Below the pieces are notes generated by a model, which was not told the DNA's origin, ran no database searches, and was given only the letters and a program-made list of their open reading frames with translations. Both the position numbers and the translations under genes were made by a program. Positions 1 through 48,491 of a stretch of DNA of 48,491 bases are shown here, piece after piece; position 1 is the stretch's first letter, and the number at the start of each line of letters is the position of its first letter. This DNA is from a virus. The DNA lies in the IMG/VR virus record IMGVR_UViG_3300034027_000008, positions 1 through 48,491 of that record; one strand, given 5' to 3'.

Positions 1-1
1 A

Positions 2-1435
2 GATGCGGTACTAACAGCAGCTATACCCGGAAGAGAGGGTTCAGACACTTGGTATATGGCACTCAATGAGGAAGGTGCGCTGGAGTTTATGCAAGATGCA
101 GCTTTTTGGGTAAAACAATATCAGCTGGCAGCTAGCAAAATTGAAGAAACGCTAATTGAAGACATTGATAAATCGATACTGGCGTATCGGATACGATTCG
201 AGTCTGGATATCGAGTAACGGGATTAACTTCAAGACCGTCCAACCTGAGAGGGAAACAAGGACGAGTTGTTGCTGATGAGTTTGCTTTCCATCCAGATCA
301 GATGGAATTACTCAAAGCTGCGATCGCGCTCCTGATGTGGAACGGAAGGATTCACATCATTTCCACCCACAATGGGATAGGAAATCCATTCAATCGATTA
401 GTAGAAGACGTTAAAGCAGGAAAGCGCCCATATTCTGTTCACACAGTAACCTTAGACGACGCCCTAAAAGATGGACTGTATAAACGTATTTGCTTGGCAA
501 CAGGTAAAGGATGGAACGAAAAAGCCCAAGAAGAGTGGAGGCAAGAACTAATTGATTTCTATGGCGATGATGCAGATGAAGAGCTGTTCTGTAATCCAAA
601 AGCAGCAAGCGGAACCTACATTCCCCCACTACTGGTTGAAGCAAGGATGGATAGGCGCTATTCGGTTGCACGACTGGCGCTTAAAGATGAATTTGCGGCA
701 TTGCCTCAGGCACGACAAAAGCAGGAAATCTACGATTGGATTGATGTCCATATCAAGCCATTTTTAAGGGCACTGCCACACTCTCAGAAAAGTTACTACG
801 GCATGGACTTTGGGCGAACGGGAGATATCAGCGCGATCGCGCCTATCCTGATCGAAAGTGATGTTCGTCGATACTGCCCAGTCATCATTGAACTCAGGAA
901 CGTCCCGATTCGGGCACAGGAATGGATTCTCTATGAGTTGGTAGATGGGTTGCCTAACTTTTCTGGGGGAGCGATGGATGCTAGGGGAAATGGGACGGCA
1001 TTGGCTGAATTTGCGGAAAGTCGGTATGGGGCATCTCGGATTGATAAAGTGATGCCAACTCAAGGCTGGTATCTAGAAGCGATGCCAGACTACAAAAAGG
1101 CGCTAGAGGATGATGTGTTCCGAATGCCTTATTACGAAGACCTGAAGACCGACCATGCGGCAATTAAGGAAGAAAATGGGGTGCCGAAGGTGCCGGAGAG
1201 TTCTCGCTACAAAGGTACTGATGGTGGCAAGCGTCACGGGGATGGAGCGATGGCTCTGGTGTTGGGGAATTATGCAGCACGGAAAAAGCAGGGTAGTGTC
1301 TTGCGGCAAACGGTGATGGAAGAGAGTGGGTATTATCCCAATGTCCGTGACTTCTTTAGTGCGGCATCGGCACGACGGGAGCGGGATGTGGAGAATGAGC
1401 GGATTTCGTCGCGGGAAGTTAAGGAGTATTTTTGA
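2..1435 (+). CDS. Phage terminase large subunit, Mu gp28-like (5' end outside window)
   Basis: This is the ATP-driven DNA packaging motor, which also cuts the concatemer with its C-terminal nuclease. The frame is open from base 2 with no stop, so the N-terminal part with the Walker A loop lies outside the window; the first ATG at 56 is probably internal. A Walker B-like segment VVADEFAF is at 266-289, and the coupling segment IISTHNG follows. The nuclease half shows DFGRTGD near 806-826, then GGAMDARGNG and RHGDGAMALVL, which are the acidic positions expected of an RNase H-fold nuclease. The arrangement matches Mu-like gp28 proteins. It is oriented away from the minus-strand genes that follow and sits 27 kb from the portal gene, which is unusual. 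A hairpin begins at its stop codon. Confidence 0.9.
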   Translation, partial: DAVLTAAIPGREGSDTWYMALNEEGALEFMQDAAFWVKQYQLAASKIEETLIEDIDKSILAYRIRFESGYRVTGLTSRPSNLRGKQGRVVADEFAFHPDQMELLKAAIALLMWNGRIHIISTHNGIGNPFNRLVEDVKAGKRPYSVHTVTLDDALKDGLYKRICLATGKGWNEKAQEEWRQELIDFYGDDADEELFCNPKAASGTYIPPLLVEARMDRRYSVARLALKDEFAALPQARQKQEIYDWIDVHIKPFLRALPHSQKSYYGMDFGRTGDISAIAPILIESDVRRYCPVIIELRNVPIRAQEWILYELVDGLPNFSGGAMDARGNGTALAEFAESRYGASRIDKVMPTQGWYLEAMPDYKKALEDDVFRMPYYEDLKTDHAAIKEENGVPKVPESSRYKGTDGGKRHGDGAMALVLGNYAARKKQGSVLRQTVMEESGYYPNVRDFFSAASARRERDVENERISSREVKEYF

Positions 1436-1462
1436 AGCGACCTACATTGTAATAGGTCGCTT
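1435..1462 (+). terminator. Hairpin directly at the terminase stop codon
   Basis: A perfect 10-bp stem (AAGCGACCTA / TAGGTCGCTT) with an 8-base loop begins on the last base of the terminase stop codon. No U-run follows; instead a GNNGA pentamer tract starts two bases later. It is probably a terminator or 3'-end stabiliser, but it does not fit a standard intrinsic terminator. Confidence 0.55.
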
Positions 1463-1463
1463 A

Positions 1464-1543
1464 GTTGAGATGAGAAGAGACGAGCAGAGCCGAGGAGAGT
1501 TGAGGAGAGACGGGTAGAGAAGAGACGAATGGAGGTGAGTCGA
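1464..1543 (+). repeat. Phased GNNGA pentanucleotide tract 1
   Basis: Sixteen consecutive pentamers keep one phase. Fifteen end in GA and fifteen begin with G, while bases 2-3 vary freely (gttga, gatga, gaaga, gacga, gcaga and so on). The tract begins right after the hairpin at 1435-1462. A period of five is incompatible with a codon repeat, and no convincing gene covers it. Confidence 0.8.
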
Positions 1544-1558
1544 GTTGTGGTGTCCTTC

Positions 1559-1601
1559 AATATTAAGCGATCGCGTAGAACTTAATCCGCGCGATCGCTT
1601 G
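1559..1601. repeat. HIP1 hairpin module, copy A
   Basis: Two HIP1 octamers face each other as inverted arms AAGCGATCGCG (1565-1575) and CGCGATCGCTT (1590-1600) around a 14-base loop. The whole module, including AATATT at its left and GGTTGAG at its right, is nearly identical to the copy at 2163-2203. A half copy (AATATTAAGCGATCGCGT) is also seen at about 1678-1695. Confidence 0.75.
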
Positions 1602-1671
1602 GTTGAGTTGAGCAGAGAAGAGGCGAACAGTGATGAATCGACAGGTAAGGAGCCGACGGGAAACGAGTCGT
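1602..1671 (+). repeat. Phased GNNGA pentanucleotide tract 2
   Basis: Fourteen pentamers stay in phase, 12 ending in GA; the first-position G is relaxed in the second half. The tract starts with GTTGA immediately after the HIP1 hairpin, as in the other tracts. On the minus strand it lies just downstream of the gene ending at 1694. Confidence 0.7.
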
Positions 1672-1693
1672 CCTTTAATATTAAGCGATCGCG

Positions 1694-2131
1694 TTAAAGG
1701 TTTGGCTTGATGTGCTTGTTCCAAATCATCTTTAATCCCGCCTGCCACCCCATCAAGTAGTAATGGTTCCACCAATCTTGAAAATCATGTGTTGAGAGCC
1801 TACCCTCCAGTGGATGAACGGAAAGCCTCTTTTTCTCTATAGCGCTAAGGTGCTTCAATGGTATCTGGGGTATGTACTGAAATGCGTCTTCAAATCCTTT
1901 TGAGTAAGGTTCTCCCATCTTTTCTAGTGTAAGCCTAGAAATGAAGTCACCAGCATCTCTATATTCCTGTCTTGCCACAGCAAAATAAATAGCCGATTGA
2001 CAAAGCGCAGACACATTTATATAGTCCTTGTTCTTCTGTATCCACTCTTTATTGCTGGATGTAATAGTTAAGTTTACTCGTTTCGCTTCTTTGCTTTTGG
2101 ATGCAGTAGCTGCAATTATTCGCTTTGTCAT
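1694..2131 (-). CDS. Hypothetical protein with possible ribbon-helix-helix N-terminus
   Basis: 145 residues, no family recognised. Residues about 18-55 (KRVNLTITSSNKEW followed by INVSALCQSAIYFAV) have the spacing of a ribbon-helix-helix DNA-binding unit: a short strand, a helix, then an NVSxLxxxAI helix. The C-terminus is rich in Trp and Tyr (WWNHYYLMGW). There is no strong Shine-Dalgarno sequence before the ATG. The stop codon abuts a HIP1 half-module, and the downstream strand carries the pentamer tract and hairpin. A regulatory role is possible but rests only on the N-terminal pattern. Confidence 0.6.
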   Translation of the reverse strand: MTKRIIAATASKSKEAKRVNLTITSSNKEWIQKNKDYINVSALCQSAIYFAVARQEYRDAGDFISRLTLEKMGEPYSKGFEDAFQYIPQIPLKHLSAIEKKRLSVHPLEGRLSTHDFQDWWNHYYLMGWQAGLKMIWNKHIKPNL

Positions 2132-2162
2132 TTGAAAGTCACAACCCTGTTTTTGCCTACCT

Positions 2163-2203
2163 AATATTAAGCGATCGCGTAGAGCTTAATTACGCGATCG
2201 CTT
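2163..2203. repeat. HIP1 hairpin module, copy B
   Basis: Second copy of the module: arms AAGCGATCGCG (2169-2179) and CGCGATCGCTT (2193-2203) around a 13-base loop, with the same left flank AATATT and the same right flank leading into GTTGA pentamers. It differs from copy A by a few bases, mainly in the loop. Confidence 0.75.
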
Positions 2204-2204
2204 G

Positions 2205-2294
2205 GTTGAGATGAGTTGAGCAGAAGAGAGATGAAAAGAGAGGAGCCGAGACGAGATGAGTCGAGTGGATGCGAAGGGAAACGAGGCGAGAAGA
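2205..2294 (+). repeat. Phased GNNGA pentanucleotide tract 3 (longest)
   Basis: Eighteen consecutive pentamers, all 18 ending in GA and most starting with G. The tract begins right after HIP1 module B and ends 10 bases before the 3' end of the minus-strand gene at 2304. On the minus strand it reads as (TCNNC)18, a C/T-rich leader into the hairpin. Confidence 0.8.
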
Positions 2295-2303
2295 ACTGTT
2301 CCT

Positions 2304-2795
2304 TTATCTTACGTCAATCAACTCTCGAATCGCATGCTTGGCATATTCCAACCCCGTGCTACGGGTTTTGGTTCCTTCCAGTTCCAGTTTTTTGCTGACC
2401 TCTTCTCCTATGACAAATTCCTGAATTCCCAACTTCAGGTGTGCTGTAACGTAAGACTTGAACTCTCTCTCGCTCAACTTACTAGTGTCAACAGTATTTA
2501 ACTCTGCTCTCCAGTAAGTAGTTTCTGACTGGATGCGCTTTTGTCGCTTATCAGTTACGGTTTTGGCTGCATCCTCTAGTAATGGGCGATAGCCTTCATT
2601 TAGAATAGAGGCAAACAAAATCTGATAGTCGCGCCGCACAATTTTCAGCGCATTATGCAAGTTACCTCTGAATTTGTGCTGAACGTTGCCGTTTAACAGT
2701 TTGCTCATCTCTTCAAACGTGGCGTTCTTCCCGGAGTGAGCGCACTCTTTGAGGTACTTAATTAAAGTCGAGGTTTCGTAAGACAGCTTCCTCAT
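2304..2795 (-). CDS. Hypothetical protein, last gene of a coupled three-gene operon
   Basis: 163 residues, family not recognised, mostly helical and charged (MRKLSYETSTLIKYLKECAH at the start, ELIDVR at the end). A strong Shine-Dalgarno GGGAGG lies just upstream. The ATG overlaps the TGA of the small gene 2792-2929, so translation is coupled. The N-terminal part (SGKNATFEEMSKLLNG) could form a small winged-helix-like unit, but this is weak. No promoter is visible directly upstream; it is probably expressed from upstream of 3513. Confidence 0.65.
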   Translation of the reverse strand: MRKLSYETSTLIKYLKECAHSGKNATFEEMSKLLNGNVQHKFRGNLHNALKIVRRDYQILFASILNEGYRPLLEDAAKTVTDKRQKRIQSETTYWRAELNTVDTSKLSEREFKSYVTAHLKLGIQEFVIGEEVSKKLELEGTKTRSTGLEYAKHAIRELIDVR

Positions 2796-2929
2796 GGCTG
2801 CCTCCCTTTAAGGAATTGCAGAATCGCAATAATGGCTTCCTTCGTTATGCAATGTTCGCCCTTTTCAATGGCAGCAAATGCAGCTTGATTCCATTGTCGG
2901 TTGGCGTACTGGCTGCTAAGAGTATTCAT
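2792..2929 (-). CDS. Small hypothetical protein, 45 residues
   Basis: A short frame starting MNTLSSQYANRQWNQ and ending FLKGRQP. It is supported by context rather than length: its ATG overlaps the TGA of the upstream gene (ATGA at 2926-2929), and its own TGA overlaps the ATG of the downstream gene at 2795. Both junctions are thus translationally coupled, and the strong GGGAGG serving the downstream start lies inside this frame. The product is soluble and helical, with an amphipathic C-terminal half. Function unknown. Confidence 0.6.
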   Translation of the reverse strand: MNTLSSQYANRQWNQAAFAAIEKGEHCITKEAIIAILQFLKGRQP

Positions 2930-3513
2930 GCGACCACGTCCTCCTCAATTTCTTTCCATTGAAGATCTAGCACCTTAAATCTGCCAAACGTTCCGTTATT
3001 TCGCACCCGAAACGTTCCCACGCCAATCAACTGCCCTGCTTGCTTGAGGTGGTAGAGGAAGACATCTTGGGTAATAGTTTCATCAAAAATGTAAAACGTT
3101 ACCAAGGCATCCCACCCTGGCTTGATGAAGGGGTAGCATTTGAGTACCCGCTTCCCTGACCCTCTCACGCCATCAGCTGGGACATGCATCCAGTTGCCGG
3201 AGACATCATCCTTATGAATACCAAGGGGGATGTCATCTACTACCAAAACCCCAGCTTCAAAGTGTTTGGTGTAAGTAGACTTCCCTTTCCCAGGAATCTG
3301 CTGTCCCAAGAACTTTGCAGCTTCAGCAATGCAGTTTTTGAATGCTAATGCAGGAATTACTACTTCCCCCGTTTCTGTTGTATGTAGCCGTTCTTTCCAC
3401 GTTCGTTTTTCATAATCATCCGCCAACTCCTTGTTCAGCTTTGGTGTGTTGTGAAAGCGGGACTGGGAGTAAGGCGACACACCCTTAAGCGTTGCTATTG
3501 CCAGCTTGGTCAT
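2926..3513 (-). CDS. Conserved phage-type hypothetical protein (possible RAMP-like fold)
   Basis: 195 residues from the ATG at 3513; a TTG three codons upstream is the alternative. The pattern IPALAFKNCIAEAAKFLG near the middle and GVGTFRVRNNGTFGRFKV near the C-terminus resembles a family of phage/plasmid proteins with a glycine-rich G-x-G-x-FR loop reminiscent of RAMP-type folds. I infer this from pattern only and do not know the function. It is the first gene of a three-gene operon with ATGA overlaps. Confidence 0.6.
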   Translation of the reverse strand: MTKLAIATLKGVSPYSQSRFHNTPKLNKELADDYEKRTWKERLHTTETGEVVIPALAFKNCIAEAAKFLGQQIPGKGKSTYTKHFEAGVLVVDDIPLGIHKDDVSGNWMHVPADGVRGSGKRVLKCYPFIKPGWDALVTFYIFDETITQDVFLYHLKQAGQLIGVGTFRVRNNGTFGRFKVLDLQWKEIEEDVVA

Positions 3514-3547
3514 ATTTTTCAAGAATACATAGACATATGATAAACAA

Positions 3548-3572
3548 AAACCCAGGTTCAGAACCTAGGTTT
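3548..3572 (-). terminator. Intrinsic-terminator-like hairpin
   Basis: The arms AAACCCAGG and CCTAGGTTT pair with one mismatch or wobble around a 7-base loop. On the minus strand the second arm runs into TTTTTGTTTA, so it would stop minus-strand transcripts arriving from upstream of 3.8 kb before they enter the three-gene operon. A fourth pentamer tract starts three bases beyond on the plus strand. Confidence 0.5.
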
Positions 3573-3574
3573 TG

Positions 3575-3609
3575 GTCGAGTCAAGTTGAGATGTGGAGCG
3601 ATGAGTGGA
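3575..3609 (+). repeat. Phased GNNGA pentanucleotide tract 4 (short, degenerate)
   Basis: Seven pentamers beginning GTCGA, four ending in GA and all starting with G. Like the other three tracts it begins immediately after a hairpin, which supports treating hairpin plus tract as one unit. Confidence 0.55.
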
Positions 3610-3649
3610 GTAGTAGTTTAATGTTAACGAAACATTGAGGGAGGCAAAG

Positions 3650-3668
3650 TGTAAACTTTTAGTTTACA
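3650..3668. repeat. 19-bp palindrome copy 1
   Basis: TGTAAACTTTTAGTTTACA: perfect 8-bp arms around TTT. It lies in the spacer between minus-strand genes, about 100 bases from copy 2. The spacer 3514-3791 holds only hairpins, a pentamer tract and these two copies. Confidence 0.9.
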
Positions 3669-3735
3669 GATGGGGTATTTGTAGATCCCATAGTGGGGAT
3701 TATCGGTAGTTGAAAGCGGCGATCGCACGGACATT

Positions 3736-3760
3736 AAAAAACCACCAGTTTTTCTGGTGG
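3736..3760 (-). terminator. Intrinsic terminator of the gene ending at 3792
   Basis: On the minus strand CCACCAG-AAAAA-CTGGTGG is followed by six T residues: a classic intrinsic terminator 30-55 bases beyond the stop codon at 3792. Confidence 0.85.
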
Positions 3761-3766
3761 CTAAAG

Positions 3767-3785
3767 TGTAAACTTTTAGTTTACA
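3767..3785. repeat. 19-bp palindrome copy 2
   Basis: A perfect copy placed between the stop codon at 3792 (6 bases away) and the intrinsic terminator at 3736-3760. On the minus strand it is preceded by GCAATC, the same hexamer that precedes copy 3 on the plus strand. Confidence 0.9.
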
Positions 3786-3791
3786 GATTGC

Positions 3792-4703
3792 TTAATTGTC
3801 GATGTCAATTGGAACTAGAATCGCTCCATCTTTATCCTGAAAAAGCTTGAGTTGAACGGGTGCCTCAGGTAGTCCCAGCAGCTTACAGATGGACGGCAGG
3901 CTGGTAGGGTCTTTCTTTCCCAAGTAACGCGCTAGGCTACTGGGCTTCCACTGGTTGTCAAACCATGCCCGAAACTCTTCTAGCCAACCGTTGGGGTAGA
4001 TGTTGGCTTTTACGGGGAGCTTCCAGCCAGGATACCAGTGCGGATACTTCTGCGCGATCGCGCTCACCGCATACCCTTTTGACCTCATGTGCTTGCAGAA
4101 CATTCGCCCGATTGAGATGTCGGGGACTATCCGCGAGTTATCCACCGGGCTGTAGTCAGGGACAACATAGCCCAGGTTTTCTAACTGCCACATGAGTTTG
4201 GCAAGTTCTTCAAAGATGCAGAACCAACCACTGGGGATAGTCGTGCGCTGGATGAATAAACGCTGACGCTCTGCCCAGTAGCCGACGAGGGAGGCTTGAG
4301 AGGGTTTCTTGTTTGGGTCATACCCAGTCTGCGACCAAATGTACAACCGCATCCCAGCCTTGGATATCATGCGGAAGTTCGCGATCGCTATGTCCTTTCC
4401 TTTGTACTGACGGGCATCGAACGCATAGTATTCCAGTACGGCTTGGCAAACTTCGTCCAGAATGAATCGACGCCCCTGAGGGTCATTAACTGACAGCCTC
4501 AACTCCTTGCTAGCAAAGGATTTTAGCGAATCTTTCAGATCGTTCACGAACGGGTCAGATTCGCGAATTTTGTCTAGCAGGTCAGAAATGGTCTGCTTTC
4601 TGTTACCTGTAAATTGAGCCAATGCAGTCACAGTCATTCCACTGGCACCATCACTCTCGCGAGTGTAGAAGCCAAACTCGTCATTATTCTTGGTAAGATT
4701 CAT
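3792..4703 (-). CDS. Putative phage regulator / antirepressor-like protein
   Basis: 303 residues from the ATG at 4703, which has a GGAGGG ribosome site; an upstream in-frame extension to 4820 runs through the promoter region and is rejected. Residues about 20-45 (GMTVTALAQFTGNRKQTISDLLDKI) look like a helix-turn-helix. The middle segment VLEYYAFDARQYKGKDIAIANFRMISKAGMRLYIW resembles cyanobacterial proteins often found beside phage regulators. The Trp-rich C-terminal half is unassigned. The gene is divergent from the XRE gene at 4849 across a 145-base control region, the layout of a regulator/antirepressor switch. Function is inferred from context. Confidence 0.55.
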   Translation of the reverse strand: MNLTKNNDEFGFYTRESDGASGMTVTALAQFTGNRKQTISDLLDKIRESDPFVNDLKDSLKSFASKELRLSVNDPQGRRFILDEVCQAVLEYYAFDARQYKGKDIAIANFRMISKAGMRLYIWSQTGYDPNKKPSQASLVGYWAERQRLFIQRTTIPSGWFCIFEELAKLMWQLENLGYVVPDYSPVDNSRIVPDISIGRMFCKHMRSKGYAVSAIAQKYPHWYPGWKLPVKANIYPNGWLEEFRAWFDNQWKPSSLARYLGKKDPTSLPSICKLLGLPEAPVQLKLFQDKDGAILVPIDIDN

Positions 4704-4800
4704 GATTGCCCTCCATAGGCAACTTGTGGGGTAGAAGCGATCGCGCAACCAGATCTCCAGTCGAAGAAACGCGATCGCTTTTAAATCTCTTGAAATATTG

Positions 4801-4831
4801 TATACTGAACAAGCAAACAATACTAGCTAGT
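4801..4831 (+). promoter_or_regulatory. Candidate promoter and operator of the XRE gene
   Basis: A -10-like TATACT at 4801-4806 has a weak TTTAAA about 16 bases upstream. A perfect 10-bp palindrome ACTAGCTAGT at 4822-4831 lies just before the TTG start at 4849, a natural position for an autoregulatory operator. Confidence 0.4.
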
Positions 4832-4848
4832 TAGAAGCTGTCAGTACA

Positions 4849-5079
4849 TTGGACTTGCGTGAGTTACGAAAGAAAGCTGGGTTACGGCGAGAACAGGTTG
4901 CGGCTACGCTCGGCAAGAGCCACACGACCATCAGCAACTGGGAGACTGGGCGATTTGTGCCAACCTTAACTCCTACAGAGACGAGATTGGCATTAGAGGT
5001 GTACCGATGCACCTTGGAAGAGTTTGAGCAGGCAACAATTAAATCGGCTAAGAACGCTACTAGCAAGCACAAGGATTGA
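4849..5079 (+). CDS. XRE-family helix-turn-helix regulator
   Basis: 76 residues, starting at TTG. Residues 3-60 form a compact Cro/CI-type domain: LRELRKKAGLRREQVAATLG, then SHTTISNWETGR as the recognition helix, then the helix ending near EEFEQ. The C-terminal tail is short and Lys-rich, with no dimerisation or peptidase domain. It is divergent from the putative antirepressor and is a candidate for the protein that reads the dispersed 19-bp palindromes, though the sequence does not prove that. The Shine-Dalgarno sequence is weak, and the start could lie a few codons downstream. Confidence 0.8.
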   Translation: MDLRELRKKAGLRREQVAATLGKSHTTISNWETGRFVPTLTPTETRLALEVYRCTLEEFEQATIKSAKNATSKHKD

Positions 5080-5100
5080 AGGTGCGGATGTGCGTCTACT

Positions 5101-5168
5101 GTTTTGTGCATCGGGGCAAAACCCTCTTGCCACAAAGGCTTGAGTTGCCTCAGCTATCGTTTTGTGCA
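5101..5168. repeat. 10-bp direct repeat pair in the spacer before 5233
   Basis: GTTTTGTGCA occurs at 5101-5110 and again at 5159-5168. CTACTG (5096-5101) and CAGTAG (5172-5177) flank the pair as inverted hexamers. It sits between the XRE gene and the next operon, and may be a regulatory site. Confidence 0.4.
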
Positions 5169-5232
5169 GCACAGTAGCGTTCCGTGGTTACAAGGGTATT
5201 TTCGACACAAACAATAAGGAGAGCGATCGCGT

Positions 5233-5571
5233 ATGACCTGGATTAACGTAGGTGACAGATTACCAACCAAAGAAGATGGGCATTATCAGTTAGTGGTGTA
5301 TCTCAGTTCCTCTTGGGGAAAATTTACATCCGAAATCACGACTGGATATTTTGACAGTCCAGAAGAATACGGCAATCCTGATGACGCTGAGGGATGGAAG
5401 GACTGGCAGACAGATGACGAAATTCTTGTAACACATTGGCAAAGATTACCTGAACTCCCCACTAGCAGATTTGATGGAATTGACCAAGTAGAGTTCAAAT
5501 CAATTTTTGGCAGCTTTCGCCCAAATTTAGGGTCTGTAATTGATGTTGTTAAGGAGCGCGATCGCGCATGA
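5233..5571 (+). CDS. DUF551-like protein
   Basis: 112 residues. The N-terminus TWINVGDRLPTKEDGHYQLVVY and the central VTHWQRLPELP are the hallmarks of the DUF551 family, small phage-associated proteins of unknown function. The ribosome site AAGGAG is separated from the ATG by a HIP1 octamer. The last residues ERDRA are themselves encoded by the next HIP1, and the TGA overlaps the next ATG. Confidence 0.75.
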   Translation: MTWINVGDRLPTKEDGHYQLVVYLSSSWGKFTSEITTGYFDSPEEYGNPDDAEGWKDWQTDDEILVTHWQRLPELPTSRFDGIDQVEFKSIFGSFRPNLGSVIDVVKERDRA

Positions 5572-5750
5572 AATATAAAACCGTTCTAAAAGATCCGCGT
5601 GGCTATCACAAGGGTGGAGATAGCTTTAGTTCTGGGTTTCTAGCTTGGGCTTATGGCGAGAACTGGAAACTTCTCCAAGTGGGGAATAGTTACGAAATCC
5701 AAGAAGAGCTTAGTGATTTTACTGCTGAAGAGGAGCGCGATCGCGTATGA
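5568..5750 (+). CDS. Small hypothetical protein, 60 residues
   Basis: Starts MKYKTVLKDPRGYHKGG and ends EEERDRV. It is coupled to both neighbours by ATGA overlaps. The ribosome site GGAG and a HIP1 octamer immediately precede the ATG, exactly as in the two flanking genes. No family recognised. Confidence 0.65.
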   Translation: MKYKTVLKDPRGYHKGGDSFSSGFLAWAYGENWKLLQVGNSYEIQEELSDFTAEEERDRV

Positions 5751-5941
5751 AAAAGCTAAATCATTTAATTGAAGGCTTGCAGATACTCGAAAAGTTATAC
5801 GGAGACTGGGTGTACTCTTTTCACGACGGGTATATGTTTGTTGGCTCTTATGAACCCGAACGGCTGACCGACGAAGAATTGACACGCCTCGAAAAACTAG
5901 GCTGGTTTGAGAATGAGGAAAGCTGGTGTGTAGGCGAATAA
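5747..5941 (+). CDS. Small hypothetical protein, 64 residues
   Basis: Acidic and Trp-rich (MKKLNHLIEGLQILEKLYGD at the start, LEKLGWFENEESWCVGE at the end). It begins inside the ATGA overlap with the preceding gene, with GAGGAG plus HIP1 as its translation signal. Its stop is followed by nine bases and then a 19-bp palindrome. Function unknown. Confidence 0.65.
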   Translation: MKKLNHLIEGLQILEKLYGDWVYSFHDGYMFVGSYEPERLTDEELTRLEKLGWFENEESWCVGE

Positions 5942-5950
5942 TGAGCAATC

Positions 5951-5969
5951 TGTAAACTAAAAGTTTACA
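5951..5969. repeat. 19-bp palindrome copy 3
   Basis: A perfect copy in the TGTAAACTAAAAGTTTACA orientation, 9 bases after the stop codon at 5941 and preceded by GCAATC. Confidence 0.9.
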
Positions 5970-6045
5970 GTTGTCAGTCTCAATGTCGAAGAATTATCTT
6001 AGGAGCGCGATCGCGTCAAGCTACACATTAACAGAGGAGAAAGCA

Positions 6046-6489
6046 ATGGTTTTTAGTCGATATCCAAATTTTGAGTCAGGGCTTCCTATGACAGCAGGCG
6101 CTGAGAAAATTAGACTTGCGAAGCATGAGTTTACAGGGATACAGTCAACTATTGTGTCGATGGGAGCAGTAATTGTTGCTGAAGTTATTGATGGGGAAGC
6201 CTGTCTGCCCTATGCATCTGGGTACAGAATGCTAGCCCATTCAGCGGTAGAGGAAGATCCAATTTTTGACAGGTTAATGGATTGGTGGCGAAAAGCTAAT
6301 GGTTTTAAGTTGATTCCTGTTCAAGAAAAGCTTAAGCCCTCGCTTGCCTTGAGCAATATCTACTTAAATACAAAAACAACACACCTTGTTGTTCCAGATA
6401 GCCAGTTTTGGACTGGGAAGTGGCCAAAGGGTTCTCTCTATGTAGACCTGAAGACTGCGATTTATTCACTATTGAACAGTAACTCCTAA
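6046..6489 (+). CDS. Hypothetical protein, 147 residues
   Basis: The start at 6046 is chosen because AGAGGAG lies eight bases upstream; an in-frame ATG at 5983 would add 21 residues but has a poor site. The product begins MVFSRYPNFESGLPMTAG, is globular, and is not assigned to a family. It converges on the tape measure gene: the TAA at 6487-6489 overlaps the TAG of the tape measure by three bases. The preceding GGAGCGCGATCGCG at about 6002-6015 looks like one of the HIP1 gene-junction signals but no longer precedes a start codon. Confidence 0.6.
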   Translation: MVFSRYPNFESGLPMTAGAEKIRLAKHEFTGIQSTIVSMGAVIVAEVIDGEACLPYASGYRMLAHSAVEEDPIFDRLMDWWRKANGFKLIPVQEKLKPSLALSNIYLNTKTTHLVVPDSQFWTGKWPKGSLYVDLKTAIYSLLNSNS

Positions 6490-9400
6490 CTTCCCAGCTC
6501 ACCCCTAACCTTCTTCCACAAATCCATTTGCAACTTAATTAGTGGCTCCTCAAGACTTTTTGCTTGGTCTTCGGTACTGCCAACAGGGAGGTGGATGTTA
6601 AAGGTGTTCTTCTGATCGACACTGGGTTTAGCCTTGGTGAGAATTGCTTCTAAGTTTTTTCGCATTGCCGCCACCTCCTGCTGTACCTTTATCGTTGCCG
6701 TTTCCTGCTGCTGCCTTTGGGTAGTGGCAGTTTTTTTTCGGTCAGGAATGACAAATTCACTGAGCTGGCTCAGGTAGTCTTTGCGGATGGCTTCATAGTC
6801 TACGGGCTTGGGTGCTTTGAGTTCAGGGACAGGAGCGAAGGCTCGGCGTTGGTCATACCCTCCAGTTAGGACGGCGTTGGTTGTGGTGCGTCCCAGGCTT
6901 TGGATTGAGCTAAAGTCGGTGCCGAGTTGGTTGAGGATGTCTCCTCGTAGGTATCGGTTTAAAGATCGCTGTCGTCCGGTGGAAGAGGCTTGAGCCAGTT
7001 CTCCAATTCGTTGCTGGCGCTCTCCAACGAATTGTTGTTGTTGCTGGAGTATCTCAAGTTGTCCCATCTGCTTCTCGAACTTTCCGCGCTCATCTACGGC
7101 AATTCCTGCGGACTTGATGGCTGCTCCCGCTTCTAGGTAACCTTTCAGGGCTTCTATCCTTGTGGAAATTTGCTCGGTGGATTTACCCTCCTCAATGGCT
7201 AGTCCTACCCGTTCCTTGGCTTCGGCAGTACGGGCTTTGTTCTCCGCTTCCATCATTCGGATACGGGATTTCTCTTGCTCCAGTACCGCCTCTTTCTGCT
7301 TGAGTTGCATCTCCAGTACTCGCCGTTCCATCACATGTTGCTGGTCTAGGGAGTTGAGCTTAATGGCGGCGATGGCAGCGGCAATGTCTTTTTGCTTGCG
7401 CTCGGAGGTGACGGTTTGGGAGAGGAGGGATAGGGAGGAGGCGTAGGCTTCAACGCGGGACTTGTTGAACTCTTGCCGCTTCTGGAGGATTTCTGTTTCT
7501 TTATTGAGTTGAGCAATCATCGAGGATTGCTTGGCAAGCATCACATCCATCACTCCACCATCTTTGGCTTGCTGCTGGCGAATGTTTAGTTCTTCGTCGG
7601 CATTGGCGACAAGTTCAGCTTGGGAGTCGATTTGAGTTTGCAGGTTTCGAGTTTGCCCTTCTAGTAGCTGACTTTGCTGGCTCAGGTTGGATAAAGCAAG
7701 GTTGTGCTGGTCGATTTGCTCTTGAGTGAGTTTTTGATTGGCTTGCAGTTTGCGGAAGTTGATGTTTTCGTCTTGGATGGCGCGATCGTTGGCGAGTTTT
7801 GCCCCAGCGAGATCGATTTTCTGACGGTCTAGGGATAGGGCTTTTTGCTCCTGTTGGCGTTTGACGTTGTCTCGCTCGAATTTTTGGGATTGTTCTAGGG
7901 CGGCGAGTCGGGCTTTGGCACTGGTAAGTTGGAGTTGACCGGATAGGCGTTCGTCGTTAACGAGTTTTCCAACGAGTTCCAGTTGCTGTTGGGTGCCGGA
8001 GGTGGCGGTTTGGATTAGGCTATTGCGGGATTCAGCGAGTTCTTGTTGCTGGGAAAGACGCGCAGTGATTAAGTCAATAGCGTTGGTTTGGGCTTTGTAG
8101 GCTTGGGTCGTGGCTTCTACTTGGTTGGCAATGCGTTGCTGCTGGACTTCTAGACCACGTAGAGTTTCAGCCGTTTGCATTTGGCTTGTCTTAGCAATCT
8201 GCTCCCGCTCTAACGCTCTTAATTCCCGTACCTGGTCTTTATAAATATCTGAAGTTTCCCCAGCATTCTGCCGCACAGATTCCACCCTGGCACGGGTCAG
8301 CTTTATCCGCTCCCCTGTAATGGCGATTTCTTCTTGTAAGGTGGCTTGGCTTGCTTCAAATTGAGTTTTCTGTAGGAGGGTTTCGGCAAGCTTGATTTCC
8401 CCGATCGCGTCCTCATGAACTTTCACCCGACGATCTAGGGCGTAGTCTTCTCGTGCCCGTTGTTCCTGGAACCGCTTGACTTCAATTTCCCGCTCTAGGC
8501 TATTAACTTCGAGGAGTTGGTCTTTGTAGCTATCGGAGGCTGTACCTGCACGTCGTCCAATATCTTCTAATCGGGCGCGGGCTAGTTTCGTCCGGGCTGT
8601 GGAGATGGCAATTTCTTGGCGTAGTGTCTCTTGGTTCGCTTGCCCTTGGGTTTTAGTGAGGGTTTGTTCAGCGGCTTGGATTTGCGCGATCGCGTCCTGG
8701 CGAACTTTCACCCGTCGCTCCAAGGCATAATCCTCCCGTGCCTTTTGCTCTTGGAATCGCTTGACTTCGATTTCTCGCTCTAGGTTATTGACTTCCAGTA
8801 GCTGGTCTTTATACGTGTCAGAGCCTGTGCCAGCTCGTCGTCCAATATCAGCTAGGCGAGCACGGGCGAGTTTTACCCGTTCGTTGGAAATAGCAATTTC
8901 TTGCCGTAAGGTTTCCTGCTGGGCTTGTCCTTGAGTTCGGGTTAAGGTTTGCTCGGCAGCTTGGATTTGCGCGATCGCATCTTGACGAACTTTCACACGC
9001 CGTTCTACCGCATAGTCTTCTTGAGCGCGTTGCTCCTGGAAGGTCTTGGTGGCAATTTCCCGCTCTAAGGTTTGGACTTCCCGCAGCTTATCTTTATACA
9101 CATCAGAGCCAACCCCAGAAGCTTTGCCAATGGATTGGAGGCGTTGGCTTTCTAACTTAAGTCGTTCCCCTGCAATAGCGATTTCTTGGCGTAGGGTTTC
9201 CTGCTGGGCTTGTCCTTGGGTTTTGAGGAGGGTTTGTTCGGCGGTTTGAATTTTCGCGATCGCGTCTTCATGGGTTTTGACCCGACGGTCTAAGGAGTAG
9301 TCCTCCCGCGCTTTCTGGGCTTGGAAGCGCTTCGATTGACCATCCCGCTCTACTTGCTCCAGTTGTTGCTGCAAGTCTTTGTAGGCGTCACTGGTTGTAT

Positions 9401-12400
9401 CTTTCATCCGTGCCATGCGCTTACGGATGTTGGCGGCTTGTTCTCTGCCAATGACCTGCTCTTGCTCTAGGCTTTGGATTTGGGCTTGACCTGCGGTGAG
9501 GCGTTGGGTGTCTTCTAGTGTTTTGATGCGCGCGATCGCTTGTTCTCTGAGCTTTACGCGGCGTTCGGTGTAGTAGTTATCTGTGGCAAGCTGCTTGTCG
9601 TAACTATCTTTTTCAATTTGGCGTTCTGCTGCACGTCTATCTTGAACGGCTTTGACGTATTGAGGAGACTTTTCACCATAGGCGTTGAGCATTATTTCCT
9701 CAGTTTTTTTAGCATTCTCTAAACGTTCTTTGTCAATTTCTATTTGTTTAGCTAATCGCTTGGACTGGGCTTGTCCGCCTAGCAGTTCTCCTTTGGATTC
9801 AGCCGTGTTAATATCTTCAATTCCTTGCTGAATTTGGGTAGTACGACGGTCAACCATTTCTTGGTTGAGTTCCGTCTCCGTTTGGATTAAAGATTGTTCT
9901 TGTTCTGCTGTAAGTATTTTGCCTTTGAATTTAAAATCAGGAGTGTCAACTTCAATCTCCTGATTTTTCAGGTCATCCATCAAAGTTTGGGCTAGTTCTC
10001 GACTAATTGCGCCTGACTTGAAAGATGCCGCTATTTTTTGTTGCAAAATATCAGCGTCTTGACGCCGTTTTGTTAAGTCTTCAAAATTACTAATATCTTT
10101 TGCTTCTTTGATATTGTCTTGAAAGTTTTTCACCGCTTGAACTAGTTGATTGTTCATGCGGCGCTGCGCCAGTCCTGTGTTGTTCATCCCTTTTTCTAGG
10201 GAATCAAACACGCCGTCATAGGCATCTTTCAACGGACCCGAAACACCATCTGTTAACTCTTTCTGCTGCTTTTTAAGATTTTCAATGGTTTTCTCGCTAC
10301 TTAGCGCTGCGTTATTTTCATCCACGGCTAGTGCGATGTCTTGCAAAGACTGGAAGTATTTGTCTTCTTTTTTTAGGTATTCATCTAAAGCAGAACTTTG
10401 TTTTTTCAGAAAGTCTACTTGACTTTGTAGTTGCTCTTTCCTTGCCTTGCTAATCTTGGGGTCATTGATTTGAGCTGTTAGTTGCTCAACCCGTTTGTCG
10501 TTAATTTTTGTTTGGTCTTCAGCAGCTTTACGATTAGCATCTAAAACTTTCTTGAAAGGGTCTGCGGCTAATGCTGATTGACCTGTTTTTATGGCTTCAG
10601 CCTTAGCCTCGTCCAGGAGTTTTTGTGCTTTAACTCCAAGCAACCTGCCCTGACTCGCATCGCGTACCATTTGCAAGGTTTTATCTTGCTCTCTTCCTGT
10701 TGCTTCGTCAGCAGCTTCATTTTCTAAGCTTAATTGTGCTTGACGAGCTTCTTCTACCTTGTCTTTAAGTCCTTTAAAAAACTCGTCAATCTGTTTCTTG
10801 CTGCCACCTCCCGTTAGCAGCTTGTCGCCAAGATTGGCACTTAGATTTAGTAGTGGATATAGTTTTGTATTCAAGAACCCACTGTATTCTTCAGTTTCGT
10901 GACGAACTAAACCAAGCCAATCTAATGTTTTGCGTAGCCATCCTTCATCAGCTGGTTTTGGGTCTTCTAGGTCTTCCTTAACTCCTTTGACCGTAGCTTT
11001 AAAGTTGATAAACTCTACCTCGGCATCTTTTACCTTTTTTGCCATCTCTGTATATTCAGAGCCAATTAAACCAAAAGTCTCTGCCAAATCTTTAAAAATA
11101 TTAAAAGCTAGGTAAAGTCCAGCTATAGCTAAAGTGATGGGACCAAGCGTCGTAGCAAAAGCTGTAACCGCACCTCTAGCAAGACCCATCCCTCCAGCAA
11201 AAAGCTTAGTTGCACCATTTAATAGCCCCATGCCAGTCACACCAGTTTTCATGACGGCATTGTTATAGAGCATGGCAACGTTATTTAGGTTGATTTGCCC
11301 TGTTAGGAATGCGTTGATTTTTCCTAACAGTCCCCGTGCTTGGGTATTGGCAACCGTGGCTCCTGTATTGACTTCTGTTTCTACAGTATTAACAGCTTCT
11401 GCCGTAGTCGCAGTTGCCGTGGTAGCAGCATTAGCAGTTTTTGCACCTGTATTGGCTTCGACGTTGACGGTATTAGTCTGGACAACTCCATCAACAACTT
11501 CTAGCGTTTGAACGGTAGTATCATCGGCTAAGGAAGTTGCTTTGTTAGCCACCTTTGCACCTGTGTTGGCCTCAACTTTGGCAGTATTACCTACTACTGC
11601 ACCTGTAGTGGCATCAAGGGTTTCGACAACTTTGTCGTTAGCGAGATTAACTACTTCGTTTTCAACCTTAGCTTCTGTATTTTTAGCTGTTGCAAAGGCT
11701 GCCGCTATTTCTGCTTCTGCTTGCGTTTTAATTCTTACCGTATTAGCAGCTACTGCCGTTTCCTCAGCTTTAGTGGCGGCTACATTAAGTTCTATGGCTT
11801 TAGTTGCAGCTTCAGACGCAGCCGTTTGCGCGATCGCGGCTTCTTTTTGTAGAACTGTAGCTTTGGCATTGAGCAAAGCATTAGCTCCACCAGCTTCATC
11901 AGCAACGGCTTTAGCTTTAGTGGCAATCGCTGCTTTTTCAGTAGCGACAGCTTCAAGTTCAAGTGCAGTTGTAGTGGCAAGGGTTGCTTTTTTTTGAGCC
12001 TCAACAGCAGCATCCCCTAAAGCCACAGCTTCTTTTGTGGCGACGGATACCGCTTGGTTAAGGCGAATGCTGGCATTTTTCTGAGCAAGATCGGCATTGT
12101 GTGCGGCAGTTTCAGCAGCCTGCCTTGCTTTTGTAGCTTCTACCGATTTAGCATCAGCTACTGTTTTCGCTTGTACAGCATCGGCTGATGCTCGGTCGGC
12201 AATAGTGGTTATATTGGTAGCCGCTGCTTCAGCTTTTTGGGCATCGGCATTCAACTTGGCATTAGCACCCCCAGCAGCATCTGCTTCAGCTCTTAAATTG
12301 GTGGCATTAGCGGCGGCAATGTCGGCTTCAGCAGAAAGCGTTACTGCTTCACTTCGCAATATCTCAGCTTGAGCTTGTAATCGTGCTGCTACTTCTTGAG

Positions 12401-14732
12401 CTTTGGTTGCCTGTGTTCTTAGAGTTTCAGCTTGTTTGCCCAGGTTGACGGCTTTGGTTGTTTCTTCTTGGGCAGACAAGATGGTTGTAGCAACAGATGC
12501 GCCTTGCTTCTGGATACCAAATAACCGTAGTAGCGCTCCACCGTAATCTTGGTGCTTAACAATGAGGTCTTTAATAATTCCCGCTTCGTTCAGAAGCTGA
12601 CCTGACCAAAATAACGACATCCCACGCGCCACGAGGTAGGTTTTACCCAGGTTCATTAATATGCCTGTGAATGTCCCTCCCACCTCACTTACTTTTTGCA
12701 TCGCGATCGTACTCATCGCAATGCCAGCAATCATATTTTTCTGCCACTCTGGCATCTGCTGGAAGTTTTCCAAGATTTGGTTGAGGAATTTAATGCCAGG
12801 TTCTAGTAAGGGGAGGACGCGTTGCCCCAGGTCAGCCATTACGTCCTTGAAGCCGTTCATCAGCGCGGTTCCCTGCTGCATGAGGGTTTCTCGGCGCTTG
12901 TCGAACATTTTGTCGAGAGTTTCGCCCCCAGAATTGCCAACGCTTTCAATAATTTTGTTGGCGTCCTTCATGTTGGACACTAAGCCCTGGAACGCTTGGA
13001 ACGAGTAGTCGTTGGCGAAAATCTTCCGCATTTTCTCTACGGAGCCACCCGTCTTGGTGTAAATCTCTTGCAGTAGGGGTAATAAGCCTTTTTGCTGAAT
13101 AGTGTATTTGTCGAGCCGAATTCCTAAGCGATCGAGTTCGTCTTGAGCCGTTTCACTGACTGCGCTGACATCTTGTAGTAAGTTACTTAACCGGGTTGCT
13201 GCTTCTCCGGGTGGTCCCACTTTGGTTAGTGCGGCAAACATCCCCAAGGTTTGTGCCATTGGGATATTGGCACTGGCACTAGAGCTACTCAATTCACCGA
13301 TCGCGCCCGTTAAATTTCCTAAATCTAATTGTCCCGCCTCAGTCGTGGCAAAGAACTGCCCCATAACTTTATCGGCGTCCCTAAAGTTCATCTTGTAGGG
13401 ACCCATCGCATTGGTTAGGGCGTTGATGGCTTGGGACTGGTCAACTTGTCCGGCGACGGCACCCTTCGCGGTTGCGGTCATTAGGAGGTTGGACTTACTT
13501 AACGTATCTGCACCGGCAGACATGGCAAAGTAACTAGCACTTGCTGCATCTGCTGTTGTGATTGCGTTTTTGAGAGGTCCGCGAGTTAAGCCTTGAAATG
13601 ATTTGAATAAGGTTTGCTGACTTTCAGCGGCAGCTGTGCTCAGGGTTTGTAGGTAACCAATTTTGTCTTGAACTTGGGCAAATGCAGCAACTGTCGTGTT
13701 GACAAACTCTTTAGCTGCTTCAGCATTTCCTAGTAGTCCTTCCCCAAACGCTCCCACCTTCACGGCAAGATTCGCCATTGTGGTGTCAAGACCCATGCTT
13801 TGAAAGGCATCTGTAGCTTCCGATAGTCCTTTCATCCGCAGGTAGCTATCGTACAAGGCACTGGCAAAACCCTTAACCATGCCTGCTGTTTCTTTGAACT
13901 GGAGGAAGCCCAGGAACATCCCTGACAGTTCTTTGGTTAGCCCCTTGGTTGTCGCCTGTAGAACAGTTGCTGTTGTTCTCAAGGTTTTCAGGGTGTCGCC
14001 AAACAGTGATGCCTTGAGTCCTGTTTTTTCAAACATCTCATAGGCGCTTTTTGCCTGCTCAATTAGTTCGGGAAGAGATTCCTCGCTAAACTCCTTCATC
14101 GCCTCGACCAAGCGATAAATATCCCCCGCAACATCGGCAACCTTGACGCCACCCGCCAATCCCCCAAGAGATTTGCTGACGCCCAGCATAATCCCCGCAA
14201 CCGATTTACCTGCCTCTCCCAACCCCGACATCTTATCGGCTAGTTCTGCGGTAAATTCAGATGCGGCTTTCAGGGAACCAATTAACGGCTTACTGACAGC
14301 ATTGAGAACAGCAAACCCCTTGCCAACTGCTGACTGGGCATCGTCCACTTCATGCCACAGGTCACCCATTGGACCAAGGACAGTGTTTACAAAGCCAACC
14401 TGCTTCCCTACCCCTAAGGCAGATGCAGCGAAACGAACGAACCCCTTACTCGTTACATCAGTAACTTTGGCACTGGTACTAAACCCATCCCCGATCGCGC
14501 TTGCACTATCCCCCAAATTGTCAAACGCCTTCTGCCCTTTACCGACGGTTCCGGTAAGACCTTTAAACGTCTTCTCAAATAACCCTGACTCATCTTTTAA
14601 ACCTGCAAGGTTATCTTTCCCTTGGCTAACTGAATCAGCTAAATTTCCAAAGCCATCCGAGGCAGACTTGAGGATTTTTTGTAAACCATCGTCTTTGCCC
14701 TGAAACGAAAGAATTGCGTTAGCGTCTGCCAT
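6486..14732 (-). CDS. Tail tape measure protein, 2748 residues
   Basis: This protein sets tail length and is threaded inside the tail tube. Residues about 350-560 match the TP901-type tape measure core (FKSFQGLTRGPLKN, ALTNAMGPYKMNF, GPPGEAATRLSNLLQ). Residues about 760-1130 are Ala-rich, with long AT/AE/AK heptad-like stretches typical of coiled coil. A hydrophobic stretch near 1190-1212 (LGPITLAIAGLYLAF) is probably membrane-inserting. Residues about 1640-2230 contain about five or six tandem repeats of some 95 residues, with GQAQQETLRQEIAI and REDYALERRVKVRQDAIAQI as their most conserved pieces. The C-terminus is Gln-rich coiled coil. It is the last gene of the minus-strand morphogenesis operon. 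At roughly 0.15 nm per residue it predicts a tail near 400 nm. No Shine-Dalgarno sequence is obvious before the ATG. Confidence 0.95.
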   Translation of the reverse strand: MADANAILSFQGKDDGLQKILKSASDGFGNLADSVSQGKDNLAGLKDESGLFEKTFKGLTGTVGKGQKAFDNLGDSASAIGDGFSTSAKVTDVTSKGFVRFAASALGVGKQVGFVNTVLGPMGDLWHEVDDAQSAVGKGFAVLNAVSKPLIGSLKAASEFTAELADKMSGLGEAGKSVAGIMLGVSKSLGGLAGGVKVADVAGDIYRLVEAMKEFSEESLPELIEQAKSAYEMFEKTGLKASLFGDTLKTLRTTATVLQATTKGLTKELSGMFLGFLQFKETAGMVKGFASALYDSYLRMKGLSEATDAFQSMGLDTTMANLAVKVGAFGEGLLGNAEAAKEFVNTTVAAFAQVQDKIGYLQTLSTAAAESQQTLFKSFQGLTRGPLKNAITTADAASASYFAMSAGADTLSKSNLLMTATAKGAVAGQVDQSQAINALTNAMGPYKMNFRDADKVMGQFFATTEAGQLDLGNLTGAIGELSSSSASANIPMAQTLGMFAALTKVGPPGEAATRLSNLLQDVSAVSETAQDELDRLGIRLDKYTIQQKGLLPLLQEIYTKTGGSVEKMRKIFANDYSFQAFQGLVSNMKDANKIIESVGNSGGETLDKMFDKRRETLMQQGTALMNGFKDVMADLGQRVLPLLEPGIKFLNQILENFQQMPEWQKNMIAGIAMSTIAMQKVSEVGGTFTGILMNLGKTYLVARGMSLFWSGQLLNEAGIIKDLIVKHQDYGGALLRLFGIQKQGASVATTILSAQEETTKAVNLGKQAETLRTQATKAQEVAARLQAQAEILRSEAVTLSAEADIAAANATNLRAEADAAGGANAKLNADAQKAEAAATNITTIADRASADAVQAKTVADAKSVEATKARQAAETAAHNADLAQKNASIRLNQAVSVATKEAVALGDAAVEAQKKATLATTTALELEAVATEKAAIATKAKAVADEAGGANALLNAKATVLQKEAAIAQTAASEAATKAIELNVAATKAEETAVAANTVRIKTQAEAEIAAAFATAKNTEAKVENEVVNLANDKVVETLDATTGAVVGNTAKVEANTGAKVANKATSLADDTTVQTLEVVDGVVQTNTVNVEANTGAKTANAATTATATTAEAVNTVETEVNTGATVANTQARGLLGKINAFLTGQINLNNVAMLYNNAVMKTGVTGMGLLNGATKLFAGGMGLARGAVTAFATTLGPITLAIAGLYLAFNIFKDLAETFGLIGSEYTEMAKKVKDAEVEFINFKATVKGVKEDLEDPKPADEGWLRKTLDWLGLVRHETEEYSGFLNTKLYPLLNLSANLGDKLLTGGGSKKQIDEFFKGLKDKVEEARQAQLSLENEAADEATGREQDKTLQMVRDASQGRLLGVKAQKLLDEAKAEAIKTGQSALAADPFKKVLDANRKAAEDQTKINDKRVEQLTAQINDPKISKARKEQLQSQVDFLKKQSSALDEYLKKEDKYFQSLQDIALAVDENNAALSSEKTIENLKKQQKELTDGVSGPLKDAYDGVFDSLEKGMNNTGLAQRRMNNQLVQAVKNFQDNIKEAKDISNFEDLTKRRQDADILQQKIAASFKSGAISRELAQTLMDDLKNQEIEVDTPDFKFKGKILTAEQEQSLIQTETELNQEMVDRRTTQIQQGIEDINTAESKGELLGGQAQSKRLAKQIEIDKERLENAKKTEEIMLNAYGEKSPQYVKAVQDRRAAERQIEKDSYDKQLATDNYYTERRVKLREQAIARIKTLEDTQRLTAGQAQIQSLEQEQVIGREQAANIRKRMARMKDTTSDAYKDLQQQLEQVERDGQSKRFQAQKAREDYSLDRRVKTHEDAIAKIQTAEQTLLKTQGQAQQETLRQEIAIAGERLKLESQRLQSIGKASGVGSDVYKDKLREVQTLEREIATKTFQEQRAQEDYAVERRVKVRQDAIAQIQAAEQTLTRTQGQAQQETLRQEIAISNERVKLARARLADIGRRAGTGSDTYKDQLLEVNNLEREIEVKRFQEQKAREDYALERRVKVRQDAIAQIQAAEQTLTKTQGQANQETLRQEIAISTARTKLARARLEDIGRRAGTASDSYKDQLLEVNSLEREIEVKRFQEQRAREDYALDRRVKVHEDAIGEIKLAETLLQKTQFEASQATLQEEIAITGERIKLTRARVESVRQNAGETSDIYKDQVRELRALEREQIAKTSQMQTAETLRGLEVQQQRIANQVEATTQAYKAQTNAIDLITARLSQQQELAESRNSLIQTATSGTQQQLELVGKLVNDERLSGQLQLTSAKARLAALEQSQKFERDNVKRQQEQKALSLDRQKIDLAGAKLANDRAIQDENINFRKLQANQKLTQEQIDQHNLALSNLSQQSQLLEGQTRNLQTQIDSQAELVANADEELNIRQQQAKDGGVMDVMLAKQSSMIAQLNKETEILQKRQEFNKSRVEAYASSLSLLSQTVTSERKQKDIAAAIAAIKLNSLDQQHVMERRVLEMQLKQKEAVLEQEKSRIRMMEAENKARTAEAKERVGLAIEEGKSTEQISTRIEALKGYLEAGAAIKSAGIAVDERGKFEKQMGQLEILQQQQQFVGERQQRIGELAQASSTGRQRSLNRYLRGDILNQLGTDFSSIQSLGRTTTNAVLTGGYDQRRAFAPVPELKAPKPVDYEAIRKDYLSQLSEFVIPDRKKTATTQRQQQETATIKVQQEVAAMRKNLEAILTKAKPSVDQKNTFNIHLPVGSTEDQAKSLEEPLIKLQMDLWKKVRGELGS
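8115..9540 (-). repeat. Tandem 285-bp (95-codon) repeats within the tape measure gene
   Basis: Equivalent HIP1-containing positions recur at about 8400, 8685, 8970 and 9255, exactly 285 bases apart, and at about 9531 (276 bases on). Each unit encodes a 95-residue coiled-coil block. The repeats are recognisable in DNA and protein but diverged, so they are older than a recent slippage event. Confidence 0.85.
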
Positions 14733-14776
14733 CGGCTTGTGGGGGTAAGATAAGGGAAAGAGAACCCCAAGCCGTT

Positions 14777-15598
14777 ATGCGATCGCGTGATGGCTATTTT
14801 TTGTACTTATTTATGATGACATCTGAACTAGACGTTTCACAGAAAACTTTTAAAGAAAAACTGAATAAAATAATTGACCGCTACCTCAAAGCAGATACAT
14901 CAAGAAAGCAAGCTGGGGCTAAGGGAGCAATTACAAAACTTGTAACTCAACGTGCTAGTGAAGTAGGTGCAGACAACGCCAGGGTTGAATTTTGGGAGAC
15001 ATTGCTAAGCGAACGAAGAGGGAAATATTCATCAATTTGGAAAAACTGGGATTCCCTCTTGTTGCGCTTCCGTCCCGGCACTCTTTATCAAGAAGGCGAT
15101 CGCGTAATGGGTTGGTGGGATGATGGACAAGTGCAAGTCCAAGCTAACGAGTTGCCACTAGTTCGCTCCAACAGTACCTATGTAGTCAGCTTTCACCTCC
15201 AGCCTTCACGTATTAACGTATGGCAGCAAAGGGGGTTTGAAGTAGCTGAACCTTTGCCACTTACATTTGTATATGGATCTTGGGCAGTCAGCAGAGAAGT
15301 AGTGGGGATAACTGTTAGCTTTCCCGTTGCGCGATCGCACTTCTTCGCTCAACACGGCTATGCTCTTCCTTGTCAATTGCAGTGGCATAGAGACTGGTCG
15401 GGGCTGGTTGTTGACCGCAGCATTATTGAGCATGGATTCTGGCAGGCTTGGAAGTGGTGGGGCGAAGAAACAAAGTGGTGGTATTTAGAGCATCGCCCCG
15501 AACTATTTGCCGACATGGATTGGTGGGGAGAATCTAAGCCTGTACGGTACGAGCCAGAAAATGACCCATACGCAGCCGTACTTGGAGGGCAGATGTAA
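14777..15598 (+). CDS. Hypothetical protein, Trp-rich, 273 residues
   Basis: The frame opens at an ATG that is itself part of a HIP1 octamer; ATGs at 14813 and 14816 (MMTSELDVSQKTFKEKL) are equally plausible. The N-terminal third is helical and basic. The C-terminal half has many Trp and aromatic residues (AWKWWGEETKWWYLEH). No family is recognised. It is transcribed divergently from the tape measure across about 45 bases, and against the operon around it, so it is a probable moron. Its TAA stop at 15596-15598 lies inside a 19-bp palindrome. Confidence 0.6.
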   Translation: MRSRDGYFLYLFMMTSELDVSQKTFKEKLNKIIDRYLKADTSRKQAGAKGAITKLVTQRASEVGADNARVEFWETLLSERRGKYSSIWKNWDSLLLRFRPGTLYQEGDRVMGWWDDGQVQVQANELPLVRSNSTYVVSFHLQPSRINVWQQRGFEVAEPLPLTFVYGSWAVSREVVGITVSFPVARSHFFAQHGYALPCQLQWHRDWSGLVVDRSIIEHGFWQAWKWWGEETKWWYLEHRPELFADMDWWGESKPVRYEPENDPYAAVLGGQM

Positions 15599-15612
15599 AC
15601 TTTTAGTTTACA
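15594..15612. repeat. 19-bp palindrome copy 4 (contains a stop codon)
   Basis: A perfect copy whose TGTAA supplies the TAA stop of the gene at 14777-15598. Confidence 0.9.
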
Positions 15613-15662
15613 GATTTAGACTTGCGCCTGTTTTTACGAAAACTCTCTGGAATACGCCGCTT

Positions 15663-16025
15663 CTAGGTAAGTCGCCTCCAAGAGGGACACATACCAGGTT
15701 CTAAGTCCATAAACCCAGTACGCCAAACTAAGAACATGGCATATTCATTGAGTCGTTCTGCTATCTGCTCCAGCTCGTACCGAACAGCTACAAATATCCA
15801 CCAAAGAGGCTGAACATCAGTGCGTACCGCGATCGCGCTGGGAGGTCGAAGGTGAGAGTGTGCCACTATGACCTTGAAGGGAAAGGAATAAGGTAGCGGT
15901 TGATTGCAGTAGTTTGCCCAAAAATATTCCTCCCCCAACTTAATAGGTAAATGAGCTTCGCCGTGCCAAGTGTAGCGAACTTGACCATCTGAATCGATTG
16001 CGGGACGAAGTTCTGCGTATTTCAT
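15663..16025 (-). CDS. Hypothetical protein between tail chaperones and tape measure
   Basis: 120 residues (MKYAELRPAIDSDGQVRYTW at the start), Trp-rich, without a recognised domain. Its ATG shares one base with the TAA of the upstream gene (TAATG). The + gene at 14777-15598 and a 19-bp palindrome separate it from the tape measure. Position suggests a tail-related or accessory role, but nothing in the sequence proves it. Confidence 0.6.
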   Translation of the reverse strand: MKYAELRPAIDSDGQVRYTWHGEAHLPIKLGEEYFWANYCNQPLPYSFPFKVIVAHSHLRPPSAIAVRTDVQPLWWIFVAVRYELEQIAERLNEYAMFLVWRTGFMDLEPGMCPSWRRLT

Positions 16026-16627
16026 TAGATCGCAACTACTCGACTAGTGATTGATAGTAGCGCCATCATCAGGAAGAACTTTACTTGGTCTTCCAGTCGT
16101 TCTGGTTCTTCAATTTCCTTAAAGCACGATGCGATCGCGCGATGCAAAAGCTCTTTAGCTTCGGGGGCGCTCACCATGAAGAAGCTCAGTTTTTCATAAT
16201 CGTCGTATTTAGGATCGAGTGAAAGCTTGAGTTCTGCGATTGAAGTCGTCAGGCGATCGCGTAGAGCAATTAATTTGGCATTCTTAATGCCGTCTACTTC
16301 CTGGGCTAGGGTTTCGGCTCTCTGGGTCGCCCCCATCTTTTTAAGGTAGATAGCAAGGTCGATGAGCTTGTACTTTCCAATTGCAAGTAGATGCTCACTG
16401 GGTAAATCTAAAGCTACAGAACCTTGGTCGTTACTAGTGGCTCTAGCTACAGCAATAATATATTGGTCAAGGATTTCCCCTACGTCTGCCGTAGGAGCCG
16501 TATATTCCAGTTCAAGGTCTAGCCCCATGCTAGGAACGTTGATGGGGATAATAGTGGGTGCAGTTTTCTTGTAAAGCTTCGAGAAATCTTTCTTGTTAGT
16601 TGACGACTTCTGCGGGGCTGCTACCAT
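16025..16627 (-). CDS. Hypothetical tail-module protein, 200 residues
   Basis: The start at 16627 is preferred for its GGAAG site; an upstream ATG at 16657 would add 10 residues. The product is mixed helical with no recognised family. It follows the frameshifted chaperone frame, overlapping it by 32 bases. The ILDQYIIAVARATSNDQ and LTTSIAELKLSLDPKYDDY segments are helical. It may be a third tail-assembly factor, by position only. Confidence 0.6.
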   Translation of the reverse strand: MVAAPQKSSTNKKDFSKLYKKTAPTIIPINVPSMGLDLELEYTAPTADVGEILDQYIIAVARATSNDQGSVALDLPSEHLLAIGKYKLIDLAIYLKKMGATQRAETLAQEVDGIKNAKLIALRDRLTTSIAELKLSLDPKYDDYEKLSFFMVSAPEAKELLHRAIASCFKEIEEPERLEDQVKFFLMMALLSITSRVVAI

Positions 16628-16904
16628 TTTGGTTGTTCTTCCACTTACTAGGGTCAAACCCTAATTCTGCCATTTCTGAGGAGAAGATATTCTCGACCAG
16701 GACAGGATTTTCGGTGATGAATTTCTCGTGGTCTTCTTGAATCTCCTCAGCTTCTCGTTGCTTCTCGGATTTGCGCCACTCGATGGTTTCTTCTATACAA
16801 TCATCTATCGTCTGGTGGTCGAGAGTATTCCACATATACTTCATGCCCTCAACGCCATATATCTCAATAAGTTGAGATATCTTTACCGCGTCGGCGTTGC
16901 CAGT
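16596..16904 (-). CDS. Tail assembly chaperone, frameshifted C-terminal part (GT-like)
   Basis: This frame has no credible own start near its 5' end, and lies -1 relative to the upstream chaperone frame. It reads TGNADAVKISQLIEIYGVEG and ends SSPAEVVN. If ribosomes slip back one base on GGAAAAA at 16910-16904 they make one protein of about 286 residues from the start at 17455. This matches the G/GT arrangement of lambda-like phages: two overlapping frames between the major tail protein and the tape measure, with the extension in the -1 frame. The fused product would chaperone the tape measure during tail assembly. Confidence 0.75.
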   Translation of the reverse strand, partial: TGNADAVKISQLIEIYGVEGMKYMWNTLDHQTIDDCIEETIEWRKSEKQREAEEIQEDHEKFITENPVLVENIFSSEMAELGFDPSKWKNNQNGSSPAEVVN

Positions 16905-17455
16905 TTTTCCAATTCCTCTTCGGGGACTTGAACCTTCCCGTTGAGCTGCTTCGCCTCTTCCTCCTGCTTCGCCTGCTTCTCGTCCTCCTCCATCCAAGCT
17001 ATCGCCATCTCGTGCGCTATCCCGTAAATCCCCCGACAGCGCTCGTGATAGTCCAAAAAATTTACACCGTGGAGTGCAGCTATTTTCCCAGGCTTAAAGT
17101 GTTCCTGACCTGCGGCATCAACGTGCCTCATTACCCGCCCTCTTTCTTCAACGGGTTCATCAACAAAGAAGATGGCGATAATCTGGAGGTCGTCAATTCG
17201 GTCTAAGTCCAGCTTTCCTCCCCCGTCTAGGGGCAGCATATCAGCGAGCTTCCGAATATCTTCCCAAACCTTCTCATTACTCCCGTCACACAACTCCCCT
17301 CGACTACAGCCGAAGTAAATGAAGCTGGCCATCAGCTTGGCGAGTAGACTTTTGAGTTCTGAGTAACGCGATCGCGCCACCCGTCTCACAATAACTGATG
17401 GCTTTTTGTCCGCGTCGGCCTTATCACTGTCGTAGAAGACTTCAAAACTATCCAT
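16883..17455 (-). CDS. Tail assembly chaperone, N-terminal frame (G-like)
   Basis: 190 residues from the ATG at 17455 (MDSFEVFYDSDKADAD), which overlaps the end of the upstream gene by eight bases. An in-frame start at 17503 is less likely because it runs far into that gene. The body is helical (YSELKSLLAKLMASFIYFG), and the C-terminus is a charged linker (EEDEKQAKQEEEAK) ending ELEKLATPTR. The linker followed by a slip site just before the stop is typical of G-type tail chaperones. In lambda-like phages most product stays in this frame and a few percent is extended. Confidence 0.75.
   Translation of the reverse strand: MDSFEVFYDSDKADADKKPSVIVRRVARSRYSELKSLLAKLMASFIYFGCSRGELCDGSNEKVWEDIRKLADMLPLDGGGKLDLDRIDDLQIIAIFFVDEPVEERGRVMRHVDAAGQEHFKPGKIAALHGVNFLDYHERCRGIYGIAHEMAIAWMEEDEKQAKQEEEAKQLNGKVQVPEEELEKLATPTR
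16904..16910 (-). other. Candidate -1 ribosomal frameshift site GGAAAAA
   Basis: In the 0 frame the codons are GAA AAA preceded by G. Slipping back one base keeps the A-site codon as AAA and re-pairs the P site at two of three positions. The next codon becomes ACT, in the open -1 frame. It lies 19 bases before the 0-frame stop codon. Confidence 0.6.
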
Positions 17456-17666
17456 TGTTATCCCGACCGTCATCCTGACGAATACCGAATATTTCCTTCG
17501 CAAACCTCTCTAGGTCTTCTTTTTGTAAATTCTCTAAAGAAGGAACCGTACCGTTTTTCTCGTCTTCCTCTGTTGTTCTTTCTGATACCGCAGAGAGCAA
17601 CTTTTCTTCTACAGAATCCGTTACTTGCTTAAATCCGTACCGTGGTAAATTAACTTCATTTTCCAT
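17448..17666 (-). CDS. Small acidic tail-module protein
   Basis: 72 residues from the ATG at 17666, two bases after the major tail protein stop. The sequence MENEVNLPRYGFKQVTDSVE through FGIRQDDGRDNNG is acidic and mostly helical. The frame is open further upstream, but that would overlap the tail tube gene. No family is recognised; it lies between the major tail protein and the chaperones. Confidence 0.6.
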   Translation of the reverse strand: MENEVNLPRYGFKQVTDSVEEKLLSAVSERTTEEDEKNGTVPSLENLQKEDLERFAKEIFGIRQDDGRDNNG

Positions 17667-17668
17667 AA

Positions 17669-18469
17669 TTAACACGCAACCTTTTGCATGGAGCGCTTGA
17701 GCTTGTAGGAATAGCAACTACCTGGCTCTTGGTCTAGTCTCAGTTTAACGGGAGATTCCGCCGCGTTCATATCTAAACTGTTACCTGCTACAGACACTGC
17801 ACCGTTACCAGCGGTCAAGATTAAGCGATAGCCAGTGGTATAGGTAAAGATAATAATTACCGAGTAGCTCCCGGTAGGTTCTTCTCCCAATTCCAAATAG
17901 CTCGCCTGAGGAACACTACTAATAACCGTAATAATTTCCCTCTTGGCGGCAATGTTCGGAGCAAAACGCATAGCAAAGTCTGGACCTTGCATCCAAGTGT
18001 CATCTGCCATCGTAGACGTGGGTTCAGGATTCCACGGAACGCGCTTAAGGGGGAGGGTAAGACGAAAGTCGCCAATTCGAGAAGCTTTACTCAGTGGACT
18101 ATCTGCCGCCATTCCATTCCCTTCAAACCCTACGCCAACAGCCGGAATAAGACCGGAGAAAGGAACGGTGATTTGCTTGGAGATATCAACGTCCCCGGCT
18201 GAAAGCTTCCACCTACGCCCGGTCATCAGCTCCATAACCTCAGGTGCTTTGTGAGTGAATGTGAGATTAAGCACTCCTCGGTTAGCCGTCTGATAACTCC
18301 CAGCCGTCCCCCGTAATCCCGTAGGACCAATCACCTCTTGCACCGCCTCTTCGATCCCTAGATCGAAGGTCATCTGAAACGGAGGCAGGTTAAATGGGAT
18401 TCCGGTTTCGTTGGGAATCAATACCCCTGAGCCGGATACGATTGTTTCTTGAAAATTCTTTAAAGTCAT
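17669..18469 (-). CDS. Probable major tail (tube) protein
   Basis: 266 residues, beta-rich (YSVIIIFTYTTGYRLILTAG), starting MTLKNFQETIVSGSGVLIP and ending with a Cys. It lies directly upstream of the small acidic gene and the frameshifted chaperones, the position of the tube protein in lambda-like tails. The motifs FTHKAPEVMELMTGRRW and YLELGEEPTGSYSV have the look of tube subunits, but I identify it by position and fold character rather than by a specific family match. Confidence 0.7.
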   Translation of the reverse strand: MTLKNFQETIVSGSGVLIPNETGIPFNLPPFQMTFDLGIEEAVQEVIGPTGLRGTAGSYQTANRGVLNLTFTHKAPEVMELMTGRRWKLSAGDVDISKQITVPFSGLIPAVGVGFEGNGMAADSPLSKASRIGDFRLTLPLKRVPWNPEPTSTMADDTWMQGPDFAMRFAPNIAAKREIITVISSVPQASYLELGEEPTGSYSVIIIFTYTTGYRLILTAGNGAVSVAGNSLDMNAAESPVKLRLDQEPGSCYSYKLKRSMQKVAC

Positions 18470-18753
18470 TTTTTCTCACCTTTTTCAGTGGGGGGTAGTT
18501 CGCCTTTGGGAAGCACCTCTGGAGGGGGCGCGGTGGGTTCGGAGAATAGGACAGGGGGAGTGTTGGTATTGACAGGAGAAGTTTTGATATCCTCTTCTGT
18601 CTCCGCTTCCCTTACGTATCCGGCGATGATCGCGCAGTCGGGAACATCTTTGAGTTTGTAAATTCCCATCGGCAAGTCGCCTGCGGGAACGAGCAACTCA
18701 ACATCAGCCTCTGCCCCGTTCTTAAAGTCTTCTCGTTTACGATAAATACTCAT
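18466..18753 (-). CDS. Small hypothetical protein with Pro-rich tail
   Basis: 95 residues from the ATG at 18753. The first half (YRKREDFKNGAEADVELLVP) is globular and the second half is Pro/Glu/Thr-rich (APPPEVLPKGELPPTEKGEKK), probably unstructured. The last codons overlap the ATG of the tail tube gene (ATGA). Function unknown; position within the head-tail joining genes. Confidence 0.6.
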   Translation of the reverse strand: MSIYRKREDFKNGAEADVELLVPAGDLPMGIYKLKDVPDCAIIAGYVREAETEEDIKTSPVNTNTPPVLFSEPTAPPPEVLPKGELPPTEKGEKK

Positions 18754-18756
18754 CAA

Positions 18757-19323
18757 TTAATCCTCGTTGTCATAACACTTGGCATAAAAATCAAAATCAG
18801 AACGGTACACTAGCTCTTGCTTTCCTCCTACAACCGCGATACGAGCAGCATGATTGACACTAATACTCGTACCTTGCTCAATATTGCTGGGACAACCCTG
18901 ATGACTGAGATAGTACTCCTCTAGTATTTTTTTCATGTTCCATGTCAACCATTTCCACAATCCCGGTAATCGATGAATGTCAGAAAGTTCCTTTAGGTAG
19001 GAACATCGAATACGCGATCGCACGATAGGATCGAACAAGGTAGCGCTATCGTCTGTTCTATACACTTGAAGTCGAGGAAACTCCAGGATTGAACCGTCAT
19101 AAGCATCGTAGTCACGTTTAGATTTAACGATGTATTCCTTGTATTGTCCCGATTCAATCACCGCCACAATCGGCGTTGCCGCAGTGTCTCCAGCGCTGAC
19201 TCCATTGCGTTTGAGTTCGTGCGCGATCGCGAAGTTAGCATTCAAGCGATTGGCGATGAACTTCATCAGGCTTCGGCAAAAGTCATCAACTAGGATCGGG
19301 TCAGTGGCTGGGGAATAGGTCAT
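18757..19323 (-). CDS. Probable head-tail joining / tail terminator protein
   Basis: 188 residues (MTYSPATDPILVDDFCRSLM). It contains a mixed alpha/beta body with VAVIESGQYKEYIV and LEFPRLQVYRTDD. No definite family, but it stands between the virion-morphogenesis gene and the tail tube, where a tail terminator (lambda gpU-type) is expected. Its start overlaps the stop of the basic protein gene upstream by four bases. Confidence 0.5.
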   Translation of the reverse strand: MTYSPATDPILVDDFCRSLMKFIANRLNANFAIAHELKRNGVSAGDTAATPIVAVIESGQYKEYIVKSKRDYDAYDGSILEFPRLQVYRTDDSATLFDPIVRSRIRCSYLKELSDIHRLPGLWKWLTWNMKKILEEYYLSHQGCPSNIEQGTSISVNHAARIAVVGGKQELVYRSDFDFYAKCYDNED

Positions 19324-19796
19324 CCTCGCGACCCCCCTGAACGACGGCGAAGTTCATCTCCCAAGTGATAAACACCCACTCCAGCTAGCCCACCTACTGC
19401 TGTTCTACCTAATACTTTGCCGTAATCTCTTCCTTTGCCTTTTCCTATACGAATACTTGGTCTATCGCCTAGCAATCTGTGTCCTAATCGTTTCCTGATT
19501 AAGCGCTTTTTCCCTCTCTTAGAGAATGTAGCTAACTTTTGAAGACGAGAAAATCGAAATCCTGGGGTGTAAGGGTATACGGCTTTTTGATAAGCATAAT
19601 TAAGTGTTGGTGCAACAACTGCTTTATATGCACCTATACCAGCAAGTCCACCTATGAGTGCCCTCTGTGCATTTCTTTTGGTTGCAATGCCAGCGATACC
19701 AGTTTTGTCACCCAATAGCCTGTGCCCTAATCGTCCCTTGAATAAGCGCTTTTTCTTTTTTTTAAACGTAGCTAGTTGCTGGAGTCGTGGGTTCAT
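19320..19796 (-). CDS. Basic protein with internal duplication (LATF/glycine-zipper family)
   Basis: 158 residues from the ATG at 19796 (TAATG overlap, GGAGG site). The protein is two copies of one unit: residues 4-34 (RLQQLATFKKKKKRL... GRLGHRLLGD) and 84-115 (RLQKLATFSKRGKKRL... KRLGHRLLGD), each followed by a glycine-rich hydrophobic segment (RALIGGLAGIGAY near 45-57, AVGGLAGVGVY near 133-143). It is strongly basic. The same LATF-plus-basic motif and glycine zipper recur in other small proteins of this operon. A minor virion or DNA/membrane-associated role is inferred. Confidence 0.7.
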   Translation of the reverse strand: MNPRLQQLATFKKKKKRLFKGRLGHRLLGDKTGIAGIATKRNAQRALIGGLAGIGAYKAVVAPTLNYAYQKAVYPYTPGFRFSRLQKLATFSKRGKKRLIRKRLGHRLLGDRPSIRIGKGKGRDYGKVLGRTAVGGLAGVGVYHLGDELRRRSGGSRG

Positions 19797-20284
19797 TACT
19801 TTCCTCCCTTCCACTTCTTAACTAAATACGCCAACACGGCTTTTGCCATCTCCTCCTGCAACTCCTCATGCCAGTACAAAATCGGACGACCAAAACCTTC
19901 TAGCTTGGGGGCGCGAGAATCTTTGAGTTCGTAAGTGAATTCATTCCCTTGAACGTCGTAGGTGTTCCCGCTTCCCCCTTCCGTTACTGCCCCCTGAAAA
20001 AGAGAGCCTGTTGCAATATGAACTTGACCTCTAGCGCGTTCGGGGTGGAGCAGCAGGGTGTAGCGAGACAATGGAGCATGGTAGGCACCGCCATAGACAA
20101 CCCCACCCGTTAACGTACTGGGTTCGGAAAGGAACAAGGGGTTAAGGTGCTTATCCCGAACTACTTCAGCCAGTTCGCGGGAGATGGGAGAAAGGTCGTC
20201 AAGGGCGTCACTGATACCATCTACGCGATCGCGCAAGTCATCAAAATCAACTCCCGTAACTTCCATTGAGATATTCAGTGGCAT
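19796..20284 (-). CDS. Phage virion morphogenesis / tail completion protein (Mu gpG-like)
   Basis: 162 residues. The N-terminus MPLNISMEVTGVDFDDLRDRVDGISDALDDLSPISRELAEVV follows the pattern of the phage virion morphogenesis family, and the C-terminal part (IATGSLFQGAVTEGG, GFGRPILYWHEELQEEM) fits its conserved serine-rich strand and the R-P-hydrophobic motif. Members complete tails or connect head and tail. Both neighbours are basic LATF-family proteins, and the start of this gene abuts the stop of the upstream one. Confidence 0.75.
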   Translation of the reverse strand: MPLNISMEVTGVDFDDLRDRVDGISDALDDLSPISRELAEVVRDKHLNPLFLSEPSTLTGGVVYGGAYHAPLSRYTLLLHPERARGQVHIATGSLFQGAVTEGGSGNTYDVQGNEFTYELKDSRAPKLEGFGRPILYWHEELQEEMAKAVLAYLVKKWKGGK

Positions 20285-20835
20285 TACCTGCGCCTCCTGT
20301 CTTCCCGAATCCGCTTAACACCATAGGCAGTAGCTCCAACAGTTCCACCTGTTACAGCCCCACTTAATCCACCTTGGATGCCGCCTAAAGTACCTCCAAT
20401 CGCACCAACACCAAGGGCACCTAATCGACCGAGTCCAGCTTTTCTAGCTGCGGCATAACTTCCAGCACCGCCTAAAGAAGCCCCCAGCGCACCACCGGAC
20501 AATGCGCCATATGCTGCTCCTTTGCTTGTGTGTCCACCAAATGTAGGCTTACGGCGGCGAGAACCTGCACGACGGCGACGGCGAAACTCGGCAAGCCGAA
20601 CTGAGGAACTGGCAGAACGAAATCCAGTCTTTTGCTTTGCCCAACCTACGCCAGTACCCAATCCACGCCCTACGCGACTCACTGCGCTTTTGATACCAGG
20701 ACGAGCAAGAAAGTTTTTGGCACGTCTCTTAACTCCCGCAAACACACCTTTCACCCGTCCCCCTATACCTGGACGAGTCCATCCCGTATTAGGACGAATG
20801 GCTAAAGCACTGGACTGGAATCGGGTAAGCCTCAT
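20284..20835 (-). CDS. Basic glycine-zipper protein (LATF family)
   Basis: 183 residues. The N-terminal 100 residues are Arg/Lys-rich, with RLAEFRRRRRAG at 80-91. Residues about 103-175 form a long glycine-zipper region of two hydrophobic segments (AYGALSGGALGASLGGAGSY and LGALGVGAIGGTLGGIQGG) that could insert into membrane or pack as helical hairpins. The C-terminus ends in RIREDRRRR. No enzymatic motif. The composition suggests a packaged DNA-associated or ejected protein, which is inference. Confidence 0.65.
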   Translation of the reverse strand: MRLTRFQSSALAIRPNTGWTRPGIGGRVKGVFAGVKRRAKNFLARPGIKSAVSRVGRGLGTGVGWAKQKTGFRSASSSVRLAEFRRRRRAGSRRRKPTFGGHTSKGAAYGALSGGALGASLGGAGSYAAARKAGLGRLGALGVGAIGGTLGGIQGGLSGAVTGGTVGATAYGVKRIREDRRRR

Positions 20836-21269
20836 TAGCGCCTCCCAAATCCGGTCTTTTCACCCAAACGACGGCGACCTTTCAGAATGCGCGATCGCGC
20901 GGCATCTCTTGGGGATACTTCTTCCTCATCTAGAGCGGGGGTGTGTCCATTACGAGGAGCCACGGCTTTTTGAAGCTGGTCTTGCAGTTCTTGATTTGCT
21001 TCAAGGAGTTGTTCGCGTTCCTGTTCTAAAACCTGAAGATGTTCTTCGTATTGTTCACACAGAGAAACTAAATAGTCCGGCTCATTCATCGAAGAACGCA
21101 AAACAGGTTCACCCGTAATTGATTGCTTAAACAACCCGATCGCGTGAGCTGCTGAGGCGAGTTGATCGGGAGTAGCACCAGCCTCAATAAGTTCCGGAAG
21201 AACTTGTCGTATCAAGTTCTCGCTAGCCGCATCAATAATGGATGTGATTTTTTCGTTGTTAGGTTGCAT
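20835..21269 (-). CDS. Coiled-coil hypothetical protein
   Basis: 144 residues. Residues about 70-105 (EQYEEHLQVLEQEREQLLEANQELQDQLQK) form a clear coiled coil. The C-terminus is basic (ARSRILKGRRRLGEKTGFGRR) and similar in composition to the neighbouring basic proteins. Its stop and the next start share a base (TAATG). It could be a scaffold or assembly partner of the basic proteins; no family is recognised. Confidence 0.6.
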   Translation of the reverse strand: MQPNNEKITSIIDAASENLIRQVLPELIEAGATPDQLASAAHAIGLFKQSITGEPVLRSSMNEPDYLVSLCEQYEEHLQVLEQEREQLLEANQELQDQLQKAVAPRNGHTPALDEEEVSPRDAARSRILKGRRRLGEKTGFGRR

Positions 21270-21271
21270 GG

Positions 21272-21892
21272 TTAGTTGTAGATGTCGAATGGTTCTTGGG
21301 AACGTAAGGAAGGTTCCTGCCCTGCTGCACTACGTTCTGTCAAGGGTGAACTGGAATTGGAAGAGTAATTTCCAAATACAATCCGCCTGTTGTTGACAGT
21401 ATCAAAGGGACGGGTTCGGGGGACTTCACCCTCTAAGAAGAGAGGCTGCATAGGTTCGAGTCCTTGGGGAGGGGAACCCAGTCCGGGAATAATGATGTTA
21501 TGACCTACGGTGTAGGTGAGGAGAAGGTTGTTTGCGATCGCGTCGTTACTTCCACTCCCTGTTCCAGGTGTTGAGCCTAAATTTGGGGCTGGGTCTTGTT
21601 CTAGTAAACGACGCTTTAGTTCAGCGGCAATTTTATGGTTAGCAATTTTGGCAACAGTTGCTTTAGTTGAATCAACGGTTAACTTTAGGGGCATTTCATA
21701 AAGGTGGGAGAAGATGCGGGTAATTTCTGCTTCTTCTTGCCAAGCTACATCCAGTACCAAACTTAGACTCACAACTTTTTTGCCATAGCTATCGAAAGCT
21801 TCATCTGTCGCTTGAGAACTTCCCTCAAGAAATAAATGAGGAATCATGTTCGCGATCGCGTCAAGGGTTGTGTACTGAAGTTGGTAAGTCAT
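21272..21892 (-). CDS. Putative head-tail connector protein
   Basis: 206 residues (MTYQLQYTTLDAIANMIPHL). The N-terminal two thirds look like an alpha/beta head-completion subunit; the C-terminal third is low-complexity, rich in Ser, Asn, Pro and Arg (NYSSNSSSPLTERSAAG). The position between capsid and tail genes supports a connector. No specific family match can be made by eye. Confidence 0.45.
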   Translation of the reverse strand: MTYQLQYTTLDAIANMIPHLFLEGSSQATDEAFDSYGKKVVSLSLVLDVAWQEEAEITRIFSHLYEMPLKLTVDSTKATVAKIANHKIAAELKRRLLEQDPAPNLGSTPGTGSGSNDAIANNLLLTYTVGHNIIIPGLGSPPQGLEPMQPLFLEGEVPRTRPFDTVNNRRIVFGNYSSNSSSPLTERSAAGQEPSLRSQEPFDIYN

Positions 21893-21893
21893 C

Positions 21894-22124
21894 TTAGTCT
21901 ATATCGTCTATTACTTGAAGAGGAGAAATCTCTCCAAGACAAAAAATAGGCAAAACATCTCCCGTACTAGAGAGAACCTTGTGATTTATTAAGTCTAAAT
22001 ATTCATCAGCATTAAAAAATCTTAAATCTTCTATTTGATTGCATAAATCTGAAGATGATTCAATTAAATCTATGGCTTCTGTTAAATCATCAAAAAATAA
22101 ACTAGAAATTAAACCCATCCCCAT
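21894..22124 (-). CDS. Small acidic hypothetical protein
   Basis: 76 residues (MGMGLISSLFFDDLTEAIDL to ISPLQVIDDID), with GGAG seven bases before the ATG. It is acidic and Leu/Ile-rich, the opposite in charge to its neighbours, so it may be a chaperone or partner for the basic proteins. It is AT-richer than the surrounding genes, which hints at separate acquisition. Confidence 0.6.
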   Translation of the reverse strand: MGMGLISSLFFDDLTEAIDLIESSSDLCNQIEDLRFFNADEYLDLINHKVLSSTGDVLPIFCLGEISPLQVIDDID

Positions 22125-22147
22125 GCTTTAGCTCCTTCATGCAAGCG

Positions 22148-22609
22148 TTAGAATATTTTTCTCCGTCGTCCCGCGATCGCGCTCAATCGATCTAATCGCC
22201 GCAATATGGTATCACCTCGACCAGCTTCTTGAGCGTATTTTTTGGCAGCGGCTAGACTGCGAACTCCTCCGGCGTAACTTCTAAAAATCTTAGAAACTGT
22301 TTCTCCTCGCTTGAGATTTTGGTCTAAGTTGGTACGACCTCGTAGTGACTTACTAATCTTGATTCGGTGCTGTTTGGATAAGTGTTTCTTGAACGTCGCT
22401 AATCGATTGCGGCGACTAAATGCTCTTGGAGTTACAAGTCCTCGCGCTTTACTTATGCCCAAGCCCAAAACACCTAAACCAGCCGATTCAATTGCTCCGT
22501 CTCTAATTTGTCCAGCCACATATCCCAGCGCACCTTTAGCTCGTCGCGCACCTTTACGCAGCCGTCGTCGGTTGCGGATTTGGCGAATTTTGCGACGAAG
22601 TGGGTTCAT
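22148..22609 (-). CDS. Basic LATF-family protein
   Basis: 153 residues, strongly basic. The N-terminus LRRKIRQIRNRRRLRKGARR is followed by a small glycine-containing hydrophobic stretch (ESAGLGVLGLGISKA), then RRNRLATFKKHLSKQ at 67-80, then a Lys/Arg-rich tail. It shares the LATF-basic motif and composition with the proteins at 19320, 20284, 23010 and others. Probably a DNA-associated internal virion protein, inferred from composition and position. Confidence 0.65.
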   Translation of the reverse strand: MNPLRRKIRQIRNRRRLRKGARRAKGALGYVAGQIRDGAIESAGLGVLGLGISKARGLVTPRAFSRRNRLATFKKHLSKQHRIKISKSLRGRTNLDQNLKRGETVSKIFRSYAGGVRSLAAAKKYAQEAGRGDTILRRLDRLSAIAGRRRKIF

Positions 22610-22703
22610 GAGGGAGTAGGTGGTAGGGGTTAGGTGGTAGGTGGTAGGGGTTAGGGGTTAGGTGAAAGGCAGAGCCTACAACCTATAACCTACAACCTCT
22701 CAC
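22610..22703. repeat. G-rich short direct repeats with C-rich counterpart
   Basis: Runs of GGTAGGGGTTAGGT and GGTGGTA units (about 22618-22661) are followed by CCTACAACCTATAACC-type units (about 22676-22704). The two halves are partly complementary, so the spacer can form a long imperfect hairpin, and the G-rich strand could form G-quadruplexes. It is the only long non-coding gap within the head module. Confidence 0.55.
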
Positions 22704-23006
22704 CTATTTCTTGGTTGGAGCTTGTAGAGTTCCTGATGTTGGCGTTTGCGTTTGGTCGGCTACCAACTCACTACCCCCACCGTAAGCAGGAGGTTCCCAA
22801 GTTTTAAATTGCTGGGGTGATGGTGGAGCTTTTAAAAAATCGGGCTTTCTAAAAGCCTCTGCAATTTGCCCTAGCCGCCAAACATAAGGAGTGGGGGAGG
22901 GGTCAGAAGGAGTGAAGTCATACCCTTGCCCTACGGTCTTTTGGTAGAAGCTGGTGTGGACGACTACTTGTTGATTTGTGTTGTTTAAATTTAATTCTTC
23001 CGGCAT
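22704..23006 (-). CDS. Hypothetical head-module protein, 100 residues
   Basis: MPEELNLNNTNQQVVVHTSF through PTSGTLQAPTKK, with GGAGGT before the ATG. It is Pro/Gln-rich with little hydrophobic core, and may be partly disordered. No family recognised. Its C-terminus runs into the G-rich repeat spacer. Confidence 0.6.
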   Translation of the reverse strand: MPEELNLNNTNQQVVVHTSFYQKTVGQGYDFTPSDPSPTPYVWRLGQIAEAFRKPDFLKAPPSPQQFKTWEPPAYGGGSELVADQTQTPTSGTLQAPTKK

Positions 23007-23009
23007 TTT

Positions 23010-23405
23010 TTAGAACCTCCAGACATAATTCGGATCGTTCAATTTCCTCTCAAAATCTTCTTGTGATTTGCGGCTGTTTTTAGGTGGATTACTTAGCTTA
23101 TTTATTCTCTTCATGGTCTTTTGGTGATATCGCCTTTGTTTTTCCAAAGCAGCGTCTAACTCTGCTTTAACTTTCTTTTTGTGGTTTTCTACAGCTTTTA
23201 TGTCTGGACCTATAGATGAATCGCGACTCTTACTTCTACTTTTTTTGCGTAGTAGATACGTTGCACCCACTCCAGCACCTAAAAGACCTAAACCTACTCC
23301 CCCGTAAATAGCGGCACGCCTTGCTCGATTTTTACGGCGTCGAAATGGACGACGACGGGCAAAAAGGGCTAACCGCTCAAGACGTTGGTAGTCACTAAGC
23401 TGCAT
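23010..23405 (-). CDS. Basic glycine-zipper protein (LATF family) following the capsid gene
   Basis: 131 residues. The N-terminus YQRLERLALFARRRPFRRR holds the motif at 12-15, then a glycine-zipper membrane-like segment AAIYGGVGLGLLGAGVGATYLL (about 31-52), then a Lys/Arg-rich helical C-terminus. It starts inside the last codons of the capsid gene. Its order of motif, basic run and glycine hairpin is the clearest example of this family. Confidence 0.65.
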   Translation of the reverse strand: MQLSDYQRLERLALFARRRPFRRRKNRARRAAIYGGVGLGLLGAGVGATYLLRKKSRSKSRDSSIGPDIKAVENHKKKVKAELDAALEKQRRYHQKTMKRINKLSNPPKNSRKSQEDFERKLNDPNYVWRF

Positions 23406-24579
23406 CCTTAACTTCTCGACTCCAGATTTTGGAGGGACTCATAAATACGGGAGCGACATTTCCAGCGCCTTCCGTTTGATCTTCAACAGGACGCTTCCTT
23501 TTCTCGTAAGTAATGACATCAAATCCAGGAGTAAAGTCGCCTTCAACCGTGGGACCGATGAGCTGTTCGCCCATCTTTTCCTGGAGGAAAGTTACCCGAC
23601 GTGAGTGATGGAAACGAATTTTGCGCTCTTTACGCTTCTGCACTCCGTTCTCAATCACGAAGTAGCTGTCTGTGAACATCTCGTCGTTTTCGACCAGCTT
23701 TGGAAGCTCTAGGTCTTCCATCTTGCGACGTAGCATATTCTTGTCTGCCATATCTACGCCACCAATAATTACGCCTTGCATATTGATGGTGGAGAATTTC
23801 CGTAGCACGGAGCGAGATCTAAGAACGTCGCGAGTCAAGAACTTAGACCACATGATGGCATCTGGTCCTTTGCCGTCGTTGGAATCGGAGTAGATGTCCA
23901 TCCACTCTTGCAGGTCTTCTAACGGAGTGGAGGTTTCGGGCTGGTTCCACGCCTTGGCAGTTCCAGCAAGAGATGGAGGGAAGTGTGCTAGGCGTCCTTG
24001 GGGGGCGTGACCCCAGTCAGCTTCAGGGTCACGGTAGTCGATGGATTGGCTAACACCTGTTAGGGGGGAGGTATAGCCGGAGATGTAGCCGTATTGAAGA
24101 ACAAGGTAGGTTAGGAACTTGGTGAGGTCAAATAACCCCTTGGTGATTACTTCGTAATTACCAAACAGGATTTTGGCAAGTCCTTGGGCAGAGCCTTGAA
24201 CAACATCGCCGTTTGCCAGTGGCTCATTGTACACCTCAATGCGGCGAAGACTAGCTAGTTCCAGCGCATCCTTCATGTCAATCTGGGCTTGCTCGTCGTA
24301 AGTAATAGCAAGACCGATCTTGAATAACGAATAAGCCAGTTTTTTGAGTTCGCCTTGGCTAATGGTCGGCATTTCTTGCCCACGACCAACCAGTGCCGCG
24401 ATCGGTGAAGACTGCTTAATCATGTACGCCAGTTCTTTGAAATCTGTTAGATAGCGAACGGGTACATACGGACTCAGCAAGTCCTCGCGAGTTGTGACCA
24501 TCTTTGACGTTTCGTCAACGGTGGTCTGCGCCATCATATTCGGTTTGGCTTCTTCCAGCCAGGAAGCGATTAAACCCAT
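23395..24579 (-). CDS. Major capsid protein (lambda gpE-like candidate)
   Basis: 394 residues. The segment EMPTISQGELKKLAYSLFKIGLAITYDEQAQIDMKDALELA and the Arg/Phe-rich region toward the C-terminus resemble gpE-type HK97-fold capsid proteins. It follows protease, acidic scaffold candidate and a 290-residue gene, the order C-Nu3-D-E of lambda. It is the only protein of suitable size and composition for the shell. The family match is by eye and not certain. Confidence 0.75.
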   Translation of the reverse strand: MGLIASWLEEAKPNMMAQTTVDETSKMVTTREDLLSPYVPVRYLTDFKELAYMIKQSSPIAALVGRGQEMPTISQGELKKLAYSLFKIGLAITYDEQAQIDMKDALELASLRRIEVYNEPLANGDVVQGSAQGLAKILFGNYEVITKGLFDLTKFLTYLVLQYGYISGYTSPLTGVSQSIDYRDPEADWGHAPQGRLAHFPPSLAGTAKAWNQPETSTPLEDLQEWMDIYSDSNDGKGPDAIMWSKFLTRDVLRSRSVLRKFSTINMQGVIIGGVDMADKNMLRRKMEDLELPKLVENDEMFTDSYFVIENGVQKRKERKIRFHHSRRVTFLQEKMGEQLIGPTVEGDFTPGFDVITYEKRKRPVEDQTEGAGNVAPVFMSPSKIWSREVKDAA

Positions 24580-24580
24580 G

Positions 24581-25450
24581 TTAGTTAAATGCGGGAACGT
24601 AGGAGATATCGGGACGCAGGTTTGGAAGCCACTGGTACATGATGCCGTCGCGCCAATACGGCATATCGTTAATGCGAATTGTGCCTTGCTCGATTGCGGT
24701 GAGTGCCATGTGCTGGGTGTTCATCCAGTTAGTGGGGTGTGGATGATAGCCAATCACTTGCTGTACGGGGCAGCCCACGTTGGCACCGACGGGAATTGGG
24801 AAAGGAACAGGTTCGGCGAGTGTGACTTCACCGCTACGATCAATTGCCGTAATCTTGCCAAATTTTGTTAAGGGAGCCATACCTGCTGTAGGCGTTTTGG
24901 TTGCCGTACCACCGCTAACGGTGATGGTCAGGTTATGCTCGGATACTCCGTCTTTACTGAACAAATACAAGCCAGCTTCTCTGAGGACGACAGATAGCCG
25001 TTTACTTAGGTAGGGGTCTTTGTCGATGAACGCCTTGACATCCATTGCAAAGCGCTGGGGGGATGTGCCAAATAGAGCTTGCCAGGTATAGGTAGCACTG
25101 TATCCAGCTAACTGGAACATGACCGTGGCACCTTGAGTAGCCCCTGCGAACTCAACTCGAACGTGTGGCTCAACTAGGTAAAGCTCATCCCCTTTGGTAA
25201 ATAACTGCTCTAAGGTTAAAAACCCTTTCGTGTCAGTAAATTCTTTTTCAACCGTAGATTCAGGAAGAAATCCCGGAACGCCATCACGGAGAACAGCAAT
25301 AAACAAGTGAGAAGGAATTTCCCACTTACCTTCACGATTGGGAGACAAGCGATCGCGCATGATAGTTTGGGCATTGGGAGTACGAATCCCTTGCCCTCGT
25401 GCCGCGAGCGGTGGTCCTGCTTGGTAAGCGTTATATCGAGAAAAACTCAT
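24581..25450 (-). CDS. Head protein in decoration-protein position
   Basis: 289 residues from the ATG at 25450. The N-terminus is MSFSRYNAYQAGPPLAARGQ; the rest is beta-rich (HVRVEFAGATQGATVMFQL, LTITVSGGTATK). It lies between the acidic scaffold and the capsid gene, where lambda-like phages encode the decoration protein, but it is much longer than typical decoration proteins. A minor capsid or head-fibre protein is equally possible. Confidence 0.5.
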   Translation of the reverse strand: MSFSRYNAYQAGPPLAARGQGIRTPNAQTIMRDRLSPNREGKWEIPSHLFIAVLRDGVPGFLPESTVEKEFTDTKGFLTLEQLFTKGDELYLVEPHVRVEFAGATQGATVMFQLAGYSATYTWQALFGTSPQRFAMDVKAFIDKDPYLSKRLSVVLREAGLYLFSKDGVSEHNLTITVSGGTATKTPTAGMAPLTKFGKITAIDRSGEVTLAEPVPFPIPVGANVGCPVQQVIGYHPHPTNWMNTQHMALTAIEQGTIRINDMPYWRDGIMYQWLPNLRPDISYVPAFN

Positions 25451-25452
25451 AA

Positions 25453-26577
25453 TCAACCAATCCCCATGAGGTGACGGACGTTGCGACGAGCCTGGACGGC
25501 AATGCTTTCGATTTCAGCAAGTTCGTCGTCGGAAAACTCTTCCTCGTAACTCATTAGCCCAGGCGCATAGAGTGGCGCACCAGCTTCGGCAAAGTCAGCA
25601 AACATCTCAATCACCCGCTCTTTGTGAGCGAGTTCTGTTTCTGGGTCTGTGCCGTTAGCTTGACAGGTATAGGAAAAACCCGCTATGCGATCGCGTTCGT
25701 TTGCCCAGTCACCAAATTCGCGATCAAAAACAGCAGGAGGCATAACGCCTTGCTGTACCAGTTCATCCCCAACACGCTCTAGGTAGTCGAGGCGATCGCT
25801 GATGTCTTGAGCTACCTGCCCACTTGAGAATTCTGCTTGTAATCGAGCATTTTGCCGACGTTGATATTCAACTTCTTGAGCTAAGGCTTCAACGTGTTCG
25901 ACTAGAGGGTCTTCTTCGTAGTACTCGCCGTCTTCTAGCCCGTCAAAACCTTCTAGCAAGGCTTCGTATTCGGCTTCAAGGTCGTTGTAGGCGATAGCGA
26001 CAAGCTCATACCACTCATCAGCCTCATCTTCATCAATTTGACCAGAAGCTAAAGCTTCGTCTATCGCATCGGCATCAGCCTCTAAGTCTTCCAAAGCATA
26101 GTTAAACGCTTCAGCAATTTCCTCAGGCTCTAACTCTTCAAGAAGTTCTTCACCTTCTTCTTCAAGGAGTGCCTGTTCCTCGTCGTCATCATCTTCGTCG
26201 TATTCTTCCTCATCATCCAGAAGCTCATCTTCTGGAATCTCATCGGAATCGGCAACTAAATCAAGTAGTTCTTCGAGGTAGGCAACTTCTTCTTCGTACA
26301 AAGCTTCAGCTTCCTCTTCAGAAAGCAGACCTTCTTCTACTTGATCGAGTAATCCTTCGCCTGTTAAAGCAAGGATATCCTCTAACGCTTCGACATCACC
26401 CGCAAGCGCCAGCTCTTCGATAATTGCATCGCCTTCTTCCTCATTTTCTTCGGTAAATTCCTCTACCTCTTCTTCACCGTCCTCTTCTGTATCGGGTTCG
26501 GCAACGGCAGCATCGAAGTTGGCGCGGGAAAAAGTTGCGAGGTTGTTTTTCTTTGTTTTATATCGCTTCCTGGTCAT
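25453..26577 (-). CDS. Acidic scaffold-like protein with basic LATF N-terminus
   Basis: 374 residues. The first 18 residues (MTRKRYKTKKNNLATFSR) are basic and carry the LATF motif. From about residue 25 to 230 the protein is extremely Glu/Asp-rich (EYDEDDDDEEQALLEEEGEE), and helical throughout, with coiled coil near YQRRQNARLQAEF. Acidic helical proteins next to a prohead protease are usually scaffolds that are removed during maturation. The sharp charge switch after LATFSR suggests a cleavable or docking peptide. Inference from composition and gene order. Confidence 0.55.
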   Translation of the reverse strand: MTRKRYKTKKNNLATFSRANFDAAVAEPDTEEDGEEEVEEFTEENEEEGDAIIEELALAGDVEALEDILALTGEGLLDQVEEGLLSEEEAEALYEEEVAYLEELLDLVADSDEIPEDELLDDEEEYDEDDDDEEQALLEEEGEELLEELEPEEIAEAFNYALEDLEADADAIDEALASGQIDEDEADEWYELVAIAYNDLEAEYEALLEGFDGLEDGEYYEEDPLVEHVEALAQEVEYQRRQNARLQAEFSSGQVAQDISDRLDYLERVGDELVQQGVMPPAVFDREFGDWANERDRIAGFSYTCQANGTDPETELAHKERVIEMFADFAEAGAPLYAPGLMSYEEEFSDDELAEIESIAVQARRNVRHLMGIG

Positions 26578-26604
26578 ATACCTTATTAGCTAAAACAAAA
26601 ATAC

Positions 26605-27951
26605 TTAGCGGGTGTTCTTCCTGATGCGACCACGTCTACGTGGAGGTAGTCCAGGTCCCATAGGCACCGACTGCGGGAGGTCTGGCCCGTACATTCTTCC
26701 AGCTGGTGGACCACCGCGACTTCTTCCTCGCAGTATGTCTGAACCTCTATCTAGTCCACGAGCAAGACCGTACCTTGCTCCTACTGCTCCGCTATTAAGA
26801 GATCTACCTACCCCTGCTGCGTCTTTTTTTAATAGACCAAGTCCCGCACCTTTTCTGAGGTATCTGCGTCCAGCCAGACCTGCACCAATCGCACCCGCCA
26901 AAGCACCAGCTCTAACAACACGGCCTGCTGTAGTGCGACCTAAGACCCTAGACCCTTTGCCGCGCTTGCGCTTACGTCGAGCAAATTCTGCGCGATCGCC
27001 TCCATACAACTCAAACGCAGCCTGAGCCATGTTCATTGCCATATTTGCTTGCCTCTCTTGTGTAATTAACTGTGCGCGAGTTTGCTTGGGTGGTGCGCCA
27101 CGACCAGGTACAGCTTCTTCTTCGCCCACCATCGGCTCATCAAGACCCACCAAGCCAGCTACGCGATCCATAAACTTTTGCAGGGCATCCATCTGCAATT
27201 GCTGCGGGTCTTGCCCTTCTAACTCTTCGTCTGGAGCCTGAGAAATACCGATCGCGATATCCCAATAGGTTTCGGCATATTGCATAAACTGTTCGTACAG
27301 TTCATCAGAATCCAAGCTTTCTTCCTCAGCCTGCTCCCACGTCAGCGCAAACTTCGCGTCTTTTTTGCGGCGGGAAAAGATTCTCAGTCCCGCGATCGCA
27401 GGCGTGGGCGTGGCGGAAACTTCCTTGATGATGTCAACGGCAATATCTAGTCCCGGAGAAAGGGTAGAGATAATCCCGTCTTTAACTTTCTCGACAACTT
27501 GTTTACCCCGTCCCACCAACTTATCAGCAAAAATCCCCAGCTTTCCTACGAGGTGAAAGCAGCGGGGGTCTGTGATGTCTGCTTTCGTAACACGGCGAAC
27601 TTCTACCGAGCCATCCAAATCGCCGATAGTGTCCCACTGCGTTTTCTTGTGGTCAGTGAGCCACGGGATACGGTTACCCTGACTGAACCATCGATTGGTA
27701 TTTTCTGCGATTTGGATTACGCGATCGGCAGGGAATCGATGCGGTCTACCTTGAGAATCTACATGGTTTCCCTCCACTAAAATCAAAGCTTTTTTGACAA
27801 CAACAGAATCATCTTCCTCAGCTATGTCGCCAGGAATTAAAGGTACGTCGTTATTAAAATAGCGAACGTCTTCCCGCTTAACTTTTAAACCGAGCGAAGC
27901 CGAGGTTTTAGTTGCTAAACGAGAACGTTGACGGGCTGCAATTCCCGACAT
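26605..27951 (-). CDS. Prohead serine protease with basic glycine-zipper C-terminal extension
   Basis: 448 residues. The N-terminal half matches the layout of prohead proteases: IPWLTDHKKTQWDTIGDLDG with the candidate catalytic His101, IISTLSPGLDI with Ser162 or Ser165, and IKEVSATPTPA corresponding to the conserved EvSxvxxPA segment. After about residue 325 comes RAEFARRKRKRGKG, a glycine-zipper stretch (VVRAGALAGAIGAGLAG) and an Arg/Gly/Pro-rich tail. This is the same module as in the small basic proteins, here fused to the enzyme. It is the first gene of the minus-strand operon. Confidence 0.75.
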   Translation of the reverse strand: MSGIAARQRSRLATKTSASLGLKVKREDVRYFNNDVPLIPGDIAEEDDSVVVKKALILVEGNHVDSQGRPHRFPADRVIQIAENTNRWFSQGNRIPWLTDHKKTQWDTIGDLDGSVEVRRVTKADITDPRCFHLVGKLGIFADKLVGRGKQVVEKVKDGIISTLSPGLDIAVDIIKEVSATPTPAIAGLRIFSRRKKDAKFALTWEQAEEESLDSDELYEQFMQYAETYWDIAIGISQAPDEELEGQDPQQLQMDALQKFMDRVAGLVGLDEPMVGEEEAVPGRGAPPKQTRAQLITQERQANMAMNMAQAAFELYGGDRAEFARRKRKRGKGSRVLGRTTAGRVVRAGALAGAIGAGLAGRRYLRKGAGLGLLKKDAAGVGRSLNSGAVGARYGLARGLDRGSDILRGRSRGGPPAGRMYGPDLPQSVPMGPGLPPRRRGRIRKNTR

Positions 27952-27984
27952 AGCTGAATAAGGTTAAAAACACATAGCCTTACA

Positions 27985-28011
27985 CTATCTGAACTAAACG
28001 ATAGATATAAT
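27985..28011 (+). promoter_or_regulatory. Promoter and operator candidate of the second XRE gene
   Basis: A consensus -10 box TATAAT is at 28006-28011. Just upstream, CTATC (27985-27989) and GATAG (28000-28004) form an inverted repeat across the -35 spacer. The 85-base divergent region also serves the morphogenesis operon starting at 27951. Confidence 0.55.
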
Positions 28012-28036
28012 GTTTTTGGTTGATGGAGGTCTAAAC

Positions 28037-28282
28037 ATGGTCTTAACCTGTCCGAAAGAAGACTTTAAAACACTAACAACTGACGAGCGAAGAGGACGAT
28101 TGATTGCAGCTGCCTGCGAACTAAGAGGCTTGTCGCGATCGCAACTAGCAGCAGCGATTTTTGTTACGCCTCGCCAGTTAAGTAGGTATTTAGCAGGAAA
28201 ATGCCGAGTTGATGCCGACAAGCTAGAGGCAATAGCAGACGCCACAGGACAACCAATAGAAGCGTTTAAAGTTTCTTGTTAA
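28037..28282 (+). CDS. XRE-type helix-turn-helix regulator
   Basis: 81 residues from the ATG at 28037, which has GGAGGT upstream. The HTH is RGRLIAAACELRGLSRSQLAAAIFVTPRQLSRYLAGK, followed by KLEAIADATGQPIEAFKV, a full Cro/CI-type fold. It is divergent from the prohead protease, across only 85 bases, which makes it a likely regulator of the long morphogenesis operon or of itself. Its stop meets the stop of the convergent gene at 28283 back to back. Confidence 0.8.
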   Translation: MVLTCPKEDFKTLTTDERRGRLIAAACELRGLSRSQLAAAIFVTPRQLSRYLAGKCRVDADKLEAIADATGQPIEAFKVSC

Positions 28283-28843
28283 TTACCAATAAAAAGGAGA
28301 AAATTTTGATAGCGAAAATGTTGATAGTTTAGCTGAACTTGACCGAAAGCGACCTGGATCTAATTTTGAAGAACGCAAGTTATACGCACCTCGATGCGTG
28401 TCTCGATAAGCATCCCACTCATTCCAGTTTTTCTTGCTGCGTTTGCGTCCTCCAGGCTTTCCCAGTCGCACCGATCGCTCGATATTGGCATCGGGAGAAC
28501 GCCCCACGGGTAAGGTGTAGTAGTCGGGATGATGTCGCCCCTTACCTGGTATATGAACCAAAACCCCACCGCGCACGGGTTTTCCTGCTGGAGCTATCAA
28601 CCCAGGAGTTAATCGCCTTGGTTTAATGCGTGGGCGATTGGGACGACGCCGTTGATTTAATGGAAAGGCTTTTGTGCTGGGTTTTTCTATGACTGGCTTG
28701 AATGGGGAGGGGTTGGATTGAGGCGGCTTTCTTCTGGCTAACAGTAAGCCTGTTCCCAAGACACCAACCCCTGCCCCCGTCAAAGCTAAATTCCGAAGCC
28801 TAGCGTTGCGTTGCTTTCGTTTTTTGCGATTTAATACAGGCAT
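28283..28843 (-). CDS. Basic protein with glycine-rich membrane-like segment (LATF-like family)
   Basis: 186 residues from the ATG at 28843. The N-terminus NRKKRKQRNARLRNLALTGAGVGVLGTGLLLARRK joins a basic run to a glycine-zipper helix. A long Pro/Arg-rich middle follows, and the C-terminus reads SSAKLSTFSLSKFSPFYW, with an LSTF variant of the motif. It is convergent with the XRE gene and divergent from the portal gene. It is Arg-rich and has no enzymatic motif; an internal virion role is inferred. Confidence 0.6.
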   Translation of the reverse strand: MPVLNRKKRKQRNARLRNLALTGAGVGVLGTGLLLARRKPPQSNPSPFKPVIEKPSTKAFPLNQRRRPNRPRIKPRRLTPGLIAPAGKPVRGGVLVHIPGKGRHHPDYYTLPVGRSPDANIERSVRLGKPGGRKRSKKNWNEWDAYRDTHRGAYNLRSSKLDPGRFRSSSAKLSTFSLSKFSPFYW

Positions 28844-28877
28844 ACGCACCAATGCGTCACTATTTCAACACTCTACC

Positions 28878-30308
28878 TTGGTCTACCTTCCTCACCGAGC
28901 CAATAAAACGGGGAATATTATCAAGCATCCTGCCCTAGCGTCGGCAGGTTTGTACAGCAACCCCATTGCGCGATTGTCCCAAGAAGTCGTACAAGAGTTG
29001 TCGTGGAGTCCCCCAAAAGACAGGCTAAACAAAAAGCAACTCAAGAAATACTCGCTTGAAGACTACGCCGAAGTTCTGCTGCTTGATGAAGTAATTGGCT
29101 TTTGCTTTCAGCTCATTAAGCTTCGCGCTACAGAAGCATTTGGCAAATACACCCATAACGACGACAAGGTGGCAGAGTTCGTCAAAACCAACTTTGCCGA
29201 CATGGACGGCACAATCGAGGAGTTTGTTGGCATTGCCGTCGCCCTCGCCTACTTTTTTGGCTTCTTCACCGGTGAGATTGGGTGGAAGTACAACTCTCCA
29301 GGATTTTATCGCCAGCAACGACTCAAGTGCTTCCAGTCTCATAACCCCCTAACTACGCGATTCAAGGGAAATAAGCACGGATTATTCTGGGTAGTCGATA
29401 AAAGTGGCAATAAACCCGTCGATATCCCCTACGAAAAGTGCATCCACATCTGTAATCGGATGTACGAGAATGACCCCTACGGATACGGTAGCCTTGCCCG
29501 CACGATTGGGTTATTCAAAGCCAAGCGCACCACGTTAAGCGCAGCGGCTGTAGCGGCAAACAACCAAGCTAATGGGTTGTGGATTGTCCGCGCCAACACT
29601 GCCGATACCGTTGTATTGACTGATAAAAACGGCAAGCCCTTACAAGAAAACGGTCGCGATGTTATCGCATCCTCTATTGAAAACGCATTTAATCAGTTAA
29701 AAGACTTTGATAAAAATAACTTCCTAATACTAGATAAATCCTATGAAATCAACTGGCAACCCATGCCCGTTGATGCAGGATTTATGCAGAATATGTTGGA
29801 GGGGATTGACAGGCGACTATTCATGACACAAAACGTACCGTATTTAGTTGCAAATGAGGGCAGTGGAGGTTTCGGTTATACCGGCGTCGCCGCCCAGCAA
29901 GCTATTACCTTAGATAGTCAAATCAGTGCCTTGGTTAAACAGGTCCGTGACCAGGTGCTTGAAAAAGTTATCAAGCCGATGTTGATTCGGAACTTTGCCC
30001 TCAAGCCCAAGCAGGGGTGGGGTAGGTTTGATGTGGATAAGTCGTCAGACCCGAATCAGGCGTTGTCCCAAGTCAATACTATTAACGGTTGTGTGACAGC
30101 AGGAACGCTAACGCTTGATACTACAGTTAAGAATAAGGTGCGAGAATTGTTGGGATTACCCCCACAAACAGAAGAAGAGCAACTTGCAGCTCTACAAAAA
30201 TCAGTAGAGGCACAAGCCATGCAACAGCGGGCTATGCAGCAAGGAGCGTCGGGGGGAGAGCAACAACCACCTACAGGCGATGAAGCAGCAAAGCAAAATT
30301 ATCCATAG
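28878..30308 (+). CDS. Portal protein, Mu gp29-like (DUF935)
   Basis: About 476 residues; the frame is open from 28806 but that would overlap the divergent gene, and no ATG occurs until deep in the protein. A TTG at 28878 is used here with low certainty. The portal is the dodecameric ring at the head vertex. Family features: YAEVLLLDEVIGFCFQLIKLRA, then PYGYGSLARTIGLFKAKRTT, and VAAQQAITLDSQISALVKQVRDQVLEKVIKPML with the following FDVDKSSDPNQAL, all typical of Mu gp29-like portals. The C-terminus is Gln-rich. Confidence 0.85.
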   Translation: MVYLPHRANKTGNIIKHPALASAGLYSNPIARLSQEVVQELSWSPPKDRLNKKQLKKYSLEDYAEVLLLDEVIGFCFQLIKLRATEAFGKYTHNDDKVAEFVKTNFADMDGTIEEFVGIAVALAYFFGFFTGEIGWKYNSPGFYRQQRLKCFQSHNPLTTRFKGNKHGLFWVVDKSGNKPVDIPYEKCIHICNRMYENDPYGYGSLARTIGLFKAKRTTLSAAAVAANNQANGLWIVRANTADTVVLTDKNGKPLQENGRDVIASSIENAFNQLKDFDKNNFLILDKSYEINWQPMPVDAGFMQNMLEGIDRRLFMTQNVPYLVANEGSGGFGYTGVAAQQAITLDSQISALVKQVRDQVLEKVIKPMLIRNFALKPKQGWGRFDVDKSSDPNQALSQVNTINGCVTAGTLTLDTTVKNKVRELLGLPPQTEEEQLAALQKSVEAQAMQQRAMQQGASGGEQQPPTGDEAAKQNYP

Positions 30309-30321
30309 GAGACGCGATCGC

Positions 30322-30540
30322 ATGAGCAAAAGTTTTTACGAAATCTTGCATGAACTATGGGGAAAACCAACCACAGATAAAACGATTGACCAAAGGCAGC
30401 CATCAGGCACTACCTACATATCGTCAGCCTCTATTAACACTACTGATGGAACCATATACCAAGGAGATTCGCCAAGAAAAGTCAGGCTAGGCAACAAAAG
30501 GAAGAGACGCGATCGCGTAACCACTCACCCCAAAACGTAA
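30322..30540 (+). CDS. Small hypothetical protein, 72 residues
   Basis: The start at 30322 is preferred over the upstream in-frame ATG at 30280 because ATAGGAG plus a HIP1 octamer immediately precede it, as in the genes near 5.5 kb. Sequence MSKSFYEILHELWGKPTTDK to RDRVTTHPKT, basic toward the end. Its TAA stop lies inside a 19-bp palindrome copy. Function unknown. Confidence 0.6.
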   Translation: MSKSFYEILHELWGKPTTDKTIDQRQPSGTTYISSASINTTDGTIYQGDSPRKVRLGNKRKRRDRVTTHPKT

Positions 30541-30554
30541 ACTTTTAGTTTACA
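30536..30554. repeat. 19-bp palindrome copy 5 (contains a stop codon)
   Basis: CGTAAACTTTTAGTTTACA, one base off at the first position. It supplies the TAA of the gene at 30322-30540, and the next start codon follows one base after the palindrome. Confidence 0.85.
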
Positions 30555-30555
30555 G

Positions 30556-31098
30556 ATGTCCAACTTCTTCACCCCCAAACTTGTATTCCTCTGCCCCCCT
30601 AGTTTTGGCAAGTACTGGCGGGAGCAGAAGGGTTTGGGTGATTTAATTGTGAATGACAGCCAAATTCACCTAAGAGTAGACCGCTCTGACTACGGATACT
30701 CCACGGAGGGGGAGAAGAATGTATACTCCGACTACTGGGATGGAGTGCGGGTAGAAACAGGGTTCCAGAGACTGGGATTTAAGGCGACGGTGAAAGACCC
30801 TAGGGAACGCCTAGAAATTATGATGAGACGACTGGCTCGACCTTCAGATCTAGGGCGTCACGTATTGGTTACCTGTTATGACTTCCACAAACGCCTTACC
30901 GAAGAAGATGACGATCGCGGATACCGTATCCGAACCGGAATCATGAACGTGTCGGGTTCAGGTTCGGGGAGCTTGAGTCAAGGGTACGTGCGGTGTGATG
31001 GAAGTGAAGTAGCTCCACGCAATAGGCAGTATTACACCGAGGGATTCAGTATTGAGTTCCTGGAGAAAGACAAAGATTCGTACAACTTTGGCGGTTAG
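30556..31098 (+). CDS. Hypothetical structural-type protein, 180 residues
   Basis: Starts MSNFFTPKLVFLCPPSFGKY right after the palindrome. It is beta-rich with GSGSGSLSQGYVRCDGSEV near the C-terminus. There is no recognised family; it sits between portal and basic genes of the plus-strand virion block, so a head or neck protein is plausible. No Shine-Dalgarno sequence is visible, because the palindrome occupies that position. Confidence 0.6.
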   Translation: MSNFFTPKLVFLCPPSFGKYWREQKGLGDLIVNDSQIHLRVDRSDYGYSTEGEKNVYSDYWDGVRVETGFQRLGFKATVKDPRERLEIMMRRLARPSDLGRHVLVTCYDFHKRLTEEDDDRGYRIRTGIMNVSGSGSGSLSQGYVRCDGSEVAPRNRQYYTEGFSIEFLEKDKDSYNFGG

Positions 31099-31100
31099 TT

Positions 31101-31502
31101 ATGCCAGACGTGTCTCGTGTACAACGACTATCAGGAGGGAAAATCCGCTACCAAGGACGGGTATTTCCTGGCTTCAATAAACCTAAAACTGCCAAGCACC
31201 CACGCTACAAAAAGGAGGTGCTGGCAAGGAAAGGGAATCAGTTCAAGCTGTTAGGCTTTGGTCACCGCTCGTACAAAAATAACCACAAGCCCAAGGCTAA
31301 GAAAAATTACCTTACGCGATCGGCAGGAATTAGGAATGGATCGGGACAGCTCACTAAAGACGATCCATTCTCTCGTAACTATTGGTCGCGTCGAAAGCTC
31401 TGGCCTCAGAACAAGCCAACAACTAGCCAGAGGCGAAGCAGATCGAGTCGCGCTAACATGAATCGACTGAATGCCGCGATCGCGTCTTTCTCCGTTCGAT
31501 AG
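31101..31502 (+). CDS. Very basic hypothetical protein
   Basis: 133 residues, rich in Lys, Arg, Gly and Asn (KAKKNYLTRSAGIRNGSG, NYWSRRKLW, QRRSRSSRANMNRL), ending in AAIASFSVR, which resembles the LATF-type motif at the very C-terminus. Closely spaced with its neighbours (2 bases each side). Composition suggests nucleic-acid binding inside the virion; inference. Confidence 0.6.
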   Translation: MPDVSRVQRLSGGKIRYQGRVFPGFNKPKTAKHPRYKKEVLARKGNQFKLLGFGHRSYKNNHKPKAKKNYLTRSAGIRNGSGQLTKDDPFSRNYWSRRKLWPQNKPTTSQRRSRSSRANMNRLNAAIASFSVR

Positions 31503-31504
31503 CC

Positions 31505-31921
31505 ATGCCTAGATCCCCCTACACCAACCACGCCCTTCGGGAACGCCTCAAGCAGCGCATCATCTCTGGTGATCAGGGTGGGCGACCTGGGCAGTGGTCG
31601 GCAAGGAAAGCACAGCTGTTGGCTATTCGGTACAAAGAAAGTGGGGGAAGATATAGGAAAGGTGGCTTACGTTCGCGCCAGCAATCCCTCAAGCGCTGGA
31701 CGAAAGAGCGATGGCGAACCAACTCAGGCAAGCCATCACTACAGACTGGAGAACGATATCTTCCTCACAAGGCGTGGTCACGTCTCACTCCAGCCCAGAA
31801 AGCGGCAACCAATCGGCTTAAACGACTGGGGATGAGAAAGGGGAGGCAGTTTGTTCCCAATGCTAAGGCTGCAAGACGGGCAGGTAGATTAGTCAGACGA
31901 GTTTCAAGACGTACTAACTAG
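31505..31921 (+). CDS. DUF5872-like small basic protein
   Basis: 138 residues. The pattern GGRPGQWSARKAQLLAIRYKE, then GGRYRKGGLRSRQQSLKRW, then GERYLPHKAWSRLTPAQKAATNR and GRQFVPNAKAARRAG closely follows the DUF5872 family, short basic proteins of unknown function found in bacteria and large DNA viruses. Here it is embedded in the phage virion block next to another basic protein, which hints at a nucleic-acid-condensing or packaging role. Confidence 0.75.
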   Translation: MPRSPYTNHALRERLKQRIISGDQGGRPGQWSARKAQLLAIRYKESGGRYRKGGLRSRQQSLKRWTKERWRTNSGKPSLQTGERYLPHKAWSRLTPAQKAATNRLKRLGMRKGRQFVPNAKAARRAGRLVRRVSRRTN

Positions 31922-31928
31922 GTAGATT

Positions 31929-32642
31929 ATGCTGAACTTCACTAGAGAAAAAATCCGCGTTGATGTTGCCCCTGGCACCCAAAGCATCGTGATTGGAGTC
32001 GGAGAAGAGACTCGCGCGATCGCGTTGGAAATTATCAACGAGGGAGAAACCCCCCTAGCTTCACTCAAACTTAAGTACGGACATGGAAGTGGGTACGAAA
32101 ACAATAATCAGTGGTGGGACGCCCTGGTTAAGGAGTCTGACTTCACCACACCCAGTACACTTCTGCGGAAGTGGCTCGGACCCAATCCCTATACCCTTCC
32201 CAAAGGAGGAGAAAGTGTTCTTTACCTGGACACCACAGAGATTGACGCACTACTAATAGAAGCGGTAGCGCAAGGAAACAAGGCGAAATACCCTGAACCC
32301 TACACTGCCATTACTATTCATGCCTATCACATCAAACTCGCTCACTATGGTGCAGCGATGGTTTCGACAGAGACAGGGCAGGCACAAGCACCAGCAGGTG
32401 GGACACAAGAGCCAAAAACTCTTACCTCGACAGGAAAAGGCACAACACCCACTGGCGCATCTAGTTTTACCGTAAGCAATATCGGGGAGGCCCCCGGCAC
32501 CTTAGGGGGAGTTGCCCTAGCTCCAGGAGAAAGTAACAGCTGGAGTGCAGGCTCTGGAAAAACGCTGAAGACTATGGCGTTTGATGCTACGGGAACGACG
32601 TTCAAAATCACTTACATTGTTGATTCACCCCCAGCTAGCTAA
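31929..32642 (+). CDS. Putative virion surface / appendage protein
   Basis: 237 residues. The N-terminal two thirds are beta-rich and begin MLNFTREKIRVDVAPGTQS. Then comes a linker rich in Gly, Thr, Gln and Ala (TGQAQAPAGGTQEPKTLTST) and a short C-terminal beta domain (SFTVSNIGEAPGTLGGVALA). A body, linker and small beta module is typical of decoration or fibre-associated proteins. It overlaps the 3' end of the convergent oxygenase gene by eight bases. Confidence 0.55.
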   Translation: MLNFTREKIRVDVAPGTQSIVIGVGEETRAIALEIINEGETPLASLKLKYGHGSGYENNNQWWDALVKESDFTTPSTLLRKWLGPNPYTLPKGGESVLYLDTTEIDALLIEAVAQGNKAKYPEPYTAITIHAYHIKLAHYGAAMVSTETGQAQAPAGGTQEPKTLTSTGKGTTPTGASSFTVSNIGEAPGTLGGVALAPGESNSWSAGSGKTLKTMAFDATGTTFKITYIVDSPPAS

Positions 32643-33267
32643 TCCAGCCATTGACCGTAAATCGGCTATTCTCAAACAACAGTGTCGGACATTTCACAGG
32701 CTTCACCTCATGAAGGTAAGAACTAAGGAAAAAGACGATGCTGTTGTTTTTTGGTTCGTAAACCTGTGATAATCCCACATTTACAAGTCGCCCTTCCTCT
32801 ATCCGGGTGTCATAGACCACCAAGTCGCCACCTGTGAATACTTTCGGCTCCCTGTAGAAGTAGTAGACAAATGTCAGCTTCCTATTGTTTGTCCTAGAGC
32901 AGCCGTTATCACTATGAATTTTGTAATAGTTGTTATCGTTGTGGGCGGTAAGCTGCGCTTCCAACCGAGAGATGAAAAAAGTGGGATGACCTAACTCATT
33001 CAGAGCTTCTGGAGCCAAGCTAGTCACCAAATCCTGCATCCACGTCGGCACGTCATAGAGAACCAAGGAATTGCGATGGTCAGGATATCTCTCACTGTTG
33101 GTTGTTATCGAAGTAGGAACAAAGCGGGGCTGCTGGTCAATAGCAAACTGGATTAATTCGTCTACTCTGTCGCGTACCAGAACATCATCCCGAACACACA
33201 ACAGCGCTTTCTCATCCCATTTGTGGGGTAGGCTAGAGCTTAAGTCTGGCAACAAGAAATGGGTCAT
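32635..33267 (-). CDS. 2-oxoglutarate/Fe(II)-dependent dioxygenase, prolyl 4-hydroxylase type
   Basis: 210 residues from the ATG at 33267; the longer frame to 33333 starts at GTG and is not preferred. The iron ligands are visible: His118 and Asp120 in YYKIHSDN, the distal His186 in SSYLHEVKP, and the 2-oxoglutarate-binding Arg202 in SRFTVNGW. TFVYYFYREPKVFTGGDLVVYD is the conserved double-stranded beta-helix core with the GGDL turn. The substrate is unknown: a virion protein or host protein is possible, as such enzymes occur in cyanophages. It is on the opposite strand to its neighbours, so probably separately regulated. Confidence 0.85.
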   Translation of the reverse strand: MTHFLLPDLSSSLPHKWDEKALLCVRDDVLVRDRVDELIQFAIDQQPRFVPTSITTNSERYPDHRNSLVLYDVPTWMQDLVTSLAPEALNELGHPTFFISRLEAQLTAHNDNNYYKIHSDNGCSRTNNRKLTFVYYFYREPKVFTGGDLVVYDTRIEEGRLVNVGLSQVYEPKNNSIVFFLSSYLHEVKPVKCPTLLFENSRFTVNGWIS

Positions 33268-33619
33268 GTATACTTCAGTCACCTTCCGCGATCGCCTCAA
33301 GCCCAGAAATCTAACATCAACAAACGAAACCACAGGCTACCAGCGTACCGCTTCTTTATTTTACCTGTGGCGACTTCCCTTAGATGAAAGGGATAGTCAA
33401 ATTTATCGAACCTACAATACGGAACTCAATGAGACTTGCTTTACAGTCTCTGGGTTACCTGATGGCCCTAGATTAAGCAGGGTATCAAACAAAGGATTTG
33501 GAATCCAGTTTTTCAAAGATAAGTTTATTGATAATGGAAAAAGTTTACAGCTTTTTTTAAGGGGGAAATCTTGTACAGCCCCCTCTGGGAAATTGATATC
33601 ATTTCACCCTACTAACTAA
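33266..33619 (+). CDS. Possible hypothetical protein, divergent from the oxygenase
   Basis: 117 residues from the ATG at 33266 (MYTSVTFRDRLKPRN to KLISFHPTN). The frame is open further upstream but there it is antisense to the oxygenase. The downstream part (RTYNTELNETCFTVSGLPDG, GFGIQFFKDKFIDNGKSLQL) looks coding, with no overlapping alternative. Its start shares CATG with the oxygenase start, and its stop overlaps the stop of the small membrane protein. Moderate to low certainty. Confidence 0.4.
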   Translation: MYTSVTFRDRLKPRNLTSTNETTGYQRTASLFYLWRLPLDERDSQIYRTYNTELNETCFTVSGLPDGPRLSRVSNKGFGIQFFKDKFIDNGKSLQLFLRGKSCTAPSGKLISFHPTN

Positions 33620-33744
33620 GGCAAAATAAATAGAATCAGAAAAATAGGGATAAGAGCGGCAACAATCACCAAGAACGGCCAGTCACGAGCCAAGTTGAAA
33701 TCCTTAAACGCCTCTCTCCAGTCTTTATCTTTATTCTCTGGCAT
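33616..33744 (-). CDS. 42-residue single-pass membrane protein
   Basis: MPENKDKDWREAFKDFNLAR is a charged head, followed by a continuous hydrophobic segment (WPFLVIVAALIPIFLILFIL). Its ATG shares one base with the TAA of the upstream gene (TAATG) and a GGAG is well placed, so it is translationally coupled. It may be a holin-, spanin- or virion-associated membrane factor. Too small to assign by family. Confidence 0.6.
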   Translation of the reverse strand: MPENKDKDWREAFKDFNLARDWPFLVIVAALIPIFLILFILP

Positions 33745-34379
33745 TATCCAACTCCTAATAACGAACCGCCTCTCCTAAGACCCGACGCAAGCTTTGAACC
33801 AAGGGAACCCACTTTACGAGTACCTGGAAGTTTGTAACCTTTTGGACGCAATGTCTTATAAATCTTGCTGGCATCTGAAACACCACCAAGCCCACCCGTT
33901 AGAGGGCTTCTTACCGTATTCAGAGCAAAGCCTGACCCACTCTTTCTTAAACTTCCAGTCGCTTTTCTGCCAAACGCTTTAGCTGCATTCATAGCTTTTG
34001 ACCTTCTGCTGGTGCCAGGGGCAGCATTCTTGACTGCTCGCGTAGCACTTCGCCCTCCCTTATAAAGAGCGCGAGCTGCGGCACCATCCAGAGAGGAGTC
34101 GTGGATGCCGTCTAGGTATTTCCCAAAGCCATGCTGAATACCTCCCCGAACTCTATTAAGAGGACTAGAGCCTAATCCTTTCATTTTTCGCTGCGTTCGA
34201 TAGGCACCTCCTAGCGCAGGTCCAATGCTCGCAACTTTTGATAAAGCACCCCACGGGTTAAAGAAATTTGCGTAGCGTGAACGTCTAGTCGAGAAATAAG
34301 CATAGCAACCCCTACCCCTTAAGCTGTAAGTAGGATGAAAAGGACTCAAAGAGTTGTAGGAAGAAAAGTAACGCTGCAT
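33744..34379 (-). CDS. Basic glycine/serine-rich hypothetical virion-type protein
   Basis: 211 residues. The N-terminus is aromatic-rich (MQRYFSSYNSLSPFHPTYSL) and the body is basic and Gly/Ser/Ala-rich (RTQRKMKGLGSSPLNRVRGG, AFGRKATGSLRKSGSG, LRRGGSLLGVG). In composition it matches the LATF/glycine-zipper group, although LATF itself is replaced by YFSTRRSRYANFF near the N-terminus. It is divergent from the giant gpF-like gene, with the two start codons sharing CATG, and coupled to the small membrane protein downstream. Confidence 0.6.
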   Translation of the reverse strand: MQRYFSSYNSLSPFHPTYSLRGRGCYAYFSTRRSRYANFFNPWGALSKVASIGPALGGAYRTQRKMKGLGSSPLNRVRGGIQHGFGKYLDGIHDSSLDGAAARALYKGGRSATRAVKNAAPGTSRRSKAMNAAKAFGRKATGSLRKSGSGFALNTVRSPLTGGLGGVSDASKIYKTLRPKGYKLPGTRKVGSLGSKLASGLRRGGSLLGVG

Positions 34380-37300
34380 GGGCGTAGTTGATTCGGTATT
34401 CTCCCCAATAATTGCACAGTTCCAGGACGAAGAACCAATTCCCTACGCAGATGATGAGCCGATTCTGCCGAGGAAGGAAATTGAGAAAGCTTTGGACAGC
34501 AAAGAAGAGCGCTACTCCAACCTACTCGTTACCGTAGGGTTTAGTAGTACCGACTCGTGGTGGAAAAGCATCGAGCCAGCACTAGAAAAAGGGGATAAGG
34601 AATACGTCGAGAAAACCCCGTGGACACTTAGCCCTAATTATCAACAGCTACTATTTGGACTGTGGACTGATACTTGGGACTTGGGTTGCTTCCATGCAGT
34701 TAAAGGACTAAATATTGCTAATCAGCAAGCAGCAGATGAAGATGAAGACCCTTCGGACTTTAATCAGCATTCAGCCCTGACTACATTTGCTGATGTCCCG
34801 CTGCCTGACTACCCCCAACAACCGTTTTATACCGCTTACCCCCCTAACTACGGCTACCCATTACGAGACACAGATTTACGCTCGGCAGTTGAACAACGCA
34901 CCATATTCCTTGCTGACGACGTAAACCAGAAGACACGCGATCGCATTCAAAAAGCTGTCCTTGAAGCGGTCAGTCAGCATGGAGAAAGTGGAATACCTAA
35001 ACGCGATCGCGTAAAACTTCTAGCTCAAATCAACCTTGCACTAGGACGCCAAAGCCTGGATGAGATTAAAGATCCAAATGTCGCGATCGGAGACAAGCTG
35101 GTACGAACGAAGCTACAAGTACCTGGTACGCAATCGTTTGTCAGTCGCTCTAAGACGATTGCGGCAACCGAGGTGTCGGCAGGGTACAGCCTAGGGCGGC
35201 TTCAGGTATACACCCAGGCGGGGGTGAAACGGGTGCGATGGCAATCGCTGGAAGATTTGCGCGTTTGTAAGCTATGCCGAACCCGCAATGGCATCATCAT
35301 TGAAGCTGACATTCTGCTCTCTCAACACCAATTTGCATTTCGACAGAAAGCAGATCCGACGCAACTTATAATTCCTTGTCACCCGAACGATCGCTGTTTT
35401 TGGGTGGGGCTAGTAGAGCGCAAGAAAAAAGACCGGGACATGATTGCCGATCCAGGTCGGCAGATGGAAAACCGAGAGGTGCAACCATTACGTGGTGGGT
35501 GGAACACACTTAAGAACGCGATCGGGCTTACCTTAACAATCGCTTCAGCCGTTCGGACAGGAGCGCGGGTTGTCGAAGAGGTTCAGCAACAGCAAAGATT
35601 GGCTGAACAGCAACGAGAGCAGCAGAAGCAGGAAGAAGCAAGGCGACTAGCACGTACCTTGATGGTAACGGGCGGTGCTGCATTGTCTCTGGGATTGCTG
35701 TACATGATTATGCGAAATCAGCAGCAGCAAAGAGGAACACAACCAAGTCGTGGTACTGGCGTATCTCCCATTCAACCGTTAGGTCCGCAACCCGTTGCAC
35801 CGATTCAACCGACGGGGATAGCTCGACCACTAGCTCAACAAGCTGCGTCCTACTTAAACCGCCAGCAGCAGATACAGCAGGTCAAAGCACAACCTGTAAC
35901 ACCTGCTCAAATCCTTACGGAACCAGAACAGCAAAGGACATTAGCGAAATTACCTGCGGGTCTAGATTTACGAACTATTTCTAAAGAAGCTTTGCGAGGG
36001 TTGTACGGACTGACAATTGCTGAGGCTCAGATGGTGGAGAAGTTGCGGAAACAGTACGAACGCGATCGCATAACACCCCCAGAACAAGCTTTAGTACCCC
36101 AATTCTTCCTACCCCCTAACCTACTAAATCAGTATCCGAAGCTGAAAGAGATCGGAAATCTTCGAGATTTGAGCCTTAAAGATTTAGCGCGGATAATCTT
36201 AGGAGCAAAAGGTCAGCCTGCCGCCACGCCCGACCAGTTACAAGAAACAATTCAGCAGCAAGTACAAGACGTTCTGGCACTCCCTCCTGCTCAATTAGAA
36301 AACCCACCGGGTCAGCTCATGGTTGGGGGAACCAACTTAAATACAGCAAGTATTGATGAGATTGCCCGACTACTACCTGCGGGGATGAGTCTTAAGCGTA
36401 GGCAGGCTATAGCAAGAACAATCTACAATGCCCTGCGACAAATGAGCGCACTAGGGACACCCATCACCTCACTAGATGAACTAGCAGCAGTACCAGGAGT
36501 AGGGGCGATTACTGTCAGGAACTTACAGTCGCGGAACTATACCCAGAATTTAAACAACCTACTCCTACAACTAGGAGACAAAGACGCCGCCGACGCGATC
36601 GCGGGTTTACTTGATATTGGCCCTAAGCTTGCCTCCGAGATTGTGCGGGAGTTTAGAGAAGGGGGGCAATTTGGCTCTCCTGGAATTGACCCTGTTGAAG
36701 GCTTGATTGAGAGGGTATCTAAGCGGGTAGCCAAGAATCGAAACATCTCATTTAGCGAAGAAACGAAAAATCGCATCAGAGAAAGACTTTCAGGGCGAAT
36801 GTATATCATGCCCATCCCCGCCACTCAGCCAATTAATGCCATACAGGCACAAGGCGTCGGCGGGGCATTGCCACCTGCGACATCTCCCCTAGAAACTCCT
36901 CCCCCCAGCCAACCGCTCACCCCACGCATTCCCGGCTCCCCTCCTGCGCCACAACTTCCCCCTGGAAGTCCTCAAGCTCCAATCATTACACCTACATCCA
37001 GCCTAGGTTTTCCGAGTAGAGTTCAACCTACTATCCAAAACACCGTCATTCCAGTTACCAGTGCTGAAGCTAACCAACAATCCCGTCGAGACACCGCACT
37101 GGACAACTACGGCTCATTATCATCTCAGACAGAAAATTACGAAGCCGACCTCACCGAAGCAGTTAATGAGGGACGTATGCCTAAGGTGGGGTTGATGGGT
37201 GGCGGACTGAAGATGCATAAATATCGAGACAAACTCTTCAAGCAAGCCCAAGATTCTATTAAGAAAACTATTACAACTGTCGCAGGAACAGAAGTTAATG

Positions 37301-39765
37301 CAGCGTCGCTCGACCAGTTAGCAACGTCTGCCGAACAGATTGTTTCTGATTTAGAGTCTCGACTCCAGGATATTGATGACCCCTTAGCTGACCCGTTATT
37401 TAGAGATAACGGAGAATTGGTAGCCGAAGCAAGAAGTAAAATTAAAGATGCTAGAGCTAACATTAACCAAGGCTTGGCAATTATTGACAATGCCTTAGGA
37501 ATACCCGATACCCTACAGCAAGAACTGCAAAAACGCAAAGGTGAACTCAATGCCCTACGCGATCGCGCTCTTGTTATTTTAAATAGCCTTGACCCTAGTG
37601 CCAAAAACCAACTAGGAAGTAGCTTGGATAGCGAGATTCAACGACTTCAAGCATTAAGACCAGAACAGCTAGGAAGTTACTACGCCGAAGTTCAAGAACT
37701 AATTGCTCAACACCAAGAGTTAAGAAATCGAGTATTAGATGTTGAGCGTAGTGCAGCTATTAAAGCGATTGATGGGCAGATTGCAGCGATTGATGATGTT
37801 ATTCAAAATGCCAGCAATTTACAGCGCCCAGAATTAGTCGATTCATTAACCCAGGCTCGTGCCAGATTAGTGGCGGCAAATGAGCGAATTAATAGACTAC
37901 CTCGCACCTTTGATGAACTATCCCCTCCTCAGCAACAGGGGTTTGTGAGCAGCCAAGCCATGCGCGATCGCATTCGTGGCACATCCCTGAGTGTGGAAAG
38001 AAACCTTGCTGCACTGAGGAAAAGGGTAGACAAAAGTCAGGGGATTCTAGACTCGACACTGGACGCGTATAGTAGTGCCATAACACCACTACAAACGCCA
38101 GGAAGTTCAGAAGGAGAAACGTTCCACGACGGAGAGCGTAGACAAGGAAATGAGTACATTCAAAACCTAATCAATCTCAGCGTTCAAGGCATCAACACTG
38201 AAATGCAGAACTTGAGACGGTTAGCCGACCCAGTCACAGGAATGGCTCAGGTACTAGGGGCGATTAAAAGCACCGATGCCTTGGGAGATGTTCCTGCCCT
38301 ACCCAGTGCGCCAGTTGCTCCAGGTTTACAGGTTCCCACGCCACAACCCGCCGATGAAACAATTCGAGGACGATTGCTTGATGACGCAGTCAAGGAACGT
38401 CGAAACCAAATTAACCGCACTGCGGCGAGAATTACCTCCAACGCTACACTCGCCTCAGGCTTCCCATATGCCTATGTGCAGCGCATTCAATCCGTACTTG
38501 ACCCAACAACACCCAATGGCGTACCACATCCAGATAGTGTTACGCGATCGCGTCTTAGTAGCGTTAACAGCTTAATTCAAACCCTTACCGAAGCAAGGGA
38601 AAGTGCGTATACCGAAATCCAGGAACTAGCCAATGCTGTTGCTGCCGACTTAGACCAGTTACGAACACTTGACCCTGTGGCGTACCAAGAAGTGAGGATG
38701 TCTCCAACCTGGGTTACCATCCAGCAGCTGCGGGCTAATGCAGCAAGCCAAGTCAGTGAGTACGACAACCGAATCACTGCCCTACAAAATGCCGCATCTC
38801 AACTTAATACTGAGTTACGAGATGCGCCAAGGTACAACTATAACGGGCAGCAATTAACTCCTCAAGAAATACGCGATCGCTTAGATGATGTAAAACGTGA
38901 AGTGGGAAGGTTGATTCAAAAACGTAGAGATGACCTTACTCCTATCTGGAATAAATTCGCCCCACTTACAACTGTTGACTCATCTGGATTAGAAGCGGCA
39001 TATAAGGGACAGAAAGCTCCTACTCCAGATGAACAAGAATTTATCAACAACCTAACTCCTGCTGAACAGAAAACTTTAAGAGATGCTGCAAATACAGGAG
39101 CGCTAGATTTATTTCGGCGTCGAGTTCGATTAGTTACCAAAGAGCAAGAGTTAACTGTACAAAAAGCTCAGTTGTGGGGCGATCCGAGCAATCCTGAAAA
39201 AATCAAAGGGCGGCAGGTGCCGAGAACCATCCTGAAAAACCTAGAGCAGTTCAACAAGAAGCTTCGTAAACAAGCTGGGATGAAAATTATTTTGGTCGAT
39301 AACCCATCTGAAGCGCGAATAGATTACCAAGTCGTTGATTTGTACGACGAGTCAGCACCTAACTACCAAGCTGAACCAGGATTTAAAGATTACGCGGGAC
39401 AACCGGGTGTACAAAAATCTTTGCAGCGGAGTCGAAGGCGATTAGTAGCCGATGGTTTAATCGATGAATTTGAGCAAGCACCTTGGGTTCAGGAAACCCT
39501 AGGACTACTCGTTGAAGGGGAAGCTCGTACAGTTAACTGGCGGCAATACGTTGACGCGATAGAAAATCAGCGAACACCTAGCCAGGTTCCCACTAACTAC
39601 GTGGAAGTGATGACAGCGCTTGAACTTGTCAAGGCGCGTCGTGTACAAATTGAAGGGGAGATGGAAGTGGTTGGGTTTAAGCGACGGATGCAGAGTTTGG
39701 TTAAATTTAAAAGAAGAGTTGGGGCGCGATCGCATGAGAGTAGGAAAACGGAAAAGAAATCCTAA
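34378..39765 (+). CDS. Giant Mu gpF-like head protein fused to a helix-hairpin-helix and coiled-coil tail
   Basis: 1795 residues. Residues about 165-345 match the Mu F-like minor head domain: KTIAATEVSAGYSLGRLQVYTQ, GVKRVRWQSLEDLRVCKLCRTRNG with the CxxC at 297-300, and IPCHPNDRCFW with two more Cys. A hydrophobic helix (LMVTGGAALSLGLLYMIM) follows at about 428-445, then a Gln-rich linker. Residues about 652-730 read as a ComEA-type helix-hairpin-helix DNA-binding unit (TNLNTASIDEIARLLPAG, SLDELAAVPGVGAITVRNL), with another such unit (IAGLLDIGPKLASEIVREF) near 740-765. A Pro-rich linker (about 830-890) and a roughly 900-residue coiled-coil region complete it. Other gpF-like proteins are far shorter. 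It may form the neck or be ejected with DNA. Confidence 0.8.
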   Translation: MGVVDSVFSPIIAQFQDEEPIPYADDEPILPRKEIEKALDSKEERYSNLLVTVGFSSTDSWWKSIEPALEKGDKEYVEKTPWTLSPNYQQLLFGLWTDTWDLGCFHAVKGLNIANQQAADEDEDPSDFNQHSALTTFADVPLPDYPQQPFYTAYPPNYGYPLRDTDLRSAVEQRTIFLADDVNQKTRDRIQKAVLEAVSQHGESGIPKRDRVKLLAQINLALGRQSLDEIKDPNVAIGDKLVRTKLQVPGTQSFVSRSKTIAATEVSAGYSLGRLQVYTQAGVKRVRWQSLEDLRVCKLCRTRNGIIIEADILLSQHQFAFRQKADPTQLIIPCHPNDRCFWVGLVERKKKDRDMIADPGRQMENREVQPLRGGWNTLKNAIGLTLTIASAVRTGARVVEEVQQQQRLAEQQREQQKQEEARRLARTLMVTGGAALSLGLLYMIMRNQQQQRGTQPSRGTGVSPIQPLGPQPVAPIQPTGIARPLAQQAASYLNRQQQIQQVKAQPVTPAQILTEPEQQRTLAKLPAGLDLRTISKEALRGLYGLTIAEAQMVEKLRKQYERDRITPPEQALVPQFFLPPNLLNQYPKLKEIGNLRDLSLKDLARIILGAKGQPAATPDQLQETIQQQVQDVLALPPAQLENPPGQLMVGGTNLNTASIDEIARLLPAGMSLKRRQAIARTIYNALRQMSALGTPITSLDELAAVPGVGAITVRNLQSRNYTQNLNNLLLQLGDKDAADAIAGLLDIGPKLASEIVREFREGGQFGSPGIDPVEGLIERVSKRVAKNRNISFSEETKNRIRERLSGRMYIMPIPATQPINAIQAQGVGGALPPATSPLETPPPSQPLTPRIPGSPPAPQLPPGSPQAPIITPTSSLGFPSRVQPTIQNTVIPVTSAEANQQSRRDTALDNYGSLSSQTENYEADLTEAVNEGRMPKVGLMGGGLKMHKYRDKLFKQAQDSIKKTITTVAGTEVNAASLDQLATSAEQIVSDLESRLQDIDDPLADPLFRDNGELVAEARSKIKDARANINQGLAIIDNALGIPDTLQQELQKRKGELNALRDRALVILNSLDPSAKNQLGSSLDSEIQRLQALRPEQLGSYYAEVQELIAQHQELRNRVLDVERSAAIKAIDGQIAAIDDVIQNASNLQRPELVDSLTQARARLVAANERINRLPRTFDELSPPQQQGFVSSQAMRDRIRGTSLSVERNLAALRKRVDKSQGILDSTLDAYSSAITPLQTPGSSEGETFHDGERRQGNEYIQNLINLSVQGINTEMQNLRRLADPVTGMAQVLGAIKSTDALGDVPALPSAPVAPGLQVPTPQPADETIRGRLLDDAVKERRNQINRTAARITSNATLASGFPYAYVQRIQSVLDPTTPNGVPHPDSVTRSRLSSVNSLIQTLTEARESAYTEIQELANAVAADLDQLRTLDPVAYQEVRMSPTWVTIQQLRANAASQVSEYDNRITALQNAASQLNTELRDAPRYNYNGQQLTPQEIRDRLDDVKREVGRLIQKRRDDLTPIWNKFAPLTTVDSSGLEAAYKGQKAPTPDEQEFINNLTPAEQKTLRDAANTGALDLFRRRVRLVTKEQELTVQKAQLWGDPSNPEKIKGRQVPRTILKNLEQFNKKLRKQAGMKIILVDNPSEARIDYQVVDLYDESAPNYQAEPGFKDYAGQPGVQKSLQRSRRRLVADGLIDEFEQAPWVQETLGLLVEGEARTVNWRQYVDAIENQRTPSQVPTNYVEVMTALELVKARRVQIEGEMEVVGFKRRMQSLVKFKRRVGARSHESRKTEKKS

Positions 39766-39901
39766 TTTTTGGTGGTTTGTTCACAACACGGTTGCTCACC
39801 CCTTTGGCGAAATCCTTTGGTGGGCAGGACTGAATCGGTGGGGTGAATGGCTGCATGACGAAACTCTGCCTGAACATGAAGCGGGTACAGGTAGAGGGTA
39901 A
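39734..39901 (+). CDS. Small conserved hypothetical protein, 55 residues
   Basis: MRVGKRKRNPNFWWFVHNTV through LHDETLPEHEAGTGRG. The pattern WWxVHNxxAHP...GxWLHDxT is a recurrent short phage/plasmid protein of unknown function. The start is immediately after a HIP1 octamer inside the end of the giant gene (32-base overlap), and the TAA stop lies inside a 19-bp palindrome. A longer in-frame reading from 39620 is rejected as antiparallel-frame extension through the giant gene. Confidence 0.65.
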   Translation: MRVGKRKRNPNFWWFVHNTVAHPFGEILWWAGLNRWGEWLHDETLPEHEAGTGRG

Positions 39902-39915
39902 ACTTTTAGTTTACA
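39897..39915. repeat. 19-bp palindrome copy 6 (contains a stop codon)
   Basis: GGTAAACTTTTAGTTTACA, one base off at the first position; it provides the TAA of the 55-residue gene. Confidence 0.85.
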
Positions 39916-39931
39916 GGCGCGATCGCGTTCA

Positions 39932-40237
39932 TCATTTGGGCAAGTTTTCCCTATACTCCCGGATGCAACTCAATACAAACGCCAAAGCTTCCTCATGCGG
40001 CATCCAAGACGCTTCAAAATCATCTTGACCGTAATCGCTTTCTTTGTAATAAACCAGGTTCTCTTCGGCAACAGCATCATCGAGAGTTGGCGCGATCGCG
40101 CAATCCCAGTGATTCCCCCTTGCCCTGAAGTAGAGGTGCAATCCATCCAGTTCTCCCTCGAATTGCACCGGTGCTGAAACACACGTACAACTTATCTCGA
40201 CACCCATGTCTTTGACAGTTTGTGTTAGTCCATCCAT
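39932..40237 (-). CDS. Hypothetical protein, 101 residues
   Basis: Starts at the ATG at 40237, with AAGGAG upstream (the preceding in-frame TTG is ignored). It is acidic with four Cys/Trp-containing turns (VEISCTCVSAPVQF, HWDCAIAP) and ends SCIREYRENLPK. No family recognised. It sits between palindrome copies 6 and 7 as a single-gene unit. Confidence 0.6.
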   Translation of the reverse strand: MDGLTQTVKDMGVEISCTCVSAPVQFEGELDGLHLYFRARGNHWDCAIAPTLDDAVAEENLVYYKESDYGQDDFEASWMPHEEALAFVLSCIREYRENLPK

Positions 40238-40290
40238 CAAGTTCAGCTCCTTCCTTGCGTGATTTTATGATGCGCGTTACTAAGTGAATC

Positions 40291-40309
40291 TGTAAACTTT
40301 TAGTTTACA
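40291..40309. repeat. 19-bp palindrome copy 7
   Basis: A perfect copy in the spacer between two minus-strand genes, 25 bases beyond the stop at 40334 and about 54 bases before the start at 40237. Confidence 0.9.
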
Positions 40310-40333
40310 CACGCGATCGCGCCCCAACTAACT

Positions 40334-40627
40334 CTAGGTTTTCAGACACGTTCCGTCATCAAAATCGTATCGAACCAAAAAGTCTTGCTCCATCAGGGTT
40401 TTACTGCATTGCTTTATACGCTTCCCGATGTTGGCAGTACAGGGGAGAAAACCCGGCAATGACTCTTTTGATATAGAGTAGCTGTCCTTAACAATTTCCA
40501 GTTGACTGTCGTTTAATTGCTCAAAAACCAAAGTGCAAAAATACTGCGATGGAGCTAGCGGAGTATCGCCTCGATTGAGTCCTACCCTAACTTCAACTAG
40601 CTGCGCTCCTGGCAATATGTCTCTCAT
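40334..40627 (-). CDS. Hypothetical protein, 97 residues
   Basis: MRDILPGAQLVEVRVGLNRG to VRYDFDDGTCLKT. It looks globular with a mixed alpha/beta pattern, and is not recognised. It lies downstream of the integrase, separated from it by a bidirectional terminator, so it is probably expressed independently. Confidence 0.6.
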   Translation of the reverse strand: MRDILPGAQLVEVRVGLNRGDTPLAPSQYFCTLVFEQLNDSQLEIVKDSYSISKESLPGFLPCTANIGKRIKQCSKTLMEQDFLVRYDFDDGTCLKT

Positions 40628-40698
40628 CGGGTCATGGTAAATACCTTGTTGTGATTTTACCGAATCGCTGGGGTTGGTGGTGCGCGATCGTATACAGC

Positions 40699-40726
40699 AA
40701 AGCCACCCTCGCCTGAAGGTGGCTTT
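40699..40726. terminator. Bidirectional intrinsic terminator behind the integrase
   Basis: AAAGCCACC and GGTGGCTTT form a 9-bp stem around a 10-base loop, with short A and T runs on both sides. It lies 44 bases past the integrase stop. Confidence 0.75.
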
Positions 40727-40769
40727 CGTATTACGGTCATGACTGAAACTTAAGCCTTATTCATGAAGG

Positions 40770-41636
40770 TTAGTAGCCATCTTCCGCGAATGACGTAGCC
40801 CTGAGATTGAGGTATGCGCTTGAGCTTTGATTGGCATGAACATGGAGATATTTGCTCGTTGTGCTTAATGACTTGTGTCCCAAGGTTTTTTGAACAATAT
40901 GAATTGGTGCGCCATTCTCCAAGGCATGGGTTGCGTTAGCGTGTCTCAGCCAATGTGCCGATATCTTATCCCACTGGCACAACCCTGCCTGCTTCGCCGC
41001 CTGCCGCAACAAGTATCGAATATCGGTTGTTCCCAGCTTTTTACCTCGACAACTTTGAAACACGAAGTCGTCTCGTCTCGCCCCTTCTCCCTTGAGTCTA
41101 AAAATTCGCTCCATCAGGTCTGACGGGATAGGAACCTCGCGAGTGTACTTGCCTTTTCCTGTCACAACCAACTTATCTACGTTTGCTGCTCGAATACAGT
41201 TTTGCCAGGTTAGCTCAGTCAGTTCAGATACCCTCAAGCCTGCAAAGTAAAGTGTCTCCACCAGAACGCGATCACGAACTCCCTGCGTTGCACCTATCAG
41301 TAGGTTCACTTCCTCTTGGGTCAGTATCCGCTCTGCAAGTTTATGCTCCTTGGAATATCTGCGGTGCTTTGCATCAAAAGGCGATCGCGTAACAGGGCAA
41401 CTGTCCAGCCTTACCATGTCGGAGAAGAATGATTTTAATATATTGACGTGTTTGTTCCGCGTCGTGTCTGCCACGTTCAACCTGTCAAGCCACCTAAAAA
41501 TATTCCCTAGCTTAATTTCCTCAAACTCTGTCCCAACTTCTCGGACAAATTGACTCAACGTGTTTCGATACGAAATAGCCGTTTTCACACTTTTGGTCGC
41601 CAACCAGTCCTCAACATAGTCCTCTATTTTGGTCAT
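40770..41636 (-). CDS. Tyrosine recombinase / integrase (XerC/D-like)
   Basis: 288 residues from the ATG at 41636, which has AGGGGTG upstream; an ATG at 41648 lies within the palindrome and is less favoured. The N-terminal SAM-like core-binding domain covers residues 1-85. The catalytic domain shows Arg135 in AGLRVSEL, Lys163 in GKGKYTREV, His228 and Arg231 in HWLRHANATH, His254 in LGHKS and nucleophile Tyr263 in TSKYLHV, so all catalytic residues are present. It would integrate the element or resolve dimers. There is no tRNA gene or obvious attachment core nearby. It is terminated by the hairpin at 40699. Confidence 0.92.
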   Translation of the reverse strand: MTKIEDYVEDWLATKSVKTAISYRNTLSQFVREVGTEFEEIKLGNIFRWLDRLNVADTTRNKHVNILKSFFSDMVRLDSCPVTRSPFDAKHRRYSKEHKLAERILTQEEVNLLIGATQGVRDRVLVETLYFAGLRVSELTELTWQNCIRAANVDKLVVTGKGKYTREVPIPSDLMERIFRLKGEGARRDDFVFQSCRGKKLGTTDIRYLLRQAAKQAGLCQWDKISAHWLRHANATHALENGAPIHIVQKTLGHKSLSTTSKYLHVHANQSSSAYLNLRATSFAEDGY

Positions 41637-41645
41637 TTCACCCCT

Positions 41646-41675
41646 CATACAATAGTAGATAGCTACTATTGTATG
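41646..41675. promoter_or_regulatory. 30-bp perfect palindrome over the integrase start region
   Basis: Arms of 13 bases, CATACAATAGTAG (41646-41658) and CTACTATTGTATG (41663-41675), surround a 4-base centre. The proximal arm contains the upstream ATG of the integrase. It could be an operator, a translation-controlling hairpin, or a recombinase-binding site. Confidence 0.7.
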
Positions 41676-41772
41676 GAATTAGGTGTTTTTGCAGGGATTT
41701 GTACACGATTAGTTGACATTTAGACTGCCCTCTACTCCGTTCTCTGTAGTGGCTCTTTTAATGAGTCGAAAG

Positions 41773-41791
41773 TGTAAACTTTTAGTTTACA
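41773..41791. repeat. 19-bp palindrome copy 8
   Basis: A perfect copy ending 23 bases upstream of the TATAAT box at 41815-41820, where a -35 element would lie. This is a plausible operator position. Confidence 0.9.
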
Positions 41792-41814
41792 GGTGTGTTT
41801 GTAAAGCGGCTTGC

Positions 41815-41820
41815 TATAAT
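41815..41820 (+). promoter_or_regulatory. -10 box of the gene at 41895
   Basis: A consensus TATAAT with no good -35 box; the -35 zone is next to palindrome copy 8. Downstream, a good GGAGGT precedes a short ATGGCTTGTTAG frame and a small hairpin (AGTGGT-TC-ACCACT at about 41874-41887), possibly a leader. Confidence 0.5.
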
Positions 41821-41894
41821 ACATCAAAACTACAAAACAGAAGACATGAACTCATTCGGAGGTATGGCTTGTTAGTGGTTCACCACTGATAGCC

Positions 41895-42119
41895 ATGCAA
41901 TCAAACAAATTCAAGCCATTAAAAAGATGTAGCTGTCGAGCTTGCCGACACTACTCTAAGCACAAGCAAGATGCGTATCGAGCATCAAGAAGACAGTTTC
42001 GGCATCGCGGAAACAGTGAACTAAAAGATACCCTCAAAGACAAATCAGTTGACGAGCTACTTTTTGAACGACTAGATGACCTGGTGCTTCCCTTCATCAG
42101 CTCCGATTACACAGACTAG
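41895..42119 (+). CDS. Small basic Cys-rich hypothetical protein
   Basis: 74 residues. The N-terminus KPLKRCSCRACRHYSKHKQD has a CxCxxC cluster with His/Tyr that could bind zinc; the C-terminus is acidic (LLFERLDDLVLPFISSDYTD). It is flanked by palindromes 8 and 9 and has its own promoter, so it is a one-gene unit. Function unknown. Confidence 0.65.
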   Translation: MQSNKFKPLKRCSCRACRHYSKHKQDAYRASRRQFRHRGNSELKDTLKDKSVDELLFERLDDLVLPFISSDYTD

Positions 42120-42154
42120 CGATCACGCACCATAACCCATCACACAAACCAATC

Positions 42155-42173
42155 TGTAAACTAAAAGTTTACA
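42155..42173. repeat. 19-bp palindrome copy 9
   Basis: A perfect copy in the spacer between the Cys-rich gene and the promoter at 42187. Confidence 0.9.
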
Positions 42174-42186
42174 GATTGCCTCAATC

Positions 42187-42233
42187 TTGACACTGTAGAC
42201 TAGTCGATTAAAATGTAGACTAGTGAATTAAAC
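42187..42233 (+). promoter_or_regulatory. Promoter with 20-bp tandem operator-like repeats
   Basis: TTGACA (42187-42192) and TAAAAT (42209-42214) are spaced by 16 bases. Two adjacent 20-base direct repeats beginning TGTAGACTAGT (42194-42213 and 42214-42233) overlap the promoter and the transcription start. The first contains the palindrome GACTAGTC. A repressor binding there would block the gene at 42240. Confidence 0.65.
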
Positions 42234-42239
42234 CAAGAT

Positions 42240-43511
42240 ATGGCAACAATTGCAAAACAGCAGCGGTGGCGCGATCGCAAGCGTAGTGGTGAATCTGTTC
42301 CTACCTGCGTGTGCGGGAAGAAGCTTCGACTCGAATCAAGGAATGGACTTTGTCGAACGTGCTGGCTCAAGACTCCAGAAGGGAAAGCCTACAATCAGCA
42401 CACAGTTGCTCTGAGCCTAGCTAAGTTTGACAAACCTCAGGAGGCAAAACACATTGCCTCAAAATACAGGGAGTTGGGCTTTGTCAATATCCGAGCGCTT
42501 GAAGAGTCTGATGAGCGAGGTGAACTTGAGGTTATCCAAGGGATTGGGTTTGCTCACTTTCATCATCGGCGAGACAAGCAAACAACCATTTACTCTCTAG
42601 CTGTCCTGCCCGAACACAAAAATCAGGGGTGGGGCAGGTTACTGTTCTATCGGGTATTGGCAAGCGCCATTGAGAACGGATGCGATCGCGTATTCCTCAA
42701 ATGCCCGGAAAGTCTAGACTCGAATCGCTTCTATGAACACATCGGAATGACTTGGGTAGGAGAGGAACCCGGCAATAAGCAGCCCTTGAATTGTTGGGAG
42801 TATCGTTTCAAGCTGCCTCTGTTATTCGTGTGTAACGGGGGCGGAACATCTGAATATGATCGCATAGCAAAAGTTGCTGGATGGCGACTGGGGATTCAAT
42901 CAACTAATAAGGAAGGGAAGCCAAGAAGAAACAAAGATGGGTGGCACATGGAAATGGTAGATAACGAGTGGGAGGATGGATATCGGCACCATCACCACTT
43001 AGAACTCATCAAGGCAAATAAGCCACTTATCGCCACCGTTCGAGATTTAACCTCGGTAGACCAGCTTCCTGAAGTGCTGAAGCAAGCTAGGGAAATCAGC
43101 CAGTATTGCGGTAGGGTCTTGATTGTTCCCAAGGTTAAAACTTGGCTACCCCAAGAGTTTTGGTTAGCCTTTAGTGTTCCAACTCCCCACGGCTCTACCT
43201 CAATAGAACCCGAATGGTTTGGCGATCGCCCCGTTCATTTACTGGGAGGTTCCCCAGACAAACAGGCTGAATATGCCAAGCTCATGAATGTTGTGAGCCT
43301 AGATGGGAAATATGCTATGCACGACAATGTTTCGGGTAAGGGTAAGTCTGCATGGCAGGGGTGTAACGGAGGCGTTAAAGTTGTGGATGGTTGCTACGAA
43401 TCATTCCGTGTGTCGCTTGAAAAGCAGAAACAGTACTGGTACGGTGACAGGCTTCAACCTTGGGCAGATGACCCGTTGTTTAAAGTTGGAGCGCCAAAAT
43501 CTGTAAACTAA
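42240..43511 (+). CDS. Zn-ribbon + GNAT acetyltransferase + TIM-barrel-like domain fusion
   Basis: 423 residues. Residues 23-41 (CVCGKKLRLESRNGLCRTC) have Cys23, 25, 38 and 41 as in a zinc ribbon. Residues about 75-195 are a GNAT acetyltransferase: YSLAVLPEHKNQGWGRLLFYRVL with the acetyl-CoA pyrophosphate loop near 128-133, and NRFYEHIGM. Residues about 195-420 (LLFVCNGGGTSEYDRIAKVAGW, EMVDNEWEDGY, GRVLIVPKV, RPVHLLGGSPDKQ, VVSLDGKYAM) have the order of strands of a TIM-barrel-like phage domain that may be distantly related to base transglycosylases. I do not know its reaction. The stop codon lies within palindrome copy 10. Confidence 0.65.
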   Translation: MATIAKQQRWRDRKRSGESVPTCVCGKKLRLESRNGLCRTCWLKTPEGKAYNQHTVALSLAKFDKPQEAKHIASKYRELGFVNIRALEESDERGELEVIQGIGFAHFHHRRDKQTTIYSLAVLPEHKNQGWGRLLFYRVLASAIENGCDRVFLKCPESLDSNRFYEHIGMTWVGEEPGNKQPLNCWEYRFKLPLLFVCNGGGTSEYDRIAKVAGWRLGIQSTNKEGKPRRNKDGWHMEMVDNEWEDGYRHHHHLELIKANKPLIATVRDLTSVDQLPEVLKQAREISQYCGRVLIVPKVKTWLPQEFWLAFSVPTPHGSTSIEPEWFGDRPVHLLGGSPDKQAEYAKLMNVVSLDGKYAMHDNVSGKGKSAWQGCNGGVKVVDGCYESFRVSLEKQKQYWYGDRLQPWADDPLFKVGAPKSVN

Positions 43512-43520
43512 AAGTTTACG
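43502..43520. repeat. 19-bp palindrome copy 10 (contains a stop codon)
   Basis: TGTAAACTAAAAGTTTACG, one mismatch at the last base. It encodes the last codons (Val-Asn) and the TAA of the GNAT fusion gene. Confidence 0.85.
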
Positions 43521-43545
43521 TTTTGATTAAAGCGATCGCGTCCGC

Positions 43546-43767
43546 CTAAAAATCGCCATAGCTATCCGAGTTGACATTGCAGTCACAATTGGCGCAGCTC
43601 TCCTCGTTTTTCACATGACCCATCACCAGCTTCCAGCATCCTGCCAGTCCATTTAGAGCTTCTGGGTAATGGCACCAGCTTGGCTGCTGATACCACCGCA
43701 TGACAGCTTTTCCAGGAGCTTTTCCGGCTATTTCGTAGGGTTGTTCATGAAAGTAGGGCTGGGTCAT
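43546..43767 (-). CDS. Small hypothetical protein, 73 residues
   Basis: MTQPYFHEQPYEIAGKAPGK to CNVNSDSYGDF, with Cys residues in SCANCDCN near the C-terminus. Not recognised. It starts 12 bases beyond palindrome copy 11 and ends convergently with the GNAT fusion gene. Confidence 0.55.
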   Translation of the reverse strand: MTQPYFHEQPYEIAGKAPGKAVMRWYQQPSWCHYPEALNGLAGCWKLVMGHVKNEESCANCDCNVNSDSYGDF

Positions 43768-43779
43768 AAAAACTAGACT

Positions 43780-43798
43780 TGTAAACTTAAAGTTTACA
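43780..43798. repeat. 19-bp palindrome copy 11 (contains a stop codon)
   Basis: TGTAAACTTAAAGTTTACA: perfect arms, a different centre (TAA). On the minus strand it supplies the TAA of the gene at 43794-44072. Confidence 0.85.
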
Positions 43799-44072
43799 GA
43801 TGAGATTCCAAGTTTTGGCGATAGGTCTGGACACTGTCATTCCATTTGTGAGCATCAGCTAGTCTGCGTGATAGCGAAGCGCTGCTGCGAAGCGCAGATC
43901 GCGCTTTAGCTGGCTGAAGTTTCACACTCCCATTTGCCTGAATTCGTCCAAGCTGCTGGCACAGTTCACATTGCTGCCAGCTACTCAAATTAAGGGAATC
44001 CCAAATTTCTAAAAACCTTCCACTCTTAGGAGGTTGGAGATAGAGCGGTTGCCAGTGGTGGGTGCAGTTCAT
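43794..44072 (-). CDS. Small hypothetical protein with possible metal-binding Cys/His
   Basis: 92 residues (MNCTHHWQPLYLQPPKSGRF at the start). Cys/His pairs (NCTHHW and QQCELCQ) could form a zinc site. The rest is Ser/Arg-rich helix. No family recognised. Terminates within palindrome copy 11. Confidence 0.55.
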   Translation of the reverse strand: MNCTHHWQPLYLQPPKSGRFLEIWDSLNLSSWQQCELCQQLGRIQANGSVKLQPAKARSALRSSASLSRRLADAHKWNDSVQTYRQNLESHL

Positions 44073-44120
44073 TACGCGATCAGACTTTCTTCAATTTTGT
44101 ACACAAATAGTTTATAAACA

Positions 44121-44149
44121 AAAACCCCTGCCGTGTTTGCAAGGGTTTT
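44121..44149. terminator. Intrinsic-terminator hairpin behind the gene at 44181
   Basis: AAAACCCCTGC and GCAAGGGTTTT pair with one mismatch around a 7-base loop, with A and T runs outside, so it can act on both strands. It lies about 30 bases beyond the minus-strand stop at 44181. Confidence 0.65.
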
Positions 44150-44180
44150 GTGGTTACATTGCATCGGAGAAGTTACACGC

Positions 44181-44924
44181 CTAGCCCCAGTTCATTGCCT
44201 TCATTAGCTCTGTCTTTTCCAGGGGTTGAAGTACTTCTGTAATTTCCTGTTCCGAGAACAAGCTGTTTGCTGGAAACTTATGCCCCGTTAAATAATGCAA
44301 CCTGAACGTCCAGAATCCTGGTTCTTCAGTGATGCAGCGCTCAACGCCTAAAATGATACCCGTTCCGCTAACAGCATTCTTGAACAAGCAACCTGCCTTT
44401 GAGTGCCAACGAACGTGCATCCCTACTTTATAAGGCGGCTCATCCCAGCTAATAGGCAAAGGTGTTGTATTGGCAAAATAGAATTCAGGTAGTTGTCCAT
44501 TATTCTCTTTCAAACAACGCATCACAACGTTAACGAGGAGTTGCTGCTCTAGCCTGTAATCCCGAATCTTCTCGTAATCTGCCGCTTGAGCATCGCCTAA
44601 GCGAATTGTGATATCATCTTCTGGGATTTCCTCAGACCCATCGAAATCGTCGCGAGTCCCAACTTCATAGATTTTGTACATGAATCCGGGGTGATACCAT
44701 TCGCCTGTCCAGTGGTTAAACAGGGATGACATTACAGGTTCCGCATCGTCCCAACGAATTCCGCAAATGCGCCCTGTTGCTTGGTCTTCTCCGTATTTAA
44801 CCCATTGTCCGATCGCATAGTTTGAGACTCTTAATCCGTCCTCAGTCATTACCGCCATGTACCCTTTTGGGACAGTGCAGGGCTGTACATTTGTACCTGT
44901 GGGACAGTCTAACAGTTGTGTCAT
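44181..44924 (-). CDS. Hypothetical protein, 247 residues
   Basis: Starts MTQLLDCPTGTNVQPCTVPK with GGAG upstream. Two stretches (IGQWVKYGEDQATGRICGIRW and GMHVRWHSKAGCLF...GTGIILGVE) have similar V-x-W-x-G spacing and may be a duplicated small beta-barrel (SH3-like) unit that reads a ligand; an acidic helix separates them. Family not recognised. It lies between a terminator hairpin and a long inverted repeat. Confidence 0.6.
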   Translation of the reverse strand: MTQLLDCPTGTNVQPCTVPKGYMAVMTEDGLRVSNYAIGQWVKYGEDQATGRICGIRWDDAEPVMSSLFNHWTGEWYHPGFMYKIYEVGTRDDFDGSEEIPEDDITIRLGDAQAADYEKIRDYRLEQQLLVNVVMRCLKENNGQLPEFYFANTTPLPISWDEPPYKVGMHVRWHSKAGCLFKNAVSGTGIILGVERCITEEPGFWTFRLHYLTGHKFPANSLFSEQEITEVLQPLEKTELMKAMNWG

Positions 44925-44967
44925 AGTAAATCAGCTCCAGAAGTAGTGTTTTGGAGTTAGATGCCAC

Positions 44968-45022
44968 GAGGTATCGGGCAGTTGCGTTTGCGTGTAAGGT
45001 AGCGCAACTGCCTTAGTACCTC
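44968..45022. repeat. Long inverted repeat upstream of the TnpB element
   Basis: GGCAGTTGCG (44977-44986) and CGCAACTGCC (45003-45012) form a perfect 10-bp stem around a 16-base loop, flanked by a second pair GAGGTA and TACCTC. It could be the hairpin of an IS200/IS605-type left end, or the 5'-leader of the minus-strand gene at 44924. The spacer 44925-45165 otherwise holds only AT-rich sequence with a possible TACAAT box near 45118. Confidence 0.6.
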
Positions 45023-45165
45023 AGATAGCCTGTTTTTACTCTATATTAAATCCGCAGATAGTGGATATATTTTTCTTGCGAATTTTTCGCCGACTTATCC
45101 TTGGTATGGTCACTGCGGTACAATCGATCTAGAATCATTACACTAGATGCGGATAAAACAAAAAT

Positions 45166-45765
45166 ATGGCTAAAAAAAATCCTTCCAGTGACCCTGATGC
45201 GCTGCGAAAGTGGCTAGAGTCACATAAAAACGATGACAAGGTAGAGGTCGATGGCATTTTGGTTCCACTCGTTGCGGACACTTCTATCGAGCTGTCCGGA
45301 CACGTTCACCAAGATGATTACAACAACGCTTTAAAATACGCTGCCCCTTGGGGATGCAAGAAAACCGGAATTGGGTGCTACGGCATACTATTACTTGCTC
45401 TCAATCCATCCTTAAACGTCGTTTCTCCTCAGAACACGAAGTCATACGCTGTGGGGGACGAGGATTCAAGACTATTCCGCTGCTCTGTACCGACAGGCAC
45501 ATTAGACATTCTGCGGAATTTCAACAAGCAGTACAAACTAAGTCGCTCTCAATTGGCAACGCTCGTTCTCAGGAGCTTTGCCACTAACGAGCGCATTCAG
45601 CAGATTTACGCTGACTGGCTAAAGAAGTGGTGCGAAATAACAGGACTGTCATCTGACGAAGTTGAGGCGATCGTGTTTAGTTTCTATCGGATAGACGGCA
45701 CAGTTAAGCGCTACAACCTCGCCAAGGCAGGCGATCCGGAAGCTGGTGCAGAAAAGTTAAGCTAA
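45166..45765 (+). CDS. TnpB-associated protein with ribbon-helix-helix-like segment
   Basis: 199 residues. Residues about 110-155 (RCSVPTGTLDILRNFNKQYKLSRSQLATLVLRSFA) have the strand-helix-helix pattern of an RHH DNA-binding unit; the rest is unassigned (VDGILVPLVADTSIELSG, YGILLLALNPSLNVV). It is 11 bases upstream of tnpB and probably cotranscribed. I do not know its function: a regulator or accessory of the TnpB nuclease is possible. No TnpA transposase is present. Confidence 0.6.
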   Translation: MAKKNPSSDPDALRKWLESHKNDDKVEVDGILVPLVADTSIELSGHVHQDDYNNALKYAAPWGCKKTGIGCYGILLLALNPSLNVVSPQNTKSYAVGDEDSRLFRCSVPTGTLDILRNFNKQYKLSRSQLATLVLRSFATNERIQQIYADWLKKWCEITGLSSDEVEAIVFSFYRIDGTVKRYNLAKAGDPEAGAEKLS

Positions 45766-45776
45766 GAGTTACTAAG

Positions 45777-47252
45777 ATGATTTTGAGCTATGTCTACAAA
45801 CTACGTCCTTCTGGCAGTCAATCTGCCACGATGGAGGCATGGCTCAATATGCTGCGAAGTCACTACAATTGGTGCTTGGCTGACCGAATTGAAACCTACC
45901 ACGCTCAGTTCATTCAAGGCGCGTATTGCAAGTTAAGAACCAAGGCTGAAGCTTCTCCTTTAACCTGTTGCATTGTAAAAAGCGGTGCAACAGGGAACCC
46001 TTGGCAGGATAGCGGGAAAAAGCGAAATGCTGGCACTATCCAAGACGCTGGATTGGTTGAACTTAAAGCAGCTCGTCCTTGGTACAAATCAATCGATTCG
46101 GACGTGTTGCAGCGTAACATTGCTCGGCTGAATACTGCTTACAAAAACTTCTTTGATGGGCGAGGATTTCCAGCATTTAAAAACCGCAGCAACTTTCGAT
46201 CATTTGAGTACAAGCCCGGACGGGTAAAGATTGAGAGGAACAAGGTGTATCTACCAAAAGTTGGGTGGATGCGCTTTTTCAATTCTCGTCCCATACCTAA
46301 TGGGTTTGCTATCAGAAGTGTAACTATCCGAAAGAAAACTGACGGGTGGTTCATGTCTGTACGCCTAGAAGACAGCTCCATCCCAGAACTATCAGTTCTG
46401 CCTACATCGGATATCAAGACGGCTGTAGGCTTGGACATGGGGATAACAAAGCTGGTGCATTGCTCCGATGGTAGCGACATTAGTAATCCTAGATTTGGCA
46501 CCAACAAGAAGACTCGTCGGCTCCTCAAGATTCGGCAGCGTCGATTGAGTCGTACCAAGAAGGGTGGTCAGAATCGTAAGAAGTTAGTTGCACAAGTAGC
46601 TGCCTTGCACAACAAAACTGTCAACCGCAGAAGCGCTTATCAATGGCAAGTTGCCAACAAACTAGTCAAGAAAGCGGATGCTGTTGTGGTGGAAAACCTC
46701 AACATCCAAGGCATGGTGAAGCGGTGCAAGCCCAAAAGGGACGAAAGCACCGGGCGTTTTTTACCCAACGGTCAAGCGGCTAAACGTGGCTTAAATCGTT
46801 CTATCTTAGATGCCTCGTGGGGAGAGCTAATCTCCAAGATTGAGTACGTGGCTGCAAAGTCAGGAAAAATCTTGCTCAAAGTTGACCCACGGCACACCTC
46901 TCAGACGTGTAGCGCTTGTGGCTTTGTCGATAAAGCTAGTCGAGACAGAGAGAAGTTTATTTGCACTGAGTGCGGACACTTCGATCATGCTGACAAGCAG
47001 GCTGCACGCAATATCAAACAGAAAGCCGTCTTAGAGTATGGCTTGACTTTGATTAAGGTACGCCGGGACTCGGCGGAACCCAGACAGTTAACGCTGTTTG
47101 AGACGCCCAGCGCTGAATTAACACCGCCTAAAAGGAGACATCCCCGCGCCCACAAGGGCAAACGCGGGGAGCCTGGGAACCTGAAAGTACAGTTAGACTT
47201 GTTCTCTCAGGATATATGGAATGTGAGTTCTATAGAATCTCCTGATTTCTAA
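45777..47252 (+). CDS. tnpB: TnpB-type RNA-guided nuclease (IS200/IS605 OrfB family)
   Basis: 491 residues. RuvC-type catalytic residues are all visible: Asp220 in VGLDMGITKL, Glu306 in VVVENLNIQGM and the third Asp at about 406 in FDHADKQAARN. The zinc ribbon CSACG (378-382) and CTECG (396-400) lies between the last two. The N-terminal wedge/REC part precedes. It carries a longer C-terminal tail than many TnpB proteins (QLTLFETPSAELTPPKRRHPRAHKGKRG), overlapping the predicted guide RNA. TnpB nucleases cut DNA guided by an omega RNA and help retain the element. The nuclease is predicted active. Confidence 0.92.
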   Translation: MILSYVYKLRPSGSQSATMEAWLNMLRSHYNWCLADRIETYHAQFIQGAYCKLRTKAEASPLTCCIVKSGATGNPWQDSGKKRNAGTIQDAGLVELKAARPWYKSIDSDVLQRNIARLNTAYKNFFDGRGFPAFKNRSNFRSFEYKPGRVKIERNKVYLPKVGWMRFFNSRPIPNGFAIRSVTIRKKTDGWFMSVRLEDSSIPELSVLPTSDIKTAVGLDMGITKLVHCSDGSDISNPRFGTNKKTRRLLKIRQRRLSRTKKGGQNRKKLVAQVAALHNKTVNRRSAYQWQVANKLVKKADAVVVENLNIQGMVKRCKPKRDESTGRFLPNGQAAKRGLNRSILDASWGELISKIEYVAAKSGKILLKVDPRHTSQTCSACGFVDKASRDREKFICTECGHFDHADKQAARNIKQKAVLEYGLTLIKVRRDSAEPRQLTLFETPSAELTPPKRRHPRAHKGKRGEPGNLKVQLDLFSQDIWNVSSIESPDF

Positions 47253-47267
47253 TCAAGAGAGTGTCAA
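47060..47267 (+). ncRNA. Candidate omega RNA overlapping the tnpB 3' end
   Basis: Several hairpins stack here: CGCCG-GGACT-CGGCG (47061-47075), CAGACAG paired with CTGTTTG (47081-47100), and CCCCGCG paired with CGCGGGG (47142-47148 and 47163-47169) enclosing CCC-ACAA-GGG, itself framed by CCCAG and CTGGG. This is the location and style of IS605 omega RNAs. The right end of the element is tentatively put just after GTGTCAA at 47261-47267. Confidence 0.6.
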
Positions 47268-47451
47268 GGTATATGAGATCGTAACCAGCATCGGTAGGGC
47301 TTCTAACCCCAAGACCACTCCAGTGTTTTGGGAAAATGGCAAGTCCTTCAATATCTTTGGCGACCTTTGCTGGGATGGTTTCGAGTCACCAGATACTGCA
47401 TTTGCGGATATTGGTGCGCGATCGCCCTTCCCTAAATCTGTAAACTTTTAG
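47268..47451 (+). pseudogene. 3' fragment of a gene interrupted at the TnpB right end
   Basis: Frame 1 is open from 47236 to the TAG at 47449-47451 and reads coding-like (VYEIVTSIGRASNPKTTPVF, NIFGDLCWDGFESPDTAFAD), yet has no start codon, and its upstream part would run into the tnpB tail. The stop lies in a 19-bp palindrome. I read it as the remainder of a gene split or truncated by the TnpB element. The 5' part was not found at the left side. Confidence 0.6.
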
Positions 47452-47457
47452 TGTACA
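47439..47457. repeat. 19-bp palindrome copy 12 (contains the stop of the fragment)
   Basis: TGTAAACTTTTAGTGTACA, one mismatch in the second arm. The TAG of the gene fragment is at its centre. Confidence 0.8.
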
Positions 47458-47548
47458 AACGCGATCTCAGTAAGATAAACACAACAAATTTTGACAGGGT
47501 TGCTTTACCTTTGGGTAAAGCAAGTTACAACGCGATCGCGTCCTTATT

Positions 47549-48491: not shown

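What the first reader, a model, noticed from the sequence alone, without database searches (positions are those of the whole stretch)
1464..3609. Four phased GNNGA pentamer tracts, each starting right after a hairpin
Tracts at 1464-1543, 1602-1671, 2205-2294 and 3575-3609 keep a strict five-base phase. Of 55 pentamers, 49 end in GA (15/16, 12/14, 18/18, 4/7), while bases 2-3 are free. Each begins with GTTGA or GTCGA immediately after a stem-loop. On the minus strand three of them read as (TCNNC)n in the 3' region of a gene, leading into the hairpin. The period cannot be a codon repeat. Free positions 2-3 with fixed 4-5 argue for a recognised or structural element rather than a simple repeat.
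Basis: seen in the sequence. Interest (0 to 1): 0.7.

Follow-up and report, generated by a model that had tools for sequence, protein, structure and literature searches.

The report
Phage guide-RNA array with CTC repeats
The repeated five-letter tracts are almost certainly guide-RNA genes of a recently described virus-versus-virus targeting system (VIPR), carried here by a virus of cyanobacteria and built on a different fixed triplet (CTC) from the GGY described for that system.

Summary
The pentamer tracts are real (48 of 55 end in GA; no match in shuffles) and, read on the minus strand, are (CTC NN)n arrays, each followed by a stem-loop. They flank ORF 2926-3513(-). A profile of this protein's family matches the solved SUSP1 Vipr protein (E 2e-10), and its predicted fold (pLDDT 95) is Cas7/Csm3-like. 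The gene just downstream (2304-2795) belongs to a family that also matches the SUSP1 accessory gene vap1. One tract lies upstream and three downstream, the layout reported for SUSP1. This is therefore a VIPR locus (preprint PMC13142463), and the tracts are its vrRNA guides.

Of the 80 closest viral Vipr homologues fetched, 73 have such tracts beside the gene; shuffled copies have 0 of 80, control 8-kb windows 1 of 227, unrelated viral loci 0 of 35. The fixed triplet differs between relatives (GGC, GAC, CGC, CTC, GTC, AGT, GTT, GGT, AGC) and always ends in a pyrimidine on the vipr strand. The window's is CTC, not GGY. A relative (G007) carries ten CTC/NN guides with free NN and near-identical tails.

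The hairpin is the 3' tail of each RNA, not a leader. No natural target was found; RNA production and DNA targeting are inferred from SUSP1. New variant of a known kind.

The parts
1465..1544 (-). vrRNA 1 guide tract, 16 CTC/NN units (NN 5'-3': GA AC CA GT TT TA GT TC AA TC GG TG GT TT AT AA)
1435..1464 (-). vrRNA 1 tail: 2-nt linker (CT) then stem-loop AAGCGACCTA..TAGGTCGCTT; abuts the terminase stop codon
1603..1667 (-). vrRNA 2 guide tract, 13 units, first base of the triplet less constant (NTC/NN)
1565..1602 (-). vrRNA 2 tail: CC linker then AAGCGATCGCG..CGCGATCGCTT stem-loop (contains HIP1 GCGATCGC)
2206..2290 (-). vrRNA 3 guide tract, 17 units
2169..2205 (-). vrRNA 3 tail: CC linker then AAGCGATCGCG..CGCGATCGCTT stem-loop
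3576..3610 (-). vrRNA 4, upstream of vipr, short and degenerate (7 units, 4 with an exact CTC)
3547..3575 (-). vrRNA 4 tail: CC linker then AAAACCTAGG..CCTGGGTTTT stem-loop with T-run, an intrinsic-terminator-like site
2926..3513 (-). vipr gene (phrog_4652 family, RAMP/Cas7-like); the ORF listing start is TTG at 3522, the likely start is ATG at 3513
2304..2795 (-). vap gene: predicted winged-helix-like protein, family found just downstream of vipr in relatives; profile matches SUSP1 vap1
1694..2131 (-). ORF of unknown function lying between vrRNA 3 and vrRNA 2, flanked by AATATTAAGCGATCGCGT direct repeats that overlap the vrRNA tails (looks like a cassette gained by recombination)

Best explanation
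The window carries a VIPR (Viral Interference Programmable Repeat) locus in a phage of a filamentous cyanobacterium. The minus strand encodes a Vipr protein (ancestral single-RRM RAMP, Cas7-like), a DNA-binding-type accessory protein (Vap), and four vrRNA genes: one upstream and three downstream of the two genes. Each vrRNA is a tract of CTC/NN pentamers followed by a 2-nt linker and a stem-loop tail. By analogy with the SUSP1 system, Vipr subunits would line up along the tract, one per pentamer, holding the fixed triplet, while the free NN pairs read double-stranded DNA with one skipped base per step (NNxNNx) and repress the target, probably genes of competing phages. Shown here: protein family and fold, locus architecture, tract-gene linkage, orientation, tail, conserved triplet and free NN. 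Inferred: RNA production, filament formation, DNA targeting, one-base skip, target identity. The new feature is the triplet: CTC in this lineage, where the described consensus is GGY.
For: Vipr: phmmer E 0.011 to PDB 36pp 'SUSP1 Vipr protein'; homologue E 1.4e-4; profiles E 5.9e-9 and 2.1e-10, top hit in PDB; AF2 pLDDT 95, nearest folds Cas7/Csm3 of type VII/III CRISPR, Foldseek E 1.7e-9, Z about 12. Blind linkage: among IMG/VR loci matched on the tract pattern alone, the multi-tract ones with high-entropy NN (L121, L137, L078; also L020) all encode this protein. Conversely 73/80 of the closest Vipr homologues fetched have triplet/NN tracts (80/80 by the laxer period test), 201 of 204 tracts within 1.5 kb; shuffles 0/80, controls 1/227 and 0/35. 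Triplet ends in C or T on the vipr strand in 73/73. Positive control: the same finder recovers GGT/NN tracts in phage SUSP1 at the vipr locus only (50 kb scanned), on the vipr strand, one upstream and two of the three reported downstream; SUSP1 vap1 matches the profile of the window's Vap family (E 7e-9) and SUSP1 Vipr matches the Vipr profile (E 2e-15). Relative G007: ten CTC/NN tracts, NN identity 0.31 between tracts, tails near-identical with the same CC-linker-stem layout. Published mechanism: PMC13142463.
Against: The fixed triplet is CTC, not the published GGY (the paper allows 'a related consensus' in a supplementary figure not readable here). vrRNA 2 keeps only NTC in several units and vrRNA 4 has only 7 units, so not every copy need work. 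Tails in the window share layout but not sequence, whereas the paper's tail is invariable. No target with a significant match was found. No RNA data. Relative G001 has a GGT/NN tract but no detectable Vipr of this clade on the contig.
Confidence: 0.92

Rival explanations
1. A VIPR locus that is partly decayed: vipr is intact but some or all vrRNAs (tracts 2 and 4) are no longer functional guides.
For: Tract 4 has 7 units with 4 exact CTC; tract 2 has 7 of 14 fully exact units.
Against: Vipr is full-length, with the family's invariant residues and 93% identical to that of another phage; tracts 1 and 3 are long and regular; such drift of the first triplet base also occurs in relatives.
Confidence: 0.15
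2. The tracts are half-turn-phased DNA binding sites (iteron or centromere type) for Vipr or Vap rather than RNA genes.
For: 5 bp is half a helical turn; Vap has a winged-helix-like predicted fold; period-11 iteron-like arrays occur in related cyanophages.
Against: Partner is a RAMP (RNA-binding) fold; a 2-nt-linker stem-loop follows each tract on one strand only; the homologous SUSP1 tracts are shown to be transcribed and bound as RNA (PMC13142463); NN would not need to vary in a binding site.
Confidence: 0.03
3. Generic degenerate tandem repeat of the kind common between cyanobacterial genes (heptamer STRR-type tracts).
For: Cyanobacterial plasmids and the window itself (22611-22707) do carry degenerate heptamer tracts.
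Against: Triplet-plus-free-NN pentamer tracts are absent from control DNA (1 of 227 windows, and that one is another phage's GGT/NN tract) and tied to vipr in 73/80 loci; simple repeats have near-zero entropy at NN.
Confidence: 0.01
4. Transcription terminators with an upstream loading site (rut-like) at gene ends.
For: On the minus strand the tracts lead into stem-loops; the one at 3547-3573 is followed by a T-run.
Against: Does not explain strict period 5, free NN, triplet switching between relatives, or the link to one protein family.
Confidence: 0.02

Closest known systems
VIPR of Escherichia phage SUSP1 (type II; PMC13142463, PDB 36pp)
   Same: Vipr RAMP protein, adjacent vap1 homologue, one vrRNA upstream and three downstream, vrRNAs on the vipr strand, 5-nt units with 3 fixed and 2 free letters, structured 3' tail
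   Different: Fixed triplet CTC instead of GGY; window tails are plain stem-loops whose sequence differs between copies rather than one invariable pseudoknotted tail; host is a cyanobacterium
Class 1 CRISPR-Cas effector backbones (Cas7/Csm3, type III and VII)
   Same: Predicted fold of the Vipr protein; helical RNA-binding filament logic
   Different: Single small RAMP, no second RRM; RNA carries interrupted 2-of-5 information instead of a contiguous spacer and repeat; no cas gene among the neighbouring ORFs scanned
GGT/NN tract downstream of the terminase in cyanophage G001 (IMGVR_UViG_3300036939_000049)
   Same: Same period, same site after the homologous terminase gene, followed by a hairpin
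   Different: Canonical GGY triplet; no Vipr of this clade detected on that contig
Degenerate heptamer repeats of cyanobacteria (STRR; TAACTGA-type direct repeats)
   Same: Intergenic, tandem, partly degenerate
   Different: Period 7, no vipr neighbour seen, no consistently free dinucleotide

Membership tests
VIPR | Encodes a Vipr protein: single-domain RAMP related to SUSP1 Vipr | tested here: met
   Profile E 2.1e-10 to 36pp, SUSP1 Vipr E 2e-15 to the family profile, Cas7-like AF2 model
VIPR | Minimal locus with a vap gene next to vipr | tested here: met
   ORF 2304-2795 directly downstream; homologous ORF clusters beside vipr in 67 of 81 loci examined; SUSP1 vap1 matches its family profile at E 7e-9
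VIPR | vrRNAs made of alternating fixed triplet / free dinucleotide units, about 9-16, near vipr | tested here: met
   16, 13 and 17 units in tracts 1-3 (7 in tract 4), all flanking vipr on its strand
VIPR | The fixed triplet is GGY | tested here: not met
   CTC here. The defining text reads 'GGY/NN motifs, or a related consensus', so this marks a variant and not a non-member
VIPR | Structured 3' tail after the tract | tested here: met
   Stem-loop 2 nt after each of the four tracts; in relative G007 the tail is near-invariant over ten copies
VIPR | Tail invariable within a locus | tested here: inconclusive
   Window tails 2 and 3 nearly identical, tails 1 and 4 share only the layout; holds in G007
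VIPR | vrRNAs are expressed and co-purify with Vipr | not testable with these tools
   needs RNA sequencing and pull-down
VIPR | NN code reads dsDNA with a 1-nt skip | tested here: inconclusive
   No significant target for the window's guides; one guide of relative L256 matches 22/26 in a terminase-small-subunit-like gene of cyanophage G003 with skips at codon third positions (p 0.007 before correction for 15 guides)
CRISPR-Cas class 1 | Contiguous spacers between repeats plus cas operon | tested here: not met
   The tracts hold two free letters per five-letter unit and no spacer-repeat alternation; PADLOC finds no Cas effector among the four neighbouring ORFs scanned; rest of window not scanned for cas genes
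Simple tandem repeat | All columns of the unit equally conserved or decayed | tested here: not met
   NN entropy 1.8-1.95 bits per position beside near-fixed triplet

The most novel reading that the evidence does not exclude
VIPR lineages have diversified the fixed triplet that their protein holds: within one clade of Vipr proteins (about 51-66% identical to the window's for most members) nine triplets occur (GGC, GAC, CGC, CTC, GTC, AGT, AGC, GTT, GGT), always ending in a pyrimidine and following the protein tree, so Vipr-guide pairs may be mutually orthogonal. The protein would set the triplet through a few residues. A lead is position 127: tyrosine in 15 of 19 proteins with C-first triplets, phenylalanine in all 57 with G- or A-first triplets.
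Probability: 0.6. Interest if true: 0.75.

Novelty: new variant of a known kind. Interest (0 to 1): 0.62.

Why it matters
It places the newly described VIPR system in cyanophages, shows that tract and protein predict each other across dozens of viral contigs, and shows that the guide scaffold is not universally GGY. If the triplet is read by a few Vipr residues, different Vipr proteins could use separate guide sets in one cell, and the rule linking protein to triplet becomes testable by swapping residues. It also gives a simple way to find VIPR guides from sequence alone, with any triplet, and independently supports a preprint's account of the locus.

Tried and rejected
Rfam search of window and four relatives: no family, no hammerhead. 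Phage and plasmid DNA searches with the tract region: none; Vipr protein against the GenBank phage collection: none. Decoding the window's guides with skips 0-3 against 3.7 Mb held locally gave only chance-level matches, the tracts themselves apart; 166 guides of relatives likewise, skip 1 no better than skips 0, 2 or permuted guides. Two IMG/VR scans for 8-unit parts of guides 1 and 3 returned 23 and 12 hits in unrelated non-cyanobacterial genes whose other units did not match; most lie in the codon frame with skips at third positions, but in unrelated proteins, so this is not counted as evidence. Ideas dropped: rut/terminator element, pac site beside terminase, centromere iterons, G-quadruplex, codon repeat. 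The PDB fold search did not list 36pp; that library holds entries released up to 2026-04-08, so 36pp may simply be absent from it.

Full report
OBSERVATION. (GNNGA)x4 matches 12 times in the window, all in these tracts, and never in 100 dinucleotide shuffles. Period-5 G statistics are 38.3, 37.6 and 26.7 against shuffled maxima of 22-24. Each tract begins two bases after a stem-loop on the + strand.

FROM TRACT TO PROTEIN. The window is a virus record of a phage with a Mu-like head module; it begins inside the terminase gene. An IMG/VR scan for (GNNGA)x6 returned 120 stretches. Most hits are monotonous simple repeats, with entropy near zero at positions 2-3, but a few loci (L121, L137, L078) carry tracts with free positions 2-3, up to 1.95 bits. 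Exactly these, plus L020, encode a homologue of window ORF 2926-3522(-), 41-66% identical. The search used the tract alone, so the link to the protein is independent evidence.

WHAT THE PROTEIN IS. It belongs to phrog_4652, unknown function, as do all 63 homologues scanned. phmmer against the PDB gave one hit, 36pp 'SUSP1 Vipr protein' (E 0.011; homologue 1.4e-4; profiles 5.9e-9 and 2.1e-10). The AF2 model (pLDDT 95) matches Cas7/Csm3 subunits of type VII and III CRISPR effectors (Foldseek E 1.7e-9, Z about 12). The preprint PMC13142463 describes VIPR: a small phage RAMP, Vipr, an accessory Vap and vrRNAs of 9-16 YNNGG units (GGY/NN) with a 3' tail, whose NN letters read dsDNA with one skipped base, used against competing phages.

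POSITIVE CONTROL. In phage SUSP1 the same tract finder, applied to the first 50 kb, gives GGT/NN tracts only at the vipr locus, on the vipr strand, at 29172-29226 upstream and 27892-27966 and 27749-27818 downstream (two of the three downstream vrRNAs reported), with a repeated tail. The window's Vipr profile finds SUSP1 28474-29061 (E 2e-15) and its Vap profile finds SUSP1 28031-28471 (E 7e-9). The window has the same layout: vrRNA 4 upstream, then vipr, vap, vrRNA 3, an extra ORF, vrRNA 2 and vrRNA 1.

STRAND AND TAIL. The tracts must be read on the minus strand, as CTC/NN. Over 80 homologous loci the best triplet on the vipr strand is GGC 41, GAC 10, CGC 10, CTC 5, GTC 2, AGT 2, AGC 1, GTT 1, GGT 1: all 73 end in a pyrimidine, as in GGY. 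On that strand each window tract ends in CTCAA or CTCGA, then C-C/T, then a stem-loop. In relative G007 ten CTC/NN tracts of 12-25 units stand in a row. Their NN letters agree between tracts no better than 0.31, while the tails CC[GA]AACCCCGTCAGCGATGGCGGGGTTTCTCAT are near-identical.

LINKAGE. 73 of 80 vipr loci carry tracts under the strict model and 80 of 80 by the laxer period test; 201 of 204 tracts lie within 1.5 kb of vipr. Controls: shuffled loci 0 of 80, 8-kb windows of cyanobacterial plasmids and cyanophages 1 of 227, unrelated viral loci 0 of 35. The single control hit is in phage G001: a GGT/NN tract after the homologous terminase gene, though no Vipr of this clade is on that contig. 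The 80 loci are the closest of 181 homologues and include near-copies (62 distinct by a 93% cut), so the counts are not independent events.

VAP. An ORF cluster that includes window ORF 2304-2795 lies beside vipr in 67 of 81 loci. The family is divergent (11-24% identity). AF2 gives a helical protein with a winged-helix-like N-terminal part (pLDDT 91.5); Foldseek hits are weak, none at E below 0.001, many of the top ones winged-helix proteins. This fits the preprint's 'predicted DNA binding' vap of type II; type assignment here is an inference.

WHAT IS NEW. The fixed triplet is CTC, not GGY. The main text of the preprint allows 'a related consensus' (fig. S17, not readable here; CTC does not occur in the main text), so priority cannot be judged. 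In the tree of 83 Vipr proteins the window groups with six other CTC systems and L265, which is CTC under a relaxed cut-off. Triplet labels need 26 changes against 39.9 for shuffled labels (0 of 200), so the triplet follows the protein and has changed repeatedly. Alignment position 127 is Y in 15 of 19 C-first proteins and F in all 57 G- or A-first ones; Y arises in several separate parts of the tree, but F also occurs with C-first triplets, so this is a lead, not a rule.

TARGETS. Decoded guides of the window find nothing above chance in 3.7 Mb held, nor did two IMG/VR scans for 8-unit parts find an extended match. One guide of close relative L256 matches 22 of 26 letters in a terminase-small-subunit-like gene of cyanophage G003 (gene recognised by eye), all skips at codon third positions (permutation p 0.007, not significant over 15 guides). 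The 1-nt skip rule is therefore taken from the preprint, not shown here.

VERDICT. The finding is real and is explained: vrRNA genes of a VIPR locus in a cyanophage, with a CTC/NN scaffold. Identity of the locus is well supported; RNA production, filament assembly and DNA targeting are carried over from SUSP1.

Noticed in passing
window 3792-4820 (-): BstA-like abortive-infection protein (phrog_6287 E 1.7e-41, PADLOC BstA E 3.2e-42) beside the VIPR locus, suggesting a block of anti-phage genes.
   Followed up: partly
window 1559-1576, 1678-1695, 2162-2179: Direct repeats AATATTAAGCGATCGCGT flank ORF 1694-2131 and overlap vrRNA tails; the ORF may have been inserted by recombination between vrRNA units.
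   Followed up: no
L139:6522-6590 (phage G001): GGT/NN vrRNA-like tract after the terminase gene and before an intrinsic terminator, without a detectable Vipr of this clade on the contig.
   Followed up: partly
G003 20053-20570 and 139088-139413; G001 40031-40188; W02 40243: Degenerate period-11 arrays (AGTTCA-like core), two sets per record in G003, resembling iteron or centromere arrays.
   Followed up: no
window 22611-22707: Degenerate heptamer tract (KTAGGKG) with an inverted counterpart between two structural genes.
   Followed up: no
window 45777-47252 (+): TnpB-like transposon protein (recognised by eye, not tested).
   Followed up: no
window 43870-43908: 39-bp stretch 97% identical to sequences in plasmids of Nostoc sp. 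C052 and Allocoleopsis franciscana PCC 7113.
   Followed up: no
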